A stretch of DNA of 49,334 bases, taken from positions 1-49,334 of the forward strand of contig JAUQOW010000004.1 of assembly GCA_030550675.1 (NCBI GenBank), written 5' to 3'. The DNA is from Chloroflexota bacterium (GTDB taxonomy: Bacteria; Chloroflexota; Chloroflexia; Chloroflexales; Roseiflexaceae). Position numbers and translations under genes: made by a program. This document shows, piece by piece, positions 1-49,334 of the stretch. The stretch's first letter is position 1. Each line of letters starts with the position of its first letter. The notes under the pieces were generated by a model that saw nothing but the letters and a program-made list of their open reading frames with translations, made no database searches and was not told where the DNA came from.

Positions 1-102
1 GTACAGAGTACGGTGCTGCTGCTTTCGCTGATCTTCGTGCTGGTCAATCTGGCGGTCGATCTGCTTTACAGCGCCGTTGACCCGCGAATCCGCTATGACT
101 AG
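1..102 (+). CDS. ABC transporter permease, C-terminal end (DppB/OppB type, partial)
   Basis: Reading frame open from base 1 to a TAG at 100-102, giving 33 residues that end in DLLYSAVDPRIRYD. A hydrophobic segment (VLLLSLIFVLVNLAVDLLY) followed by a Y-x-x-x-DPRIRY tail is the usual carboxyl end of the first permease of a dipeptide/oligopeptide ABC importer. The next gene begins inside its stop region and encodes the matching second permease, so the two would form the membrane channel of one transporter. The rest of the gene, and presumably the substrate-binding protein and ATPases, lie outside the window. Substrate cannot be told. Confidence 0.8.
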   Translation, partial: VQSTVLLLSLIFVLVNLAVDLLYSAVDPRIRYD

Positions 103-991
103 CCCATCTGCCATAACTGATGCGCGCGCCGGCAGCCTGCTGCTTCAGCGGCGCCGCACATCGCCGCTGATCGCGGCATTCCGCCGGAATACGCCCGGTC
201 TGGTCGGGTTGGCGATGATTGTGTTGGTGGTGCTGGCGGCGCTGCTGGCGCCGGTGATCAGCCCTTACAGCCCGACGGCGCAGGTGGCGCGGCGGTTGCT
301 CGAGCCAAGCGCGCAGTATCTGCTCGGCACCGACGAGTTTGGGCGCGACATTTTTTCGCGCGTGATCTATGGTTCGCGCATTTCGCTGTACGTTGGGGCA
401 GTGTCGGTCAGCCTGGCGCTGGCGTTCGGCGGCGCGCTGGGGCTGATTTCAGGGTATCTCGGCGGGCGCGTCGATACGCTGCTCATGCGGCTGGTCGATA
501 TGCTGTTCGCCATTCCGAGCCTGGTGCTGGCAATTGTCATTGCGGGCTTGCTCGGTCCGAGCCTGACGAATGCGATGATTGCGATCGGGATTGTCTATGC
601 GCCGATCTACGCCCGCCTGGTGCGCGGCGAGATGCTGGCGGTGCGCAACTACGCCTATATTGAAGCGGCGCGCGCGGTTGGAGTCCGTCCGGTGGGATTG
701 ATCTTCCGCCATTTCCTGCCGAATATTGCCGCGCCGCTGATTGTGCAGACCTCGCTGCTCCTCTCCACCGCCATTCTGGCTGAGGCGGCGCTCAGTTTCC
801 TGGGGCTTGGGGCGCAGCCGCCCGCCCCATCGTGGGGGGCGATGCTGGGCAGCGGGCGGCGCTTCATGGAGTTGACGCCGTGGGTCGCCATTGCACCAGG
901 CATTGCGATTGTGATTACGGTGCTGGGGTTCAACCTGCTGGGCGACGGCTTGCGCGACGCCCTCGATCCGCGTTTGCGCGGCAGCACGTAA
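95..991 (+). CDS. ABC transporter permease, DppC/OppC type
   Basis: A 298-residue inner-membrane permease of the dipeptide/oligopeptide/nickel importer family. Residues about 20-70 form the OppC N-terminal domain with one membrane helix. LGTDEFGRDIFSRVIYGSR is the family signature before the transmembrane domain, the EAA loop reads YIEAARAVGVRP, and the C-terminus is the typical GDGLRDALDPRLRG. I start it at ATG 95, which overlaps the stop of the upstream permease in the arrangement ATGACTAG, typical translational coupling; a TTG at 77 is in frame but less likely. No ATPase gene follows, so the remaining components are probably upstream. Confidence 0.9.
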   Translation: MTSPSAITDARAGSLLLQRRRTSPLIAAFRRNTPGLVGLAMIVLVVLAALLAPVISPYSPTAQVARRLLEPSAQYLLGTDEFGRDIFSRVIYGSRISLYVGAVSVSLALAFGGALGLISGYLGGRVDTLLMRLVDMLFAIPSLVLAIVIAGLLGPSLTNAMIAIGIVYAPIYARLVRGEMLAVRNYAYIEAARAVGVRPVGLIFRHFLPNIAAPLIVQTSLLLSTAILAEAALSFLGLGAQPPAPSWGAMLGSGRRFMELTPWVAIAPGIAIVITVLGFNLLGDGLRDALDPRLRGST

Positions 992-1003
992 GTCGATGTG
1001 AAG

Positions 1004-1100
1004 GCGTCTTGCAATCAACCGCGATTGTGCTCCGAGTTGGCGTGGGCTTCGACAGGCGCAGCCCACGCTGGCGGGATAGCGTCTCTCAATCAACCGCGAT
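1004..1100. repeat. 22-bp direct repeats flanking a TCGACAGG-type hairpin
   Basis: Near-identical 22-bp copies (positions 1004-1025 and 1079-1100, both ending CAATCAACCGCGAT) flank a short spacer holding a perfect 9-bp inverted repeat, GCGTGGGCT at 1040-1048 and AGCCCACGC at 1060-1068. The loop contains TCGACAGG, the same core seen in the 118-bp elements at 14032 and 38676. It sits directly after the permease stop and could act as a 3' hairpin, but there is no T tract. Confidence 0.6.
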
Positions 1101-1380
1101 CATTCCCCCAGCCCCAATTCGTCGAGGGTCTGGCGCAGCCCGGCGATGACGCTGTCGGCGGCGCTCGCCGGGAAGACGACGCGGATGTCCGCGCTGATCT
1201 GCACCGATTCGCCGGTGCGCAGCCGGGCTATCAGCCGCGTCCCCAGGCGGTTCACTGCGCCAGCATCGCCAGCGTGCCGCGCGTCTGCTGGCACTGCGGC
1301 AGCGCCTGCTCTTTGCGCCGGAAGACCGAGAGGGTCGCCGGGTGAAACGGGGAGCACGCCTCGAAGCGAAACGGATAGTT
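1100..1380 (-). pseudogene. Relic of a DUF499-family ATPase (frameshifted, internally deleted)
   Basis: On the minus strand, 1380-1262 translates to a segment containing SPFHPATLSVFRRKEQ and LPQCQQTRGTLAMLAQ before an in-frame stop. A different frame from about 1240 to 1100 continues with RLIARLRTGESVQISADI and VVFPASAADSVIAGL, ending at a TGA at 1100-1102. From memory of the family, both pieces resemble DUF499 ATPases (large proteins often found with phage-defence or DNA-modification genes): the first a mid-protein FHP...Q-x-TRG block, the second the extreme C-terminus. In an intact protein they lie far apart, so the locus has lost most of the gene and its frame. No start codon or Walker motif remains. 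Confidence 0.55.
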
Positions 1381-1385
1381 CTGCT

Positions 1386-1742
1386 CCATCCGTGTCCATC
1401 CATCACATCCGTGTGCATCCGTGGCCTATTTCCGGCAGCGGGGGCGCTGCGGGCTAAAGCCCTCGCTCAGTCCCTGGAAGCCCCGGCGGGGCTGGCGTGG
1501 TCGCTGGCGGTGCGCGCTTATGCGTATAAGCGGACACGGATAGACGCAGATTGGGACGGATGGGCACGGATATTTCTTGCCCGATCCGTGGCGATCCGTC
1601 GCATCCGTGCATATCCGTGTCCTATTTCTGGCAGCGGAATAGAACACGGATCGGTACGGGTGCGACAGACGAGCGCGGATCGGCGCGGATGGCACATCCG
1701 TGGACATCCGTCTCAATCCGTACTCATCCGTGTCCCCTTTGC
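1386..1742. repeat. Cluster of ATCCGTG / CACGGAT imperfect palindromes
   Basis: A gene-free stretch packed with ATCCGTG and its complement CACGGAT, arranged as blocks of CACGGAT motifs followed by blocks of ATCCGTG motifs (for example 1532-1630 and 1648-1735). Each pair could fold into a long imperfect hairpin. Open frames here are translations of the repeat and were not called. A second repeat family is embedded at 1447-1493. Confidence 0.65.
1447..1493 (+). repeat. 47-bp dispersed repeat, copy 1 (GGCTAAAGCCCT family)
   Basis: This stretch aligns without gaps to the reverse complement of 38808-38854; I count 38 of 47 matches. It contains two short palindromic parts, GGGCTAAAGCCC and AGCCCCGGCGGGGCT, suggesting a small REP-like element. 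Confidence 0.6.
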
Positions 1743-1874
1743 GAGGGCGTCATCTTGCTGCAATGCCTGCAGCCAGCGTCAGGACGGCGAGGAACCGACG
1801 GCGCAGCGCACAACACGCAGACCAACGGGATATGCGGCATGGCGAAGGTCAAGAGAGAAGCCGCCCGATAACGC

Positions 1875-1960
1875 TGGTGCCGGAGACGGGACTCGAACCC
1901 GTACGGGGTTGCCCCCATCGGTTTTTAAGACCGAAGCGTCTGCCATTCCGCCACTCCGGC
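1875..1960 (-). tRNA. tRNA-Leu (anticodon TAA)
   Basis: On the minus strand the gene starts GCCGGAGTGGCGGAATGGCA and ends CTCCGGCACCA. The acceptor stem GCCGGAG/CTCCGGC pairs fully. The anticodon stem-loop is TCGGT-CTTAAAA-ACCGA with anticodon TAA, the variable arm GGGGGCAACCCC marks a class II tRNA, and the T loop reads GGTTCGAGTCC. The 3' CCA is encoded in the genome (1875-1877). It decodes UUA. Confidence 0.97.
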
Positions 1961-1977
1961 ATTTTATTCCTGATCTA

Positions 1978-2006
1978 TCTTAACACACGCAGGCAAGGGG
2001 TTTCAA
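1978..2006 (-). promoter_or_regulatory. Putative sigma-70 promoter of tRNA-Leu
   Basis: On the minus strand, TTGAAA (2001-2006) is followed after 17 bp by TTAAGA (1978-1983). The predicted start would be about 10 nt before the mature tRNA 5' end at 1960. Confidence 0.5.
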
Positions 2007-2044
2007 CTCCTGGCAGGAGTTAAAGGTCAGGGGTTACCTGCTAC

Positions 2045-2155
2045 CTTCGCATGTTCAACCTGCAACCGCCACACGTTCAACGTGCAACCTTACTACCTTC
2101 GCACCTTCAACCCGTAACCTTCCCACGTGCAACGTTCAACGTTCAACGTTCAACG
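2045..2155. repeat. Low-complexity CTTCAACC / GTTCAACGT microrepeats
   Basis: Short iterated words (CCTTCGCACCTTCAACC, GTTCAACGTTCAACGTTCAA) fill the space between the tRNA promoter and fabZ and run into the last codons of fabZ. The same sort of GGTTGAAGG iteration recurs at 16625-16660 and near 49090, so it is a dispersed microsatellite family of this genome. Confidence 0.55.
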
Positions 2156-2567
2156 CAAACATCAACTCCGCCTCACACACCACCTGCCCGTTCACGGTCG
2201 CAACTCCCGTCCCTTTGCCAATGCCGCGCCGCATTTTGTCGAACCGCACCTCCAACCGCAGGGTGTCGCCCGGATAAACCGGCTTACGGAAGCGCACCCC
2301 GTCAATCCCGGCAAAAAACGCAATCTTCCCCCGGTTCTCCGGCAGACTCAATGCTGCCACTGCGCCAGTCTGCGCCAGCGCCTCGACGATCAGCACCCCC
2401 GGCATAATGGGATGGTCGGGGAAATGTCCCTGAAAGAATGGCTCGTTAATCGTCACCAGTTTTTCGCCAACCGCTCGCTGCCCCGGCTCAAGTTCGAGAA
2501 TGCGGTCAATCAACAGAAATGGGTAACGATGCGGAATGATTGCCATGATTTCCTGGATGTTCAGCAT
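2136..2567 (-). CDS. fabZ: (3R)-hydroxyacyl-ACP dehydratase FabZ
   Basis: Cytoplasmic hot-dog-fold dehydratase that removes water from 3-hydroxyacyl-ACP in the type II fatty-acid elongation cycle. The 143-residue product has the N-terminal [14 protein letters not shown] block, catalytic His48 in [13 protein letters not shown] and the conserved Glu62 in [10 protein letters not shown], and [10 protein letters not shown] near the end: all family hallmarks at normal length. I chose the ATG at 2567 (MLNIQEIM...) rather than the upstream GTG at 2591, because AAAGGG lies about 8 nt before it and the family normally starts here. It is monocistronic in this window; the spacer on its 3' side is repeat DNA. 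Confidence 0.95.
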
Positions 2568-2789
2568 ATGCAGCGCCCTTTCAGCCTGCACAACCGTTGC
2601 AACCAGCCGCAGTATACCAGAGATCGCGCCAGCCCTGAAGGAGCTTCTGCGCTCTGAGCGCGGGCTTATGGTTTTTGAAAAAATAATTCGCCATCCCAGA
2701 CCGACGTATGGTGAAAGCTTTGGCGAACCGGTGGCGAACGTTGTGAAAGAGGCATCGAGCTGTTGGTGCGGCGCGTCGAGGTTGTTCGC

Positions 2790-3604
2790 TCAGCGATGCG
2801 TGTGAGTGACCTGCTGGCGCATCCAGCGCCGCAATGTTTCGATCAGCGGGCGCCATGATGTATCGGTCGGCAAGGGGATGAGCTGGAGGCGGCCCGCAGA
2901 TCCTGAACGAACTCCGACAGGACAGCCAGCGTGATGTCCTTCGCCCGCCGCGTGACGACACGCCCGGTCACCGCATCCAGGCTGCCAACGATCCGCAAGG
3001 TCGCAATCGGCGGCCAGGCTGCGTTCGGCGCACGTCTGATCCGCGCCTGCGCGCCCATCGCCACTCGACAGGGTCGGTTGGCGGGTCACAATCACGTCAT
3101 CCAGATACACGGCGGGCATCTGCGTCGGGTGGGCGTAGGCTTCCGCAACTACGCGGGCAATGTCACGCCGTCTGGACAGATAGCGAGAAGCGGGACAGCG
3201 GATGTGACGACAGGCGCGTTGCTACGTGATCCCCAGGCGCTCCACGCTGCGCGTCACACCGTTGCGGGAGGCGTGTCGCGCAACCGGGGGCGCGGCAGCG
3301 CAGACCGTCGCGGGTCCGGCTGGTCTGGTCGAGCCCGCACTGGCACGGATCGCGCCGCACTGTATGTTCGATCTCATGGGCGGCGGCATCCGGTTCAAGG
3401 TGCGCAGGGGGAAAACGCGGGCGCGTCATCCCGGCGAGGGAGACTATCGATGCCCTCGGCTTCCCAGTGGTTGAGCCACCCAAACTCAGAGACGGCTGTG
3501 GGATGGCGTGGCCGCAGCAGGCGGCGGGCGACGTCGGCAGGAGCGAGGCAGAGGGGCTTGCACAATTCGCAGCGTTCAGGAATGCCGAACTGTCCAATCC
3601 TCAT
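2790..3604 (-). pseudogene. Decayed gene of unknown function (three broken frames)
   Basis: Protein-like sequence runs down the minus strand but changes frame. From 3604 one frame gives MRIGQFGIPERCELCKPLC and WLNHWEAEG. Another covers 3165-3060 with YLSRRRDIARVVAEAYAHP and QMPAVYLDDVIVTRQPTLS. A third covers about 3010-2890 with AWPPIATLRIVGSLDAVTG and DITLAVLSEFVQDL. No single frame spans the region. The consecutive pieces look like one former gene with frameshifts. I do not recognise the family. With the DUF499 relic nearby this tract looks like a decaying accessory region. Confidence 0.45.
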
Positions 3605-3636
3605 CAGTCGGGGTATAGGAGCGCGGAGCGGAACAT

Positions 3637-5160
3637 CTACTCGAAGTCCCTTGCCATATCAACTGTCTGAGGAACGCCATTCGACACAGGATTGGACGCA
3701 GGCGATATGGCGCCGTCCAGTTGCGGCGCGAGCGGCAGCAGCATGGTAAACACGCTTCCCTTGCCTGGTTCACTGGAAACCAGCACCTGCCCGCCGTGCG
3801 CCTCGACCACCGAGCGAACGATAGACAGCCCCAGACCCGCGCCGCCGCCATTGTGACAACGAGACCGATCTGCACGGTAGAAGCGATCAAAGATATACGG
3901 CAGATCCTGCGGTGCAATGCCATACCCTGTGTCAGCGACGCTGAGCGCGGCATACCCGTCGCGCCTGACGAGGCTCAGCGTAATAATGCCGCCCGGCGGC
4001 GTGTGCTGGATCGCATTGACGCCGAGGTTCAGGAGCGCCTGCTTGATGCGGTCGCGATCGCCGATGACGATGACCTGATCTTCTTCGCCGATGCGCAATT
4101 GCACCTGCCCTGCCAGCGGGCGCAGTTCGCGGTGGGTTTCGAGCAGCAGCGTATCGAGTTCTACCGGCTCGCGTCGGATCTGGATCCCGGCATCATTGCG
4201 CGCCAGCAGGAGCAGGTCGTTGACCATGCGGATCAGGCGGGCAACCTCGCGTCGCATATCATCGAGCGACTCTTGCAGCAACTGCGGGTCGCGCGCCGCG
4301 CCGCGCGCCAGCACTTCCAGATTGCCCTGCATCGCCGTCAGCGGCGTGCGCAGTTCGTGCGACACATCGGCGATAAACCGGCGCTGATGATTGAATAGCG
4401 CTTCAAGTCGCGCCAGCAGATCGTTAACCGTGATTGTCAGACGTTGCAATTCATCGGCGGCGGGCGGCACTGGAATACGGCGGCTCAGGTCCTCGGCGCG
4501 CACGATACTCTGCGCCGTTTGTGCTATCTCATCAATCGGACGGAATGCCGCGCGCGTCAGCCATGCGCCGCCGCGTGCGGCTGCCAGCAGCACTATCACA
4601 CCGCCAGCCGTCAGCGCATAGAACAGGAGTTGCAGCGCGTACTGAATCTCCGCCATCGACCGCGCGACCTGGAGCACCCCAACGACCTCTTCACGGCGGG
4701 TGACCGGATTGAAATAGCGGAGCGGCGCGATCAATTCGCGGAGCTGAAGATTGCCGCGCTCAATGGTGGTAATCTGTTCCTCACCTGCAAGCGCCCTGGC
4801 AAAGCGTTGTTCGTCAAGCGTCAGCGCCGCTGTCTCTCTATCACCGATGTTTGGCGAGCGACCGACGAGGTCGCCGTCAGCGTCGAAGAACTGAACGTAC
4901 AGGTTGGTCGCCTCAAAATCGCGCACTGGCGGCTGGCGCAGAAGAATGGCGCGCAGTCGATCATCACGGAAGTAACCGTAGACTGTCTGATTACTCTCAG
5001 CAAACCCCCGGCGCAGCACCTCGACGCCTAGGCGCAGTTCACTATCAACGCTTTCCAGCAACACGCCGCGCACAATGAGGTACAATCCGACGTGCAGCGC
5101 CAGCAGCGCAATCGCAAAAAAGCCAACGTATGAAAGTGTCAGACGCATGCGTATGGACAT
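3637..5160 (-). CDS. Membrane sensor histidine kinase (HAMP, HisKA, HATPase_c), orphan
   Basis: A 507-residue two-component sensor. Membrane helices lie at about residues 9-31 and 176-196, enclosing an extracytoplasmic sensing region of roughly 145 residues that I cannot assign. A HAMP linker follows (about 197-250), then the H box FIADVSHELRTPL with phospho-acceptor His268, the N box QALLNLGVNAIQHTP, G1 DTGYGI, the F box FDRFYR and G2 GAGLGLSI. No response regulator is adjacent. The start at 5160 follows a TATAAT box by 7 nt; a longer frame upstream merely translates the tandem repeat array and was rejected. The partner regulator must be elsewhere. Confidence 0.92.
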   Translation of the reverse strand: MSIRMRLTLSYVGFFAIALLALHVGLYLIVRGVLLESVDSELRLGVEVLRRGFAESNQTVYGYFRDDRLRAILLRQPPVRDFEATNLYVQFFDADGDLVGRSPNIGDRETAALTLDEQRFARALAGEEQITTIERGNLQLRELIAPLRYFNPVTRREEVVGVLQVARSMAEIQYALQLLFYALTAGGVIVLLAAARGGAWLTRAAFRPIDEIAQTAQSIVRAEDLSRRIPVPPAADELQRLTITVNDLLARLEALFNHQRRFIADVSHELRTPLTAMQGNLEVLARGAARDPQLLQESLDDMRREVARLIRMVNDLLLLARNDAGIQIRREPVELDTLLLETHRELRPLAGQVQLRIGEEDQVIVIGDRDRIKQALLNLGVNAIQHTPPGGIITLSLVRRDGYAALSVADTGYGIAPQDLPYIFDRFYRADRSRCHNGGGAGLGLSIVRSVVEAHGGQVLVSSEPGKGSVFTMLLPLAPQLDGAISPASNPVSNGVPQTVDMARDFE

Positions 5161-5167
5161 ACCTTTG

Positions 5168-5173
5168 ATTATA
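5168..5173 (-). promoter_or_regulatory. Extended -10 element, likely leaderless transcript of the sensor kinase
   Basis: Minus strand reads TGC-TATAAT, then 7 nt (CAAAGGT), then ATG at 5160. An extended -10 this close to the start codon places the expected transcription start at or next to the A of ATG. No good -35 is seen; the upstream DNA is the repeat array. AAAGGT could alternatively be read as a weak ribosome site. Confidence 0.55.
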
Positions 5174-5276
5174 GCATCCTTCGCGCGCCTTCGCGTCCTG
5201 CGTGGACGACAACCGCAGGCGGAAGCAAGGGACGGCGCGGACGGCGCACAATGAATGATGAACGTGAGTATTGCGC

Positions 5277-5520
5277 TTCGTGCGCCTTCGCGCCCTTCGT
5301 GGATGACCACAGCGGGCGGAGGAAGGGGGAAGGTGCGAACGGCGAACGACGAAAGATGCAGTCGGCGCTACGCTTCGTGCGCCTTCGCGTCCTTTGTGGA
5401 TAACCACAGCGGGCGGAGGAAGGGGGAAGGTGCGAACGGCGAACGACGAAAGATGCAGTCGGCGCTACGCTTCGTGCACCTTCGTGTCCTTCGTGGACGA
5501 CAACAGCAGGCGGCGGGGGG
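5277..5520. repeat. 97-bp tandem repeat array (2.5 clear copies plus a degenerate one)
   Basis: Units start at 5277, 5374 and 5471, exactly 97 bp apart. The first two are nearly identical and the third is truncated after about 50 bp. A more diverged copy occupies about 5175-5276. Each unit begins with TTCGTGCGCCTTCGCG and contains CCTTCGTGGA, whose complement TCCACGAAGG is the core of the 149-bp array at 42376. There are no unique spacers, so this is not a CRISPR. Confidence 0.85.
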
Positions 5521-5531
5521 AGGGTTGAAAA

Positions 5532-6773
5532 GTGGGAGATGACGTTGCTGCAATCATACACAAAAGCCTGGCATCGCTCGAGGTCGATAGAAAGCGGGTG
5601 CTGTTGATCGTGCCGGACGGGACGCGCACTGTGCCGCTGCCGCTGCTGTTCCGCCACATTCACGCCGCGCTCGCGCCGCGCGTCGCTGCGCTCGACGTGC
5701 TGATCGCCCTCGGCACCCACCAACCGATGACCGGGGCGCAGATCGACCGCCATCTGGGGGTGCGCCCAGGCGAATGGGAGACGTCTTTTCGCGGCGTGCG
5801 CGTGTTCAACCATCGCTGGGACGACCCCGCAACATTTGCGTCAGTCGGCGTCATTCCCGCATCCGAGATTGAAACCCTGAGCAACGGGCTGCTGGCTGTG
5901 CCGGTCGAGGTGCGGATCAATCGCATGGCGTTGGAGTACGACTGTCTGCTGATCTGCGGACCCGTCTTCCCCCACGAGGTCGTCGGGTTTTCTGGCGGCA
6001 ACAAATACCTGTTCCCCGGCATCAGCGGGCGCGAGGTGATTGATGTCTCGCACTGGCTTGGCGCACTGATCACCAGCTATGCGATTATCGGCGTACCAGG
6101 CGTCACGCCGGTGCGTCGCCTGATCGACCGCGCGGCGGCGCTCGTGCCGACGCCAAAGTACTGCGTGGCGGTCGTCGTTGCGCCAGAAGACGGGCAGATT
6201 CGCGGCATCTTCACCGGCTCGCCCGAAGAGGCGTGGCAGGCAGCCGCTCGCCTCTCGGCAGAGGTGCACATTCGCTACGTTGATCGTCCCTTCCAGCAGG
6301 TGTTGTCAGTTGTTCCGACGATGTATCAGGACATGTGGACCGCCGCCAAGGGGATGTACAAAGTCGAGCCGGTGGTGGCGGACGGAGGCGAGGTGATCAT
6401 CTACGCGCCGCACATCACCGAGTTCAGCGTCACCCATGGCGCAACCCTGGCAGCCATCGGCTACCACGTGCGCGATTATTTCGTCAAGCAATGGGATCGC
6501 TTCCAGCACTATCCGTGGAGCGTCCTGGCGCACAGCACGCACCTCGCAGGCGTCGGCGAGTATGACCCGCTCCACGGCGAACGACCGCGCATCCGCGTGA
6601 CGCTGGCGACCGGCATTTCAGCGGAACGCTGCGCAGCGCACAATGTCGGCTACCGCGACCCGGCGACGATTGATCCCGCCGCCTGGGCAGGGCGTGAGGC
6701 GGAAGGCGTGCTTCTGGTTCCGAGAGCGGGGGAGATGCTCTACCGGTTGCGCGATCCCCGTGCGCAGGAATAA
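5532..6773 (+). CDS. LarA-like nickel-pincer-dependent racemase/epimerase family (DUF2088)
   Basis: A 413-residue protein of the lactate racemase LarA family. The N-terminal domain carries VPDGTRTVPLPL and GTHQPMT; the C-terminal half carries GPVFPHEVVGFSGGNKYLFPG. By spacing, His148, Lys158 and His174 correspond to the LarA residues His174 (acid/base), Lys184 (cofactor thioamide anchor) and His200 (nickel ligand): the 10- and 16-residue gaps are identical. His94 may be the other catalytic base. The start is GTG 5532, preceded by a GGGAGG site. No larB, larC or larE homologues lie nearby, so the cofactor must be made elsewhere and the substrate need not be lactate. Confidence 0.8.
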   Translation: MGDDVAAIIHKSLASLEVDRKRVLLIVPDGTRTVPLPLLFRHIHAALAPRVAALDVLIALGTHQPMTGAQIDRHLGVRPGEWETSFRGVRVFNHRWDDPATFASVGVIPASEIETLSNGLLAVPVEVRINRMALEYDCLLICGPVFPHEVVGFSGGNKYLFPGISGREVIDVSHWLGALITSYAIIGVPGVTPVRRLIDRAAALVPTPKYCVAVVVAPEDGQIRGIFTGSPEEAWQAAARLSAEVHIRYVDRPFQQVLSVVPTMYQDMWTAAKGMYKVEPVVADGGEVIIYAPHITEFSVTHGATLAAIGYHVRDYFVKQWDRFQHYPWSVLAHSTHLAGVGEYDPLHGERPRIRVTLATGISAERCAAHNVGYRDPATIDPAAWAGREAEGVLLVPRAGEMLYRLRDPRAQE

Positions 6774-6796
6774 ACCAGGCAGACGCGCGACATCCG

Positions 6797-7135
6797 TTAT
6801 AATTCGAGCGCCAGTCGGACTCCCTGCTCAACGTTTTGCATCGTGCGCGCGGTCAGCCAGCCAACCCTTTGATCGAGTGCGCTTTTGTCGAGTGTAACAA
6901 TTTGTGAAACGTTGATCACCGAATCACGAGGCAATCCAGACTCTGAGGCAGAGAGGAAGACATTGCCGGGCGCCGCAGCCAGACGAAGATTTCCAGTGAT
7001 GGCGGCGACAATGCCGGTGTTCAGGCGACTGGCAGTGAACGCATCGGACTGAATAATCAACACTGGACGGCGATAGCCGCCGCCAGAACCCTGCGGATCA
7101 GGGAGGTTGGCCCACCAGATCTCACCACGCTGCAT
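6797..7135 (-). CDS. mazF: MazF/PemK-type endoribonuclease toxin
   Basis: A 112-residue toxin of type II toxin-antitoxin modules, expected to cut mRNA at short single-stranded sites. It opens QRGEIWWANL, followed by GGGYRRPVLIIQSD (conserved basic residues of the active site) and VINVSQIVTLDK, the usual PemK/MazF pattern and length. ATG 7135 overlaps the TGA of the upstream antitoxin frame (TGATG), so translation is coupled. Convergent with the LarA-like gene, 23 bp apart. The toxin frame is intact although its antitoxin lacks a standard start codon. Confidence 0.9.
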   Translation of the reverse strand: MQRGEIWWANLPDPQGSGGGYRRPVLIIQSDAFTASRLNTGIVAAITGNLRLAAAPGNVFLSASESGLPRDSVINVSQIVTLDKSALDQRVGWLTARTMQNVEQGVRLALEL

Positions 7136-7371
7136 CACCAGTCCTCGGTTGACAGCATAGCCGCCTGTGCGGCGCGCAGGGCAGGATCGAGGACGCCCGG
7201 CTCATCGGCGTACACCTGGTTGAGCGCATCGGTGATGCTTTGCCGCCGGTGAACCTGGAGATAGAACGCCAGCGCGCGCGCATACAGTTCGCTCCGCGAG
7301 AGACCATGCGCCTGAGCGAATTGTTCCGCCTCGTGAAAGAGAGCATCGGGAAGTGAAATGGCTGTTTTTAT
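7135..7371 (-). CDS. MazE-like ribbon-helix-helix antitoxin, no standard start codon
   Basis: Minus-strand frame ending in TGA at 7135-7137. From 7371 it reads (I)KTAISLPDALFHEAEQ, then GLSRSELYARALAFYL, then ITDALNQVYADEPG, ending LSTEDW; 78 residues. KTAISLPD...SRSELYARA is the familiar RHH antitoxin pattern, in which the first residue is normally Met from ATG. Here that codon is ATA (7369-7371). No in-frame ATG, GTG, TTG or CTG occurs between the upstream stop at about 7407 and the last quarter of the frame. A sigma-70 promoter and palindromic operator sit directly upstream, so the gene appears expressed. Either ATA or the following ATT is used, or the gene is damaged. Confidence 0.7.
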   Translation of the reverse strand: MKTAISLPDALFHEAEQFAQAHGLSRSELYARALAFYLQVHRRQSITDALNQVYADEPGVLDPALRAAQAAMLSTEDW

Positions 7372-7379
7372 AGTTTTGA

Positions 7380-7408
7380 GTATAACCGAAGTTATACCAG
7401 CATGTCAA
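7380..7408 (-). promoter_or_regulatory. Promoter and palindromic operator of the mazF-type module
   Basis: On the minus strand TTGACA (7403-7408), a 17-bp spacer and TTATAC (7380-7385) form a near-consensus promoter. A perfect inverted repeat GTATAAC-CGAA-GTTATAC at 7380-7397 covers the -10 and half the spacer, the expected place for autorepression by the antitoxin or the complex. The same DNA lies just upstream of the divergent peptidase gene and may influence it. Confidence 0.75.
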
Positions 7409-7422
7409 CAAAGGAACGCGCA

Positions 7423-9357
7423 ATGACCAATCCGCAGATCGCACCCTACGGCTCATGGCGCTCGCCAATCACCGCAGCGCTTGTCGCAACGTCGGGAGTT
7501 TCTCTCAGCACTATTGCGCTCGATGGCGACGACGTCTACTGGCTCGAGGGACGTCCCGCTGAGGGAGGGCGCGTGGTTGTGGTGCGTCGCACTGCCGACG
7601 GCACGATCGCCGATGTCACGCCGCCCGGCTTCAATGTGCGCACTCGCGTCCACGAATACGGAGGAGCGCCGTACACCGTTGATCAGGGGGTTGTCTACTT
7701 CAGCAACTTCGCCGACCAGCGTCTCTACTGCCAACCGCCTGGTGCAGCGCCGGAACCGATCACGCCCGAAGCGCCGCTGCGCTATGCCGACTTTGAGGTT
7801 GACCGCCAGCGCAACCGGTTGATCGGCGTGCGTGAGGACCACTCCGGCAGCGGCGAAGCGGTCAACACGATCGTCGCTATTCCGCTCGACGGAACCGCCG
7901 AGCAGCAGGTGCTGGTCGAAGGCGCGGATTTCTACGCCAATCCGCGGCTCAGCCCGGATGGTCAATGGCTGGCGTGGCTCTCCTGGAACCATCCGAATAT
8001 GCCGTGGGATGCCGCCGAACTGTGGGTCGCGCCGCTGCGCGAGGATGGCGCGCCCGGACCGGCGCAACGGATCGCTGGCGGTCCTGATGACGCGGCATTT
8101 CAGCCGACGTGGGGACCCGACGGTACGCTCTACTTCGTCGCCGAGCGCACTGGATGGTGGAACCTCTACCGCTGGCGCAACGGCGCGGTTGAGGCGCTCT
8201 GCCCGATGGAAGCCGAGTTCGGATTGCCGCTCTGGGTCTTCAGCGCGCGCGCCTATGCTGTCGAGTCGGCGGATCGCCTGGTCTGCACGTACATCGAGCG
8301 CGGCGAACAGAAGATGGCGACGCTCGACGTGCGGCGCGGCGCGCTAACGGCGCTCGATCTGCCGTTCAGCGATTTCGGGTTCACCGGTCCGCGCGCTGCT
8401 GGCGGCAGAGTCTTCTTCGTCGGCGCATCACCCGCCGCGCCTGCCGCGCTGGTGATGCTCGACCTGGCGAGTGGCGCGCTGACGACCTTTCGCCGTTCGA
8501 TGGAGACGCAGATCGACCCTGGCTATATCTCGACGCCGCAGGTGATCGAGTTTCCGACCGAAGGCGGCGTGACAGCGTTCGGCTTCTACTACCCGCCGCG
8601 CAACCGCGACTTCCGCGCGCCGGAGGGCGAAAAGCCGCCCTTGCTCGTTCTGAGCCACGGCGGACCGACCGGTGCAACATCGGCGTCGTTTGATCCCGGC
8701 ATTCAGTTCTGGACGAGTCGCGGCATTGCGGTGATGGACGTGAACTATGGCGGCAGCACCGGCTTCGGGCGCGCCTACCGGCAGCGCCTCGACGGTCGGT
8801 GGGGCATCGTCGATGTCGATGACTGCTGCAACGCAGCGATGTACCTGGCAGCGCAGGGTCTTGCCGATCCGGAGCGCCTGATCATTGCCGGCGGCAGCGC
8901 CGGCGGATATACTACGCTGGCGGCGCTCACCTTCCGCAACGTCTTCAGGGTCGGCGCCAGTTACTACGGCGTCAGCGACCTGGAGGCGCTGGCGCGCGAC
9001 ACGCACAAATTCGAGTCGCGCTACCTCGACCGATTGGTGGGACCGTATCCTGAACGCGTTGATATCTACCGCGAGCGCTCGCCGATCCATCACATCGAAC
9101 AACTCAACTGCCCGGTGATCTTCCTGCAAGGGCTGGAGGACAAAGTCGTGCCGCCGGATCAATCCGAGCGCATGGCGGCGGCGCTGCGCGCGAAGGGCAT
9201 CCCAGTGGCATATCTGGCGTTCGAGGGTGAGCAGCACGGTTTCCGCAAGGCGGAGACGATCATTCGAGCGCTGGAAGCCGAGTTGTATTTCTACTCGCGT
9301 GTTCTGAGGTTTGACCTCGCCGATCCGGTCGAGCCGATAGCCATTGATAAACTGTAA
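7423..9357 (+). CDS. S9-family (prolyl oligopeptidase-like) serine peptidase
   Basis: A 644-residue two-domain peptidase, similar in layout to acylaminoacyl- and dipeptidyl-peptidases. Residues about 20-380 give beta-propeller-like repeats (for example LSPDGQWLAWLSWNHPNMPW and WGPDGTLYFVAERTGWWNLY). The C-terminal alpha/beta-hydrolase domain holds Ser492 in GGSAGGYTT, Asp573 in GLEDKVVPP and His605 in GEQHGF, a complete triad. LVLSHGGPTG supplies the oxyanion region. No signal peptide, so probably cytoplasmic peptide turnover. I prefer ATG 7423 to ATG 7402 because AAAGGA lies 8 nt before it and the earlier ATG overlaps the divergent antitoxin promoter. Confidence 0.93.
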   Translation: MTNPQIAPYGSWRSPITAALVATSGVSLSTIALDGDDVYWLEGRPAEGGRVVVVRRTADGTIADVTPPGFNVRTRVHEYGGAPYTVDQGVVYFSNFADQRLYCQPPGAAPEPITPEAPLRYADFEVDRQRNRLIGVREDHSGSGEAVNTIVAIPLDGTAEQQVLVEGADFYANPRLSPDGQWLAWLSWNHPNMPWDAAELWVAPLREDGAPGPAQRIAGGPDDAAFQPTWGPDGTLYFVAERTGWWNLYRWRNGAVEALCPMEAEFGLPLWVFSARAYAVESADRLVCTYIERGEQKMATLDVRRGALTALDLPFSDFGFTGPRAAGGRVFFVGASPAAPAALVMLDLASGALTTFRRSMETQIDPGYISTPQVIEFPTEGGVTAFGFYYPPRNRDFRAPEGEKPPLLVLSHGGPTGATSASFDPGIQFWTSRGIAVMDVNYGGSTGFGRAYRQRLDGRWGIVDVDDCCNAAMYLAAQGLADPERLIIAGGSAGGYTTLAALTFRNVFRVGASYYGVSDLEALARDTHKFESRYLDRLVGPYPERVDIYRERSPIHHIEQLNCPVIFLQGLEDKVVPPDQSERMAAALRAKGIPVAYLAFEGEQHGFRKAETIIRALEAELYFYSRVLRFDLADPVEPIAIDKL

Positions 9358-9430
9358 TACCACATACAAGCCCATAACCACGGCTGATGGTTATCGAATG
9401 GTTACGACTGCCGGCAACAATGAATATGCA

Positions 9431-9544
9431 GGACCTGCACGCGCCCCCGCGACCGTGGCGCGGCTGCGCCTTTTGTCAAAGGCGTTATCGGTGAGGCAGG
9501 ATGAGGACCTGCACGCGCCCCCGCGACCGTGGCGCGGCTGCGCC
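9431..9544. repeat. 40-bp exact direct repeat (two copies)
   Basis: GGACCTGCACGCGCCCCCGC... occurs identically at 9431-9470 and 9505-9544, separated by 34 bp. Each copy contains GCGCGGCTGCGCC. It lies in a 369-bp gene-free gap after the peptidase gene. Confidence 0.8.
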
Positions 9545-9587
9545 CCTGGAGCGATCCGGGGGCGTGGTTTTGTGTGAGGCGGGATGT

Positions 9588-9716
9588 CAACGAATGGGGA
9601 GGCGAATACACGAATGGGTCAACGAATGAGGGAACGAATACACGAATGGGGAAACGAGTACGCGAATGGGTCAACGAATGAGGGAACGAATACACGAATA
9701 GATCAACGAATACGGT
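9588..9716. repeat. ACGAATG microrepeat tract with a 37-bp direct repeat
   Basis: Iterations of CGAATGGG, CAACGAATG and CGAATACACGAAT. The 37-bp block starting CGAATGGGTCAACGAATGAG is present at 9611-9647 and again at 9663-9699. It abuts the next gene's start at 9727. No promoter is obvious. Confidence 0.7.
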
Positions 9717-9726
9717 CGTGTGCCCT

Positions 9727-10494
9727 ATGAACGAAGCGTTTCGCCCCAGACCGCAGGCATTCTGGCGGCGCACTCAGACCGGCGGCGGACGCCTGGTTGT
9801 GACGCCTGACGGGCTGCGGTTCGTCGTGGCTGGCGCGACGAATCGGCGCTACGCCAATGCGCAGATCGACGACTACACTGGTTTGCCGCGCGACCGGTTT
9901 CCATGGCGCGCACCGCTGCGCATGACCGTCGTGGCGCGGGTGGGGACGCCGATTGCGGGAACGGCGGGCTTCGGCTTCTGGAATGCGCCTATTTCGCCAA
10001 TCGGCAGAGTATTGCCGGTGTTGCCCGCTGCGATCTGGTTCTTCTACGCCTCGCCGCCTGCCGATATGCCGCTTGCGCACGGCGTTCCCGGCTTCGGCTG
10101 GAAAGTCGCCACGATCGATGCCACGACCCGCCGCGCGCTGGCATGGGCGCCGACGGCGCCGTTCGTGCTACTGGCGAACCGCCTACCCGGCGTCTACGAC
10201 CGGCTCTGGCAGCGCGTCCAGCGTGCGCTGGCGGTCAGTGAGGCGCTCATCCCGCCGCCGGACGACGCATTCCGCGCCTACACCCTCGAATGGCTGACCA
10301 GCGGCGCGCGTTTTTTGATCGATGGTCAGGTCGTTCACGAAACCGACTGCACGCCGCGCGGACCGCTCGGCTTCGTCGCGTGGGTCGATAACCAGTGGCT
10401 GATCGCCACGCCGCATGGCAGGTTTGGCTGGGGGCTGCACGCCGTGCCGGGAGCGCAGTGGATGGAACTGGCGAGGGCGAGGATTGAAGGATGA
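9727..10494 (+). CDS. Hypothetical protein, possibly GH16/concanavalin-A-like beta-sandwich
   Basis: 255 residues, no clear signal peptide. The segment FRAYTLEWLTSGARFLIDGQ followed by VVHET resembles the strand pair found in GH16 and related jelly-roll proteins, and GFGFWNAP earlier fits the same fold. The acidic E-x-D-x-E catalytic motif of GH16 enzymes is not visible, so an enzymatic role is unsupported; a binding or structural role is possible. ATG 9727 is used; GTG 9718 is an alternative. The gene stands alone between a microrepeat tract and the nitrilase gene on the same strand, 81 bp away. Confidence 0.6.
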   Translation: MNEAFRPRPQAFWRRTQTGGGRLVVTPDGLRFVVAGATNRRYANAQIDDYTGLPRDRFPWRAPLRMTVVARVGTPIAGTAGFGFWNAPISPIGRVLPVLPAAIWFFYASPPADMPLAHGVPGFGWKVATIDATTRRALAWAPTAPFVLLANRLPGVYDRLWQRVQRALAVSEALIPPPDDAFRAYTLEWLTSGARFLIDGQVVHETDCTPRGPLGFVAWVDNQWLIATPHGRFGWGLHAVPGAQWMELARARIEG

Positions 10495-10535
10495 GAACCA
10501 AGAACTGAGAACGGAGAACCAAGAGCGGACTCATC
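10495..10535. repeat. GAACCAAGAACTGAGAAC microrepeat
   Basis: Iterated GAACCAAGAACTGAGAAC-type words directly after the stop of the hypothetical gene. Their reverse complement fills 16712-16770, inside the 3' end of another gene, so it is a mobile or slippage-prone repeat word of this genome. Confidence 0.55.
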
Positions 10536-10575
10536 ACTTGTCACTCAGCACCGGTCACGCAGCACGAGCACAAAC

Positions 10576-11295
10576 ATGCGCGTCTGTCTCCTCCCCCTGA
10601 ACATCGAACCCCGCAATCCTGCGGCGAATATCCGCCATTTCCAGCGACGACTGGCGGAAGTGGCGTCATATGCGCCCGATCTGGTCTGTCTGCCGGAGTG
10701 CGCCTTCACCGGGTATCTGTACGAGCCACACGATCTCGAACGGTACGCAGAGCCGATCCCTGGCGAGACGACGGCGGCGGTTGCGACATTGGCGCAGGCG
10801 TATCATTGCGCTGTCTGTTTTGGGATGTTGGAGCGTGCGGCGGAAGGGTTTTACAGTTCTGCGGTCTTCATCGATGCCTCAGGTCGCATCGCGCTGGTGC
10901 AGCGGAAGATGAGCGAACAGCCGCCGTTTGCCGTCGGCAACGACGTTCATGTGGCGGATACGGCGGTTGGCAGGCTGGCGATCCTGATCTGCGGCGACCT
11001 GTTCGACGAGGATGCCCGGATGAATCTCAACGGGCGGGCTGATCTGATCATCGTCCCGCTGGCGCGCAGTTTTGACGGCGCCTCCCCTGATCCAGGGCGC
11101 TGGCTGCGCGAGGAGCGCCAGGCATATGCAGAAGCCGTCAGCACTCTGGGGGTGACGGCGTTGATCGTCAACGCACTCGAAGACCCCGCGCAGCCTGAAG
11201 CGTCATTCGGCGGCGCGATGATCGTCAGTCCGCGCGGCGACATCCTGGCGGAGTCGCCGCACGGCACAGACGAGGCGCTCATCTTCGACATTTAG
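10576..11295 (+). CDS. Carbon-nitrogen hydrolase (nitrilase superfamily)
   Basis: A 239-residue cytoplasmic amidase-like enzyme with the complete E-K-C triad: Glu41 in VCLPECAFTGY, Lys111 in VQRKMSEQ and Cys139 in ILICGDLFDE. Family members hydrolyse C-N bonds in linear amides or carbamoyl groups; the substrate cannot be fixed from sequence. It is slightly short, but the fold elements (FSSAVFID-like strand, QAYAEAVSTLGVTALIVNA, GGAMIVSPRGDILAES) are all present. Its TAG stop overlaps the stop of the convergent small gene by 4 nt. ATG 10576 is the only reasonable start, although it has no strong ribosome site. Confidence 0.88.
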   Translation: MRVCLLPLNIEPRNPAANIRHFQRRLAEVASYAPDLVCLPECAFTGYLYEPHDLERYAEPIPGETTAAVATLAQAYHCAVCFGMLERAAEGFYSSAVFIDASGRIALVQRKMSEQPPFAVGNDVHVADTAVGRLAILICGDLFDEDARMNLNGRADLIIVPLARSFDGASPDPGRWLREERQAYAEAVSTLGVTALIVNALEDPAQPEASFGGAMIVSPRGDILAESPHGTDEALIFDI

Positions 11296-11492
11296 TTGTT
11301 CGCCTGCCGCTCATGCTCCGCCATCTCCGCCGCCTGACGTTCCAGCCAGGCGCGGATCTTTTCCTCCGCTAGCGGATCCCACTGACCGGTGCGGATCAGC
11401 CAGTCGATGATTGCGCCTTCGACATAGCGCTGCCGGTCATCGATCAGGTGAGCGGCGCGTTCTTCGGCATGCTGCCAGTCACGGATCGGCAT
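11292..11492 (-). CDS. Small hypothetical protein (66 aa)
   Basis: Product rich in charged residues: MPIRDWQHAEERAAHLI, then YVEGAIIDWLIRTGQWDP and EEKIRAWLERQAAEMAEHE. It looks like a compact helical protein. AGGAGGT lies about 8 nt before ATG 11492, supporting a real gene. It is 28 bp downstream of the FBP aldolase/phosphatase gene on the same strand, so probably co-transcribed. I do not recognise the family. Confidence 0.65.
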   Translation of the reverse strand: MPIRDWQHAEERAAHLIDDRQRYVEGAIIDWLIRTGQWDPLAEEKIRAWLERQAAEMAEHERQANN

Positions 11493-11520
11493 AGTCCACC
11501 TCCTTCAACGATGTGCATGG

Positions 11521-12672
11521 TCAGACGCTGGCTGGCAGCGCTTCCAGCTGCTCTGGACTGACCGCGTGACCGTTCACCGGCTGCCAGCGATCTGCCAGTT
11601 TCTTCATCACTTCTGGAAGCGTGGTATATTCCATTTCCTCCATCGGCAGGCGGTGCGGCTCGAATGGACCGTGACGACGCAGATGGTCGGCGATGACGTT
11701 GCACAATCGCCGCGCCTCGTCGAAGCTGGGGTCGTCGAACATATCACGTGGTCCAATCAGCCGCCCATCAGCGACCTGGAACCCCAGTGCAATCACCCGC
11801 GGCGGTCCGTCGAAGCGTCCCGGATGGGCGTCAGCGACGCGGCAGGGCATCAGCGGACCATAGTGCGATCCACGCATCCACCCTTCGACGATATGCGGCA
11901 TCGTGAATGGCTCCAGCACCTCGCCGACCGCCGGGAACTCACCCTGCGCCCGTACGATGCAGACCGGGTCGTCCTTCCCGACGTAGCGCCCGGCAATCAG
12001 CGCCAACCGCTGCGTGGACGAGACAGCGCCGACGGCGCCGGTGCTCTTCGCCGTCACGCTTTCCACCACATAGCGCCCCGGTGCGCCGATGAATACCAGC
12101 AGGTCGTACATCTCCTCCGGCGTGCTGAGAGTGATCGTTTCACCCTTCCGCACATCGAGCACGCGGAAGCGGAACCCTTCGTGCATCGCCGGTGAAATCA
12201 CCAGACCCGCTGTATTAAACGGATCAGCGAACATGCGGAACAGCGGCAGATTCCAGGCGCCAGCGCTGGTTTTGTCGGCGAAGAAGACGATGATCGGCTC
12301 AGATGGTCGCTCAACGATGGTCATCTCGGCAATGCCGGGACCCATGCCGCGCACATTGCCGGAAAATGCATCCTTTAGCAGGTCCTGCCCGGCGCCGTAC
12401 AGTTTCAGTTCCTTTGCCACGCGCGTGCAGAGGTCGAACACATCCCAGGCGAGACGATGGACCTCGTGGTTATCCACACCCATGCGGTGAGTCATGAGCA
12501 ATCCGAGATCGTCGCCGCAAGCCGTCACGTGGAAATCGATCAGGAGACCGTGACGGCGCGCGATCTCCAGTTGCCGCCCCGCCTCGTCCTTCAACGCCGG
12601 GTGGATGGCTGAATGCCCGACGAACCCGCCAACATCAGCCTTGATGCAGCTGATCGTCAATTCCGCTGCCAT
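11521..12672 (-). CDS. Fructose-1,6-bisphosphate aldolase/phosphatase (archaeal type, class V FBPase)
   Basis: A 383-residue bifunctional gluconeogenic enzyme expected to condense DHAP and GAP to FBP and dephosphorylate it to fructose 6-phosphate in one metal-dependent site. The N-terminus TISCIKADVGGFVGHS carries metal-binding Asp and His. DFHVTACGDDLGLLMTH supplies the di-acidic metal site. GRYVGKDDPV holds Tyr230 and Lys233, matching the Tyr229/Lys232 pair known from the Thermoproteus enzyme. GWMRGSHYGPLMP is also family-typical. Start ATG 12672 follows GGAGG; a longer in-frame extension upstream is not protein-like. The family is common in archaea and some deep-branching or thermophilic bacteria. 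It fits autotrophic sugar synthesis. Confidence 0.93.
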   Translation of the reverse strand: MAAELTISCIKADVGGFVGHSAIHPALKDEAGRQLEIARRHGLLIDFHVTACGDDLGLLMTHRMGVDNHEVHRLAWDVFDLCTRVAKELKLYGAGQDLLKDAFSGNVRGMGPGIAEMTIVERPSEPIIVFFADKTSAGAWNLPLFRMFADPFNTAGLVISPAMHEGFRFRVLDVRKGETITLSTPEEMYDLLVFIGAPGRYVVESVTAKSTGAVGAVSSTQRLALIAGRYVGKDDPVCIVRAQGEFPAVGEVLEPFTMPHIVEGWMRGSHYGPLMPCRVADAHPGRFDGPPRVIALGFQVADGRLIGPRDMFDDPSFDEARRLCNVIADHLRRHGPFEPHRLPMEEMEYTTLPEVMKKLADRWQPVNGHAVSPEQLEALPASV

Positions 12673-12974
12673 AGCGGCGCCTCCTTCCCGTGCGGGCGAC
12701 CGGCGCGTGGAGCAGGAAGGTGAGAAGTGCAGGAAGGAAAAGAAACACGCGCCGCTATGCCCGCCGCCATAAACGACACAGGAGTCAGCGCGTGTTGAAC
12801 AAAAACGTGCGCGACCCCATCGTCGACAGCACACACAGCGAACGACGAACCGTTCACTCTATAGCCTATCTGATTTGACGAATGTGCGACGTGATGGTTG
12901 CATAACGGGGGGTAGCGGTTGCGTAACCTCAAGGCGAGAGGCAAGAGGGTTTGAAGGTTGCAGGTTACATGTTG

Positions 12975-13192
12975 CTCCCCCCGTGGTCATTCGTAGGGGC
13001 GCGGCGGCGCCGCGCCCCCACAGGCGGCGCCTTGTCTCCAGGTGCGGCGGCGCGCCCGCGCATCACCCATCCCCCCGTGGTCATGTGTAAGGGCGAGGCG
13101 CCGCCTCGCCCCCACAGGTGCGCCTCGCTCCCACAGGCGGCGCCGCGCCCCCACAGGCGCCGTCGCGCCCACAGGTGCGCCGCTTCGCCCGC
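12975..13192. repeat. REP-like palindrome cluster (GTAGGGGCG family)
   Basis: Two hairpins each follow CCCCCCGTGGTCAT: GGGGCGCGGC/GCCGCGCCCC with a GGC loop at 12996-13018, and GGGCGAGGC/GCCTCGCCC with a GCC loop at 13091-13111. After the second come five CCCACAGG-spaced GC-rich words up to 13192. A related hairpin occurs at 26781-26820. The remaining upstream part (12673-12974) shows no gene or structure I can name. Confidence 0.75.
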
Positions 13193-13220
13193 AGACATCC
13201 GGGCAGCCGCCGGATAATCG

Positions 13221-14015
13221 TCACCCGGATTGACGCCTCACCATAATCAGCGCCGCAATCGACAACGCCAGCAGTGGAACATGCAGCACGCCCATCCACC
13301 AGAAGGCGGGATCGAAAAGCGACGTCATATTGATCAGACCGTAGGGCAGCGCATTGAACGCGGTAATCCTGTACGCAAGCGGCGGCACATTCGGCAGGGC
13401 AATGATGAGCAAGAACAAAAACACCGGCGTCGTCAGGCAGTACGACAGACCATAGGCGGGCGAGGTGAGCAGCAGCATCGGGTTGAAATCAGGATAGACG
13501 ACGCCATCAATGAATGCCGCTGGCGACCAGAACGCCAGCAGCACCAGCGGCGCCAGCGCGTAGTGGCGCCAGTCGAGATGCTCGAACGAGACGCTGAGAC
13601 GGTTCCGTAACGCCACGATCAGCCAGATGCCTCCCAGCAACGCACAGGCGACCACATTACCTGTTTGCACAACGTATCCATAGGTTTCTGTCACGCCCTG
13701 TCCCTGCACCCATCCGATCACCAGATAGTTCACCCCCATATACGCCGCCAGCGCGCGCCCGGCGTGCGCCGGACGCCAGGTGATCAGCGCAATCAGCGCA
13801 ATGGTTGCAATGTGAAACAACGGCGCCAGCGCGGTGTACGGCTCAGGATTGCTGGTGGCAATCAGCAGTTCGCGGATGACGTTTGAGGTCTCCTGTGGCG
13901 CATATGGTTGTTCGGCATACGGCGGCAGAAAGAAGATGATCAGCAGCAAGACATAGACCAGCGGATATGTCCAACGCCGGATGTGCGGCTTCGCAGCAGT
14001 GCGAGTGACGAGCAT
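13221..14015 (-). CDS. Hypothetical polytopic membrane protein
   Basis: 264 residues with about seven hydrophobic segments (for example YPLVYVLLLIIFFLPPY, IATIALIALITW, VACALLGGIWLIVAL, PVFLFLLIIALPNV and PLLALSIAALIMV) ending in a short basic tail, so an integral membrane protein. No transporter or enzyme signature is recognisable. ATG 14015 is chosen because AGAGG stands 7 nt upstream; the in-frame extension to 14057 would run into the repeat element that begins at 14032. It stands alone. Its promoter, if not inside that element, must lie beyond it. Confidence 0.75.
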   Translation of the reverse strand: MLVTRTAAKPHIRRWTYPLVYVLLLIIFFLPPYAEQPYAPQETSNVIRELLIATSNPEPYTALAPLFHIATIALIALITWRPAHAGRALAAYMGVNYLVIGWVQGQGVTETYGYVVQTGNVVACALLGGIWLIVALRNRLSVSFEHLDWRHYALAPLVLLAFWSPAAFIDGVVYPDFNPMLLLTSPAYGLSYCLTTPVFLFLLIIALPNVPPLAYRITAFNALPYGLINMTSLFDPAFWWMGVLHVPLLALSIAALIMVRRQSG

Positions 14016-14031
14016 AGGGAACCTCTTTAAC

Positions 14032-14149
14032 AGGAAGATCAACCTGAACCAGGACAATCACGCTTGCACCTCTGGAGCGGTTGGCGCTGGCTGAGCCTGT
14101 CGAAGCCAGCGTCGATCACAAGATTGTCCAACATCGAGTTGATCTTCCT
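14032..14149 (-). mobile_element. 118-bp MITE-like element, copy 1
   Basis: Terminal inverted repeats AGGAAGATCAAC (14032-14043) and GTTGATCTTCCT (14138-14149) enclose a palindromic centre with GAGCCTGTCGAAGCC. The reverse complement of 38676-38793 aligns over the same 118 bp without gaps; I count 19 mismatches (about 84 percent identity). No coding capacity. It lies 16 bp upstream of the membrane protein start codon. Confidence 0.8.
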
Positions 14150-14400
14150 ATAAGCCTATGTCATTGCTGGGTGTCAGGCGTCATTGCGAGCGAAACGCAG
14201 CAATCGCTCGGTCCAATGACGCACGATGTCATTGTCAGCATAGCACAACGGTGCGTGTGTGTAGATTGAGGTATCGTCGGCGTTGCTGGCGATTCGTCAA
14301 CCGGGCGGCTGGCAAGAGAACCACAGAGATACAGAGGACGCAGAGAACGCTCTACTCGCGACCTTCCCCCAAGACCTTTGAGGTCACACGATGTACAAAC
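14150..14400. other. Gene-free spacer with short dispersed words
   Basis: Contains GTCATTGCGAGCGAAACGC followed by CAATCGCTCGGTCCAATGAC, and ACCACAGAGATACAGAGGAC, words that look like degenerate dispersed repeats. I see no gene, promoter or RNA here. Confidence 0.4.
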
Positions 14401-14531
14401 CAGGCGCGGGAACATTCCTCCTGGCGAAGTTCTTTCGCCGAGAGGCGTTTATGGTATAGACCTCAAGGGTCTGGGACGTCTTCCGCCCTCCCGCCTGCAA
14501 CCTTCCCACCTTCTCACGTGCAATGTGCAAC

Positions 14532-14700
14532 GCTGCGAGACGTTGCGGGGCACTGCTGCGAGACGTTGCGGGGTAACGCTGCGAGACGTTGCGGGGCACT
14601 GCTGCGAGACGTTGCGGGGTAACGCTGCGAGACGTTGCGGGGCACTGCTGCGAGACGTTGCGGGGTAACGCTGCGAGACGTTGCCCTGCAACGTCTCTAC
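14532..14700. repeat. 23-bp alternating tandem array ending in a palindrome
   Basis: Seven units start at 14532, 14555, 14578, 14601, 14624, 14647 and 14670, each beginning GCTGCGAGACGTTGC. Units alternate strictly between endings GGGGCACT and GGGGTAAC, so the duplicating unit is 46 bp. The last unit turns into a hairpin, GAGACGTTGC-CCT-GCAACGTCTC. No spacers, so not a CRISPR. Confidence 0.85.
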
Positions 14701-14848
14701 CTGAAACGCTTCATCTTCCAACCCCCCCATCTCTAACCTCTTACCCCGGCATAAACAAACCACCACCCCATCCCGCCCCAAAACCAGGTATACTGAACAC
14801 AAACGCCGGTTCAACGCCGAACAAGGCTGTTCGTGAAAGGAGGCGACG

Positions 14849-15778
14849 ATGAAGCCGCCTGCCAGCCGTCCCTACCGCCATCCCAATGATCTTCAGTCGG
14901 TGGTTGATCTGATCCTCGCCTGCCGCGCTGAGGAGTGCATCGATCCCTGGCCCCCCGTCCACGAGATCCGCACCCGCCTCGGCGCCGATGACGCTGCACG
15001 TCTGTGGGTTGATGATCGCAATCAGCCTGTGGCGCTTGCCATGATCTGGGAAGGTAGCGTGTTCCTCTATTTTGCCCTGCCGCGCGCCAGGGACGAGACG
15101 CTCGAAGCGCAGGCGATCGCGTGGGCGACGGCGCAAGCGCGCGCCAGCGCGGAGCAGCGCGGCGAGCGCGCCGTCCTCTGCGTTCCCGTGCGCGATGATG
15201 ACCCGTATCGCGCGGCATTGCTGGCGCGCAGCGGTCTGCGCCGCGAGGAGTGGCACATGATCCGCATGCGTCGCTGGCTTCATCTCCCGATTGCCGATCC
15301 TGTCGTTCCTTCCGGATGTACGCTGCGCCCAGCCGCAGGCGAGTTGGAAGCGCCAGCGCTCGTCAATCTGCATCATACTGCATTCGCGACTGCATCAGAA
15401 ACAGTTGTTGAACGGGTGGAATGGATGCGCAGTCGGGACTATGATCCGCGCCTCGACCTGGTGGCTGTCGCCCCAAACGGCGCACTGGCGGCATTCTGCC
15501 GCTGTTCGGTCTGCGCCGAGGAGAACGCGCAGCTTGGATTCGCCAGCGCCTGGGTCGATCTGATCGGCGTACACCCTGCCTATCGCCGCCAGGGTCTGGG
15601 GCGGGCGCTGCTGTTGCTGGCGTTGCGGAATATGCGCGAAATGGGACTGAACCAGGCGCTGCTCAGCGTCGGCAGCTGGAATACTCCTGCGCAACGCCTG
15701 TTTGAGTCGTGCGGATTCGTCGTTGCCTGTCGCATCTTCTGGCATGTCTACGACGAAGAGATGGAGATGGCGGTATAA
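14849..15778 (+). CDS. GNAT-family N-acetyltransferase (tandem GNAT domains)
   Basis: 309 residues arranged as two GNAT-like halves, as in mycothiol-synthase-type enzymes. The N-terminal half (about 8-145) has RHPNDLQSVVDLI and RLWVDDRNQPVALAM but a degenerate acetyl-CoA loop. The C-terminal half has the acetyl-CoA signature VHPAYRRQGLGRALLLLAL and then VGSWNTPAQRLFESCGFV, so it should be the catalytic domain. AAAGGAGG precedes ATG 14849 by 8 nt. The acceptor substrate is unknown. The next gene starts 42 bp later in the same direction; a TATAAT overlaps this gene's stop codon (15773-15778) and may serve that gene separately. Confidence 0.85.
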   Translation: MKPPASRPYRHPNDLQSVVDLILACRAEECIDPWPPVHEIRTRLGADDAARLWVDDRNQPVALAMIWEGSVFLYFALPRARDETLEAQAIAWATAQARASAEQRGERAVLCVPVRDDDPYRAALLARSGLRREEWHMIRMRRWLHLPIADPVVPSGCTLRPAAGELEAPALVNLHHTAFATASETVVERVEWMRSRDYDPRLDLVAVAPNGALAAFCRCSVCAEENAQLGFASAWVDLIGVHPAYRRQGLGRALLLLALRNMREMGLNQALLSVGSWNTPAQRLFESCGFVVACRIFWHVYDEEMEMAV

Positions 15779-15820
15779 TGGCGCCACCGAAGGCCCCCCT
15801 CACTGGATCAGGAGAACGAA

Positions 15821-16633
15821 ATGATTTCAGACGAGATCGTGACGGTTGACCGCCTGCCCCCCGCTGACATTACGCTGCCGGTTCACGGACGCATCGTGCG
15901 CCCAGAGCGCGCGCTGATCGAGCAGTTGCGCGATGTGAGCAGCGCGGCGGCAAGTGCGACGCTGTACAAAATGGGGGTGCAGCGCACGTTCATCTGCGGT
16001 CCGCAGCCGCGCACCCCCGGTCGGCGGGTGGTCGGTCCGGCGGTGACGCTCCAGTTTATGCCGCAGCGTGAGGACGTTCCATCCGGGATGGGACCAGAAC
16101 ACGCCGAGAAGAGCAGCGCGCTGTGGATGGTCTTCGAGACGATCGAGCCGGGTGACGTGCTGGTGGTGCAGGCGTTCGGCGATCCTTCAACCGGTTGTGT
16201 TGGCGAGATGTTGACCACCTGCTTCAAAGGGCGCGGCGGCGCAGGTATAGTCGTTGACGGGTGTGTGCGTGATTGGGCGCGCATTCGGGAACTGGACGTG
16301 CCGCTCTGGTCAGTCGGGTTCACGCCAAACTATGCGACCCAGGCAGGGTTGATGCCGTGGGGGTACAATGTGCCAGTGGCGTGCGGCGGCGCGCTGATAT
16401 TGCCCGGCGACATCATCATTGCTGATGACGACGGCGCGGTAGTCGTCCCGCAGCAACTGGCGAGCGAAGTGGTGCGCGTGGCGCGTTATCACGCCGAATG
16501 GGAAGCGTTCAGCCGCATGAAACTGGCGCAGGGCGGATCACCGCAGGTCTATTACCCCCTGAGCGAGGAAGGTCGCCGCGAGTACGAAGCGTGGCGCCAA
16601 CAGCAGGGCGAAGGCGCGCAGGTTGAAGGTTGA
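15821..16633 (+). CDS. RraA-like / 4-hydroxy-4-methyl-2-oxoglutarate aldolase family protein
   Basis: 270 residues. The core matches the RraA/HMG-aldolase fold: SSAAASATLYKMGVQ near the start, GRRVVGPAVTLQ, then GEMLTTCFKGRGGAGIVVDG-CVRDW, which contains the conserved G...R-D active-site segment where Arg and Asp bind substrate and metal. Members include oxaloacetate decarboxylase/HMG aldolases and RNase E inhibitors, so the reaction is uncertain. AGGAG lies before ATG 15821. The last codons fall in a GGTTGAAGG microrepeat that continues beyond the stop, so the end of the protein may vary between strains. Confidence 0.82.
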   Translation: MISDEIVTVDRLPPADITLPVHGRIVRPERALIEQLRDVSSAAASATLYKMGVQRTFICGPQPRTPGRRVVGPAVTLQFMPQREDVPSGMGPEHAEKSSALWMVFETIEPGDVLVVQAFGDPSTGCVGEMLTTCFKGRGGAGIVVDGCVRDWARIRELDVPLWSVGFTPNYATQAGLMPWGYNVPVACGGALILPGDIIIADDDGAVVVPQQLASEVVRVARYHAEWEAFSRMKLAQGGSPQVYYPLSEEGRREYEAWRQQQGEGAQVEG

Positions 16634-16770
16634 AGGTTGAAGGTTGAAGGTTGAAGGTTAAGCGTTTACAATGGGCTGAAAGCGGTAAGGTTGAAAATTG
16701 GACAACGGCTCTCAGTTCTTGGTTCTTGGTTCTCAGTTCTTGGTTCTTGGTTCTCAGTTCTCAGTTCTTC
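16621..16770. repeat. GGTTGAAGG and TTCTTGGTTCTCAG microrepeats at converging gene ends
   Basis: Five GGTTGAA iterations (16621-16660) overlap the stop of the RraA-like gene. TTCTTGGTTCTCAG iterations (16712-16770) form the last coding part of the minus-strand gene that ends at 16666. The second word is the complement of the one at 10495-10535. Confidence 0.7.
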
Positions 16771-18198
16771 CCCCCACAACCGCATCTCGTTGAACGCCGC
16801 TCCCGCAATGCGTCCCCGCTCATCGAGGCGCGCCGATTTGCCGCTGACTTTCCACTCGCTGCTGAAGTTGCCAAGCCCGCCGATAAGATGTGGCGTCCCG
16901 CGCGCGTCGAACGTCGCGTAGACCATGAAGCGGGCATGCGCGTCGATAGAGTGCAACGCATGCGTCGCCCACGGCAGGCACATATCGACCCGATACGTCG
17001 CGTCCACGTACCGCTGGACGATCCACGGTTCGCCCTGCGCCAACCGTGACTTCACAAACGCGAGCGTCTTCTGCGCCGCACTGCGTGAGCCGTTGAGCCG
17101 CAGCACGCCGCGTCCCTGGCTGTAGTACGCGCCGCTGCCGCTCCCGCATTTCAGCACCAGTAATCGTCGGGCAGCCGTCGAGAGACCCGCAAGATCGTCG
17201 ATGGTTCGGACTGCATGCAACTGCTGTCCAATGACGTCCGGGACGCCATCAGCCAACACGCTGAGATCGACTTCTTCGCCGTGCAGCAATGCCACGGCGC
17301 CGAACAGCGCGCGCAGCCGGTCGTCGAAGAGACGGGCATAGTCTGGCATGAAGGGGAGCGCCATGCCCCATTTCTGGCGGTACACGTAGTTAAGCGGCGT
17401 CTCGATCCAGAGCCTGCCATCAACCGCGGCTCGCGCCAGGCGAACGATCATGGTTGGCGCAATCACCGGCAGGAGTTCCTGCGCATACAGGAAATCGATG
17501 GGCAACAACCTGCCTTTGTCGGCGACCATGAACCTGCCGTTGCGCTCGATAATCCGCCGCGCTCCCTCGCGCCGGTCGAAAACGATGTAGCGCATGCCCT
17601 GCCCATCGCAGGTGCGTCGCAGGTAGTGCTCGCCGCGATACCAGACGGACCGAACCGGATTGACCGCAACCGGGTCATTGCCGCTGCTCTGCCGGATCAT
17701 CTCACAGAAGGAATCCGCCAGATTGCCGGGACTCCCGGCAGTTGCAGGCACAACTGCCGCGTGAACATCGTGGATGCCCGCGAAAAGTCCCAGCCCGCCC
17801 GATTTCCATTGCACCTCAGCGACAATGCGTTGCGGACCGATTGCGACATAATCGACCCGACAGAAACGCGGCGTGAGACCCGCAGCAAGCGTTGTGCGCT
17901 GCGCCTGAATCTCTTCGGAGCAGAGACCATATTCACACAGCCTGGCGATCCAGCGCGGCGCCTCGCCAGCCAGCGACGCGCGGTACAGATTGTTCCAGGC
18001 GCGGTAGAAGCGCCAGAGCAGCGCAAGGTCGTCGGTGAGCGCCATGGTCGCGGCGTGATCGACCACGCACGAGGAGGGGGTGATCAGCGACGCATAGTTG
18101 TCGCCTGAGCCGTAGATCAGACCGCTGGCGGTCAGGGCGTTGGCAAGCTCGCCAGCCACCTGATCAGCGTGACGCGCAATTGTTATCGAACCCGTCAT
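16666..18198 (-). CDS. Unassigned protein, possibly ATP-grasp-like; last gene of the cupin/AsnB operon
   Basis: 510 residues. Middle and C-terminal motifs suggest an ATP-grasp-type nucleotide site: LVLKCGSGSGAYYSQGRGVL (a Lys followed by a glycine-rich loop), then EPWIVQRYVDATYRVDMCLP (hinge-like) and later GGLGNFSSEWKVSG. The upstream segment RYIVFDRREGARRIIERNG plus FLYAQELLP recalls circularly permuted ATP-grasp ligases. None of this is conclusive. The last 35 or so residues (ELRTENQEPRTENQEP...) are translation of a DNA microrepeat and probably not functional. A 153-bp gap with a strong hairpin separates it from the AsnB-like gene, so it may be expressed at a lower level or on its own. 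Confidence 0.6.
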   Translation of the reverse strand: MTGSITIARHADQVAGELANALTASGLIYGSGDNYASLITPSSCVVDHAATMALTDDLALLWRFYRAWNNLYRASLAGEAPRWIARLCEYGLCSEEIQAQRTTLAAGLTPRFCRVDYVAIGPQRIVAEVQWKSGGLGLFAGIHDVHAAVVPATAGSPGNLADSFCEMIRQSSGNDPVAVNPVRSVWYRGEHYLRRTCDGQGMRYIVFDRREGARRIIERNGRFMVADKGRLLPIDFLYAQELLPVIAPTMIVRLARAAVDGRLWIETPLNYVYRQKWGMALPFMPDYARLFDDRLRALFGAVALLHGEEVDLSVLADGVPDVIGQQLHAVRTIDDLAGLSTAARRLLVLKCGSGSGAYYSQGRGVLRLNGSRSAAQKTLAFVKSRLAQGEPWIVQRYVDATYRVDMCLPWATHALHSIDAHARFMVYATFDARGTPHLIGGLGNFSSEWKVSGKSARLDERGRIAGAAFNEMRLWGEELRTENQEPRTENQEPRTESRCPIFNLTAFSPL

Positions 18199-18264
18199 CG
18201 ATTACGTCTGGCGCAGTAGTCGGAGAAGAGCGACAGCGTCGCACGAAAAGATTGACGCAAAGAC

Positions 18265-18312
18265 GCAAAGGCGCAAAGTTGCGCAACCTGCAGAAACACT
18301 TTGCGCCTTTGC
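18265..18312. terminator. 14-bp perfect hairpin between the AsnB-like gene and the ATP-grasp-like gene
   Basis: GCAAAGGCGCAAAG (18265-18278) is the exact complement of CTTTGCGCCTTTGC (18299-18312), with a 20-nt loop. It belongs to the widespread GACGCAAAGACGCAAAGGCGC repeat type. No T tract on either strand, so it is either a transcript-stabilising or attenuating hairpin or simply a repeat. Confidence 0.5.
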
Positions 18313-18351
18313 CTCAGCCTTTCTGAGCGGCGCTCCGGGCATGAGTCTTCG

Positions 18352-20082
18352 CTACAGATTGAACGCGCGCAGCCACAGTTCCAGCGTGATCAGCAGCCAG
18401 ATGAATTGCCCGTGGCGCCGCCAGACGAGACCGCGGTAGCGCATCCAGTCGCGCACTACATGTTCGCGGAACAGACCGCGCGCCCGCGCCTGCGGTCCCA
18501 GCAGCAGATCGTTCGCCAGATCGCGCAGCGGACCGTGCAGCCAGTACTGCACCGGCATGAGCATGCCGCTCTTTGGACGGTGCAGAATGGTTGGCGGCAG
18601 CAGGTCGCGCACCGCCTGTTTCAGCACCCATTTTTCCTGCAAACCGCGCAGTTTGAGCGCAGGGGGCACGGCAAACGCAGCATCGACCAGCGGGAACGCG
18701 AAGAGCGGCGAACGTCCTTCGACGCCGCTCGCAGCCGTCATCCGTTCGACCTTCGGCAGAATATGGTGCGCGCCCTTGGTGCGCAGGTTGGTGTACAGCA
18801 GACGATTCAGAAACGAGGTCATGCGCGGCGATTCGAGGTATGGCTGCACGTGGCGCTCCAGCGGCGGCGCGTCGCGCAACGCATTGAGCACGTCGGCAGT
18901 GAGCAGGAGATCAAGCTGGTCGTAGCATTTCTGGTATGAGTGCAAATAGGCGCTGGCGCGCGCCGCCGGGTTCGGGTCGTCGCGGTGGAACTCGAAGGCG
19001 AGCATCGGCTGGTTCTTGGGACCGCCAAACACCGGGTCGCCGCCCTCGCCGTTCAGAATGACCGACAGACCATCACGCGCCGCGGCGCGCGCCAGGAGCA
19101 GGTTCGGCGTCGTCAACGGGTCACCAACCGGGCAATCGAGCAGCGCCACGGTCTCTGCCAGATGATCGGCAATGGTTTTCCCGTCGAACGTCAGCACCGT
19201 ATGCTCCGTACCGCAGTGCGCGGCGACCAGCCCGGAATACGCCAGCTCATTGGGGAATTCTTTACCGAAGTTGATCGCATACGTGCGCACGGGTTGGTTG
19301 TGCAGCCGTGCTGCCAGGGCAGTGACCAGGCTGCTGTCGATGCCGCCAGAGAGAAAGACGCCGACCGGTTGTCCGGCGGGTAGACGCGTGGCAACTGCCT
19401 GTTCGAGCAGATCGCGCAAACGACGGGCGTACGTTTCCGCCGGAAGCGTGTCGTCCCACTCACCTTCGCGCGGTTCCCAGAACATCTCTTCGTGGCAGGC
19501 GCCGTTAGCGCACAAACGGAGACAGCGCCCAGGCAGCATCTCGAACACGCCATCGATCAACGTCTCGTTCCCTGGCAGGTAGGCGAACGTCAGGAAGGCG
19601 CGCACGGCGTTCAGATTGAGGCGCGCATTCAAACGGGGCCAGGCGCGCAGCGCGCGCAGCGACGCCGACGCTGCCCAGTGGTCGCCAGCGCGCGCGTAAA
19701 AGAGCGTGCGCGTCCCGACGTGATCGCGCACCAGCACCAGGTCGTCCCCGTCGAGGATGGCGAGCGCAAACATGCCATCAGCGGCGGCGAAGCCGCGCGC
19801 GCCATGCCGGGCATACAGGTGCAGCAGGATCGCACCGTCGGCGCAATCGTCCGGCAGGGCGACGCCATCGCGCCTCAGCGCTTCAAGAAGTTCCCCGCGA
19901 TTGAACAGCGACACAGCGCCGACTGCAACCAGATGATTGGCGGTGAAGACGCGCGTATGGCATCCGTCAGGGAGCGCGCCGAGCGCCGCGCGATGCCTGG
20001 ACGCGACAGGCGCTGCGCCCATTGCCGCGAGATCGCATTCCGCTTCATCAGTGGTTAGCGCTGCACACAACCAGCCACTCAT
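18352..20082 (-). CDS. Asparagine-synthetase-like amidotransferase/ligase lacking the glutaminase Cys
   Basis: 576 residues with the two-domain plan of glutamine-hydrolysing asparagine synthetases. The N-terminal Ntn-hydrolase-like domain keeps LFNRGELLEAL, ADGMFALAILDGDDLVLVRD and GTRTLFYA, but the protein begins MSGWLC: the catalytic Cys2 of MCG-type enzymes is absent. The synthetase domain has the PP-loop VGVFLSGGIDSSLVTALAA (SGGIDSS at 245-251) and NGEGGDPVFGG, where usual enzymes have D-E instead of D-P. It should adenylate a carboxylate, using ammonia or another amine rather than glutamine, as in beta-lactam synthetase or lasso-peptide cyclases. Its ATG overlaps the preceding stop by 4 nt. 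Confidence 0.85.
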   Translation of the reverse strand: MSGWLCAALTTDEAECDLAAMGAAPVASRHRAALGALPDGCHTRVFTANHLVAVGAVSLFNRGELLEALRRDGVALPDDCADGAILLHLYARHGARGFAAADGMFALAILDGDDLVLVRDHVGTRTLFYARAGDHWAASASLRALRAWPRLNARLNLNAVRAFLTFAYLPGNETLIDGVFEMLPGRCLRLCANGACHEEMFWEPREGEWDDTLPAETYARRLRDLLEQAVATRLPAGQPVGVFLSGGIDSSLVTALAARLHNQPVRTYAINFGKEFPNELAYSGLVAAHCGTEHTVLTFDGKTIADHLAETVALLDCPVGDPLTTPNLLLARAAARDGLSVILNGEGGDPVFGGPKNQPMLAFEFHRDDPNPAARASAYLHSYQKCYDQLDLLLTADVLNALRDAPPLERHVQPYLESPRMTSFLNRLLYTNLRTKGAHHILPKVERMTAASGVEGRSPLFAFPLVDAAFAVPPALKLRGLQEKWVLKQAVRDLLPPTILHRPKSGMLMPVQYWLHGPLRDLANDLLLGPQARARGLFREHVVRDWMRYRGLVWRRHGQFIWLLITLELWLRAFNL

Positions 20083-20687
20083 CCGAAATCCCCCACATCG
20101 CCAAAGTCGCCGCCGTCGAACGGCGACTCGCCGTCGCTCCAGTCACCGTTGTCGGATGGCGCCCCCTCGCCGACCGGTTCGGGCTGATCCCAATCGCTAT
20201 CGCTGTAGCTGCTACTGCTGCTGTCCCAGTCCGAGCCGCCTCCCCATCCTCCGCTGCCGCTGGTTTGCTGCTGCTGTTGTTGCAGCAACTTCTGGCGCAG
20301 CAGTTCTTCCTCTTCAGGGCTGAGATACTCCGGCGGCAGCACCAGCGAACCGAGCAGAAACCCCGCGCCCATGCCCATCAGGATCGCGCCGACCCGTCCG
20401 CCAAAAGATGTCTGGTTGACGGTCAACACCTGCCCGCGATGCCAGAGGGTGCGGCCATACCCCTGTTCGCGCGCATAGATGACCCGTCCCTGATTGAAGG
20501 TGCGTTTGAGGATCCCGTCGCCGAGCAGTTCATCGATTCCGGCAAACCCCTGGTTATCGCGCCACTCGACCCGACCATCCGGCAGGCGACGCCGCCATTC
20601 GTACCGTCCGTCGCTGAAGGCGCGACGAACGCTGCCATCGGCGAGCAGCTCGTCCTGATATGTGATCACGTTTGGTTGTTGTTGCAC
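20079..20687 (-). CDS. Membrane-anchored protein with Trp/Asp/Gly/Ser-rich tail
   Basis: 202 residues in three parts. Residues about 1-90 hold repeated short beta-hairpin-like units (LADGSVRRAFSDGRYEWRRR, then LPDGRVEWRD and GDGILKRTFNQGRVIYA), reminiscent of MORN/YD-type repeats. Next comes one glycine-zipper-like membrane helix (VGAILMGMGAGFLLGSLVLP). A short charged coil (LSPEEEELLRQKLLQQQQQQ) is followed by a disordered tail of G, S, D and W ending GDFGDVGDFG. No known family. Middle gene of the operon, 15 bp after the preceding paralogue and overlapping the AsnB-like start, so its product probably works with them. The tail could be a modification substrate or scaffold; that is speculation. 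Confidence 0.7.
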   Translation of the reverse strand: MQQQPNVITYQDELLADGSVRRAFSDGRYEWRRRLPDGRVEWRDNQGFAGIDELLGDGILKRTFNQGRVIYAREQGYGRTLWHRGQVLTVNQTSFGGRVGAILMGMGAGFLLGSLVLPPEYLSPEEEELLRQKLLQQQQQQTSGSGGWGGGSDWDSSSSSYSDSDWDQPEPVGEGAPSDNGDWSDGESPFDGGDFGDVGDFG

Positions 20688-20702
20688 AGACGCTTCTCCT
20701 CC

Positions 20703-21662
20703 TCATTCGGGCCAGCTCATATAACTGATGGTGCGCCATCGGCGCAGACTGGAAAACCAGGATTCGCGGCGTCGCGCCGGTCGGACGACGCGATGGAGCG
20801 TGCGCAGCAGCGTCACCGGGCGCAGCGCAGCGACTTCGGCGCGATAGCCGGTGCGCAGCCAGGCGCGTTCGATCAGGTTCAGCGATACAGGAAGATCTTC
20901 CAGAGGCTCAGAGCGGCGGACGGCGAACAGGTGGCGACGCAATGCGTGCATTGGCGTCAATCCTAACGCCCTCACCCGGAAGCCGCGCGGCAGATCGAGC
21001 AACGCTGCGGCGTCGGCGGCAAAGCGCAACCCCTCCGGGCTGGCATCGTGCAGCAGCAAAATACGTGGAACCGGAGCGCGCATCAACATCGCAATCAGCG
21101 CATCCGGCAGCGGCGACGCTTCTTCCAGCGCCAGGATTGCGCAGGACATTTCCATGTGCAGAAAGTTCGCGCGCAGCATCCGCGCAATCGATGTGTCCTG
21201 ACAGATAAGCGCATATGCCAACCCATAGTCGTAGAGGTCTGGCTCGCGATCATCGAGCGCCAGAAAGGGCGGTACGTCGTCGGAAAGCAAACCCGGAGGG
21301 TCGCCGTGACGCGCGCGATATGCGGCAAGCGCGTCGTCGAACGCGGTTTCCGTCAGCGGCGGCGTAAGCGTGAAGGGCAGCCGCCATACGAGCGACGGAA
21401 CGCTCATCAGCAGCGATGCGCTCATCGTTCCGATCCAGAGCGGATGCGGACGCCGCAGTGCAAGGGTCAGCGACGAGCCGACGGCAGCGGTTGTCTGGCT
21501 GGCGGCGTCAGGGATGCGTGATGGCGGCAGCAGGGTGCGGCAGACTTCGTAGTAGAGCTGGCGGCGGGTGTAGCGCACCCCGCCCATCCCCGCGTGCGCA
21601 ATGCTGCGCTCCAATGCGGTATCGAGATTGCTATGGCGCATTCGCGTGCCGAATACCATCAT
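20703..21662 (-). CDS. Paralogue of the upstream zinc-ribbon membrane protein (HDAS motif, no zinc ribbon)
   Basis: 319 residues. VRYTRRQLYYEVCRTLL near the N-terminus aligns with YRYTPAQLAYFVFRREL of the neighbour. VPRILLLHDASPEGLRF aligns with LPLLLIHDASVAGCL, VRALGLTPMHALRR with VIDLGLRPRHV, and both proteins end with the same M-S/T-W-P motif. One or two hydrophobic segments (about residues 75-95) may be membrane-embedded. The strand-HDAS-x-x-G unit recalls Toprim or Rossmann-like cores, but I cannot confirm this. Start ATG 21662 overlaps the upstream TGA, with GGAG before it; a longer in-frame extension is a shadow of the neighbour. Function unknown. Confidence 0.75.
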   Translation of the reverse strand: MMVFGTRMRHSNLDTALERSIAHAGMGGVRYTRRQLYYEVCRTLLPPSRIPDAASQTTAAVGSSLTLALRRPHPLWIGTMSASLLMSVPSLVWRLPFTLTPPLTETAFDDALAAYRARHGDPPGLLSDDVPPFLALDDREPDLYDYGLAYALICQDTSIARMLRANFLHMEMSCAILALEEASPLPDALIAMLMRAPVPRILLLHDASPEGLRFAADAAALLDLPRGFRVRALGLTPMHALRRHLFAVRRSEPLEDLPVSLNLIERAWLRTGYRAEVAALRPVTLLRTLHRVVRPARRRESWFSSLRRWRTISYMSWPE

Positions 21663-22840
21663 GCCGCTCCTTGTCGCTGGGGCCAGGTCATGAACCCGAT
21701 GGCGCGCGCCTCCGCCTGCGCCCGCGCCTCCGGGTCCACAGGCGCAGACGCGCGTTGTGCAGCGGCAACCGGTGTGGACGTCAGCCGCTCCACGGCGCTG
21801 GTCACAACATTGACCAGTCGGGCTGGGGGAATGAAGAGCGCTGAGGTCACAAAACCCTGGCGCAGCCACTCAAGCTCTTCCTTCTCCAGGGTCAATCCTC
21901 CCGGCGCCTTGACCCGACGTTCGAGAAGATCCATCAATTCTTGCGGCGTCTCCTCGCGTTTCCACGGCAAACGCTGCTGCTTCACATGGCGCGGACGCAG
22001 TCCCAGGTCGATCACGCGATGGTTCGGCGACAACCCCCATTTGCCCGGCAGCAGCGCTGGCAGCAGACACCCGGCCACGCTGGCGTCGTGGATCAGCAGC
22101 AGCGGCAGGCGCGGATTCTGGCGTAACAGCGCCAGAATGTGTTCATCATCGGCGGAAAATGGTCCGTCGATAGAGAGCAGCGCCAGACCCAGGCGCTGCG
22201 GCAGTCCATTCGCCCGCAGGCAGTCGAGCACATCGGCGACCGGCGAGGCGAGCACGGCGCGCACCCGCGACGGCGGCGACTGAACCTGACGCAGCGCAGC
22301 AATCTTCTGATAAGCGACCCATCCAGGCAGCGGTCCATGCACGCTCGCCCAGGGAGCGACATATGTTGTCTCAAAAGACTCTATCACCGGCAGAAGACGC
22401 TGGTACGGATTGGATGACTTAACTGACCGATAATAGAGTCCCGCTGCTATCAACCCTATCACAGCGCCGATCACGAGCGCTATCATCGCAGAAGCGAGCG
22501 AGCGTTCCTGCACAAAGAAAAGCAGCATACATGCGAGAGCAGTCAAGAAAACGAAACCGAAGATGATCGCAGCGACCACCGCCGACGGTTCAGACCACGA
22601 ATATGATGTCTTATAGATGGACGCGAGTTCGCGTCGGAATACGAAGTACGCCAGTTGCGCCGGGGTGTAGCGATACGTTCCCTGATTGCTCAAACGTTCA
22701 GCGAGACCGCGCAGCCGCAGGTCGCTCATCTTCAGCGTGTTTTCGCGCGGCTCAAGGGCGAACGGCTTCTGGCACTGCGGGCACTTTTTATCGCGGCGCT
22801 CACGGTATTTCAGTTCAAAAAGGCAATGCGGGCATTTCAT
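21659..22840 (-). CDS. Zinc-ribbon membrane protein with HDAS motif
   Basis: 393 residues. It opens with a four-cysteine zinc ribbon (MKCPHC...KKCPQCQKPF), then LRGLAERLSNQGTYRYTPAQ with LAYFVFRREL, two membrane helices (VVAAIIFGFVFLTALACMLL and MIALVIGAVIGLIAAGLYY), and a cytoplasmic C-terminal domain with LPLLLIHDASVAGCLLPALL and EELEWLRQGFVTSALFIPP. It ends IGFMTWPQRQGAA. The following gene encodes a paralogue sharing all blocks except the ribbon. ATG 22838-22840 abuts the stop of the cupin gene. The family seems uncharacterised; the ribbon and helices suggest a membrane-associated scaffold or regulator. Confidence 0.78.
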   Translation of the reverse strand: MKCPHCLFELKYRERRDKKCPQCQKPFALEPRENTLKMSDLRLRGLAERLSNQGTYRYTPAQLAYFVFRRELASIYKTSYSWSEPSAVVAAIIFGFVFLTALACMLLFFVQERSLASAMIALVIGAVIGLIAAGLYYRSVKSSNPYQRLLPVIESFETTYVAPWASVHGPLPGWVAYQKIAALRQVQSPPSRVRAVLASPVADVLDCLRANGLPQRLGLALLSIDGPFSADDEHILALLRQNPRLPLLLIHDASVAGCLLPALLPGKWGLSPNHRVIDLGLRPRHVKQQRLPWKREETPQELMDLLERRVKAPGGLTLEKEELEWLRQGFVTSALFIPPARLVNVVTSAVERLTSTPVAAAQRASAPVDPEARAQAEARAIGFMTWPQRQGAA

Positions 22841-23527
22841 TCAGGCGCCTCCCTCCAGCACGCCTGCGAGTCGCCGCAGCAGCATCGCCAGGCGCTCGCG
22901 CAGCGACACTTCGACGTGGACTCGATCAACCGCCATTTCCGCTTCGAGCTGCCGTAGCGCTGTCACTAAACGCGCTGCCGCCTCATCGCCGCTGCGCGCC
23001 CGTTCCTCTGCCATCGCCGCCGTGATCGCGTAGTCGTCGTGGTCGATGCCCATGCCGGTGTTGGCGATGACCAGCGGCAGCGGGTCGTCGGCGCGGTTGT
23101 TGAACGAGTGCGGCATCAGCGCCGGAATGTGGAGCAGCGAGCCGGGAATCAGCCGCACATGAGCGACTGCTTCGCGCTCGTGATCGTACAACCCGCACGA
23201 CGCATACCCCATGCTCAGCACAAAGTGCTCCGCGCCATGGGCATGCGGCGTAAAGGCGCTGTGCGGGCGAACGAATCCGAGTTTATACGTGGCGTTTGCC
23301 GGGTTTTCGTCCGAGGTTTTGGCGGAGCCGATCAGGTACTGCGTGTACTGCCCGCTATCAATGAACCGCAACATATTGGCGCGATCCGCTGCGCGCCGGG
23401 TCGGATCCAGGCGACGGATGCAGTCCTTGCTCACAGCGTAGACGATCCCATCGGGGCTGAAAACATACAGGGTTGCACCGCGTGGAAGGGTGATTCTGAG
23501 GCGCTCGAGATATCTGGCACGATGCAT
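22841..23527 (-). CDS. Cupin-domain protein, first gene of the operon
   Basis: 228 residues. The cupin core is visible: motif 1 FTPHAHGAEHFVLSMG supplies two His and one Glu for a metal, and motif 2 IPGSLLHIPALMPHSFNN supplies the last His. An N-terminal extension of about 80 residues (LRITLPRGATLYVFSPDGIV) and a C-terminal helical segment of about 55 residues rich in Arg and Glu flank it. It could be a small-molecule-binding or dioxygenase-type protein; the metal ligands look intact. Its stop directly precedes the next ATG, so it leads the operon. It is divergent from the yefM/yoeB module with 148 bp between start codons. Confidence 0.8.
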   Translation of the reverse strand: MHRARYLERLRITLPRGATLYVFSPDGIVYAVSKDCIRRLDPTRRAADRANMLRFIDSGQYTQYLIGSAKTSDENPANATYKLGFVRPHSAFTPHAHGAEHFVLSMGYASCGLYDHEREAVAHVRLIPGSLLHIPALMPHSFNNRADDPLPLVIANTGMGIDHDDYAITAAMAEERARSGDEAAARLVTALRQLEAEMAVDRVHVEVSLRERLAMLLRRLAGVLEGGA

Positions 23528-23616
23528 AGGCGACGACGCTGCACAGTAGTTGTCACCATAATGCTACCACGTCGCACTGCGTTTGTCATCAAGAGATTGT
23601 TAAGTATTTGAAGATC

Positions 23617-23658
23617 TTGACAAGGATCGGGATTTATTGTACAGTATTTCTGTACAAT
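23617..23658 (+). promoter_or_regulatory. Promoter and palindromic operator of the yefM-yoeB module
   Basis: TTGACA (23617-23622), 17 bp, TACAGT (23640-23645). A perfect 9-bp inverted repeat ATTGTACAG-TATTT-CTGTACAAT (23636-23658) overlaps the -10 and the start point, as expected for autorepression by a YefM/YoeB complex. AGGAGACC lies before ATG 23676. Confidence 0.8.
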
Positions 23659-23675
23659 ACGTTCAGGAGACCGGT

Positions 23676-23963
23676 ATGCCTGTTCAGACGACCTACACGC
23701 AGGCGCGCGCTCGACTGGCGGCGTTGCTCGACGAAGTGGTCAACAACCGTGATATTGTCATCATTCAGCGTCGTGGCGGCGAGGATGTCGCTTTGATTGC
23801 CGCCGACGAATTGCAGAGCCTGCTTGAAACAGTGCATCTGCTCCGTTCGCCAGCCAATGCAGAGCGCTTGCTCGCAGCGCTTGCGCGGGCGCGGCAGCGC
23901 AGCGGAACGCCGCAATCTGTCGATGATCTGCGCCGTGAGGTAGGGCTTGCCGAGAACGAGTAA
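23676..23963 (+). CDS. yefM: YefM/Phd-family antitoxin
   Basis: A 95-residue antitoxin that binds and neutralises the downstream toxin and represses its own operon. TYTQARARLAALLDEVVNNR and VIIQRRGGEDVALIAADELQ are the classical YefM N-terminal DNA-binding fold, followed by SLLETVHLLRSPANAERLL, the toxin-binding part. ATG 23676 is chosen over earlier in-frame codons because AGGAG precedes it, and because the promoter and operator occupy the DNA just upstream. The toxin gene starts 34 bp after its stop. Confidence 0.92.
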   Translation: MPVQTTYTQARARLAALLDEVVNNRDIVIIQRRGGEDVALIAADELQSLLETVHLLRSPANAERLLAALARARQRSGTPQSVDDLRREVGLAENE

Positions 23964-23997
23964 GAATCTCCCAACCCAGGGAACCCAACGGGACGCT

Positions 23998-24249
23998 GTG
24001 TTTCAACCAGAGTTTCGTGATGATCTGCGCTACTGGGTTGAGAAGGACAGGCGAACCGCATTGCGCATCCTGACATTGATCGAAGCCGTTCTACGCGATC
24101 CTTTCACCGGTATTGGCAAGCCGGAACCCCTCAAGTATCTGGGTGCGGATGTATGGTCACGGCGAATCACGCAGGAACATCGTCTTGTATATGTCGTCAG
24201 CGACGACCGCATCGATTTTCTTCAAGCGCGCTACCACTACACTGATTGA
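23998..24249 (+). CDS. yoeB: YoeB/Txe-family ribosome-dependent mRNA interferase toxin
   Basis: An 83-residue RelE-superfamily toxin, normal YoeB length. It starts at GTG (VFQPEFRDDLRYWVEKDRR), contains GKPEPLKYLGADVWSRRITQ followed by EHRLVYVV, and ends ARYHYTD. The Glu of GKPEPLK, the Arg-rich SRRI loop and the terminal His-Tyr are the residues used for catalysis in YoeB. A longer reading from 23947 would overlap the antitoxin and add residues the family lacks. The pair is complete and looks functional. Confidence 0.92.
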   Translation: MFQPEFRDDLRYWVEKDRRTALRILTLIEAVLRDPFTGIGKPEPLKYLGADVWSRRITQEHRLVYVVSDDRIDFLQARYHYTD

Positions 24250-24279
24250 TTGACTCTTCTCTGCCAGACATGCTATACT
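24250..24279 (+). promoter_or_regulatory. Promoter of the metG leader transcript
   Basis: TTGACT (24250-24255), 18 bp, TATACT (24274-24279) with an extended TGC before it. The leader ORF begins 6 nt after the -10, so the transcript would start at or within a base of its ATG (leaderless). Confidence 0.7.
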
Positions 24280-24285
24280 CCCGCC

Positions 24286-24417
24286 ATGCCAATTCGTCGT
24301 CAGAACTTGTTGAAAACCATGCAACCTCTGCGTGACATGCACACCGCTCGCCGTCTTGCAATGCGCATTTCAGGGATGCGTATGGCGCCGTCTGCGGTCT
24401 GCGTGTCGCCAGGGTAA
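24286..24417 (+). CDS. Putative Met-rich leader peptide of metG (43 aa)
   Basis: A short frame from ATG 24286 to TAA 24415-24417: 43 residues with six Met (positions 1, 12, 18, 26, 31 and 33), three of them inside MRISGMRM. It has a near-consensus promoter directly in front and a strong intrinsic terminator 24 bp after its stop, followed by the methionyl-tRNA synthetase gene. That arrangement suggests translation-coupled attenuation sensing charged tRNA-Met, as known for leader peptides of amino-acid operons. I could not identify a convincing alternative antiterminator pairing. It could instead be an unrelated short gene. Confidence 0.5.
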   Translation: MPIRRQNLLKTMQPLRDMHTARRLAMRISGMRMAPSAVCVSPG

Positions 24418-24441
24418 GCCGATCAGTGCGATGAAACGCGG

Positions 24442-24477
24442 GCCGTGGGCAGCGAAAGCGCCCACGGCTTTTGTATT
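24442..24477 (+). terminator. Intrinsic terminator / attenuator upstream of metG
   Basis: GCCGTGGGC (24442-24450) pairs perfectly with GCCCACGGC (24460-24468). The loop AGCGAAAGC can add two GC pairs closed by a GAAA tetraloop. TTTTGTATT follows. It lies between the leader ORF and metG. Confidence 0.85.
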
Positions 24478-24542
24478 GAGGGTTGCATAATCGACGAATT
24501 TCGCCTATCCTTGCACAGAGCATAGAAAGTCAGAGGTTCTCT

Positions 24543-26321
24543 ATGCCCGACAACATTCTGGTCGCAGTCGCCTGGCCCTACGCCAACGGTCCGTTTCACG
24601 TCGGTCACATCGCGGGCGCTTATTTGCCTGCCGATGTTTTTGCGCGTTATCATCGCCTGCGCGGGAATCGGACGCTGATGGTCTCCGGTTCCGACTGCCA
24701 CGGCACGCCGATCACGATAGCCGCCGAGCGCGAAGGCATCTCGCCGCAGGACGTCATCCGGCGCTACCATCCCACGTTCCTCAAAACGTTTCAGGCGCTC
24801 GGCATTTCGTTCGATCTGTTCACGCAGACCTATACCGACAACCATTACCGGGTGACGACCGACATGTTCCTGCGGTTGCTGGAAAACGGCTACCTCTACA
24901 AAGACACGATGGTCGGCTCGTATTCCGAGACGCTCGGGCGCTTCCTGCCGGACCGGTTCGTCGAAGGGACCTGTCCGAACTGCGGGTACCCGCGCGCGCG
25001 CGGCGATCAGTGCGACAGTTGCGGGCATCTGCACGACCCGCAGGACCTGATCGCGCCGCGTTCGGTGCTCGATGGCGCGCCGGTCACCTTCCGCGAGACG
25101 GAGCATTTCTTCCTCGATCTGGCGAAACTCGAACCGAAGTTGCGCGCCTGGCTTGAGAGCGTTGATCGGAGTTACTGGCGCGCGAATACGCTGCTCTTCA
25201 CCCAGAACTGGCTGCGTGAAGGGCTGCGCGGGCGCGCCATCACCCGCGATCTGGAGTGGGGCGTCCCGGTGCCGGTTGATGACCCGGCATTCAAAGATAA
25301 GCGCATCTATGTCTGGTTCGATGCGGTGATCGGCTATTACTCGGCGTCGATTGAATGGGCGGAGCGCAGCGGGTCGCCGGACGCCTGGAAAGACTGGTGG
25401 GTGTGCCTGCCCGATGGCGCGGCGCCGGCGCGGTCATACTATTTTATTGGCAAAGATAACATCCCGTTCCATACGATCATCTGGCCCGCCATGCTGATTG
25501 GCTATGGCAACCTGGCGCTGCCGTATGACGTGCCCGCCAACGAGTTCCTTAATCTCGAAGGCGACAAAATGAGCACAAGTCGCAACTGGGCGCTGTGGGC
25601 GCCAGAGATCGAGGATCGCTACCAACCAGATGCCATTCGCTACTATCTGATCGCCAACGGACCGGAGACGCGCGACAGCAATTGGAGCTGGGCGGATTTC
25701 GTTCAGCGGGTCAACAGCGAACTGGTGGCGACGTGGGGCAATCTGGCGAACCGGGTGCTCAGCATCACCCATCGCAACTTCGGCGTAGTGCCGCAACCCG
25801 GCGCATTGACCGACGCTGACCGTCAACTCATTGCCGCGACTCAGCAGGCGTTCGAGAGCGTAACAGCATTGCTCGATGGCGTCAAATTGCGCGCGGCGCT
25901 GAACGAAGCAATGGCGCTGGCGCAGGCGGCGAACCAGTATCTCAGCGAACAGGAGCCGTGGAAACTCGTCAAGAGCGATCAGGAACGCGCTGCGACCGTC
26001 CTGTTCGTCGCGCTGCGCACGGTCGATACGCTCAAGGTGTTGTTCTGCCCATTTTTACCGTTCAGCAGCCAGCGGTTGCACGAACTGCTCGGCTACACCG
26101 GCACTATTGCGCCCCAGCCCTTTGTAGAAGAAGCCACAGCGCCGGATGGAACGCCGCGCCTCGTTCTGACCGGCGACTATAGCGCCAGCGCTGGCGCGTG
26201 GGGGATCAGCGTGCTCCCGCCAGGGCAGCCGATCCAACCGCCGACGCCGCTGTTCCAGAAACTGGACGAATCGATCGTCGCCGAGGAGCTTGCGCGCCTG
26301 CACGCGAAGGTGCGCTCGTGA
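24543..26321 (+). CDS. metG: Methionyl-tRNA synthetase
   Basis: 592 residues; charges tRNA-Met for translation initiation and elongation. Class I signatures are clear: YANGPFHVGHIAGAYLPADV with the HIGH-like HVGH, a four-Cys zinc knuckle (CPNCGYPRARGDQCDSC), WFDAVIGYYSASIEW, and KMSTS within LEGDKMSTSRNW. The anticodon-binding helical domain runs from about residue 395 to the end; there is no C-terminal EMAP-II-type tRNA-binding extension. ATG 24543 (MPDNILVAVAWPYANGP) has AGAGG 5 nt before it. Expression may be controlled by the leader ORF and terminator. A small membrane protein follows 106 bp downstream. Confidence 0.97.
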   Translation: MPDNILVAVAWPYANGPFHVGHIAGAYLPADVFARYHRLRGNRTLMVSGSDCHGTPITIAAEREGISPQDVIRRYHPTFLKTFQALGISFDLFTQTYTDNHYRVTTDMFLRLLENGYLYKDTMVGSYSETLGRFLPDRFVEGTCPNCGYPRARGDQCDSCGHLHDPQDLIAPRSVLDGAPVTFRETEHFFLDLAKLEPKLRAWLESVDRSYWRANTLLFTQNWLREGLRGRAITRDLEWGVPVPVDDPAFKDKRIYVWFDAVIGYYSASIEWAERSGSPDAWKDWWVCLPDGAAPARSYYFIGKDNIPFHTIIWPAMLIGYGNLALPYDVPANEFLNLEGDKMSTSRNWALWAPEIEDRYQPDAIRYYLIANGPETRDSNWSWADFVQRVNSELVATWGNLANRVLSITHRNFGVVPQPGALTDADRQLIAATQQAFESVTALLDGVKLRAALNEAMALAQAANQYLSEQEPWKLVKSDQERAATVLFVALRTVDTLKVLFCPFLPFSSQRLHELLGYTGTIAPQPFVEEATAPDGTPRLVLTGDYSASAGAWGISVLPPGQPIQPPTPLFQKLDESIVAEELARLHAKVRS

Positions 26322-26427
26322 AAGGAGGACCTTCAGCACCGGGAATCCATGCGAAGATGCAGATATGGGGAGGAAATCGCGCATCAAAGATTGTGAACGG
26401 CAGTCGTACCGGAGGAGAACAGCAAGC

Positions 26428-26769
26428 ATGAATGAGTGGACACTTCGTCTGATCGTCGCGCTCATCTTCGCAGGCATTCTGGCATATCAGGCGCGCGCTA
26501 CGGTTGGTCGGCCAATGACGCGCCGTGCGTACACGCTGGGAGCAACGGCGTTTCTTGCGTTTGCGGCGCTCAATCTGGCGCTGGCGACCGGCGCTGAGTT
26601 CGGCATCATCCAGATCGTGTTGGGTTTCCTTGCTGTAGGGCTCCTGCTCTACGCCGTGGCATCGCTCCTCATGGGCGCGCGCGCTGGCGAAATGCGTCGT
26701 GGCCAGGAATCGGCGGCGAAAATGATCGAAGAGTTCAAGAAACGGAGAGAACAGCGGGAGGAGGGCTGA
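26428..26769 (+). CDS. Small hypothetical membrane protein (113 aa)
   Basis: Three hydrophobic stretches (LRLIVALIFAGILAYQ, YTLGATAFLAFAALNLALA and IIQIVLGFLAVGLLLYAVAS) and a charged C-terminal tail of about 30 residues rich in K, R and E (MIEEFKKRREQREEG), so a small integral membrane protein with a cytoplasmic coil. GGAGGAG precedes ATG 26428 by 10 nt, which fixes the start; earlier in-frame codons are inside metG. No family recognised. Likely transcribed with metG. Confidence 0.75.
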   Translation: MNEWTLRLIVALIFAGILAYQARATVGRPMTRRAYTLGATAFLAFAALNLALATGAEFGIIQIVLGFLAVGLLLYAVASLLMGARAGEMRRGQESAAKMIEEFKKRREQREEG

Positions 26770-26780
26770 ACATGGATTGT

Positions 26781-26820
26781 CGTAGGGGCATGGCGGCGCT
26801 GCGCCCGGCAGCGCCTTGCC
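26781..26820. repeat. REP-like hairpin of the GTAGGGGC family
   Basis: CGTAGGGGCATGGC followed by the hairpin GGCGCTGC/GCAGCGCC (26795-26802 and 26808-26815). It resembles the cluster at 12975-13192. It lies directly before the next start codon and may supply or mask its ribosome site. Confidence 0.6.
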
Positions 26821-26830
26821 CGGCGCGGTG

Positions 26831-27766
26831 ATGGTAGACGTGACGCTCGACCTTGAGAATATGCCATTATTACACCCTATCACCTCCCATACCGCCTATA
26901 TTCCGGGCGCCAATAATCTTGGCATCATCCTGACCGGTGACGGCGGTGCGATTGCGGTTGATACCGGTCTCGACAAAGATACCGGTCGCCTGGTGCGGCG
27001 CGCGCTCGATGAGGCGGGTCTTCAGTTGCGCGCGATCATCAGCACGCATCACCACGCCGACCATATCGGCGGCAATGATTATCTTGTGCGCAACCTTCCC
27101 GGCGTTGTCGTGCATGCGTCGCGGCTTGAAGCGCCCTTTATCGAAAACCCGATTCTCGAGCCGATCTATCTAACGCTGGGCGCCAGCCCGCCATCCGCGC
27201 TGCGCACCAAATGGCTGATGGCAAAGGGCGCGCCGGTTCACCAGATCATTGATGAAGACGCAGTAGACATCGCCGGGGTGCGGCTGGAAATCATCCCGCT
27301 GCCAGGGCACAGTCTGGGGCAGATCGGCGTGGCGTTCGACGGCGTTTGCTTTGCGGCGGATGGATTCTTTGGATCTGAGATCCTGGTGAAGCACGGCGTT
27401 CCATATGCCCACGATGTCGCTGCGCAGATTGCATCGCTGGAACGCCTGGCAATGCGAGATGAGCGATGGTTCCTGCCCGGTCACGGAGGACTGACGCCGC
27501 GCAACGAACTGGAAGACACGCTGCGTGCGAATCAGTACGCAATTGAGCGCGCCTCACGCGCCGTGCGCGCTGCGCTCGCTGAACCCGGCGACACGCTGGC
27601 TGTGGCGCGGCGAGTCCAGCGGATGCTGGCATTGACGATCACCGGATTGCCGCAGTACGCCATTTTTGTCTCGGCAGTGGCGGCGCATCTCAGCTATCTT
27701 GAGGCGCAGGGTGACGTAACGCTGGTCATGACCGACGAAGGCGCAGTGTGGCGTGGCGGGTCATGA
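26831..27766 (+). CDS. Metallo-beta-lactamase-fold hydrolase
   Basis: 311 residues. The two-metal motif is intact: AIISTHHHADHIGGNDYLV (H-x-H-x-D-H), a His in IIPLPGHSLGQIG, the Asp in CFAADGFFG, and the last His in FLPGHGGL. GAIAVDTGLDKDTGRLV marks the N-terminal strand. Such enzymes include glyoxalase II and sulfur-transfer or lactonase relatives; the substrate is not determinable. ATG 26831 is chosen; TTG 26816 lies within a repeat. No clear ribosome site because of the adjacent hairpin. Its stop overlaps the next ATG (ATGA). Confidence 0.88.
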   Translation: MVDVTLDLENMPLLHPITSHTAYIPGANNLGIILTGDGGAIAVDTGLDKDTGRLVRRALDEAGLQLRAIISTHHHADHIGGNDYLVRNLPGVVVHASRLEAPFIENPILEPIYLTLGASPPSALRTKWLMAKGAPVHQIIDEDAVDIAGVRLEIIPLPGHSLGQIGVAFDGVCFAADGFFGSEILVKHGVPYAHDVAAQIASLERLAMRDERWFLPGHGGLTPRNELEDTLRANQYAIERASRAVRAALAEPGDTLAVARRVQRMLALTITGLPQYAIFVSAVAAHLSYLEAQGDVTLVMTDEGAVWRGGS

Positions 27767-28878
27767 ACGACGATGAGATAGTCAAAGTCGAGACAGTTCC
27801 AGAGACGAGCAGTGGCGTTCGCAATGCGTTGCTGATCCCGGGCTGGTTGCTGCGTATCGCGTCGGCGGCGGCGGGCATGCTGATCTTTGTACTGGCGCTC
27901 GACCTGCTCAAGGAAGGGGCGCGCGACTACGGGCGGGCGATGGTTGCGTTTTTCAATGTCACCAGTCCGGTCAGTGCGCTCGGTTTCGGCTGGCTGCTGG
28001 CGTATATGTTTCTCAGCGGATCGCCGGTGGCGGCGATTTCGGTCGCCTTCTTTGCTGCAGGAACCCTTGACGCGCTGCAAACGTTTACCATGATCACAGG
28101 ATCGCGTCTGGGGGCGTCGCTGATCGTGCTGGGGGTCGGATTTCTGTACTATCTGCGCGGGCATCGCCGCGCAGCAAGCATTGCGATTGGCGTGCAGGCG
28201 CTGATTACGACCGCCGCAATCTATCTGCCCGCGATGGCGCTTGGCATCTGGGCATTGACGTCGGGATTGGTGCAAACGGTTCATGCGGAAGCGGATGCGC
28301 CGCTCCAGTCGGTGTTCGACTGGTTGTACGAACCGGTTCTGGCGGCGATCGATGCGCTTGGCGTTCCGGGATGGGCGCAGTTTGGGGCTGGCATTGCAGC
28401 GCTGCTGGTCGCCTTCACTTTGCTCGACCGTGCGCTGCCGCAGGTGGACCCGGAGTCGAATGCGTTCAGTCGCATCGGGCGCGTGGTGTATCGTCCAATG
28501 GTGATGTTTGCGCTCGGCATGGCTGTGACCTCGGTGACGATGTCGGTGTCGGTCTCGCTTTCAATCCTGGTGCCGCTGTCGGTGCGCGGTCTGGTGCGGC
28601 GCGAGAATACGCTGCCGTACATCATGGGGGCGAATATTACGACGTTCATTGATACGCTGGTTGCTGCACTGATCGTCGGCGGCGCTGCGGCGTTCACGAT
28701 TGTGCTGGTGGAAATGGTCAGCGTGGCGCTTCTGTCGCTCATTGTGCTGCTGTTTTTCTATCAGGCGTTTCAGCGTTCAATCTTGCGTCTGCAAGATGCT
28801 ATTGTGCGCAATCGAAGGACTCTGGCAGTCTTTCTGGCGGTGATGTTCATTGTGCCGGTCATTCTGCTCGCCTTCTGA
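27763..28878 (+). CDS. Na+/phosphate-cotransporter-like membrane protein
   Basis: 371 residues with about nine hydrophobic segments. LSGSPVAAISVAFFAAG in the first half and YIMGANITTFIDTLVAALI in the second resemble the paired inverted-repeat signatures of Na/Pi cotransporters (usual GANIGTT-like motif, here GANITTF). VTSVTMSVSVSLSILVPL fits the second re-entrant region. No C-terminal PhoU-like domain is present, unlike many bacterial NptA relatives. ATG 27763 overlaps the preceding stop; the next gene starts 2 bp after its stop, so the three form an operon. Confidence 0.75.
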   Translation: MNDDEIVKVETVPETSSGVRNALLIPGWLLRIASAAAGMLIFVLALDLLKEGARDYGRAMVAFFNVTSPVSALGFGWLLAYMFLSGSPVAAISVAFFAAGTLDALQTFTMITGSRLGASLIVLGVGFLYYLRGHRRAASIAIGVQALITTAAIYLPAMALGIWALTSGLVQTVHAEADAPLQSVFDWLYEPVLAAIDALGVPGWAQFGAGIAALLVAFTLLDRALPQVDPESNAFSRIGRVVYRPMVMFALGMAVTSVTMSVSVSLSILVPLSVRGLVRRENTLPYIMGANITTFIDTLVAALIVGGAAAFTIVLVEMVSVALLSLIVLLFFYQAFQRSILRLQDAIVRNRRTLAVFLAVMFIVPVILLAF

Positions 28879-28880
28879 CA

Positions 28881-29696
28881 ATGAACGTGCTGATCTACGC
28901 CGGTCCTGGTCCCTGGCGCGATGAAGCGCTCGCTACCGCCGCCCAGTTCGTCGGGCAGGTTGCCGCGTCAGTGACGTTGGTGACCGGCGGCGGCATCCGC
29001 AATGCTGACCTGCTCGATGATGCGATTGTGCGCCTGAGTCTCCCGCCTGATGTGGACGTCCGGCGCCGGGTGGTGGAAGGCGCGCCTCAGGAAGCGATTC
29101 TAACAGTCGCCAGTGAGTCGACCTATGATCTTGTGATCTTTGGGCGGCTTCAGCGTCCACTGGAGCGTCTGCTGCCCATCCGACGCAGCGACGCGCTGAC
29201 GCGCCGGTTGCGCACGGCTGTGTTACGGGTGAGCGGACCGGTGCGCCCGATCCGGCGCATCCTGCTTGCCAGCGGCGGCGATCAGCATACGTTTGCCACC
29301 GTCAGGTATGCGGCGCTGCTGGCGACGCCGCTGGAGGCGTCTGTCACTCTGTTGCACGTGGTCTCGCAGCAACCAGTAGTGTTCGAGGGGCTGACGCCGC
29401 TGACTGCCGACGAAGCGAGCTTCCTGGCAGGTGAAACGCCGGAAGCGGACACGCTCCGTCGCGCTGCCGCCTGGTTGCGTGAGCGCGGCATCACGGTCGC
29501 TGTTCGGGTGCGCTTTGGTCTGGTGCTGGACGAAATCCTGGCAGAACTGGACGAGGGAGATTACGATATTCTGGCGGTTGGCACGCACCACGCCGCCGGT
29601 CCTCTTGATCGCGTGCTGCTTGAAGATTTGACCGGCGATCTGCTGGATCGCTGTCCGCGCACGGTGCTGGTCGCCCGGCGCATCCCGCACGATTGA
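28881..29696 (+). CDS. Tandem universal-stress-protein (UspA) domains
   Basis: 271 residues forming two UspA-like alpha/beta units. The first (about 1-115) has NVLIYAGPGPWRDEALATAA and YDLVIFGR. The second (about 122-265) has RRILLASGGDQHTFATVRYA, VTLLHVV, YDILAVGTHHAAGPLDRVLL and RTVLVARR. The ATP-binding G-x2-G-x9-G signature is degenerate in the first half and partial in the second. A cytoplasmic stress or regulatory role is expected; pairing with a transporter gene suggests it may regulate that transporter, which is inference only. Two bp separate it from the transporter gene. Confidence 0.85.
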   Translation: MNVLIYAGPGPWRDEALATAAQFVGQVAASVTLVTGGGIRNADLLDDAIVRLSLPPDVDVRRRVVEGAPQEAILTVASESTYDLVIFGRLQRPLERLLPIRRSDALTRRLRTAVLRVSGPVRPIRRILLASGGDQHTFATVRYAALLATPLEASVTLLHVVSQQPVVFEGLTPLTADEASFLAGETPEADTLRRAAAWLRERGITVAVRVRFGLVLDEILAELDEGDYDILAVGTHHAAGPLDRVLLEDLTGDLLDRCPRTVLVARRIPHD

Positions 29697-29704
29697 ACAT
29701 TTGT

Positions 29705-29710
29705 TACAAT
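29705..29710 (+). promoter_or_regulatory. -10 element, likely leaderless metF transcript
   Basis: TACAAT at 29705-29710 is followed by 7 nt (CATTGCT) and ATG 29718. There is no ribosome site in front of the ATG. A clear -35 is not evident. Confidence 0.55.
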
Positions 29711-29717
29711 CATTGCT

Positions 29718-30647
29718 ATGAAAAGTTTCAGCGACTTTCAGCGACGATTGCTGGCGGGGCAGATGGTGGTCACTGGTGAGATCGCGCCGCCGCGTGGCGC
29801 ATCCCGCGCTACCGTCGAACGGTTGGCGCTTGGTCTGCGCGATGCCGTCGATGCGATCAATCTGACGGATAATCAGCGCGGATTGGGGCGCATGTCAGCG
29901 CTGGGCGCCGGCATTATCGTCCGCCAGCTGGGGCTGGAGCCGATTGTCCAGATGACATGCCAGCATCGCAACCGGATCGCACTGCAGGCGGATGTGTTGA
30001 GCGGCGCGGCATGCGGGATTACCAATTTCCTGGCGATGACCGGCGACCATCCGAAGATCGGCGATCATCCCGACGCCAAAAATGTGCTGGACCTCAATTC
30101 ATTTCAGTTGCTCAAGGTGCTGCGCACAATGCGCGATGAAGGGAAATTTCAATCGGGCGTCGCGTTGAGCGAGCCGCCCCGTTTTTTCCTTGGCGGCGTC
30201 GCCAACCCCAATATCGAGCGCGTCGCTCGCCTCGAACGCAAAATTCAGTTTGGCGCTGAGTTCATCCAGACGCAGATCCTGTTCGATCTTGACCGCTTCC
30301 GGCAGTGGATGGCGGATGTGCGCGCTGCCGGATTGCACCAGAAGGCGTACATTCTTGCGGGCATCATGGTAGTCAAGTCGGCGCAATCAGCGCGTTTTTT
30401 GCGCGACCATCTGCCCGGATCGCGCGTGCCCGAATGGGTCATCGAGCGAATGGAACGCGCCGATAATCCTGAAGAGGAGGGCATAACCATCGCCGCAGAA
30501 CTCGCTCAGGAATTGCTCGCTATCGAAGGGGTGCGCGGCGTGCATATCATGTCGGTGGGATGGACCAAAGCCATTCCGCAGGTTGTGGAGCGCGCCGGCT
30601 TGCTGCCACGCCCGCCATTGCCGCCAGACGATCCTGACCAGGGATGA
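29718..30647 (+). CDS. metF: Methylenetetrahydrofolate reductase (MetF-like)
   Basis: 309 residues, FAD-dependent TIM-barrel enzyme reducing 5,10-methylene-THF to 5-methyl-THF, the methyl donor for methionine synthesis. GEIAPPRGASRATVERLALG near the start supplies the catalytic Glu region. INLTDNQRG, VQMTCQHRNRIALQADVLSG and FLAMTGDHPKIGDHPDAKNV are folate/FAD-binding hallmarks, and QTQILFDLDRFRQWM and GIMVVKSAQSARFL match the later strands. It lacks an N-terminal extension. Its stop overlaps the start of the aspartate-kinase homologue, linking one-carbon supply with aspartate-family synthesis. Confidence 0.92.
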   Translation: MKSFSDFQRRLLAGQMVVTGEIAPPRGASRATVERLALGLRDAVDAINLTDNQRGLGRMSALGAGIIVRQLGLEPIVQMTCQHRNRIALQADVLSGAACGITNFLAMTGDHPKIGDHPDAKNVLDLNSFQLLKVLRTMRDEGKFQSGVALSEPPRFFLGGVANPNIERVARLERKIQFGAEFIQTQILFDLDRFRQWMADVRAAGLHQKAYILAGIMVVKSAQSARFLRDHLPGSRVPEWVIERMERADNPEEEGITIAAELAQELLAIEGVRGVHIMSVGWTKAIPQVVERAGLLPRPPLPPDDPDQG

Positions 30648-32065
30648 ATGCGCCTATGGTTGTGATGAAATTCGGTGCAGCGGCAGTGAGCGATGCCAGC
30701 CGGATCAATGATCTGGTGCGCATTGTTCGCCACGGGATTGATGAAGGTCAGGCGCTGATCGTCGTCTGCACCGCTATGCCCGAAGTGACGAACCTGTTGA
30801 TCGGCGCTGCGCGTGCGGCGGCGCGCGGTCATCTCGCCAACGCTGAACAGGCGCGCCGTGAACTGTGGCAGCGCCATCGCGCCCTTGCCGAGCGTCTCGT
30901 CACCGACGACTGGGAACGCGAGACGCTTTATCAATCCTGGGCGGACCTGCTCAAGTCGTTCGACCGGATCGTGCGCGCGCTGGCGACGTTGGGCGAGCAT
31001 TCCCCACGCAGCAGCGACGCGGTTGCCGCTATCGGCGAACGCTTTATTGGTCTGCTGCTGGCAGTGGCGCTCCGACGCGCAGGCGTTGCGGCGCAGTTGA
31101 TCGACGGCGCCGAGTTGATCGTGACCGATGATCACTTTGGCAATGCCCGCCCGTTGCCGGACGAAACCGCCGCCCGCGCGCGCGCGCGCCTGCTGCCGCT
31201 CATCCAGTCGCGCATCGTCCCGGTTGTGACCGGCTATATCGGCGCCACCCGTCAGAACATCACCACCACGCTGGGGCGCGGCGGCGGCGATTACTCGGCG
31301 ACCCTGATCGCCGCCGCGATCAATGCTGATGAAGTCGTGATCTGGACCGATGTGGCGGGCATTTTGACAGCGGACCCGAAAATTGTGCCTGAAGCGCGCA
31401 CCCTGCCGGAATTGTCGTATATTGAAGCCGCTGAGATCGCCACACTTGGCGCTGAGGTGCTTCACCCGCGCACCCTGACGCCCCTTGCCCATCGCAACAT
31501 TCCGCTGCACATCCGCAGCCTGACGCAACCCCATGCGCCAGGCACGCGCGTGGTCGCGGAACCGCGCACGTCGCCCGACACGGCGCGGACAATCATCTCG
31601 GCGCCTTCAATCAGCCTGATCGAGATCACCATGAACCCGCTGGCTGCGGCGGAAATCGGTTGGGCGCCGGAGCTGGCGACGCGGGTGCTCGCCGAACTGA
31701 CCGGTTGCGGAATCGAGGTGCTAACTTTCGCCCAGAGTTTCAGCGAACGCAGTCTGCTTCTGGCAGTGCGCATGGCTGATGTTGAATACGCATATGAGCG
31801 CATTGAAGCGTGCCTGTTGCCGGAACGGGAAAGCCAGGCGCTCCGCACGCTCAGCCTGCGTTCGCCGGTAGCGCTGGTGGCGGCGCTCAGCGCGCCGGGA
31901 AGCGTTGACCTAGCGCCGCGCGCGCTGGCGGCGCTGGCGCGTGCGCATGCTACCGTGCTGGCAATGGTCCACGGCAATGCCTCGCATCATCTCTCCTTCA
32001 TCGTTCCGGAAGAAGAGATGCAGAGCGTCGTGCGCGCGTTGCACCGCGAGTTGATGGCGGGGTAA
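30644..32065 (+). CDS. Aspartate kinase homologue with atypical active-site motifs
   Basis: 473 residues in the aspartokinase plan: amino-acid-kinase domain (about 1-300) followed by ACT-type regulatory domains. The family skeleton is clear in [20 protein letters not shown] and [19 protein letters not shown]. Consensus positions are altered: KFGAAAV for KFGGTSV, GERFIG for GE-x-[11 protein letters not shown] for GRGGSDYSA, and TDVAG for TDVDG. The basic Lys and TD pair remain. It may be a functional variant, a regulatory paralogue or an enzyme with changed substrate. The first ATG at 30644 overlaps the metF stop in ATGA fashion. Normally it would make aspartyl phosphate for Lys, Thr and Met synthesis. 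Confidence 0.85.
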
Positions 32066-32070
32066 GGCTC

Positions 32071-32134
32071 ACCTCACAAGGACGGAATTTTCAGGCACGA
32101 GGGGTGTTTTTCGCGTCCTGACGCCTGTTTTTTT
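32071..32134 (+). terminator. Possible terminator after the metF operon
   Basis: AGGACG...CGTCCT and CAGGC...GCCTG can pair around a loop, and seven T residues follow at 32128-32134. The stem is imperfect, so this is tentative. Confidence 0.4.
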
Positions 32135-32155
32135 CTCATCCCCCCTGCTCCCTTC

Positions 32156-32854
32156 TCACTCCTCATCGTCATCGTCACGCGCAGGGCGTGTGGGCGCCCC
32201 GGCGATCACCAGCACGTACTCTCCCTGCACCCGCGCCGACGCCAGGTAGGTGCGCAGGTGCGAGAGCGTCCCGCGTTCGACATGCTCGAATTTCTTCGTC
32301 AGATCATTCGCCAGGGCAGCCGGTCGATCACCGTAAACCGCCAGTGCGTCCTGCACAAGCGCGACGATACGGTAAGGGCTTTCATAGAAGATGAGGGTAT
32401 GGGGCGAGTCGCGGTCGATCTCGAGAAAACGCCGTCGCGGACCGGGCTTGCGCGGCGGGAAGCCGCGAAATGTGAAACTGTGGAGCGGCAGCCCTGAGAG
32501 CACCAGCGCCATGATCAGCGCTGCCGGACCTGGAATCATGGTCACATCGACGCCCTCAGCAATGGCGCTGCGCACCAACGTGAAGCCGGGATCGGCGATC
32601 CCGGGGGTGCCAGCGTCGCTGATCAGCGCCACAGTCTTTCCCTGGCGCAACAACCCCATCAGGCGTTCGCCCGCCTCGCGTTCGTTGTGTTCATGAAATG
32701 AAACCAGGGGTTTGCGAATGTCGTAATGTTGCAGCAGAATGCTGCTCTTGCGCGTATCTTCACACGCAATCACGTCAGCCGAGCGCAGCGTCTCCAGCGC
32801 TCGCAGCGATATATCGCCCAGGTTGCCAATCGGAGTAGCGACAATGTACAGCAT
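32156..32854 (-). CDS. rsmI: 16S rRNA (cytidine-1402 2'-O)-methyltransferase RsmI
   Basis: 232 residues, SAM-dependent tetrapyrrole-methylase fold acting on the decoding-centre cytidine. The N-terminus [19 protein letters not shown] is diagnostic, followed by [52 protein letters not shown] and [11 protein letters not shown] 32854 is preferred to ATG 32863: homologues begin [10 protein letters not shown], and the earlier ATG lies inside the -10 region. The C-terminus ends in an acidic DDDDEE tail. Divergent from the large hybrid kinase. Confidence 0.95.
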
Positions 32855-32861
32855 CAACGAC

Positions 32862-32891
32862 ATTGTACCCCACGCAGGTCGCTCATGTCGA
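32862..32891 (-). promoter_or_regulatory. Promoter of rsmI, likely leaderless
   Basis: Minus strand TCGACA (32886-32891), 18 bp, TACAAT (32862-32867), then 7 nt to ATG 32854. No ribosome site precedes the ATG. Confidence 0.6.
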
Positions 32892-33043
32892 GCGTCGTCC
32901 GTCTGGCGATGCTGTAATGCACATATGGCTGTTTTGCAGGCGTAATCCTGTGTTACAATGCAATATTGTCAGGATCAAGCATCCTCACAGCGTCGAACCA
33001 TCGGGCGCGCGCTAAGACGGCTTCCATTCCCTCGTGGTGAACT

Positions 33044-36000
33044 ATGGCAGCAGTTGCCGCAGCACAGGCGGCAGGCAACAAAACGACGCCCAGGCGCGCT
33101 TTGCTGCTCAGTCTGGTGAATGCAGCGCCTTGGTCTGCCATTCTGATCGATTCTTCCGGGGTGATCGCCGCGATCAGCCCTTCAGCGCGCCGTCTTCTTG
33201 ATGTCCAGGCGGGTGAGCCAGCATTCGCCCTCCTGCCAACCGATGTCGATGACCTGGCGCGCGCGCGTTTCCATGAGACGCTCGCCTGTGCAGCCAACAA
33301 CACACCCGGCGCTCCCTGCGTCTTCCGGCGCCCTGAACCTGTGTCCGTCGAAATCGAAGCGGCGCCGATCTCTTTTGACGACGCTGGCTGGGTGTCGGTG
33401 ACGTTGTATGAACCGTCGCGCCCTGCGGTGCTGCGTCAGGTGATGATCACGCTGCAGCAGCGCCTGCATCAACTTTCCGGCGCGGCATCGCTCCGCGAAG
33501 CCTGCGATCAATTGAGTGCGTTTCTTCTTCCGGCTGGCGTCAGCATTGTGGTGATCACCCGGAGGGATGCAGGATCATCGTTCTCGGTACAGTACGCACC
33601 GCCGCCGTTTGAGGCAATCGCTCCTGATGAGCGCGCGCTGACGCTGGCGCTCCAGCGCTCCGCCTCCCCGTTCATCAGCGCGCCAGATCGCCCGCTCGCC
33701 GACGGAATAACCCCCGGTCTGGGATCGCGCGGACAGGCGACGTTCCTGCTGCCAGGAGGCGAGCGGCATCAATACGTGCTGCACCTGTGGGGCAGCAGCG
33801 TATCACCGGGTGAGGAGGATCAGGTCAGCGTCATCGTTTCGCTAATTGCATCACTGCTGGGGAGCGTTATTGAGCGCGAGCGGACGACACAGCGCCGCCA
33901 GCGCCTCAACGCCCTGCTGGAGGCGGCACGGACGATCATTTCGCTCGGAACGGTCGATGACGCCCTGCGTGAAATCTGTCATCGGTTGCTGACGCTTCTC
34001 AAGGCTGATCACGCCAGCGTCTATCTTCCAACCAGCGACCCAAACATTCTCGTGTGCGCAATGGCGGCGGGCGTTGCGGAGCATCTGCGCGGCAGGACCC
34101 TGCCCGTGATCGGAAGCCTGGTTGGGCGCACCTTTCGTGAAGGTTCACCCCTGTTTTTCGCTGATATCGAGGCTGAAGCAGAGATGTATCGTCCGTTCTG
34201 GGAGGCGCATCGCTTGAAAGCGGCGCTGAATCAGCCGTTGCGCCATCGCGAGAGCGTCATTGGCGTTCTCAGCGCGGGCTGGTATCACGCGCCCGAACCG
34301 GACGAGGATGATTATGTGGTCATTCATCGCCTCGCTGAATACGCGACGGCGGTTATGACGAATGCGCAACTCCGCCGCACGGTGTTCCAATCTGAGCAAC
34401 ATCATCGCCTGTTGGTTGAAAAGGCGGAAGAGTTGGCGTTCAGCCTCGCGCCCGACGGCAAAATTCTTCGCTGTAATGACTCCGCCGCTATTCTGGTCGG
34501 CGCCGCTCCGGGCATGTCGTTCTTCAGCCTCGTGACCCCTGCCTGTGAGGACGAGGCGCGCCGCCGCCTTCAGGAGATAAGCGCCCGCCAGCAACCGTCT
34601 CCTCCATGGACCTTTGAGATGCGTGGCGTTGAGGGTCAGCCGATTGTTCTTGAGACAATCGCCCAGGTGATTCGACTCGACTCATCGGTGATCGAAATCG
34701 ATCTGATCTGTCGCAACATCGGTGCACGGCGCGCTGCTGAACAGGAAATGCGGCAACTGCACCTGGAGTTGACCACGCTCCTGCGCGTCAGTCAGGCGAT
34801 CAATCGCTCGACCGATCTCGAACACGTTTTGCAAACCATCCTCACGATCATCGTTCAGGCGATGAACCTGCATGCTGCGGCGATTATCCTGTATGACGCT
34901 GACGGTCATCTTCGGTTAAAGCATTGCCATAGCCTGGCGCCATCCAAAATCGAGAATTGTGACCGCTTACTCACCTCTACGTTCCAGGAAGAGCATGAGG
35001 CGCTGGCAGGCGGGGTGTCTCGCGTGATTGACGTCAGGGCGCTGCGTAAGCAGACGCCTGATCTGCCGGCACTGCAACGCTTGCCGGATACTGCTGCGTA
35101 TCTGTCGATCACTCCCCTGCTGATCGATAATGTGGTTATTGGTTTGCTCGAATGCCTGAGTTTGCAGCGTCCGTTCGAGACGCGCGATATAGAGCTGGCG
35201 GAAGCGATTGCAGCGCAACTGGCGCAGGCGATCCGGAATGCGCAGACCAACCAGGAGATGCGTGAGACCTCGCTAATGAATGCGCGCCTCTACCGCGAAG
35301 CGGAGGCAATGCGCGCCTATCTCGACGCTATCATCCAGAATGCGCCCGATATGCTGATCGTTTGTCGTCCAGACATGTCGATGCAGCCGCTGAACCAGGA
35401 GCCGCTCACCGCCCTCGGCTATCAGCGGCATGAACTCGCCGGTCAGTCGTTGTTGCGCATCGTGCCGCCGGAGCATCGCGCCGCGCTGACGCGCGCCTGG
35501 CTCCTGGTGCGGCAGGGAGAGTCGCAACGCTTCGAGATGGATTTGCTGCGCGCCAACGAGAGTCGTTTTACTGCGCTGGTGTCGTTCGATCTGATTCCAG
35601 ACTACAACGAAGTGCTGGTCGTTATCAAGGATGTGACCGAACTGCGGCGATTGGAGGCGCAGGTGCGTCAGCATGAAAAACTGGCGGCGCTTGGTCGGTT
35701 GGTCGCCGGCGCCGCGCACGAGCTGAACAATCCGCTGGCGGTTATTCTTGGGCTGTCGCAACTGCAGCTCAGCGAGGATATTCCGCCTTCGGTGCGCGCC
35801 GATCTTGAACAGATCGAGCGCGCTGCGCGCCGCGCCGCCGCGATTGTGCATCAATTGCGCGCATTCGGACAGCCGCGCACGCTGGAACTCGCGCCTGTCA
35901 ATCTTTCCCTGGTTATCGATGAAACATTGCAGCGCCTAGCGTCCAGGATCGCCGCCGAGAACGTGGTTGTGACGGTCGATCTGCCCCCGGATCTGCCGAA

Positions 36001-36760
36001 CATTTTGGGCGAACTGCATCAGATCGAGCAGGTGGTGTTCAACATTGCGCTGAATGCTATCCAGGCGCTTGCGCTGCGCCTGCCCGGCGAGCCGCGTCAT
36101 CTGCGCTTCAGCGCCAGAGCGGAGGAGGACAGCGTTGTGCTGGCGATTGAAGATACCGGGCCGGGGATTGCGCCAGAACATTTGTCGCGCGTGTTCGAGC
36201 CGTTCTTCACCACTCGTGATGTCGGGCAGGGCATGGGAATGGGGCTTGCTGTGGTGTATAGCATCGTGCAGCAACATCGCGGTGATGTGTGGGTGGAGAG
36301 CGCTCAGGGGGTCGGAACCACTTTCAGCGTGCGTCTGCGGCGGACGGACGAGACGCCAGGGGAGGAGGAAGCGCCATTGGTTTCGATACCGCGCAATCTC
36401 TCCGTTCTGCTCGTTGAAGATGATGATCTGGTGCGCACCATGGCGCAGCGGGCGCTGGAGCGTCTTGAATGCCGCGTCGATGCCGTTTCCAGGGGTGAAG
36501 AGGCGCTGGCGCGCGCTATCGCCTGGGATTACGCCCTGGTGATTACCGACCTGCAAATGCCCGGACTGGATGGCGTCGAGTTGTACGAACGGCTCCACGC
36601 GCTCAAACCATCGCTGCGCTGGCTGATTCTGACCGGCGATACCATGGGTGAGCGGAGCAGCGCATTTCTTCAGCGCACTGGACTGCCGGTGCTGCACAAG
36701 CCGTTCACCCAGGAACAACTGATCGAAAGCATCGCAGCCAGTCTCCAACAAGAGACGTAA
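33044..36760 (+). CDS. Soluble hybrid histidine kinase (PAS/GAF array, HisKA, HATPase, receiver)
   Basis: 1238 residues with no membrane helix, so a cytoplasmic sensor. Approximate order: PAS (20-120), GAF-like (135-280), GAF (295-440, with LKADHASVYLP and SLVGRTFREGSPLFF), PAS-like (450-560), GAF (575-740, with AAAIILYDADGHLRL), PAS (755-865, with IIQNAPDMLIVCRPDMSM), HisKA (AGAAHELNNPLAVILGLSQL), HATPase_c (QVVFNIALNAIQALAL, DTGPGIAPEHL, GMGMGLAVVYSI) and a C-terminal receiver (LLVEDDDLVRTMA, phospho-acceptor Asp in VITDLQMPGLDG, Lys in VLHKPFT). The HELNNPL box is typical of HisKA subgroups with terminal receivers. The start is ATG 33044. Signal unknown; light, redox or ligand input through GAF is possible, but no bilin Cys is evident. 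Confidence 0.93.
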   Translation: MAAVAAAQAAGNKTTPRRALLLSLVNAAPWSAILIDSSGVIAAISPSARRLLDVQAGEPAFALLPTDVDDLARARFHETLACAANNTPGAPCVFRRPEPVSVEIEAAPISFDDAGWVSVTLYEPSRPAVLRQVMITLQQRLHQLSGAASLREACDQLSAFLLPAGVSIVVITRRDAGSSFSVQYAPPPFEAIAPDERALTLALQRSASPFISAPDRPLADGITPGLGSRGQATFLLPGGERHQYVLHLWGSSVSPGEEDQVSVIVSLIASLLGSVIERERTTQRRQRLNALLEAARTIISLGTVDDALREICHRLLTLLKADHASVYLPTSDPNILVCAMAAGVAEHLRGRTLPVIGSLVGRTFREGSPLFFADIEAEAEMYRPFWEAHRLKAALNQPLRHRESVIGVLSAGWYHAPEPDEDDYVVIHRLAEYATAVMTNAQLRRTVFQSEQHHRLLVEKAEELAFSLAPDGKILRCNDSAAILVGAAPGMSFFSLVTPACEDEARRRLQEISARQQPSPPWTFEMRGVEGQPIVLETIAQVIRLDSSVIEIDLICRNIGARRAAEQEMRQLHLELTTLLRVSQAINRSTDLEHVLQTILTIIVQAMNLHAAAIILYDADGHLRLKHCHSLAPSKIENCDRLLTSTFQEEHEALAGGVSRVIDVRALRKQTPDLPALQRLPDTAAYLSITPLLIDNVVIGLLECLSLQRPFETRDIELAEAIAAQLAQAIRNAQTNQEMRETSLMNARLYREAEAMRAYLDAIIQNAPDMLIVCRPDMSMQPLNQEPLTALGYQRHELAGQSLLRIVPPEHRAALTRAWLLVRQGESQRFEMDLLRANESRFTALVSFDLIPDYNEVLVVIKDVTELRRLEAQVRQHEKLAALGRLVAGAAHELNNPLAVILGLSQLQLSEDIPPSVRADLEQIERAARRAAAIVHQLRAFGQPRTLELAPVNLSLVIDETLQRLASRIAAENVVVTVDLPPDLPNILGELHQIEQVVFNIALNAIQALALRLPGEPRHLRFSARAEEDSVVLAIEDTGPGIAPEHLSRVFEPFFTTRDVGQGMGMGLAVVYSIVQQHRGDVWVESAQGVGTTFSVRLRRTDETPGEEEAPLVSIPRNLSVLLVEDDDLVRTMAQRALERLECRVDAVSRGEEALARAIAWDYALVITDLQMPGLDGVELYERLHALKPSLRWLILTGDTMGERSSAFLQRTGLPVLHKPFTQEQLIESIAASLQQET

Positions 36761-36788
36761 TTCGCACCTGATTCCACATCGCACGCCT

Positions 36789-37967
36789 ATGCTCCCTATT
36801 GTTCAAATTGTGCATCGTCCCGGCATTCTTGATCTCGGCTGGGGTCACCCTGATCTCGCCCTGCTGCCAGCGGCGGCGTTGCAACGCGCTACGGCGACTG
36901 TTCTTGAGCGCTATGGCGCCAGCGCGCTGACCTATGGCGCCGAACGCGGACCCGGACCGCTGATCGAGTGGATCTGCGCCCGTCTTGCGCACACTGATGC
37001 GCGCGCGCCTGATCCGGTTGACGTTGTCATCACCGCAGGCGCATCGCAGGCGCTTGACCTGCTCTGCACGCTCTGCACTTCGCCCGGCGATACGGTGATC
37101 GTCGAGTCGCCGACATATCATCTGGCGGTGCGCATCCTGCGCGACCGTCCGCTCGAATTGGTCGGCGTGCCATCCGACGCTGACGGCGTGGATATCGATG
37201 CGCTGGAGATAGTGCTGGCGCGTTTGGCGCAACGCGGCAAGCGGGCGCGTATGCTCTACTGCGTTCCAACGCACCACAACCCAACCGGCTCGTGCATGAG
37301 TCTCGAACGCCGCAGGGCGCTGGCAGCGGTTGCAGCCGCGTATGGCATACTGCTGGTTGAGGATGATGTGTATCGTGAGCTGAGTTACGACGCTCCCGCG
37401 CCGCCGTCGGTGTGGAGCGTGGCGCCGCCAGGCGCGGTTGTGCGCATCGGGTCCTTTTCAAAATCGCTGGCGCCGGGGTTGCGTCTCGGCTATCTGACCG
37501 CCGACGCATCTCTGGCGCAGCGATTGATTGGCAGCGGATTGCTCGACAGCGGCGGCGGGCTCAATCCGTTCGTGGGATTGACGGTCGCTGAGGTTGGCGC
37601 AGCGGGTGATTTTGATGCGACAGTAGCCCGCCTGCGCGCCGCCTACCGTGAGCGACGCGATGCGCTGGCACACGGGCTGCGCGATTACCTGCCGCCGGGA
37701 TGCCGTTTTACTGCGCCAGGCGGCGGCTTCTTTCAGTGGGTGGAATTGCCGGAGGGAGTCGATGCCGGAGAGTTGCTGCCGCGCGCTGAGCAGGCAGGCG
37801 TATCATACCTTCCCGGATCGCGTTTTTATCTCGACGCACCGCGACGGAACACCCTGCGTCTGGCGTTCAGCCTGTATCCGCCGCAGCAACTTGTTGAAGC
37901 GGCGCGGCGATTGGGGAAAGCTATTGATGATCACATCCGATTCATCAATGGCTATGTGACGGACTAA
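36789..37967 (+). CDS. PLP-dependent aminotransferase (2-aminoadipate transaminase-like, fold type I)
   Basis: 392 residues. Motifs: LDLGWGHPDLALLP and YGAERGPGPLIEWICARLAH at the start, ITAGASQALDLLCTLCTSPG with VIVESPTYH, then YCVPTHHNPTGSCMSLERR, LLVEDDVYRELSYD and GSFSKSLAPGLRLGYLTAD, where the Lys binds PLP. The C-terminus has the usual GGFFQWVELPEGVDAGELL and NTLRLAFSLYPPQQL. It matches LysN/MocR-C-terminal-type aminotransferases without the GntR DNA-binding domain. The substrate may be alpha-aminoadipate or an aromatic or branched amino acid. Start 28 bp after the hybrid kinase stop. Its stop overlaps the convergent HD-domain gene by 4 nt. Confidence 0.9.
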   Translation: MLPIVQIVHRPGILDLGWGHPDLALLPAAALQRATATVLERYGASALTYGAERGPGPLIEWICARLAHTDARAPDPVDVVITAGASQALDLLCTLCTSPGDTVIVESPTYHLAVRILRDRPLELVGVPSDADGVDIDALEIVLARLAQRGKRARMLYCVPTHHNPTGSCMSLERRRALAAVAAAYGILLVEDDVYRELSYDAPAPPSVWSVAPPGAVVRIGSFSKSLAPGLRLGYLTADASLAQRLIGSGLLDSGGGLNPFVGLTVAEVGAAGDFDATVARLRAAYRERRDALAHGLRDYLPPGCRFTAPGGGFFQWVELPEGVDAGELLPRAEQAGVSYLPGSRFYLDAPRRNTLRLAFSLYPPQQLVEAARRLGKAIDDHIRFINGYVTD

Positions 37968-38482
37968 AGCGGATAGCGCGCGCGCCAGCGTCGAAACAGG
38001 CGTCGCCGCGTTCGCTGACGGTAGTAGGGGTCTGTCTCCTTTAGACGACGGCGGTTCGCCAGACTGCTGCCATCGATCAGTCCCGCCAGAAACTGCTTGA
38101 GGTCCCCCAGCGACGCGGCTTTGTCAGCCAGCACCAGAACCCACGCTTCGCGTGAGGTTGGCGCCGGACCGAGCGGATACATATGGCTCTCGATCGCCGC
38201 GCAGACTGCCGGGTCCTCGCCTTTCTCAGCAGCCCAACGCGCCGCCACGCGCCCATGCGTCGTCAACGTGCCTGCGCGCGAGTTGATGTCGTGGAGCAGC
38301 GCGGCGCGCACGCAGGTGCGAACGTCGGCGCGCAGCAACCGGCTCAGGTGGTACGACATGCGAACTGAACGGGTCAGATGATCGTGTTTGGGAATGCTGT
38401 GATGCATGTGGTGGCGTGTCTCGACGACCTCCGGCAGGGTCAGGAGATCGCGGATATAGTCGAAAGCGGCGTGGTGTTCCAT
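37964..38482 (-). CDS. HD-domain phosphohydrolase
   Basis: 172 residues. Metal-binding pattern: His in HDHLTRSVRMSYH, His-Asp in ALLHDINSRAG, His in LTTHGRVAARWA, His in IESHMYPLG, and Asp in VLADKAASLGD. That is the HD-superfamily series, as in the YqeK and small HD hydrolase groups; nucleotides are likely substrates. A basic tail (RRRLKETDPYYRQRTRRRLF) closes the protein. ATG 38482 is chosen over ATG 38503 because GGAAGAGG lies before it. Minus-strand TGG-TATAAC at about 38535-38545 looks like an extended -10 upstream. Confidence 0.85.
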   Translation of the reverse strand: MEHHAAFDYIRDLLTLPEVVETRHHMHHSIPKHDHLTRSVRMSYHLSRLLRADVRTCVRAALLHDINSRAGTLTTHGRVAARWAAEKGEDPAVCAAIESHMYPLGPAPTSREAWVLVLADKAASLGDLKQFLAGLIDGSSLANRRRLKETDPYYRQRTRRRLFRRWRARYPL

Positions 38483-38675
38483 GCAGACCTCTTCCTGAAA
38501 CAACGATGCGTCAACGGCGTCCTGTCCATGCTGGCGTTAGTTATACCACACTGGCGGCGTGAACGGCATTCCCCAACAGTACGGATTCAGAGCCTGGCTA
38601 TGTTTATTCGGACAATCTCTCATTCGCTTGATGATTAAGCATTGCCGGGCGCTGCGGCTTGAAGCCCTGGCTAAC

Positions 38676-38793
38676 AGGAAGATCAACCAGATATTAGACA
38701 ATCTCATGATCAGCGTTGGCTTCGACAGGCTCAGCCAACGCCAACTGCTCCACAGGCGTAAGCGTGTTTGTCCAGGTTTAGATCGATCTTCCT
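38676..38793 (+). mobile_element. 118-bp MITE-like element, copy 2
   Basis: Begins AGGAAGATCAAC and ends GATCTTCCT (38785-38793), with the core GGCTTCGACAGGCTCAGCC. Same length as the element at 14032-14149, in opposite orientation, and about 84 percent identical by my count. Both copies have TAAC on the left and ATAAG on the right in window orientation. Confidence 0.8.
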
Positions 38794-38807
38794 ATAAGAT
38801 TCGGGAA

Positions 38808-38854
38808 AGCCCCGAAAGGGCTTCAATGAACTCAGCAAGGGCTTTAGCCGGCAG
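38808..38854 (-). repeat. 47-bp dispersed repeat, copy 2 (GGCTAAAGCCCT family)
   Basis: The reverse complement matches 1447-1493 at 38 of 47 positions. It lies 14 bp after the MITE-like element in the 420-bp gap between the HD-domain gene and meaB. The rest of the gap shows only related palindromic words. Confidence 0.6.
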
Positions 38855-38902
38855 CCCAAAGAACGCGCGACCGGACAGCATGGGTTTACCGGATGTATCC
38901 CT

Positions 38903-39853
38903 TTAATCCTTATGAGGCGACAGCGCCCGATCCAGCAGATGATCCGCAGCGGCGTATGGATCGAGCGCGCGCGCAACGATCCGCTCAATCACCATGTCCC
39001 ATTCGGAAGAGGAGACGCGCGCGCGCACGCGCTCAAGCGCCGTCTCCTGAAGGATTAACCGCAGTTCGCGTGCTGCGCGTTCCTGTTCGCGCCCGGTGAA
39101 GCGCCCGCTCTCGCGCAGATAAGCCAGGTGTTGTTCGGTCGCCGCTGCAATCGCTTCAATGCCTTCACCGCGTGTGGCGACTGCGGCGATCACCGGGGGC
39201 GTCCAACCATTGGCGGGAAGATCCGCCAGGCTCAACATTGCACGCAACTGGCGAACGGTCTGTTCTGCACCATCGCGATCAGCTTTGTTGACGACCAGAA
39301 GATCGGCAATTTCAAGAATGCCGGCTTTGATCGCCTGAATATCATCGCCAGCGCCGGGGATCTCAATCACAATCGTGGTATGAGCGGCAGCGGCAATTTC
39401 GACCTCTCCCTGACCTGCGCCGACCGTCTCGACCAGCACCACATCGTATCCGGCGGCGTCGAGCAGCGCTACCGCGTCGCCGGTGGCGCGAGCGATGCCG
39501 CCCAATCGCCCGCGGCTTGCCATGCTGCGAATGAACACGCCAGGATCGCCGCTGAGCGCCTGCATGCGGATGCGGTCGCCCAGGATGGCGCCGCGTGTAA
39601 ACGGCGATGTTGGATCAACCGCAATGATCCCGACCGTCCGACCGGCGCGGCGCCAGTGCGCCGCAAGTGCGGCGACCAGTGTCGATTTCCCGGCGCCGGG
39701 AGCGCCAGTGACGCCGATAATGTGCGCGCGACCGGTATGGGCGAACAGCGCGCCAAGCAGCGCACGCGCCTGCGGACCGCCGGTTTCGACCAGGGTCAAC
39801 GCCTGCGCCAGCGCGCGCCGATTGCCTTCCAGCAACGCCTGTGCCAGATCCAC
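38903..39853 (-). CDS. meaB: MeaB/ArgK-type GTPase, methylmalonyl-CoA mutase chaperone
   Basis: 316 residues; a G3E GTPase that loads and protects cobalamin in methylmalonyl-CoA mutase. IIGVTGAPGAGKSTLVAALA is the P-loop. VGIIAVDPTSPFTRGAILGD, DRIRMQALSGDPGVFIRSMA, VVLVETVGAGQGEVEIA and LLVVNKADRDGAE are its further GTPase and family motifs. I start at GTG 39853 (DLAQALLEGNRRAL), just after the upstream stop and with AAGGA before it; the longer frame from 39943 would overlap the upstream gene by 86 nt. In an operon with the cobalamin-binding subunit, pointing to the methylmalonyl-CoA/succinyl-CoA step, which in these phototrophs also serves the 3-hydroxypropionate bi-cycle. Confidence 0.92.
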   Translation of the reverse strand: MDLAQALLEGNRRALAQALTLVETGGPQARALLGALFAHTGRAHIIGVTGAPGAGKSTLVAALAAHWRRAGRTVGIIAVDPTSPFTRGAILGDRIRMQALSGDPGVFIRSMASRGRLGGIARATGDAVALLDAAGYDVVLVETVGAGQGEVEIAAAAHTTIVIEIPGAGDDIQAIKAGILEIADLLVVNKADRDGAEQTVRQLRAMLSLADLPANGWTPPVIAAVATRGEGIEAIAAATEQHLAYLRESGRFTGREQERAARELRLILQETALERVRARVSSSEWDMVIERIVARALDPYAAADHLLDRALSPHKD

Positions 39854-39857
39854 GCAG

Positions 39858-40262
39858 TCAGGTCCTTGTTCTGCAGCGATCCTGAATAAAGCGCACAATC
39901 TCGTGGGTGGAAGCGCCTGGTCCGTACACTTCGGCGATGCCATGCTGCTCTTTCAGGATTCGGGCATCGTCGTCGGAGATAATTCCGCCTGCCACCACCA
40001 GCACGTCGTGCATGCCATGCTCGCGCAGCAATTCCATAACGCGCGGCAGAAGGGTCATATGAGCGCCGGAGAGGATCGAAAGACCAATCACGTCAACATC
40101 TTCCTGCAGCGCCGCCTCGACGATCATCTGCGGCGTCTGCTGGATGCCGGTGTAAATCACTTCCATGCCCGCATCACGCAGCGCGCGGGCGATAACTTTT
40201 GCGCCCCGGTCGTGTCCATCGAGACCAGGTTTTGCAATCAGCACACGGATTGGACGGTCCAT
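39858..40262 (-). CDS. Cobalamin-binding subunit of methylmalonyl-CoA mutase
   Basis: 134 residues consisting only of the B12-binding Rossmann-like domain: [20 protein letters not shown] contains the D-x-H-x-x-G motif whose His ligates cobalt, followed by [16 protein letters not shown] and [12 protein letters not shown]. Split mutases have this as a separate small subunit; the large catalytic subunit is not in the window. The stop is 4 bp from the GTG of meaB. ATG 40262, with GAGG upstream. Confidence 0.92.
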
Positions 40263-40272
40263 AGAACCTCAT

Positions 40273-41259
40273 TCACGGCTGTTTGCGCTGACGGGAACCG
40301 GGACCCCAGCGCCCGAAGAGTCCCGGTCGCTCGTATGCCATATCGATCATCGCATTGAACTCTTGCTCGCCAGGACGCATGTTGGGGCGTTCTGCAAGCC
40401 ACTGATCGCGCGCTTCCTGAGCGCGGCGAAACCATGCCAGCAGCGCCTCGCCGTCACCGGAGGCGACCTGATCCCGCAATTCCGCCAGGCGCTGCGACAT
40501 CTCGTCGAGCCAGCGCGCCAGCGCCTCGCGGTTGGTCAGGCAGATGTCACGATGCATTTCGGGGCTGCCCGACGCCAGCCGCGTCACATCACGAAAGCCG
40601 GTGGCTGCCAGCGGCGCCATTTCGCGCCAACCAGGGCTGCGGCTCACAATGTCCATGAGCGCCGTCGAGATCATGAATGGAAGGTGCGAAACACCCGCCA
40701 CATATGCGTCATGCTCCGCCGGATCGATGTAGTACAGTTTCGCGCCGATCTGCTCAACCATCGCCTCAACCAGGCGCACAGCGGTTTCGCGGGTATGCTC
40801 GCGCGGTGAAAGGCAATAAATGGCGTTACGGAAGAGATCGGGCGATGCCGCCGCTGGACCCGACTTCTCGCTCCCCGCCATCGGATGCCCGCCAATGAAA
40901 TCGACGGTTGCAGGCAGGAGTTCGCGCGCCCACGCAAGGACCTGCGTCTTAGTGCTTGCTACATCGGTGACCGTCGCTCCGGCGGGCAGCAGCGGCGCAA
41001 GGTCGGCGAACACAGCGCGAATTGCCTGCACCGGAACTGCCACGATGACCAGGTGCGCGTCACGCACCGCATCAGCCAGCGTGCGCGCCTCGCGGTCGAT
41101 AGCAAGCCGACCGCGCGCCTCTGAGAGCGCGCGCGCATTGGTGTCAAAACCGGTCACCGTAATGGCGCCCAGCGGCGACTCGCGCTCGTTGGCGGAACGC
41201 AGCGCCATGCCAAGGGATGCGCCGATCAGCCCGACGCCGATAATAGCAATCTGGATCAT
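40273..41259 (-). CDS. tyrA: Prephenate dehydrogenase (TyrA)
   Basis: 328 residues, NAD(P)-dependent oxidative decarboxylation of prephenate (or arogenate) for tyrosine. IAIIGVGLIGASLGMAL is the dinucleotide-binding loop. VTDVASTKTQVL and FIGGHPMAGSEKSG (catalytic His region) and HDAYVAGVSHLPFMIS are family-diagnostic, and LAATGFRDVTRLASGSPEMH lies in the helical dimer domain. No ACT domain or chorismate mutase fusion. Its ATG overlaps the stop of the preceding membrane protein by 4 nt. It lies 10 bp before the cobalamin-binding subunit gene, all on the minus strand, so the run from the PDZ gene to meaB may be one transcript. Confidence 0.93.
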   Translation of the reverse strand: MIQIAIIGVGLIGASLGMALRSANERESPLGAITVTGFDTNARALSEARGRLAIDREARTLADAVRDAHLVIVAVPVQAIRAVFADLAPLLPAGATVTDVASTKTQVLAWARELLPATVDFIGGHPMAGSEKSGPAAASPDLFRNAIYCLSPREHTRETAVRLVEAMVEQIGAKLYYIDPAEHDAYVAGVSHLPFMISTALMDIVSRSPGWREMAPLAATGFRDVTRLASGSPEMHRDICLTNREALARWLDEMSQRLAELRDQVASGDGEALLAWFRRAQEARDQWLAERPNMRPGEQEFNAMIDMAYERPGLFGRWGPGSRQRKQP

Positions 41260-41882
41260 GGTTCAGGCTCAACAAACGACAGAAACAACAATTCGGCAAC
41301 TCCGATAATCAGTGCGACCAGCGCAACCGCGACCGGCGTCAGCGTTCGCAGACCAGCCAGAACGATCACCAACGCAGCCAGTAATCCAATCTCATACGCC
41401 TGGCGTCGCGCGCGGCGGCGATCGTAGCGTCGCGCCCGTTGCCTGAAGAGACGTTGCCCTGCTGCATAGAGCAACGGCATGGCAAGCGATGCACAGAACC
41501 AGAAAACCGCCAATGCCATTACCGCATATACGGGCGCATCCGGCGGAGACAGTAACCACGCAGTCGGCGGCGGCACGAATGCCAGCGTATACAGGAGCAG
41601 CGCCGTTCCAGCGACTCCCTCGACTGCCAGACCCGTCAGCCGAAACTGGCGCTCAACTGGCGCAAATGTCAGCACGGCGGCTGTGATAACCAGTATATAA
41701 TATACCATGCGTTCTGGCGCATCGTGCGGTTGTCGGCGGTCAACGCTTCCCCAGATCAGCATCGTTAATGCGCCAGCCCAGCATAAGCCTGCAAGCGCCG
41801 CAAGCAACAACACGACCCGCCGTGAGAGCGGCGAGGTCGCAGATCCGGTTTCACCTTCCTCGAACGAAACAGAACGGCGCAT
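41256..41882 (-). CDS. Hypothetical membrane protein (208 aa)
   Basis: Hydrophobic segments at RVVLLLAALAGLCWAGALTM, YILVITAAVLTF, VAGTALLLYTLAFV, YAVMALAVFWFCASLAMPLL and GLLAALVIVLAGL/VALVALIIGVAELLFL, with a very basic loop (RLFRQRARRYDRRRARRQAY) between the fourth and fifth. Six or so helices in total. No recognised family. Coupled by overlapping codons to both neighbours (TGATG with the PDZ gene, ATGA with tyrA). Function unknown. Confidence 0.75.
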   Translation of the reverse strand: MRRSVSFEEGETGSATSPLSRRVVLLLAALAGLCWAGALTMLIWGSVDRRQPHDAPERMVYYILVITAAVLTFAPVERQFRLTGLAVEGVAGTALLLYTLAFVPPPTAWLLSPPDAPVYAVMALAVFWFCASLAMPLLYAAGQRLFRQRARRYDRRRARRQAYEIGLLAALVIVLAGLRTLTPVAVALVALIIGVAELLFLSFVEPEP

Positions 41883-42361
41883 CACAGGTCAGCCGGTTCC
41901 TCACCGCGCGCGGTGTAGTACACGCCGAGATAGGGCAGCCGCGGATTGCCAGGGAACGCGCCAAGCGCCACAGTGATCGTCTGCTCGCCGCGATCGCGGA
42001 GAATAGTCAGGCGAACAGTATCCCCCGCACGGTAGCGTAAGAGTTGATCGCGCAGATCGCGCGCGTCCTGCACGTACACTCCCTCGATCGCCACAATCAC
42101 ATCGCCGCGCGCTACGCCTGCGCGCGCCGCCGGACCGCTGCGATCCAGGCGCGTCACCAGGACGCCAAGATCCGGCAGAACCGGTTGCAATGCAGCGGTT
42201 GCGCTCAGTTCGAGGCGCGCCTCGCGTCGTCCGATATCGCGCCCGGCGACCCAGCCGCCGATGCCTGCAAACACCCCGCACCAGAGGCACAAAAACGCTG
42301 CGGCGACCAGCCCCGCAATCCACCAGCGTCGATCCAATGGTCTGGACGAACTTTCGGTCAT
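41882..42361 (-). CDS. Membrane-anchored PDZ-domain protein
   Basis: 159 residues: a single N-terminal membrane helix (WWIAGLVAAAFLCLWCGVF) acts as an uncleaved anchor, followed by an extracytoplasmic PDZ domain (LGVLVTRLDRSGPAARAGVA, GDVIVAIEGVYVQDARDL, YRAGDTVRLTILRDRGEQ). No protease domain, unlike HtrA, so a protein-interaction module. Start chosen at ATG 42361 (MTESSSRPLDRR); ATGs at 42373 and 42376 are alternatives, but they sit at the edge of the tandem array and none has a good ribosome site. Longer frames upstream translate the repeats. Confidence 0.85.
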   Translation of the reverse strand: MTESSSRPLDRRWWIAGLVAAAFLCLWCGVFAGIGGWVAGRDIGRREARLELSATAALQPVLPDLGVLVTRLDRSGPAARAGVARGDVIVAIEGVYVQDARDLRDQLLRYRAGDTVRLTILRDRGEQTITVALGAFPGNPRLPYLGVYYTARGEEPADL

Positions 42362-42375
42362 GGGCGACGACATCA

Positions 42376-42732
42376 TCCACGAAGGACGCGAAGATCCACG
42401 AAGGACAGGTTGCACATTTCGCTTTGCCGACTGCAACGCTGGCGTGTGCACTATGGAACGCATGCATGACCCGTGCGCCACTGGCGCGCCCCTGCCGCCT
42501 CCTTCCTCCGCCCGCCGTAGTGTATCCACGAAGGACGCGAAGATCCACGAAGGACAGGTTGCACATTTCGCTTTGCCGACTGCAACGCTGGCGTGTGCAC
42601 TATGGAACGCATGCATGACCCGTGCGCCGCTGGCGCGCCCCTGCCGCCTCCTTCCTCCGCCCGCCGTAGTGTATCCACGAGGGACGCGAAGATCCACGAA
42701 GGACAGGTTGCACATTTCGCTTTGCCGACTGC
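42376..42732. repeat. 149-bp tandem repeat array (2.4 copies)
   Basis: Units start at 42376, 42525 and 42674, exactly 149 bp apart. The first two differ at only a few positions and the third is truncated at about 42732. Each contains TCCACGAAGGACGCGAAG and TCCACGAAGGACAGG. That core is the complement of the CCTTCGTGGA core in the 97-bp array at 5277. It fills the gap between the PDZ gene and the glycosyltransferase. No spacers. Confidence 0.9.
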
Positions 42733-42778
42733 ACCCTTCAGCCCGCGATGAACGCGCCTCTTGCCTCGCGCCTCAATG

Positions 42779-44077
42779 CTACACCCGTCTGCCCGGTAAC
42801 GGTCGCCTCCAGCGTCCCAATCCTCGAATGCGCGGCAGGCGCAATCGTCGCACAAGCGCGCGCGGTCGCGGCAGGCGCACCGACGGCAGACGCAGGCGGC
42901 GACGGCGGCGGACTGGCGGCGCCAGGTGCAACTGCTCCAGCAGAATCGAGGCGATCTGCGCCGCGCCGTCGCGCGGAACCGCATCGACCAGGCGCGCCGT
43001 CACCGCTGCATACGTGGAGGGTTCCATCAATTCCGCCAGCGTCGGCACAATGCGATCAATCGTCGGGCAGAACAGCCCCAATTCATGGTTGAGCACAAAG
43101 TCGATGTTGCCGCGCTCCTGCATGCCGACCGCCTGCGTCACAATCACCGGGCGCCGCATCACCAGCGCCTCCATCAGCGTGCCAGGACCCGCCTTCGAGA
43201 TCACGATGTCGCTGGCAGCCATCAACTCTTCCATGTTCGTCACGAAGCCGAAGATGTGCACATTCGGACCAAAGCCGCTCTGCTCGAGGCGCTCGCGCAA
43301 CGCCGCATTGCGCCCGGTGACGACCAGCAACTGCAACTGCGGATACGCCGTGTGAATATTGCGCACCAGTTGCTCCATATTGCCAGACCCCACCCCGCCG
43401 CTGGTGATCAGCACCGTGAAGAGATCCGGCGTAAGACCGAGGTTTGCCTGCGCAGCGTCGCGGCTCTGATGGTATGCAGCGAACTTGGGGTGAACGGGGA
43501 AGCCGGTGCGCACCAGTTTACTCTCCGGCATCCCCAGGCGGCGCATCCGCTCATAGGCTTCATCGGTAGGGACAATGCACAATTCTGCATCCGGGTCCGC
43601 CCACGATGCATGGAGACTCACCAGATCGGTCACAACCGTGATAAAACGAAACGAGAGACGGTAGGTGCGGCGCGTATTACCGATCAGGCGGTTGAGCAAT
43701 GGATGCACCGACACCACCAGCGTCGGGCGAATCTCCTCCAGCACGCGCAGGATATTGCGGTGCGCTGCGAAATAGACGACTTTCGTCAACGCATCAATGC
43801 GCCGCCGCCCGTCAGTCAGACGATACAGCGTATCGTAGAGCGGCAGCCAGCGTGTTGAGAGTTTATCGTAGACGACCGGCGCATTCCGCACGACCGGAAC
43901 GCCGGTATGCGTAAAAATGTCGATGATGTGCGTTTCAACCGTATCGCCCACACGCTGCTCGATGGCGGCTGCAATCGCCTGCGCTCCTGAACGATGGCCC
44001 CCGCCGGTGTCGGAGATGGCGAACAGAATCCGGGGTGTGCTGCCGGTTGGCGGCTCTCTATGCACTACATCAGACAT
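42779..44077 (-). CDS. GT28-family glycosyltransferase, MGDG-synthase-like
   Basis: 432 residues, GT-B fold membrane-associated enzyme of the monogalactosyldiacylglycerol synthase/processive diacylglycerol glucosyltransferase group. ILFAISDTGGGHRSGAQAIA is the lipid-acceptor loop signature. HPLLNRLIGNT, VVTDLVSLHASWADPDAELC and VLITSGGVGSGNMEQLV follow. MAASDIVISKAGPGTLMEAL and MQERGNIDFVLNHELG form the nucleotide-sugar site. An unusual C-terminal tail of about 50 residues consists of Arg with Leu, Pro and Val, likely binding acidic membranes. ATG 44077 is preferred to GTG 44086. Galactolipids are expected in such phototrophs. Confidence 0.9.
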   Translation of the reverse strand: MSDVVHREPPTGSTPRILFAISDTGGGHRSGAQAIAAAIEQRVGDTVETHIIDIFTHTGVPVVRNAPVVYDKLSTRWLPLYDTLYRLTDGRRRIDALTKVVYFAAHRNILRVLEEIRPTLVVSVHPLLNRLIGNTRRTYRLSFRFITVVTDLVSLHASWADPDAELCIVPTDEAYERMRRLGMPESKLVRTGFPVHPKFAAYHQSRDAAQANLGLTPDLFTVLITSGGVGSGNMEQLVRNIHTAYPQLQLLVVTGRNAALRERLEQSGFGPNVHIFGFVTNMEELMAASDIVISKAGPGTLMEALVMRRPVIVTQAVGMQERGNIDFVLNHELGLFCPTIDRIVPTLAELMEPSTYAAVTARLVDAVPRDGAAQIASILLEQLHLAPPVRRRRRLRLPSVRLPRPRALVRRLRLPRIRGLGRWRRPLPGRRV

Positions 44078-44201
44078 GGTGAACACTGCCAGTGTCGCCG
44101 ACAGGTACGAAGGCTTACGAAGGTCGGCGCATCATTATGGTGCATTGTTTCCGGCGTCATCGTACCACACCGTTTCGTAACGTGCAAAACGGCGTTGAGA
44201 T

Positions 44202-44230
44202 TTGCCCGCCCCCCGCTTGTGTGCTATACT
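44202..44230 (+). promoter_or_regulatory. Promoter of rpsB
   Basis: TTGCCC (44202-44207), 17 bp, TGC-TATACT (TATACT at 44225-44230), a good -10 with an extended TG. The predicted leader is about 150 nt long and GC-rich; it may fold, but I see no recognised riboswitch. Confidence 0.65.
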
Positions 44231-44388
44231 ACCAGACGGCGCGCTGCGGCGCGCTTCATTACACACATCGCTCTGGCGTCGCCTCTCCTGCCGGCAAGCG
44301 CCGGTCGTGCGACGCCTGCAGGGGCGATGGAGGCATTCGCGTGGCAGGCGAGCGTCTGCCAGTCTGAAGCACAAGGAGGAATCCAGGC

Positions 44389-45180
44389 ATGACCCAGGGA
44401 GTGCAGCGGCTCGTGTCGATGCGGGCGCTGCTCGAGGCAGGAGCGCATTTCGGGCATCAGACGAAGCGGTGGAATCCAAAAATGCGGCCGTACATCTTTA
44501 CGGCGCGCAATGGCATCCACATCATCGATCTACAAAAGACGATCACCGGACTGACGGCGGCATACCAGTTCATCGTCGAGACCGTCGCAGCTGGCGACAA
44601 GGTCCTGTTTGTCGGCACCAAGAAGCAGGCGCAGGAGACGATCGCCGAAGAAGCGACGCGCGCCGGGCAGTTCTATGTGACGCAGCGCTGGCTAGGAGGG
44701 ACGCTGACCAATTTTGTGACCATCCGCAAGCGGCTGCAATACCTGAAAGATCTCGAAGGGCAGCGCGAGCGCGGCGAGTTCAACAAACTGACGAAAGCCG
44801 AAGCGCTCAAGCGCGATGCAGAGATCGAAAAGCTCAACAAAGTCTTTGGCGGCATCAAAACGATGGAGCGATTGCCGGGCGCGTTGTTCATCGTTGATCC
44901 GCACAAGGAAGACCTCGCGGTCAAAGAAGCCAATAAAGTCGGCATTCCGATCGTGGCGATGGTTGACACCAATTGCGATCCCGATCTGATCGACTATGTC
45001 ATCCCCTGTAACGACGATGCCATCCGCAGCATTCGTCTGATCGCCGCGAAGATCGCCGATGCCGCCATTGAGGGTCAAAACCGGCGCGAGTCGCTCCAGG
45101 CGGATATGCCGCAGGGCGGCGCGTATGAACAGGCAATGACCGAACGCATGATCGCCGCGGAAGCCGAGGCGGTCGAGTAG
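44389..45180 (+). CDS. rpsB: 30S ribosomal protein S2
   Basis: 263 residues. [20 protein letters not shown] followed by [20 protein letters not shown] is the S2 hallmark, with [35 protein letters not shown] and [20 protein letters not shown] also conserved. A normal-length protein of the small-subunit head. AAGGAGG lies 10 nt before ATG 44389. First gene of the standard rpsB-tsf-pyrH-frr cluster. Confidence 0.98.
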
Positions 45181-45202
45181 TACGATGGTGCAAGAGAGGC
45201 AA

Positions 45203-45247
45203 GGAAGACTGAAGGCAGCAGCGCCGCCTTCGATCTTCCCTGTTTTT
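45203..45247 (+). terminator. Terminator-like hairpin between rpsB and tsf
   Basis: GGAAGACTGAAGGC (45203-45216) pairs with GCCTTCGATCTTCC (45226-45239) apart from a two-base internal mismatch, and CTGTTTTTA follows. Such an intergenic hairpin would lower expression of tsf and downstream genes relative to rpsB. Confidence 0.65.
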
Positions 45248-45269
45248 ATGTCAGAGAGAAGGGGTCATC

Positions 45270-45800
45270 GTGGCTGAAATTACCGCTCAAATGGTGAAGG
45301 AACTGCGCGAGCGCACCGGCGCGGGCGTGAAGGAGTGCAGGGATATTCTCGAGCAGACCAACGGCGATTTCGAGAAGGCGATCGAGGAGTTGCGCAAGCG
45401 CGGTTTGCGTGTGAGCGACAAGGTCGCCGGGCGCGAGGCGAAGGAAGGGCGCATCGAAGTCTACGTACATCACGGTGCGCGGGTCGCCGCAATGGTTGAA
45501 CTGAATTGCGAGACCGATTTCGTGGCGCGCACCGATGATTTCATTCAGTTGGCGCGCGACATCGCCATGCAGGTCGCAGCCATGAATCCGCGCTATGTCC
45601 GCGTCGAGGATGTGCCCGAAAGCGAGATTGCCGCCAGCGGGTTGTCGCCGGAGCAGTTCTATCGGGAGCACGTACTGCTGAAGCAGGTGTTCATTAAGGA
45701 CTCGTCGCAGACGATTGAAGAAAAGATCCAGGCGGCAATAGCAAAGATCCGCGAGAACATTGTCGTGCGGCGCTTCGTTCGCTATGAAATTGGCGGCTGA
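45270..45800 (+). CDS. tsf: Elongation factor Ts (short form)
   Basis: 176 residues; guanine-nucleotide exchange factor for EF-Tu. The N-terminal UBA-like domain TAQMVKELRERTGAGVKECR and the core segment VAAMVELNCETDFVARTDDF are diagnostic. The protein is the short type with a single dimerisation subdomain, about 100 residues less than the E. coli form, as in Thermus. Start GTG 45270, with AAGGGG before it; the Val-initiated MAEITAQ reading fits the family. Confidence 0.96.
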   Translation: MAEITAQMVKELRERTGAGVKECRDILEQTNGDFEKAIEELRKRGLRVSDKVAGREAKEGRIEVYVHHGARVAAMVELNCETDFVARTDDFIQLARDIAMQVAAMNPRYVRVEDVPESEIAASGLSPEQFYREHVLLKQVFIKDSSQTIEEKIQAAIAKIRENIVVRRFVRYEIGG

Positions 45801-45991
45801 GCGCCCATCCGCATATCCCTGCACTGTTGTCAGCGCGAGACGCGCCAGCGCCGCTCATCGCAGCGTAGCGCGGTTGGAGCGAATTCCCGCACGACCAAAG
45901 GCTGCTTCGCTTGTGCGAGCGTATGTGAAAGAGACTGGCTCGAAACATATCCTTGTCGGACAAACGGTTGCGCCTGGTGTGTGGAGGCATC

Positions 45992-46723
45992 ATGGCTGAA
46001 CCTCGATATCGCCGCATTCTGCTCAAACTGAGCGGCGAAGCGCTTGCAGGCGGCGGCGCTCACTCAATCGACCCGCAAATGCTCGAGTATTACGCGCAGG
46101 AGATAGAGCGCGTCCTTCGACTTGGCGTGCAGGTCGCGGTTGTGCTGGGCGGGGGAAATATTTGGCGCGGCAATCAGGCGATCGCGCGCGGCATGGACGC
46201 GGCGCAATCGCATTACATGGGCATGCTGGCGACGATCATTAATGCACTGGCGCTCCAGGACGCACTGGAGCGCCGGGGCGTCTTTACACGCGCCATGACT
46301 GCAATTAAAATGGATGAAGTCGCTGAGCCGTATATTCGCCGACGCGCCACGCGCCACCTGGAAAAGGGGCGCGTTATTATCCTCGCTGCTGGCACGGGCA
46401 ATCCGTACTTCACAACCGACAGCGCGGCGGCGCTGCGCGCGGCGGAGATCCATGCCGAGATTATTCTGATGGCAAAGAACGGCGTTGACGGCGTCTACAG
46501 CGCCGATCCGCGTCGATACCCGGACGCGAAGCGTTTTGAGTATATCAGTTATATGGAAGCGCTGAGCCGCGGGCTGACCGTGATGGATAGCACAGCTCTG
46601 ACATTTTGCATGGATAATAATATTCCCATCATTGTGTTCGATCCGCTGACGCCGGGCAATATCGAGCGGATCGTCCTGGGTGAGCACGTCGGTACGCTGG
46701 TCAGCAATCATCCGTCGCAGTAA
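45992..46723 (+). CDS. pyrH: UMP kinase
   Basis: 243 residues, bacterial UMP kinase of the amino-acid-kinase fold making [76 protein letters not shown] and [12 protein letters not shown] are the standard motifs. ATG 45992 with GGAGG 5-6 nt upstream; an in-frame ATG at 45953 has no ribosome site. The 190 bp before it show no gene. Confidence 0.96.
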
Positions 46724-46822
46724 GCGGCATCCGGCGCATCGGCGACCGGCGGCGTTGAGAGGAGGCGGCAGGGGCGGCATTGGGCGTCCGCCCTTGCACG
46801 TAGATGGAAACGAGGAAAACGT

Positions 46823-47380
46823 ATGGTCAACGACGTCCTGCGTGAGGCTGAAAGCCGAATGAAAAAGGCGACCGAGGCGCTGCGCAACCATCTGGCGACT
46901 ATCCGCACGGGGCGGGCGACGCCAGCGCTGGTGGAGCATTTGCATGTCGAGGCGTATGGCGCGACGCTGCCGCTTAATCAACTTGCCACTATTACTGTGC
47001 CTGAGCCGCGCATGCTGGTGATCCAGCCGTTCGACGCCAACACGGTCAAGGCGATTACCAAGGCGATCATGAACTCCGAACTTGGCATCACCCCCACCGA
47101 CGATGGACGCCTGATTCGCCTGGCGATTCCGCAGTTGACCGAAGCACGGCGCAAGGAGTTGACAAAACTGGTGCGCGCGCGCGTTGAGGAGTCGAAGGTG
47201 GCGCTGCGCAACATCCGCCGGGAGGCGCTCGAAGATCTGCGCGACCTGGAGCACGAAAAGATGATCTCGGAGGACGAGCATCGCCGCGCTCAGGAAAAGT
47301 TGCAGGAATTGACCGATCGCTACGTGCGTGAACTCGATCACATCGGGGCGGTCAAAGAAGCTGAAGTGATGGAAATCTGA
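46823..47380 (+). CDS. frr: Ribosome recycling factor
   Basis: 185 residues, normal length; splits post-termination ribosomes with [23 protein letters not shown] with [52 protein letters not shown] and [20 protein letters not shown] are all RRF signatures. Start ATG 46823; GAGG lies 10 nt before it. Follows pyrH by 99 bp, as in many bacteria. Confidence 0.97.
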
Positions 47381-47412
47381 TCCGCGCCGGCGCGGACGGC
47401 GCCGGCGCGGAT
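47380..47412 (+). terminator. 14-bp GC-rich hairpin at the frr stop codon
   Basis: ATCCGCGCCGGCGC (47380-47393) and GCGCCGGCGCGGAT (47399-47412) pair perfectly around GGACG. There is no clear T tract (TTGTTCGCG follows), so it may pause or stabilise rather than fully terminate. Confidence 0.6.
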
Positions 47413-47490
47413 TGTTCGCGCTGCTGTGCGCCGCGCGCCAGCGCTCTGAATCAACTGCATACATCCATTTCGTGATAGGATACTGGTGAC

Positions 47491-48201
47491 ATGTCGCAGC
47501 GCGCACGCATTCCCCGGCATATTGCAATCATTATGGACGGGAATGGTCGCTGGGCGCGCCAGCGCCATTTGCCGCGCCTCGCCGGTCATCGCGCCGGGAC
47601 GGAGAATATTCGCCGGATTGTGACAGAGTGCGCCGAGCAGGGTGTGCAGTACCTGACGCTCTATGCGTTCTCGACTGAAAACTGGTCGCGACCGTCGGCG
47701 GAAGTCGATGGCTTGATGCGCATCCTGAGCGATTTTATCGACCGTGAGACGATCAATCTGCACCGCGAGGGCGCACGCTTGCGCCACCTTGGTCGCCTCG
47801 ATAACATTTCTGCAGAACTGCGCCAGAAAATCCTCGATGCGATTGAACTGACGCGCTATAATACCCGTATTACGCTGGCGGTCGCGTTCAATTACGGCGG
47901 ACGCGCCGACATCGTTGATGCGGTGCGTGAGTTGATCGCACTTGGCGTCCGACCTGAAGATGTGACGGAGGAGATGATCAGCGATCATCTCTCGACCCGC
48001 GGGATGCCCGACCCCGATCTGATCATTCGGACAAGCGGCGAGTGGCGCCTCTCGAATTTTCTGATCTGGCAGGCCGCCTACAGCGAATACTGGACAACGC
48101 CGGTCTACTGGCCCGATTTCAGTCCTGAACATCTGCGTCAGGCCATTCACGACTATGGACAACGCGAACGCCGCTTCGGCGGACTCTCAGAGGAATCCTA
48201 G
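47491..48201 (+). CDS. uppS: Undecaprenyl diphosphate synthase (cis-prenyltransferase)
   Basis: 236 residues; builds the C55 lipid carrier for cell-wall synthesis from FPP and [23 protein letters not shown] has the catalytic Asp. [26 protein letters not shown] and [20 protein letters not shown] with the following WQ are the conserved regions. ATG 47491; GATACT lies 6 nt before it and GGTGA is only a poor ribosome site, so it too might be leaderless. Overlaps cdsA by 47 nt. Confidence 0.96.
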
Positions 48202-49051
48202 CGCGTTGGTCCAGCGAGTGCTGAGCGCGGTCGTTCTGCTGCCGCTCGTGGTTGTCTGCGTGTGGTGGGGCTTCTGGCCCTTTACGATGCTGACGGTCGC
48301 GGCTGCGGTTGTCGGATTGAGCGAGTTGTATGCGGCGTTCAGCCACAGCGGATACCAGTCGAACTATGCCCTTGGCGCGGTCGTGGCGACGCTCGTGCTG
48401 AGTGCGATGATTGTGCGGGCGCTGACCGACGTCGATCTGCTGGCGCCTGCCCTCGGGCTGGCGGTGATGATCAGTCTGGCGGCGTGTGCATCGCACCACG
48501 CCCGGCATGGCGCGGTGGCGGAATGGGCGTTGACGCTCGGCGGCGCGCTCTATATCGGCGGTCTCCTGGGATTTCTGATCTTGCTCCGCGCTCTGGAAAC
48601 CCCGCTGCACAACGGATTGCTCGCTCCCCTTCAACCACAGCCCGGCGCCGCCTGGATCGCGCTGGTGTTAATGGCAACCTGGGGGCAGGATGTCTTCGCC
48701 TATTTCGTCGGTAAACGCTGGGGACGCCGCAGGATGGCGCCGTCGCTCAGTCCGCGTAAGACGTGGGAAGGCGCAGCGGGAGGGATGCTGGGCGCGCTCG
48801 CTGGCGCATTCCTGGCGCTGGCGCTGTTTGGTCTGCCGCTCTCGCTCTGGGCGACGGCGCTTATCGGAGTCGTCGCCGGTATCGCCGGACCGATCGGCGA
48901 TCTGTCCGAGTCGTTCATTAAGCGTCAGGCGGGCTTGAAAGACGCAGGCACCCTCATCCCTGGCCATGGCGGCATCCTGGATCGGATCGATAGCGTGCTG
49001 TTCAGCGCGCCAGCGATCTATATCACGCTTATGATCCTGGTGCAGAGGTGA
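48155..49051 (+). CDS. cdsA: Phosphatidate cytidylyltransferase (CDP-diacylglycerol synthase)
   Basis: 298 residues, integral membrane enzyme with about eight helices that activates phosphatidic acid with CTP. The C-terminal signature [20 protein letters not shown] followed by GILDRIDS is complete. [20 protein letters not shown] and [12 protein letters not shown] are also conserved. The ATG at 48155 makes a 47-nt overlap with uppS; an internal TTG or GTG start near 48204-48216 would remove it and lose about 20 polar residues, so the start is uncertain. Confidence 0.93.
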
Positions 49052-49158
49052 AGGGAACGGCGCGAGACGGCGGAGGGGCTGAAGAGGGGAAGGTTGAAGG
49101 CGGGAAGGTCAAGGGGTGAACGTTCGCTCTTAAACCCTAAACATTCAGGAATCGTGAT

Positions 49159-49334
49159 ATGTCCACACCCCGGTTGTCTGCACGCAATAAACGCTGGCTC
49201 GTCCAGGAGACGCCGCATGAGTTCATCGCCGCCTTTCGCCAGTTTCCGCCGCCGGTCGCTGCGGCGCTCTATCAACGCGGTCTGCGGAGCGAGGACGCTA
49301 TCCGGGAATTTTTCTCCCCCGACTATCGGCTGCA
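49159..49334 (+). CDS. recJ: Single-stranded-DNA exonuclease RecJ, N-terminal part
   Basis: 58 complete codons run off the window end. RWLVQETPHEFIAAFRQFPP followed by VAAALYQRGLRSEDAIREFF matches the start of RecJ (W...L...RG-x-x-x-x-x-x-x-x-F). The DHH catalytic motifs would lie beyond the window. AGGA lies 8 nt before ATG 49159. The preceding 107 bp contain GGGAAGGTTGAAGG microrepeat sequence. Confidence 0.8.
   Translation, partial: MSTPRLSARNKRWLVQETPHEFIAAFRQFPPPVAAALYQRGLRSEDAIREFFSPDYRL

Follow-up and report, generated by a model that had tools for sequence, protein, structure and literature searches.

The β-lactam synthetase and the lasso peptide cyclase are members of the asparagine synthetase (AS) family with a dead glutaminase, which close rings in a small molecule or a short peptide. 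In pupylation, the ligase PafA has a glutamine-synthetase fold, and the C-terminus of Pup reads GG[E/Q]. TsrC, ScdTA and PesC are AS-like enzymes whose target is the C-terminal carboxylate of ribosomal peptides: TsrC carries out the C-terminal amidation of thiostrepton, and PesC, a nitrile synthetase that acts by adenylation, catalyzes a step towards the nitrile (PMC13060819). In the peptide-amidating AS-like enzymes, a Glu-Tyr dyad (E363/Y368 in PesC) has been described as the probable site of carboxylate recognition (PMC13060819).

The 49,334-nt stretch of Chloroflexota DNA analysed here (hereafter the window) carries an operon that resembles each of these systems in part. As for TsrC, ScdTA and PesC, an Asn_synthase-family enzyme (ASNB) is encoded beside a ribosomal product that is a candidate substrate (TAIL); however, the glutaminase Cys is missing from ASNB, as apparently is the Glu-Tyr dyad, TAIL is about 200 aa long and membrane-associated, and genes for precursor cleavage or export are missing from the operon. 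As in the β-lactam synthetase and the lasso cyclase, the glutaminase is lost while the adenylation domain and a catalytic-type Lys are retained, and the expected nucleophile is an amine other than glutamine-derived ammonia. Unlike in these systems, there is no evident ring partner and no lasso protease or RRE gene: Pfam and NCBIfam searches found no lasso cluster genes (RRE/leader peptidase B1/B2, short precursor) among the six genes, and the lasso cyclase model NF033535 scores ASNB at 132 bits, short of its cut-off of 525. As with Pup and PafA, a disordered region with an unchanging C-terminal motif is found beside a carboxylate-amine ligase. The locus differs from them in its AS-like ligase, its (D)FG ending, a carrier associated with the membrane and the lack of linked proteasome genes.

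All six open reading frames of the original prediction are present on the minus strand (Table 1), and the tight coupling claimed for the first five is borne out by their junctions. Recurrent co-occurrence of at least three genes had been set in advance as the mark of a system, and five co-occur. The order CUP-ZNR-PAR-TAIL-ASNB is common to Chloroflexota and Actinomycetota (Streptomyces, Dactylosporangium, Virgisporangium), and a Verrucomicrobiota MAG possesses ZNR-PAR-TAIL-ASNB in the same order. Conservation of gene order across three phyla at 30-60% protein identity rules out chance clustering; the five-gene operon is real and conserved. TAIL and ASNB are neighbours in nearly all intact loci. 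The most divergent relatives (L070 and L071) retain ZNR-TAIL-ASNB and miss the cupin, locus G090 has ZNR-PAR without adjoining TAIL-ASNB, and the loci of G084, G050 and the Chloroflexaceae MAG SM1_1_0 have a degraded appearance. Judging from host names, the carrier organisms are mostly filamentous bacteria. Conserved genes for a hydrolase, a transporter or a dedicated acceptor do not accompany the operon. An anti-phage defence reading was rejected, as none of the six proteins has a PADLOC match, and so was a phage origin, as no TAIL match was found in phages; one record of plasmid type, a Streptomyces replicon of 1.6 Mb, does contain a TAIL match. No described system of this kind was found in the open-access literature searched.

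Table 1. Genes of the locus and features of their products, with positions in the window
Feature	Positions	Strand	Description
CUP	22841-23527	-	228-aa cupin
ZNR	21659-22840	-	393-aa zinc-ribbon membrane protein; abuts CUP
ZNR zinc ribbon CxxC...CxxC (aa 3-23)	22772-22834	-	C3/C6/C20/C23 in 34/34
ZNR C-terminal GFMTWP (aa 382-387)	21680-21697	-	W 31/34, P 33/34
PAR	20703-21662	-	319-aa ZNR paralogue without zinc ribbon; 4-nt overlap with ZNR
PAR Topo VI-A/Spo11/JetD-type Toprim domain (aa 129-296)	20775-21278	-	structural match of predicted model
PAR C-terminal SYMSWP (aa 313-318)	20709-20726	-	consensus GFM[ST]WP
TAIL	20079-20687	-	202 aa; GTG start; 15-bp gap after PAR
TAIL hydrophobic segment (aa 99-117)	20337-20393	-	hydropathy
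TAIL C-terminal Asp-Phe-Gly (aa 200-202)	20082-20090	-	conservation among 48 copies
ASNB	18352-20082	-	576-aa AsnB-like ligase; 4-nt ATGA overlap with TAIL
ASNB ATP/PPi loop SGGIDSS (aa 245-251)	19330-19350	-	invariant 38/38 except variable 4th residue
ASNB family signature GEGGDPVFGGPKN (aa 345-357)	19012-19050	-	36/36 at key positions
ASNB RPKSG (aa 502-506), K504	18565-18579	-	Lys 38/38; equivalent to β-lactam synthetase K443
Dispersed repeat (hairpin) between ASNB and ATPG	18199-18351	-	missing in L051, L052, L033
ATPG	16666-18198	-	510-aa protein; 153-bp gap after ASNB

TAIL is composed of a β-repeat-like N-domain, a hydrophobic segment (present in 46 of the 48 copies), a disordered acidic tail of Gly, Ser, Asp and Trp, and an Asp-Phe-Gly end. 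This end, which the original prediction did not mention, is nearly invariant: Gly is the last residue in 48/48 copies, preceded by Phe in 47 and by Asp-Phe in 45, the sole exception to Phe-Gly being a DSG (L065). The tail upstream is variable in length and at its individual positions (entropy about 1.5 to 3.5 bits), and the background composition of the tails is 1.3% Phe and 22% Gly. We rejected the possibility that DFG is a DNA-level by-product of the ATGA overlap between TAIL and ASNB, because in the majority of actinobacterial loci the ASNB start lies some 10-110 bp downstream of TAIL and DFG is invariant all the same, and because the Phe, Gly and stop codons vary among loci. The charges flanking the hydrophobic segment of the window copy (net +3 before, -3 after) suggest an N-in/C-out topology, so that an inserted tail would lie away from ATP. 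The N-domain displays weak sequence similarity to the Tcp10_C/CPAP G-box of Pfam: hits at E up to 1 were obtained for 12 of 20 members (best 9.3e-6), and the window copy scores 13.5 bits, below the curated cut-off of 36. TAIL differs from that family in being bacterial and in carrying the hydrophobic segment and the acidic tail.

ASNB is readily assigned to the Asn_synthase family (Pfam, 7e-81), and the predicted loss of the glutaminase Cys holds throughout: the N-termini (MSGW, MPRF, MARF, VPRI and others) never begin with Met-Cys, and the family has no conserved Cys. Compared with glutamine-dependent AsnB, the ATP/PPi and acidic loops are shared, whereas the catalytic Cys and the Glu352-Tyr357 pair are not; SGGxDSS, the acidic loop GEGGD and the catalytic-type Lys (K504, equated with K443 by alignment to 1jgt) are present in all copies. 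In an alignment to 1ct9, which sets the register for the pair, the family signature keeps E346 and D349, while P350 and P355 take the places of E352 and Y357 of E. coli AsnB (36/36). As PesC E363/Y368 was equated with AsnB E352/Y357 by our own mapping, the Glu-Tyr dyad of carboxylate recognition appears to be replaced by Pro-Pro in ASNB. The best PDB match is 7ylz, annotated as a hydroxyamidotransferase, followed by the β-lactam synthetase 1jgt.

ZNR consists of the zinc ribbon, which had been foreseen and is also matched by Zn ribbon families of Pfam among ZNR members, a helical segment, two transmembrane helices (aa 92-110 and 115-133 by hydropathy), a degenerate Toprim domain and the C-terminal GFMTWP; an HDAS motif is a further conserved feature of its alignment. 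That the neighbouring PAR is its paralogue is confirmed by hhalign of the two family alignments (E 2.5e-38, 268 columns). The prediction of several membrane components stands for ZNR, with two transmembrane segments, and for TAIL, with one, but not for PAR, whose window copy shows no clear transmembrane segment by hydropathy. Another addition to the original prediction is a predicted Toprim fold of the Topo VI-A/Spo11 type in ZNR and PAR. The AF2 model of PAR (pLDDT 81.5) matches 1d3y_B with a VIA Z of 10.6 over 162 residues at 4.2 Å, other Topo VI-A, JetD and Spo11 chains are found in the top ten (Z 7-10), and Pfam TOP6A-Spo11_Toprim matches two ZNR members (best 3.6e-4). PAR likewise carries an N-terminal RQLYY resembling the DNA-cleaving Tyr region of these proteins. 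However, when the register of the catalytic site is set by motif rather than by residue-level structural alignment, PAR lacks the full nuclease site (Glu, DxD and nucleophilic Tyr): the Glu is apparently substituted by Q155 (30/32), the DxD reads D206-x-S208 (second Asp S or G in 29/32), and Tyr38 is not invariant, being Phe in two members. The membrane-inserted ZNR with its zinc ribbon also sets the pair apart. The Toprim domains of ZNR and PAR thus look catalytically degenerate.

Judged from its sequence, CUP is a cupin: Cupin_2 of Pfam matches 20/20 members (best 3.5e-6; the window copy falls under the gathering score), and the putative metal ligands H95, H97, E100/H101 and H140 (HAHG-EH plus H140) are invariant in the alignment. 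The sixth gene, by contrast with its predicted membership of the operon, belongs to a single Chloroflexota clade as an accessory and is not a core gene; every ATPG copy found lies next to the operon, in 6 genomes of the genus and in G022 and G042, with a remnant in G050. No match was retrieved for it in Pfam or PDB profile searches, and its AF2 model is of low confidence (pLDDT 43). A weak colinear hhalign match to CP_ATPgrasp (score 27, against a maximum of 23 over 20 column shuffles, with a probability of only 3%) makes it possibly a divergent circularly permuted ATP-grasp. Nor did the hairpin preceding it survive as an operon feature: a conserved regulatory hairpin was rejected, since the genome holds 464 copies of its 17-mer with up to 2 mismatches, against 2 for the reversed control, which marks the element as a dispersed repeat, and since it is missing in sister genomes, where ATPG adjoins ASNB exactly (L051, L052, L033). 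A sub-threshold Rfam STnc320 match (30.9 bits, cut-off 50) corresponds to the same repeat, and in the alignment the final ~34 of the 510 aa of ATPG are repeat-derived. In most actinobacterial copies an aldehyde dehydrogenase gene, aminobutyraldehyde-dehydrogenase-like (ABALDH-like), takes the place of ATPG and hints at a link to amine metabolism.

The invariant last residues of TAIL beside ASNB suggest a new way of attaching something to a protein end, and the earlier suggestion that the genes form a small system for protein modification, acting on an unusual substrate, is, as an idea, supported. Our favoured reading, held tentatively and at somewhat less than an even chance, is a five-gene protein-modification system in which ASNB joins the activated C-terminal Gly of TAIL to an amine. 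TAIL would be a ribosomally made carrier with a β-repeat-like domain, a membrane-associating segment and a flexible acidic tail ending in Phe-Gly; ASNB would spend ATP to adenylate the terminal Gly carboxylate, which we infer to be the reacting group, and would then pass the acyl group to an amine, either on a protein or of a small molecule, so that TAIL becomes amide- or isopeptide-linked. ZNR and PAR may form a membrane platform or serve as acceptor or adaptor, and CUP may be an auxiliary metal-dependent or sensing component. The constant order, the TAIL-ASNB adjacency, the invariant end, the kept adenylation residues together with the lost glutaminase Cys, as in the β-lactam synthetase, and the published action of TsrC, ScdTA and PesC on peptide C-termini speak for TAIL as the substrate of ASNB; the C-out topology, the Pro-Pro dyad, the single DSG end, the partial or decayed loci and the absence of a conserved hydrolase, transporter or dedicated acceptor gene speak against it, and the invariant end may serve for docking instead of being the reacting group.

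This last point leads to a fairly unlikely alternative, in which DFG is a docking motif that brings ASNB, ZNR or PAR onto a scaffold at the membrane, and the substrate of ASNB is a small-molecule acid or polysaccharide, with the cupin and the actinobacterial dehydrogenase in the same metabolite pathway. CUP and the ABALDH-like genes are indeed typical metabolic enzymes, the closest solved relative of ASNB carries its hydroxyamidotransferase annotation, and ZNR and PAR likewise possess a conserved motif near their C-termini. Yet it is not obvious why a docking motif should require Gly as the very last residue in 48/48 copies, and the metabolic partners are inconstant (the dehydrogenase in actinobacteria only, the cupin missing in L070/L071) while TAIL is constant. 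Unlikely, in our estimate, is a bacterial ubiquitin-like or Pup-like conjugation on an asparagine-synthetase fold, in which ASNB would activate the Phe-Gly end of TAIL for covalent attachment to amines of other proteins or of lipids, with membrane-anchored pseudo-Toprim adaptors of Spo11/Topo VI-A descent as organisers. Slightly less likely still is a reading in which ASNB uses ammonia or a small amine to amidate or cap the C-terminus of TAIL, leaving a finished amide and no conjugate: published AS-like enzymes amidate peptide C-termini, PesC accepts free ammonia (PMC13060819), and an invariant C-terminus would be compatible, but glutamine is an unlikely donor because every ASNB is without the glutaminase Cys, the dyad of the amidating enzymes is apparently Pro-Pro in 36/36 by our mapping, and the six genes include no peptidase or exporter of the RiPP-cluster style. 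That ASNB is a pseudoenzyme in a structural membrane assembly without ligation, in which TAIL domains polymerise and ZNR/PAR anchor them, is very improbable, for its ATP/PPi loop, its acidic loop and the Lys show full conservation, unlike in a drifting pseudoenzyme, even if the degenerate look of the Toprim domains, the weak likeness of TAIL to the G-box of the centrosomal scaffold protein CPAP and the mostly filamentous hosts, as read from their names, would suit it.

The invariant end of TAIL, the Pro-Pro signature of ASNB and the degenerate Toprim domains of ZNR and PAR are new here. If ASNB does activate the TAIL C-terminus, as the favoured reading proposes, it would represent a new chemical route to protein tagging, distinct from the ubiquitin E1 enzymes and from the Pup ligase; the operon is present in culturable Streptomyces, S. 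scopuliridis among them, and the proposal is therefore testable. Even with other chemistry, the operon is a five-gene, three-phylum system, with its invariant terminal motif and Spo11-related membrane proteins, that is undescribed in the sources searched, and it gives many 'hypothetical proteins' a common context.

The six genes encode a cupin (CUP), a zinc-ribbon membrane protein (ZNR), its paralogue devoid of the ribbon (PAR), a protein with a disordered acidic tail (TAIL), an AsnB-like ligase (ASNB) and a 510-aa product (ATPG). They occupy exactly the interval of the original prediction, and the close packing it described for the first five is borne out, ATPG lying 153 bp further on. The hairpin reported ahead of this sixth gene is indeed present in the gap, but it belongs to a repeat whose core 17-mer has 464 genomic copies (≤2 mismatches), against 2 for a reversed control. 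Since ATPG directly abuts ASNB in sister genomes, the hairpin was probably inserted here recently. A sub-threshold Rfam match to STnc320 was probably triggered by the dispersed palindromic repeat. The final ~34 residues of ATPG are also repeat-derived, and repeats resembling this second type were found elsewhere in the same genome and in related genomes. Wherever ATPG occurs it lies next to the operon; its carriers are six members of the window's genus together with G022 and G042, and G050 retains a remnant.

Coordinates of the operon and of features observed in the window and at compared loci
Feature	Location	Strand	Remark
Operon CUP, ZNR, PAR, TAIL, ASNB, ATPG	window 16666-23527	minus	six genes, in this order
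Dispersed palindromic repeat	window 18254-18315		core GACGCAAAGGCGCAAAG; also genome-wide
Second repeat type	window 16666-16770		translated ELRTENQEPRTE; lengthens ATPG reading frame
Small gene pair	window 23677-24249	plus	divergent from operon; YefM-type antitoxin/YoeB-type toxin-like (by eye, translations only)
Short GC-rich tandem repeat	window ~14500-14700		seen as repeated reading-frame segments across several overlapping ORFs
Second, divergent AsnB-like gene	L070:6840-8519; L071:71-1816		ahead of ZNR-TAIL-ASNB; no N-terminal Cys
Cupin-like, seemingly unrelated protein	L099:2168-2956		at CUP's place in Verrucomicrobiota copy (by eye)
Aminobutyraldehyde-dehydrogenase-like gene	L094:12449-13867	same as ASNB	example of actinobacterial locus

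ZNR is present in 26 of 150 genomes of the class. Reading of the surrounding DNA revealed the CUP-ZNR-PAR-TAIL-ASNB arrangement in the window's genus, in Chloroflexus-like genomes and in divergent genomes of the same order (ZNR identity near 30%). The arrangement was seen again among the 29 loci retrieved from named genomes with a TAIL profile (Roseiflexus, Chloroflexus, other Chloroflexota, Streptomyces, Dactylosporangium, Virgisporangium and one Verrucomicrobiota MAG). TAIL occurs in 13 of 350 sampled genomes of the phylum and in 15/247 from the genus of Streptomyces acidicola. Departures from the intact order were seen in G090, G084, G050 and MAG SM1_1_0, where the locus is decayed or partial. 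In the two most divergent loci, L070 and L071, a second AsnB-like gene replaces PAR and CUP; in L070 a signal peptidase I gene lies immediately upstream of it. No CUP match was found in the Verrucomicrobiota copy, whose TAIL lacks the hydrophobic segment. In the ASNB tree, every sampled actinobacterial copy falls into a single fully supported clade nested among chloroflexotal copies, a pattern suggestive of inter-phylum transfer. Most actinobacterial loci (22, including L104 and L144, probably the same contig twice) carry an aldehyde dehydrogenase gene directly 3' of ASNB and in its orientation, for which aminobutyraldehyde dehydrogenase is the best family, with a score under the cut-off. A matching system was found in none of Pfam, NCBIfam, PADLOC and the open-access literature searched; the component folds are known, and among these sources the five-gene set corresponds to no known kind of system.

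ZNR and PAR are homologous (E 2.5e-38 across 268 columns) and share GFM[ST]WP at or close to their C-termini; the CxxC-CxxC ribbon of ZNR is invariant, and two membrane helices are predicted for this protein. The AlphaFold model of PAR (pLDDT 81.5) matches Topo VI-A (Z 10.6, 162 residues, 4.2 Å) and other Topo VI-A, JetD and Spo11 chains (Z 7-10), and two ZNR members match Pfam TOP6A-Spo11_Toprim (best 3.6e-4). At the metal-binding positions, as we placed them, Gln replaces Glu and DxS replaces DxD, making nuclease activity unlikely.

ASNB belongs to the Asn_synthase family (7e-81) and, as originally predicted, lacks the glutaminase Cys, which is absent from position 2 of all members. The adenylation residues (SGGxDSS, GEGGD and the Lys matching beta-lactam synthetase K443) are invariant. 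In the E. coli AsnB register, Pro-Pro stands in place of Glu352 and Tyr357 (36/36). A Glu-Tyr dyad of identical spacing, common to E. coli AS, PesC, TsrC, ScdTA and AsnO, is reported to matter, probably, for carboxylate adenylation (PMC13060819); we infer that the two pairs correspond. Judged from these residues, ASNB looks like an adenylating ligase that has an unusual acyl pocket and uses some amine that is not ammonia derived from glutamine.

TAIL begins with ~95 conserved, beta-repeat-like residues that weakly match Tcp10_C (12/20 members, best 9.3e-6) and the CPAP G-box (E 0.017), followed by a hydrophobic segment (46/48 copies) and an acidic low-complexity tail of variable length. The strongest new fact of the analysis is its conserved ending: aligned from the C-terminus, Gly is found in 48/48 copies, Phe-Gly in 47/48 and Asp-Phe-Gly in 45/48, and the tail upstream contains 1.3% Phe and 22% Gly. 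The ending is kept in all 8 single-linkage clusters (65% identity) of the 48 copies. This conservation is not accounted for by the genes overlapping, since codons and stop codons differ among copies and ASNB starts downstream of the TAIL stop in most actinobacterial loci.

Given an invariant free C-terminus beside a glutaminase-dead adenylating ligase, the pair is most simply read as enzyme (ASNB) and ribosomal substrate (TAIL). There are two main cautions on this mechanism: the flanking charges of TAIL predict an N-in/C-out pattern, so that modification would have to precede membrane insertion, and the terminal motif could be a docking peptide. With TAIL as substrate, ASNB would adenylate its terminal Gly and then hand the activated residue to an amine, and the product would be a capped TAIL or a conjugate.
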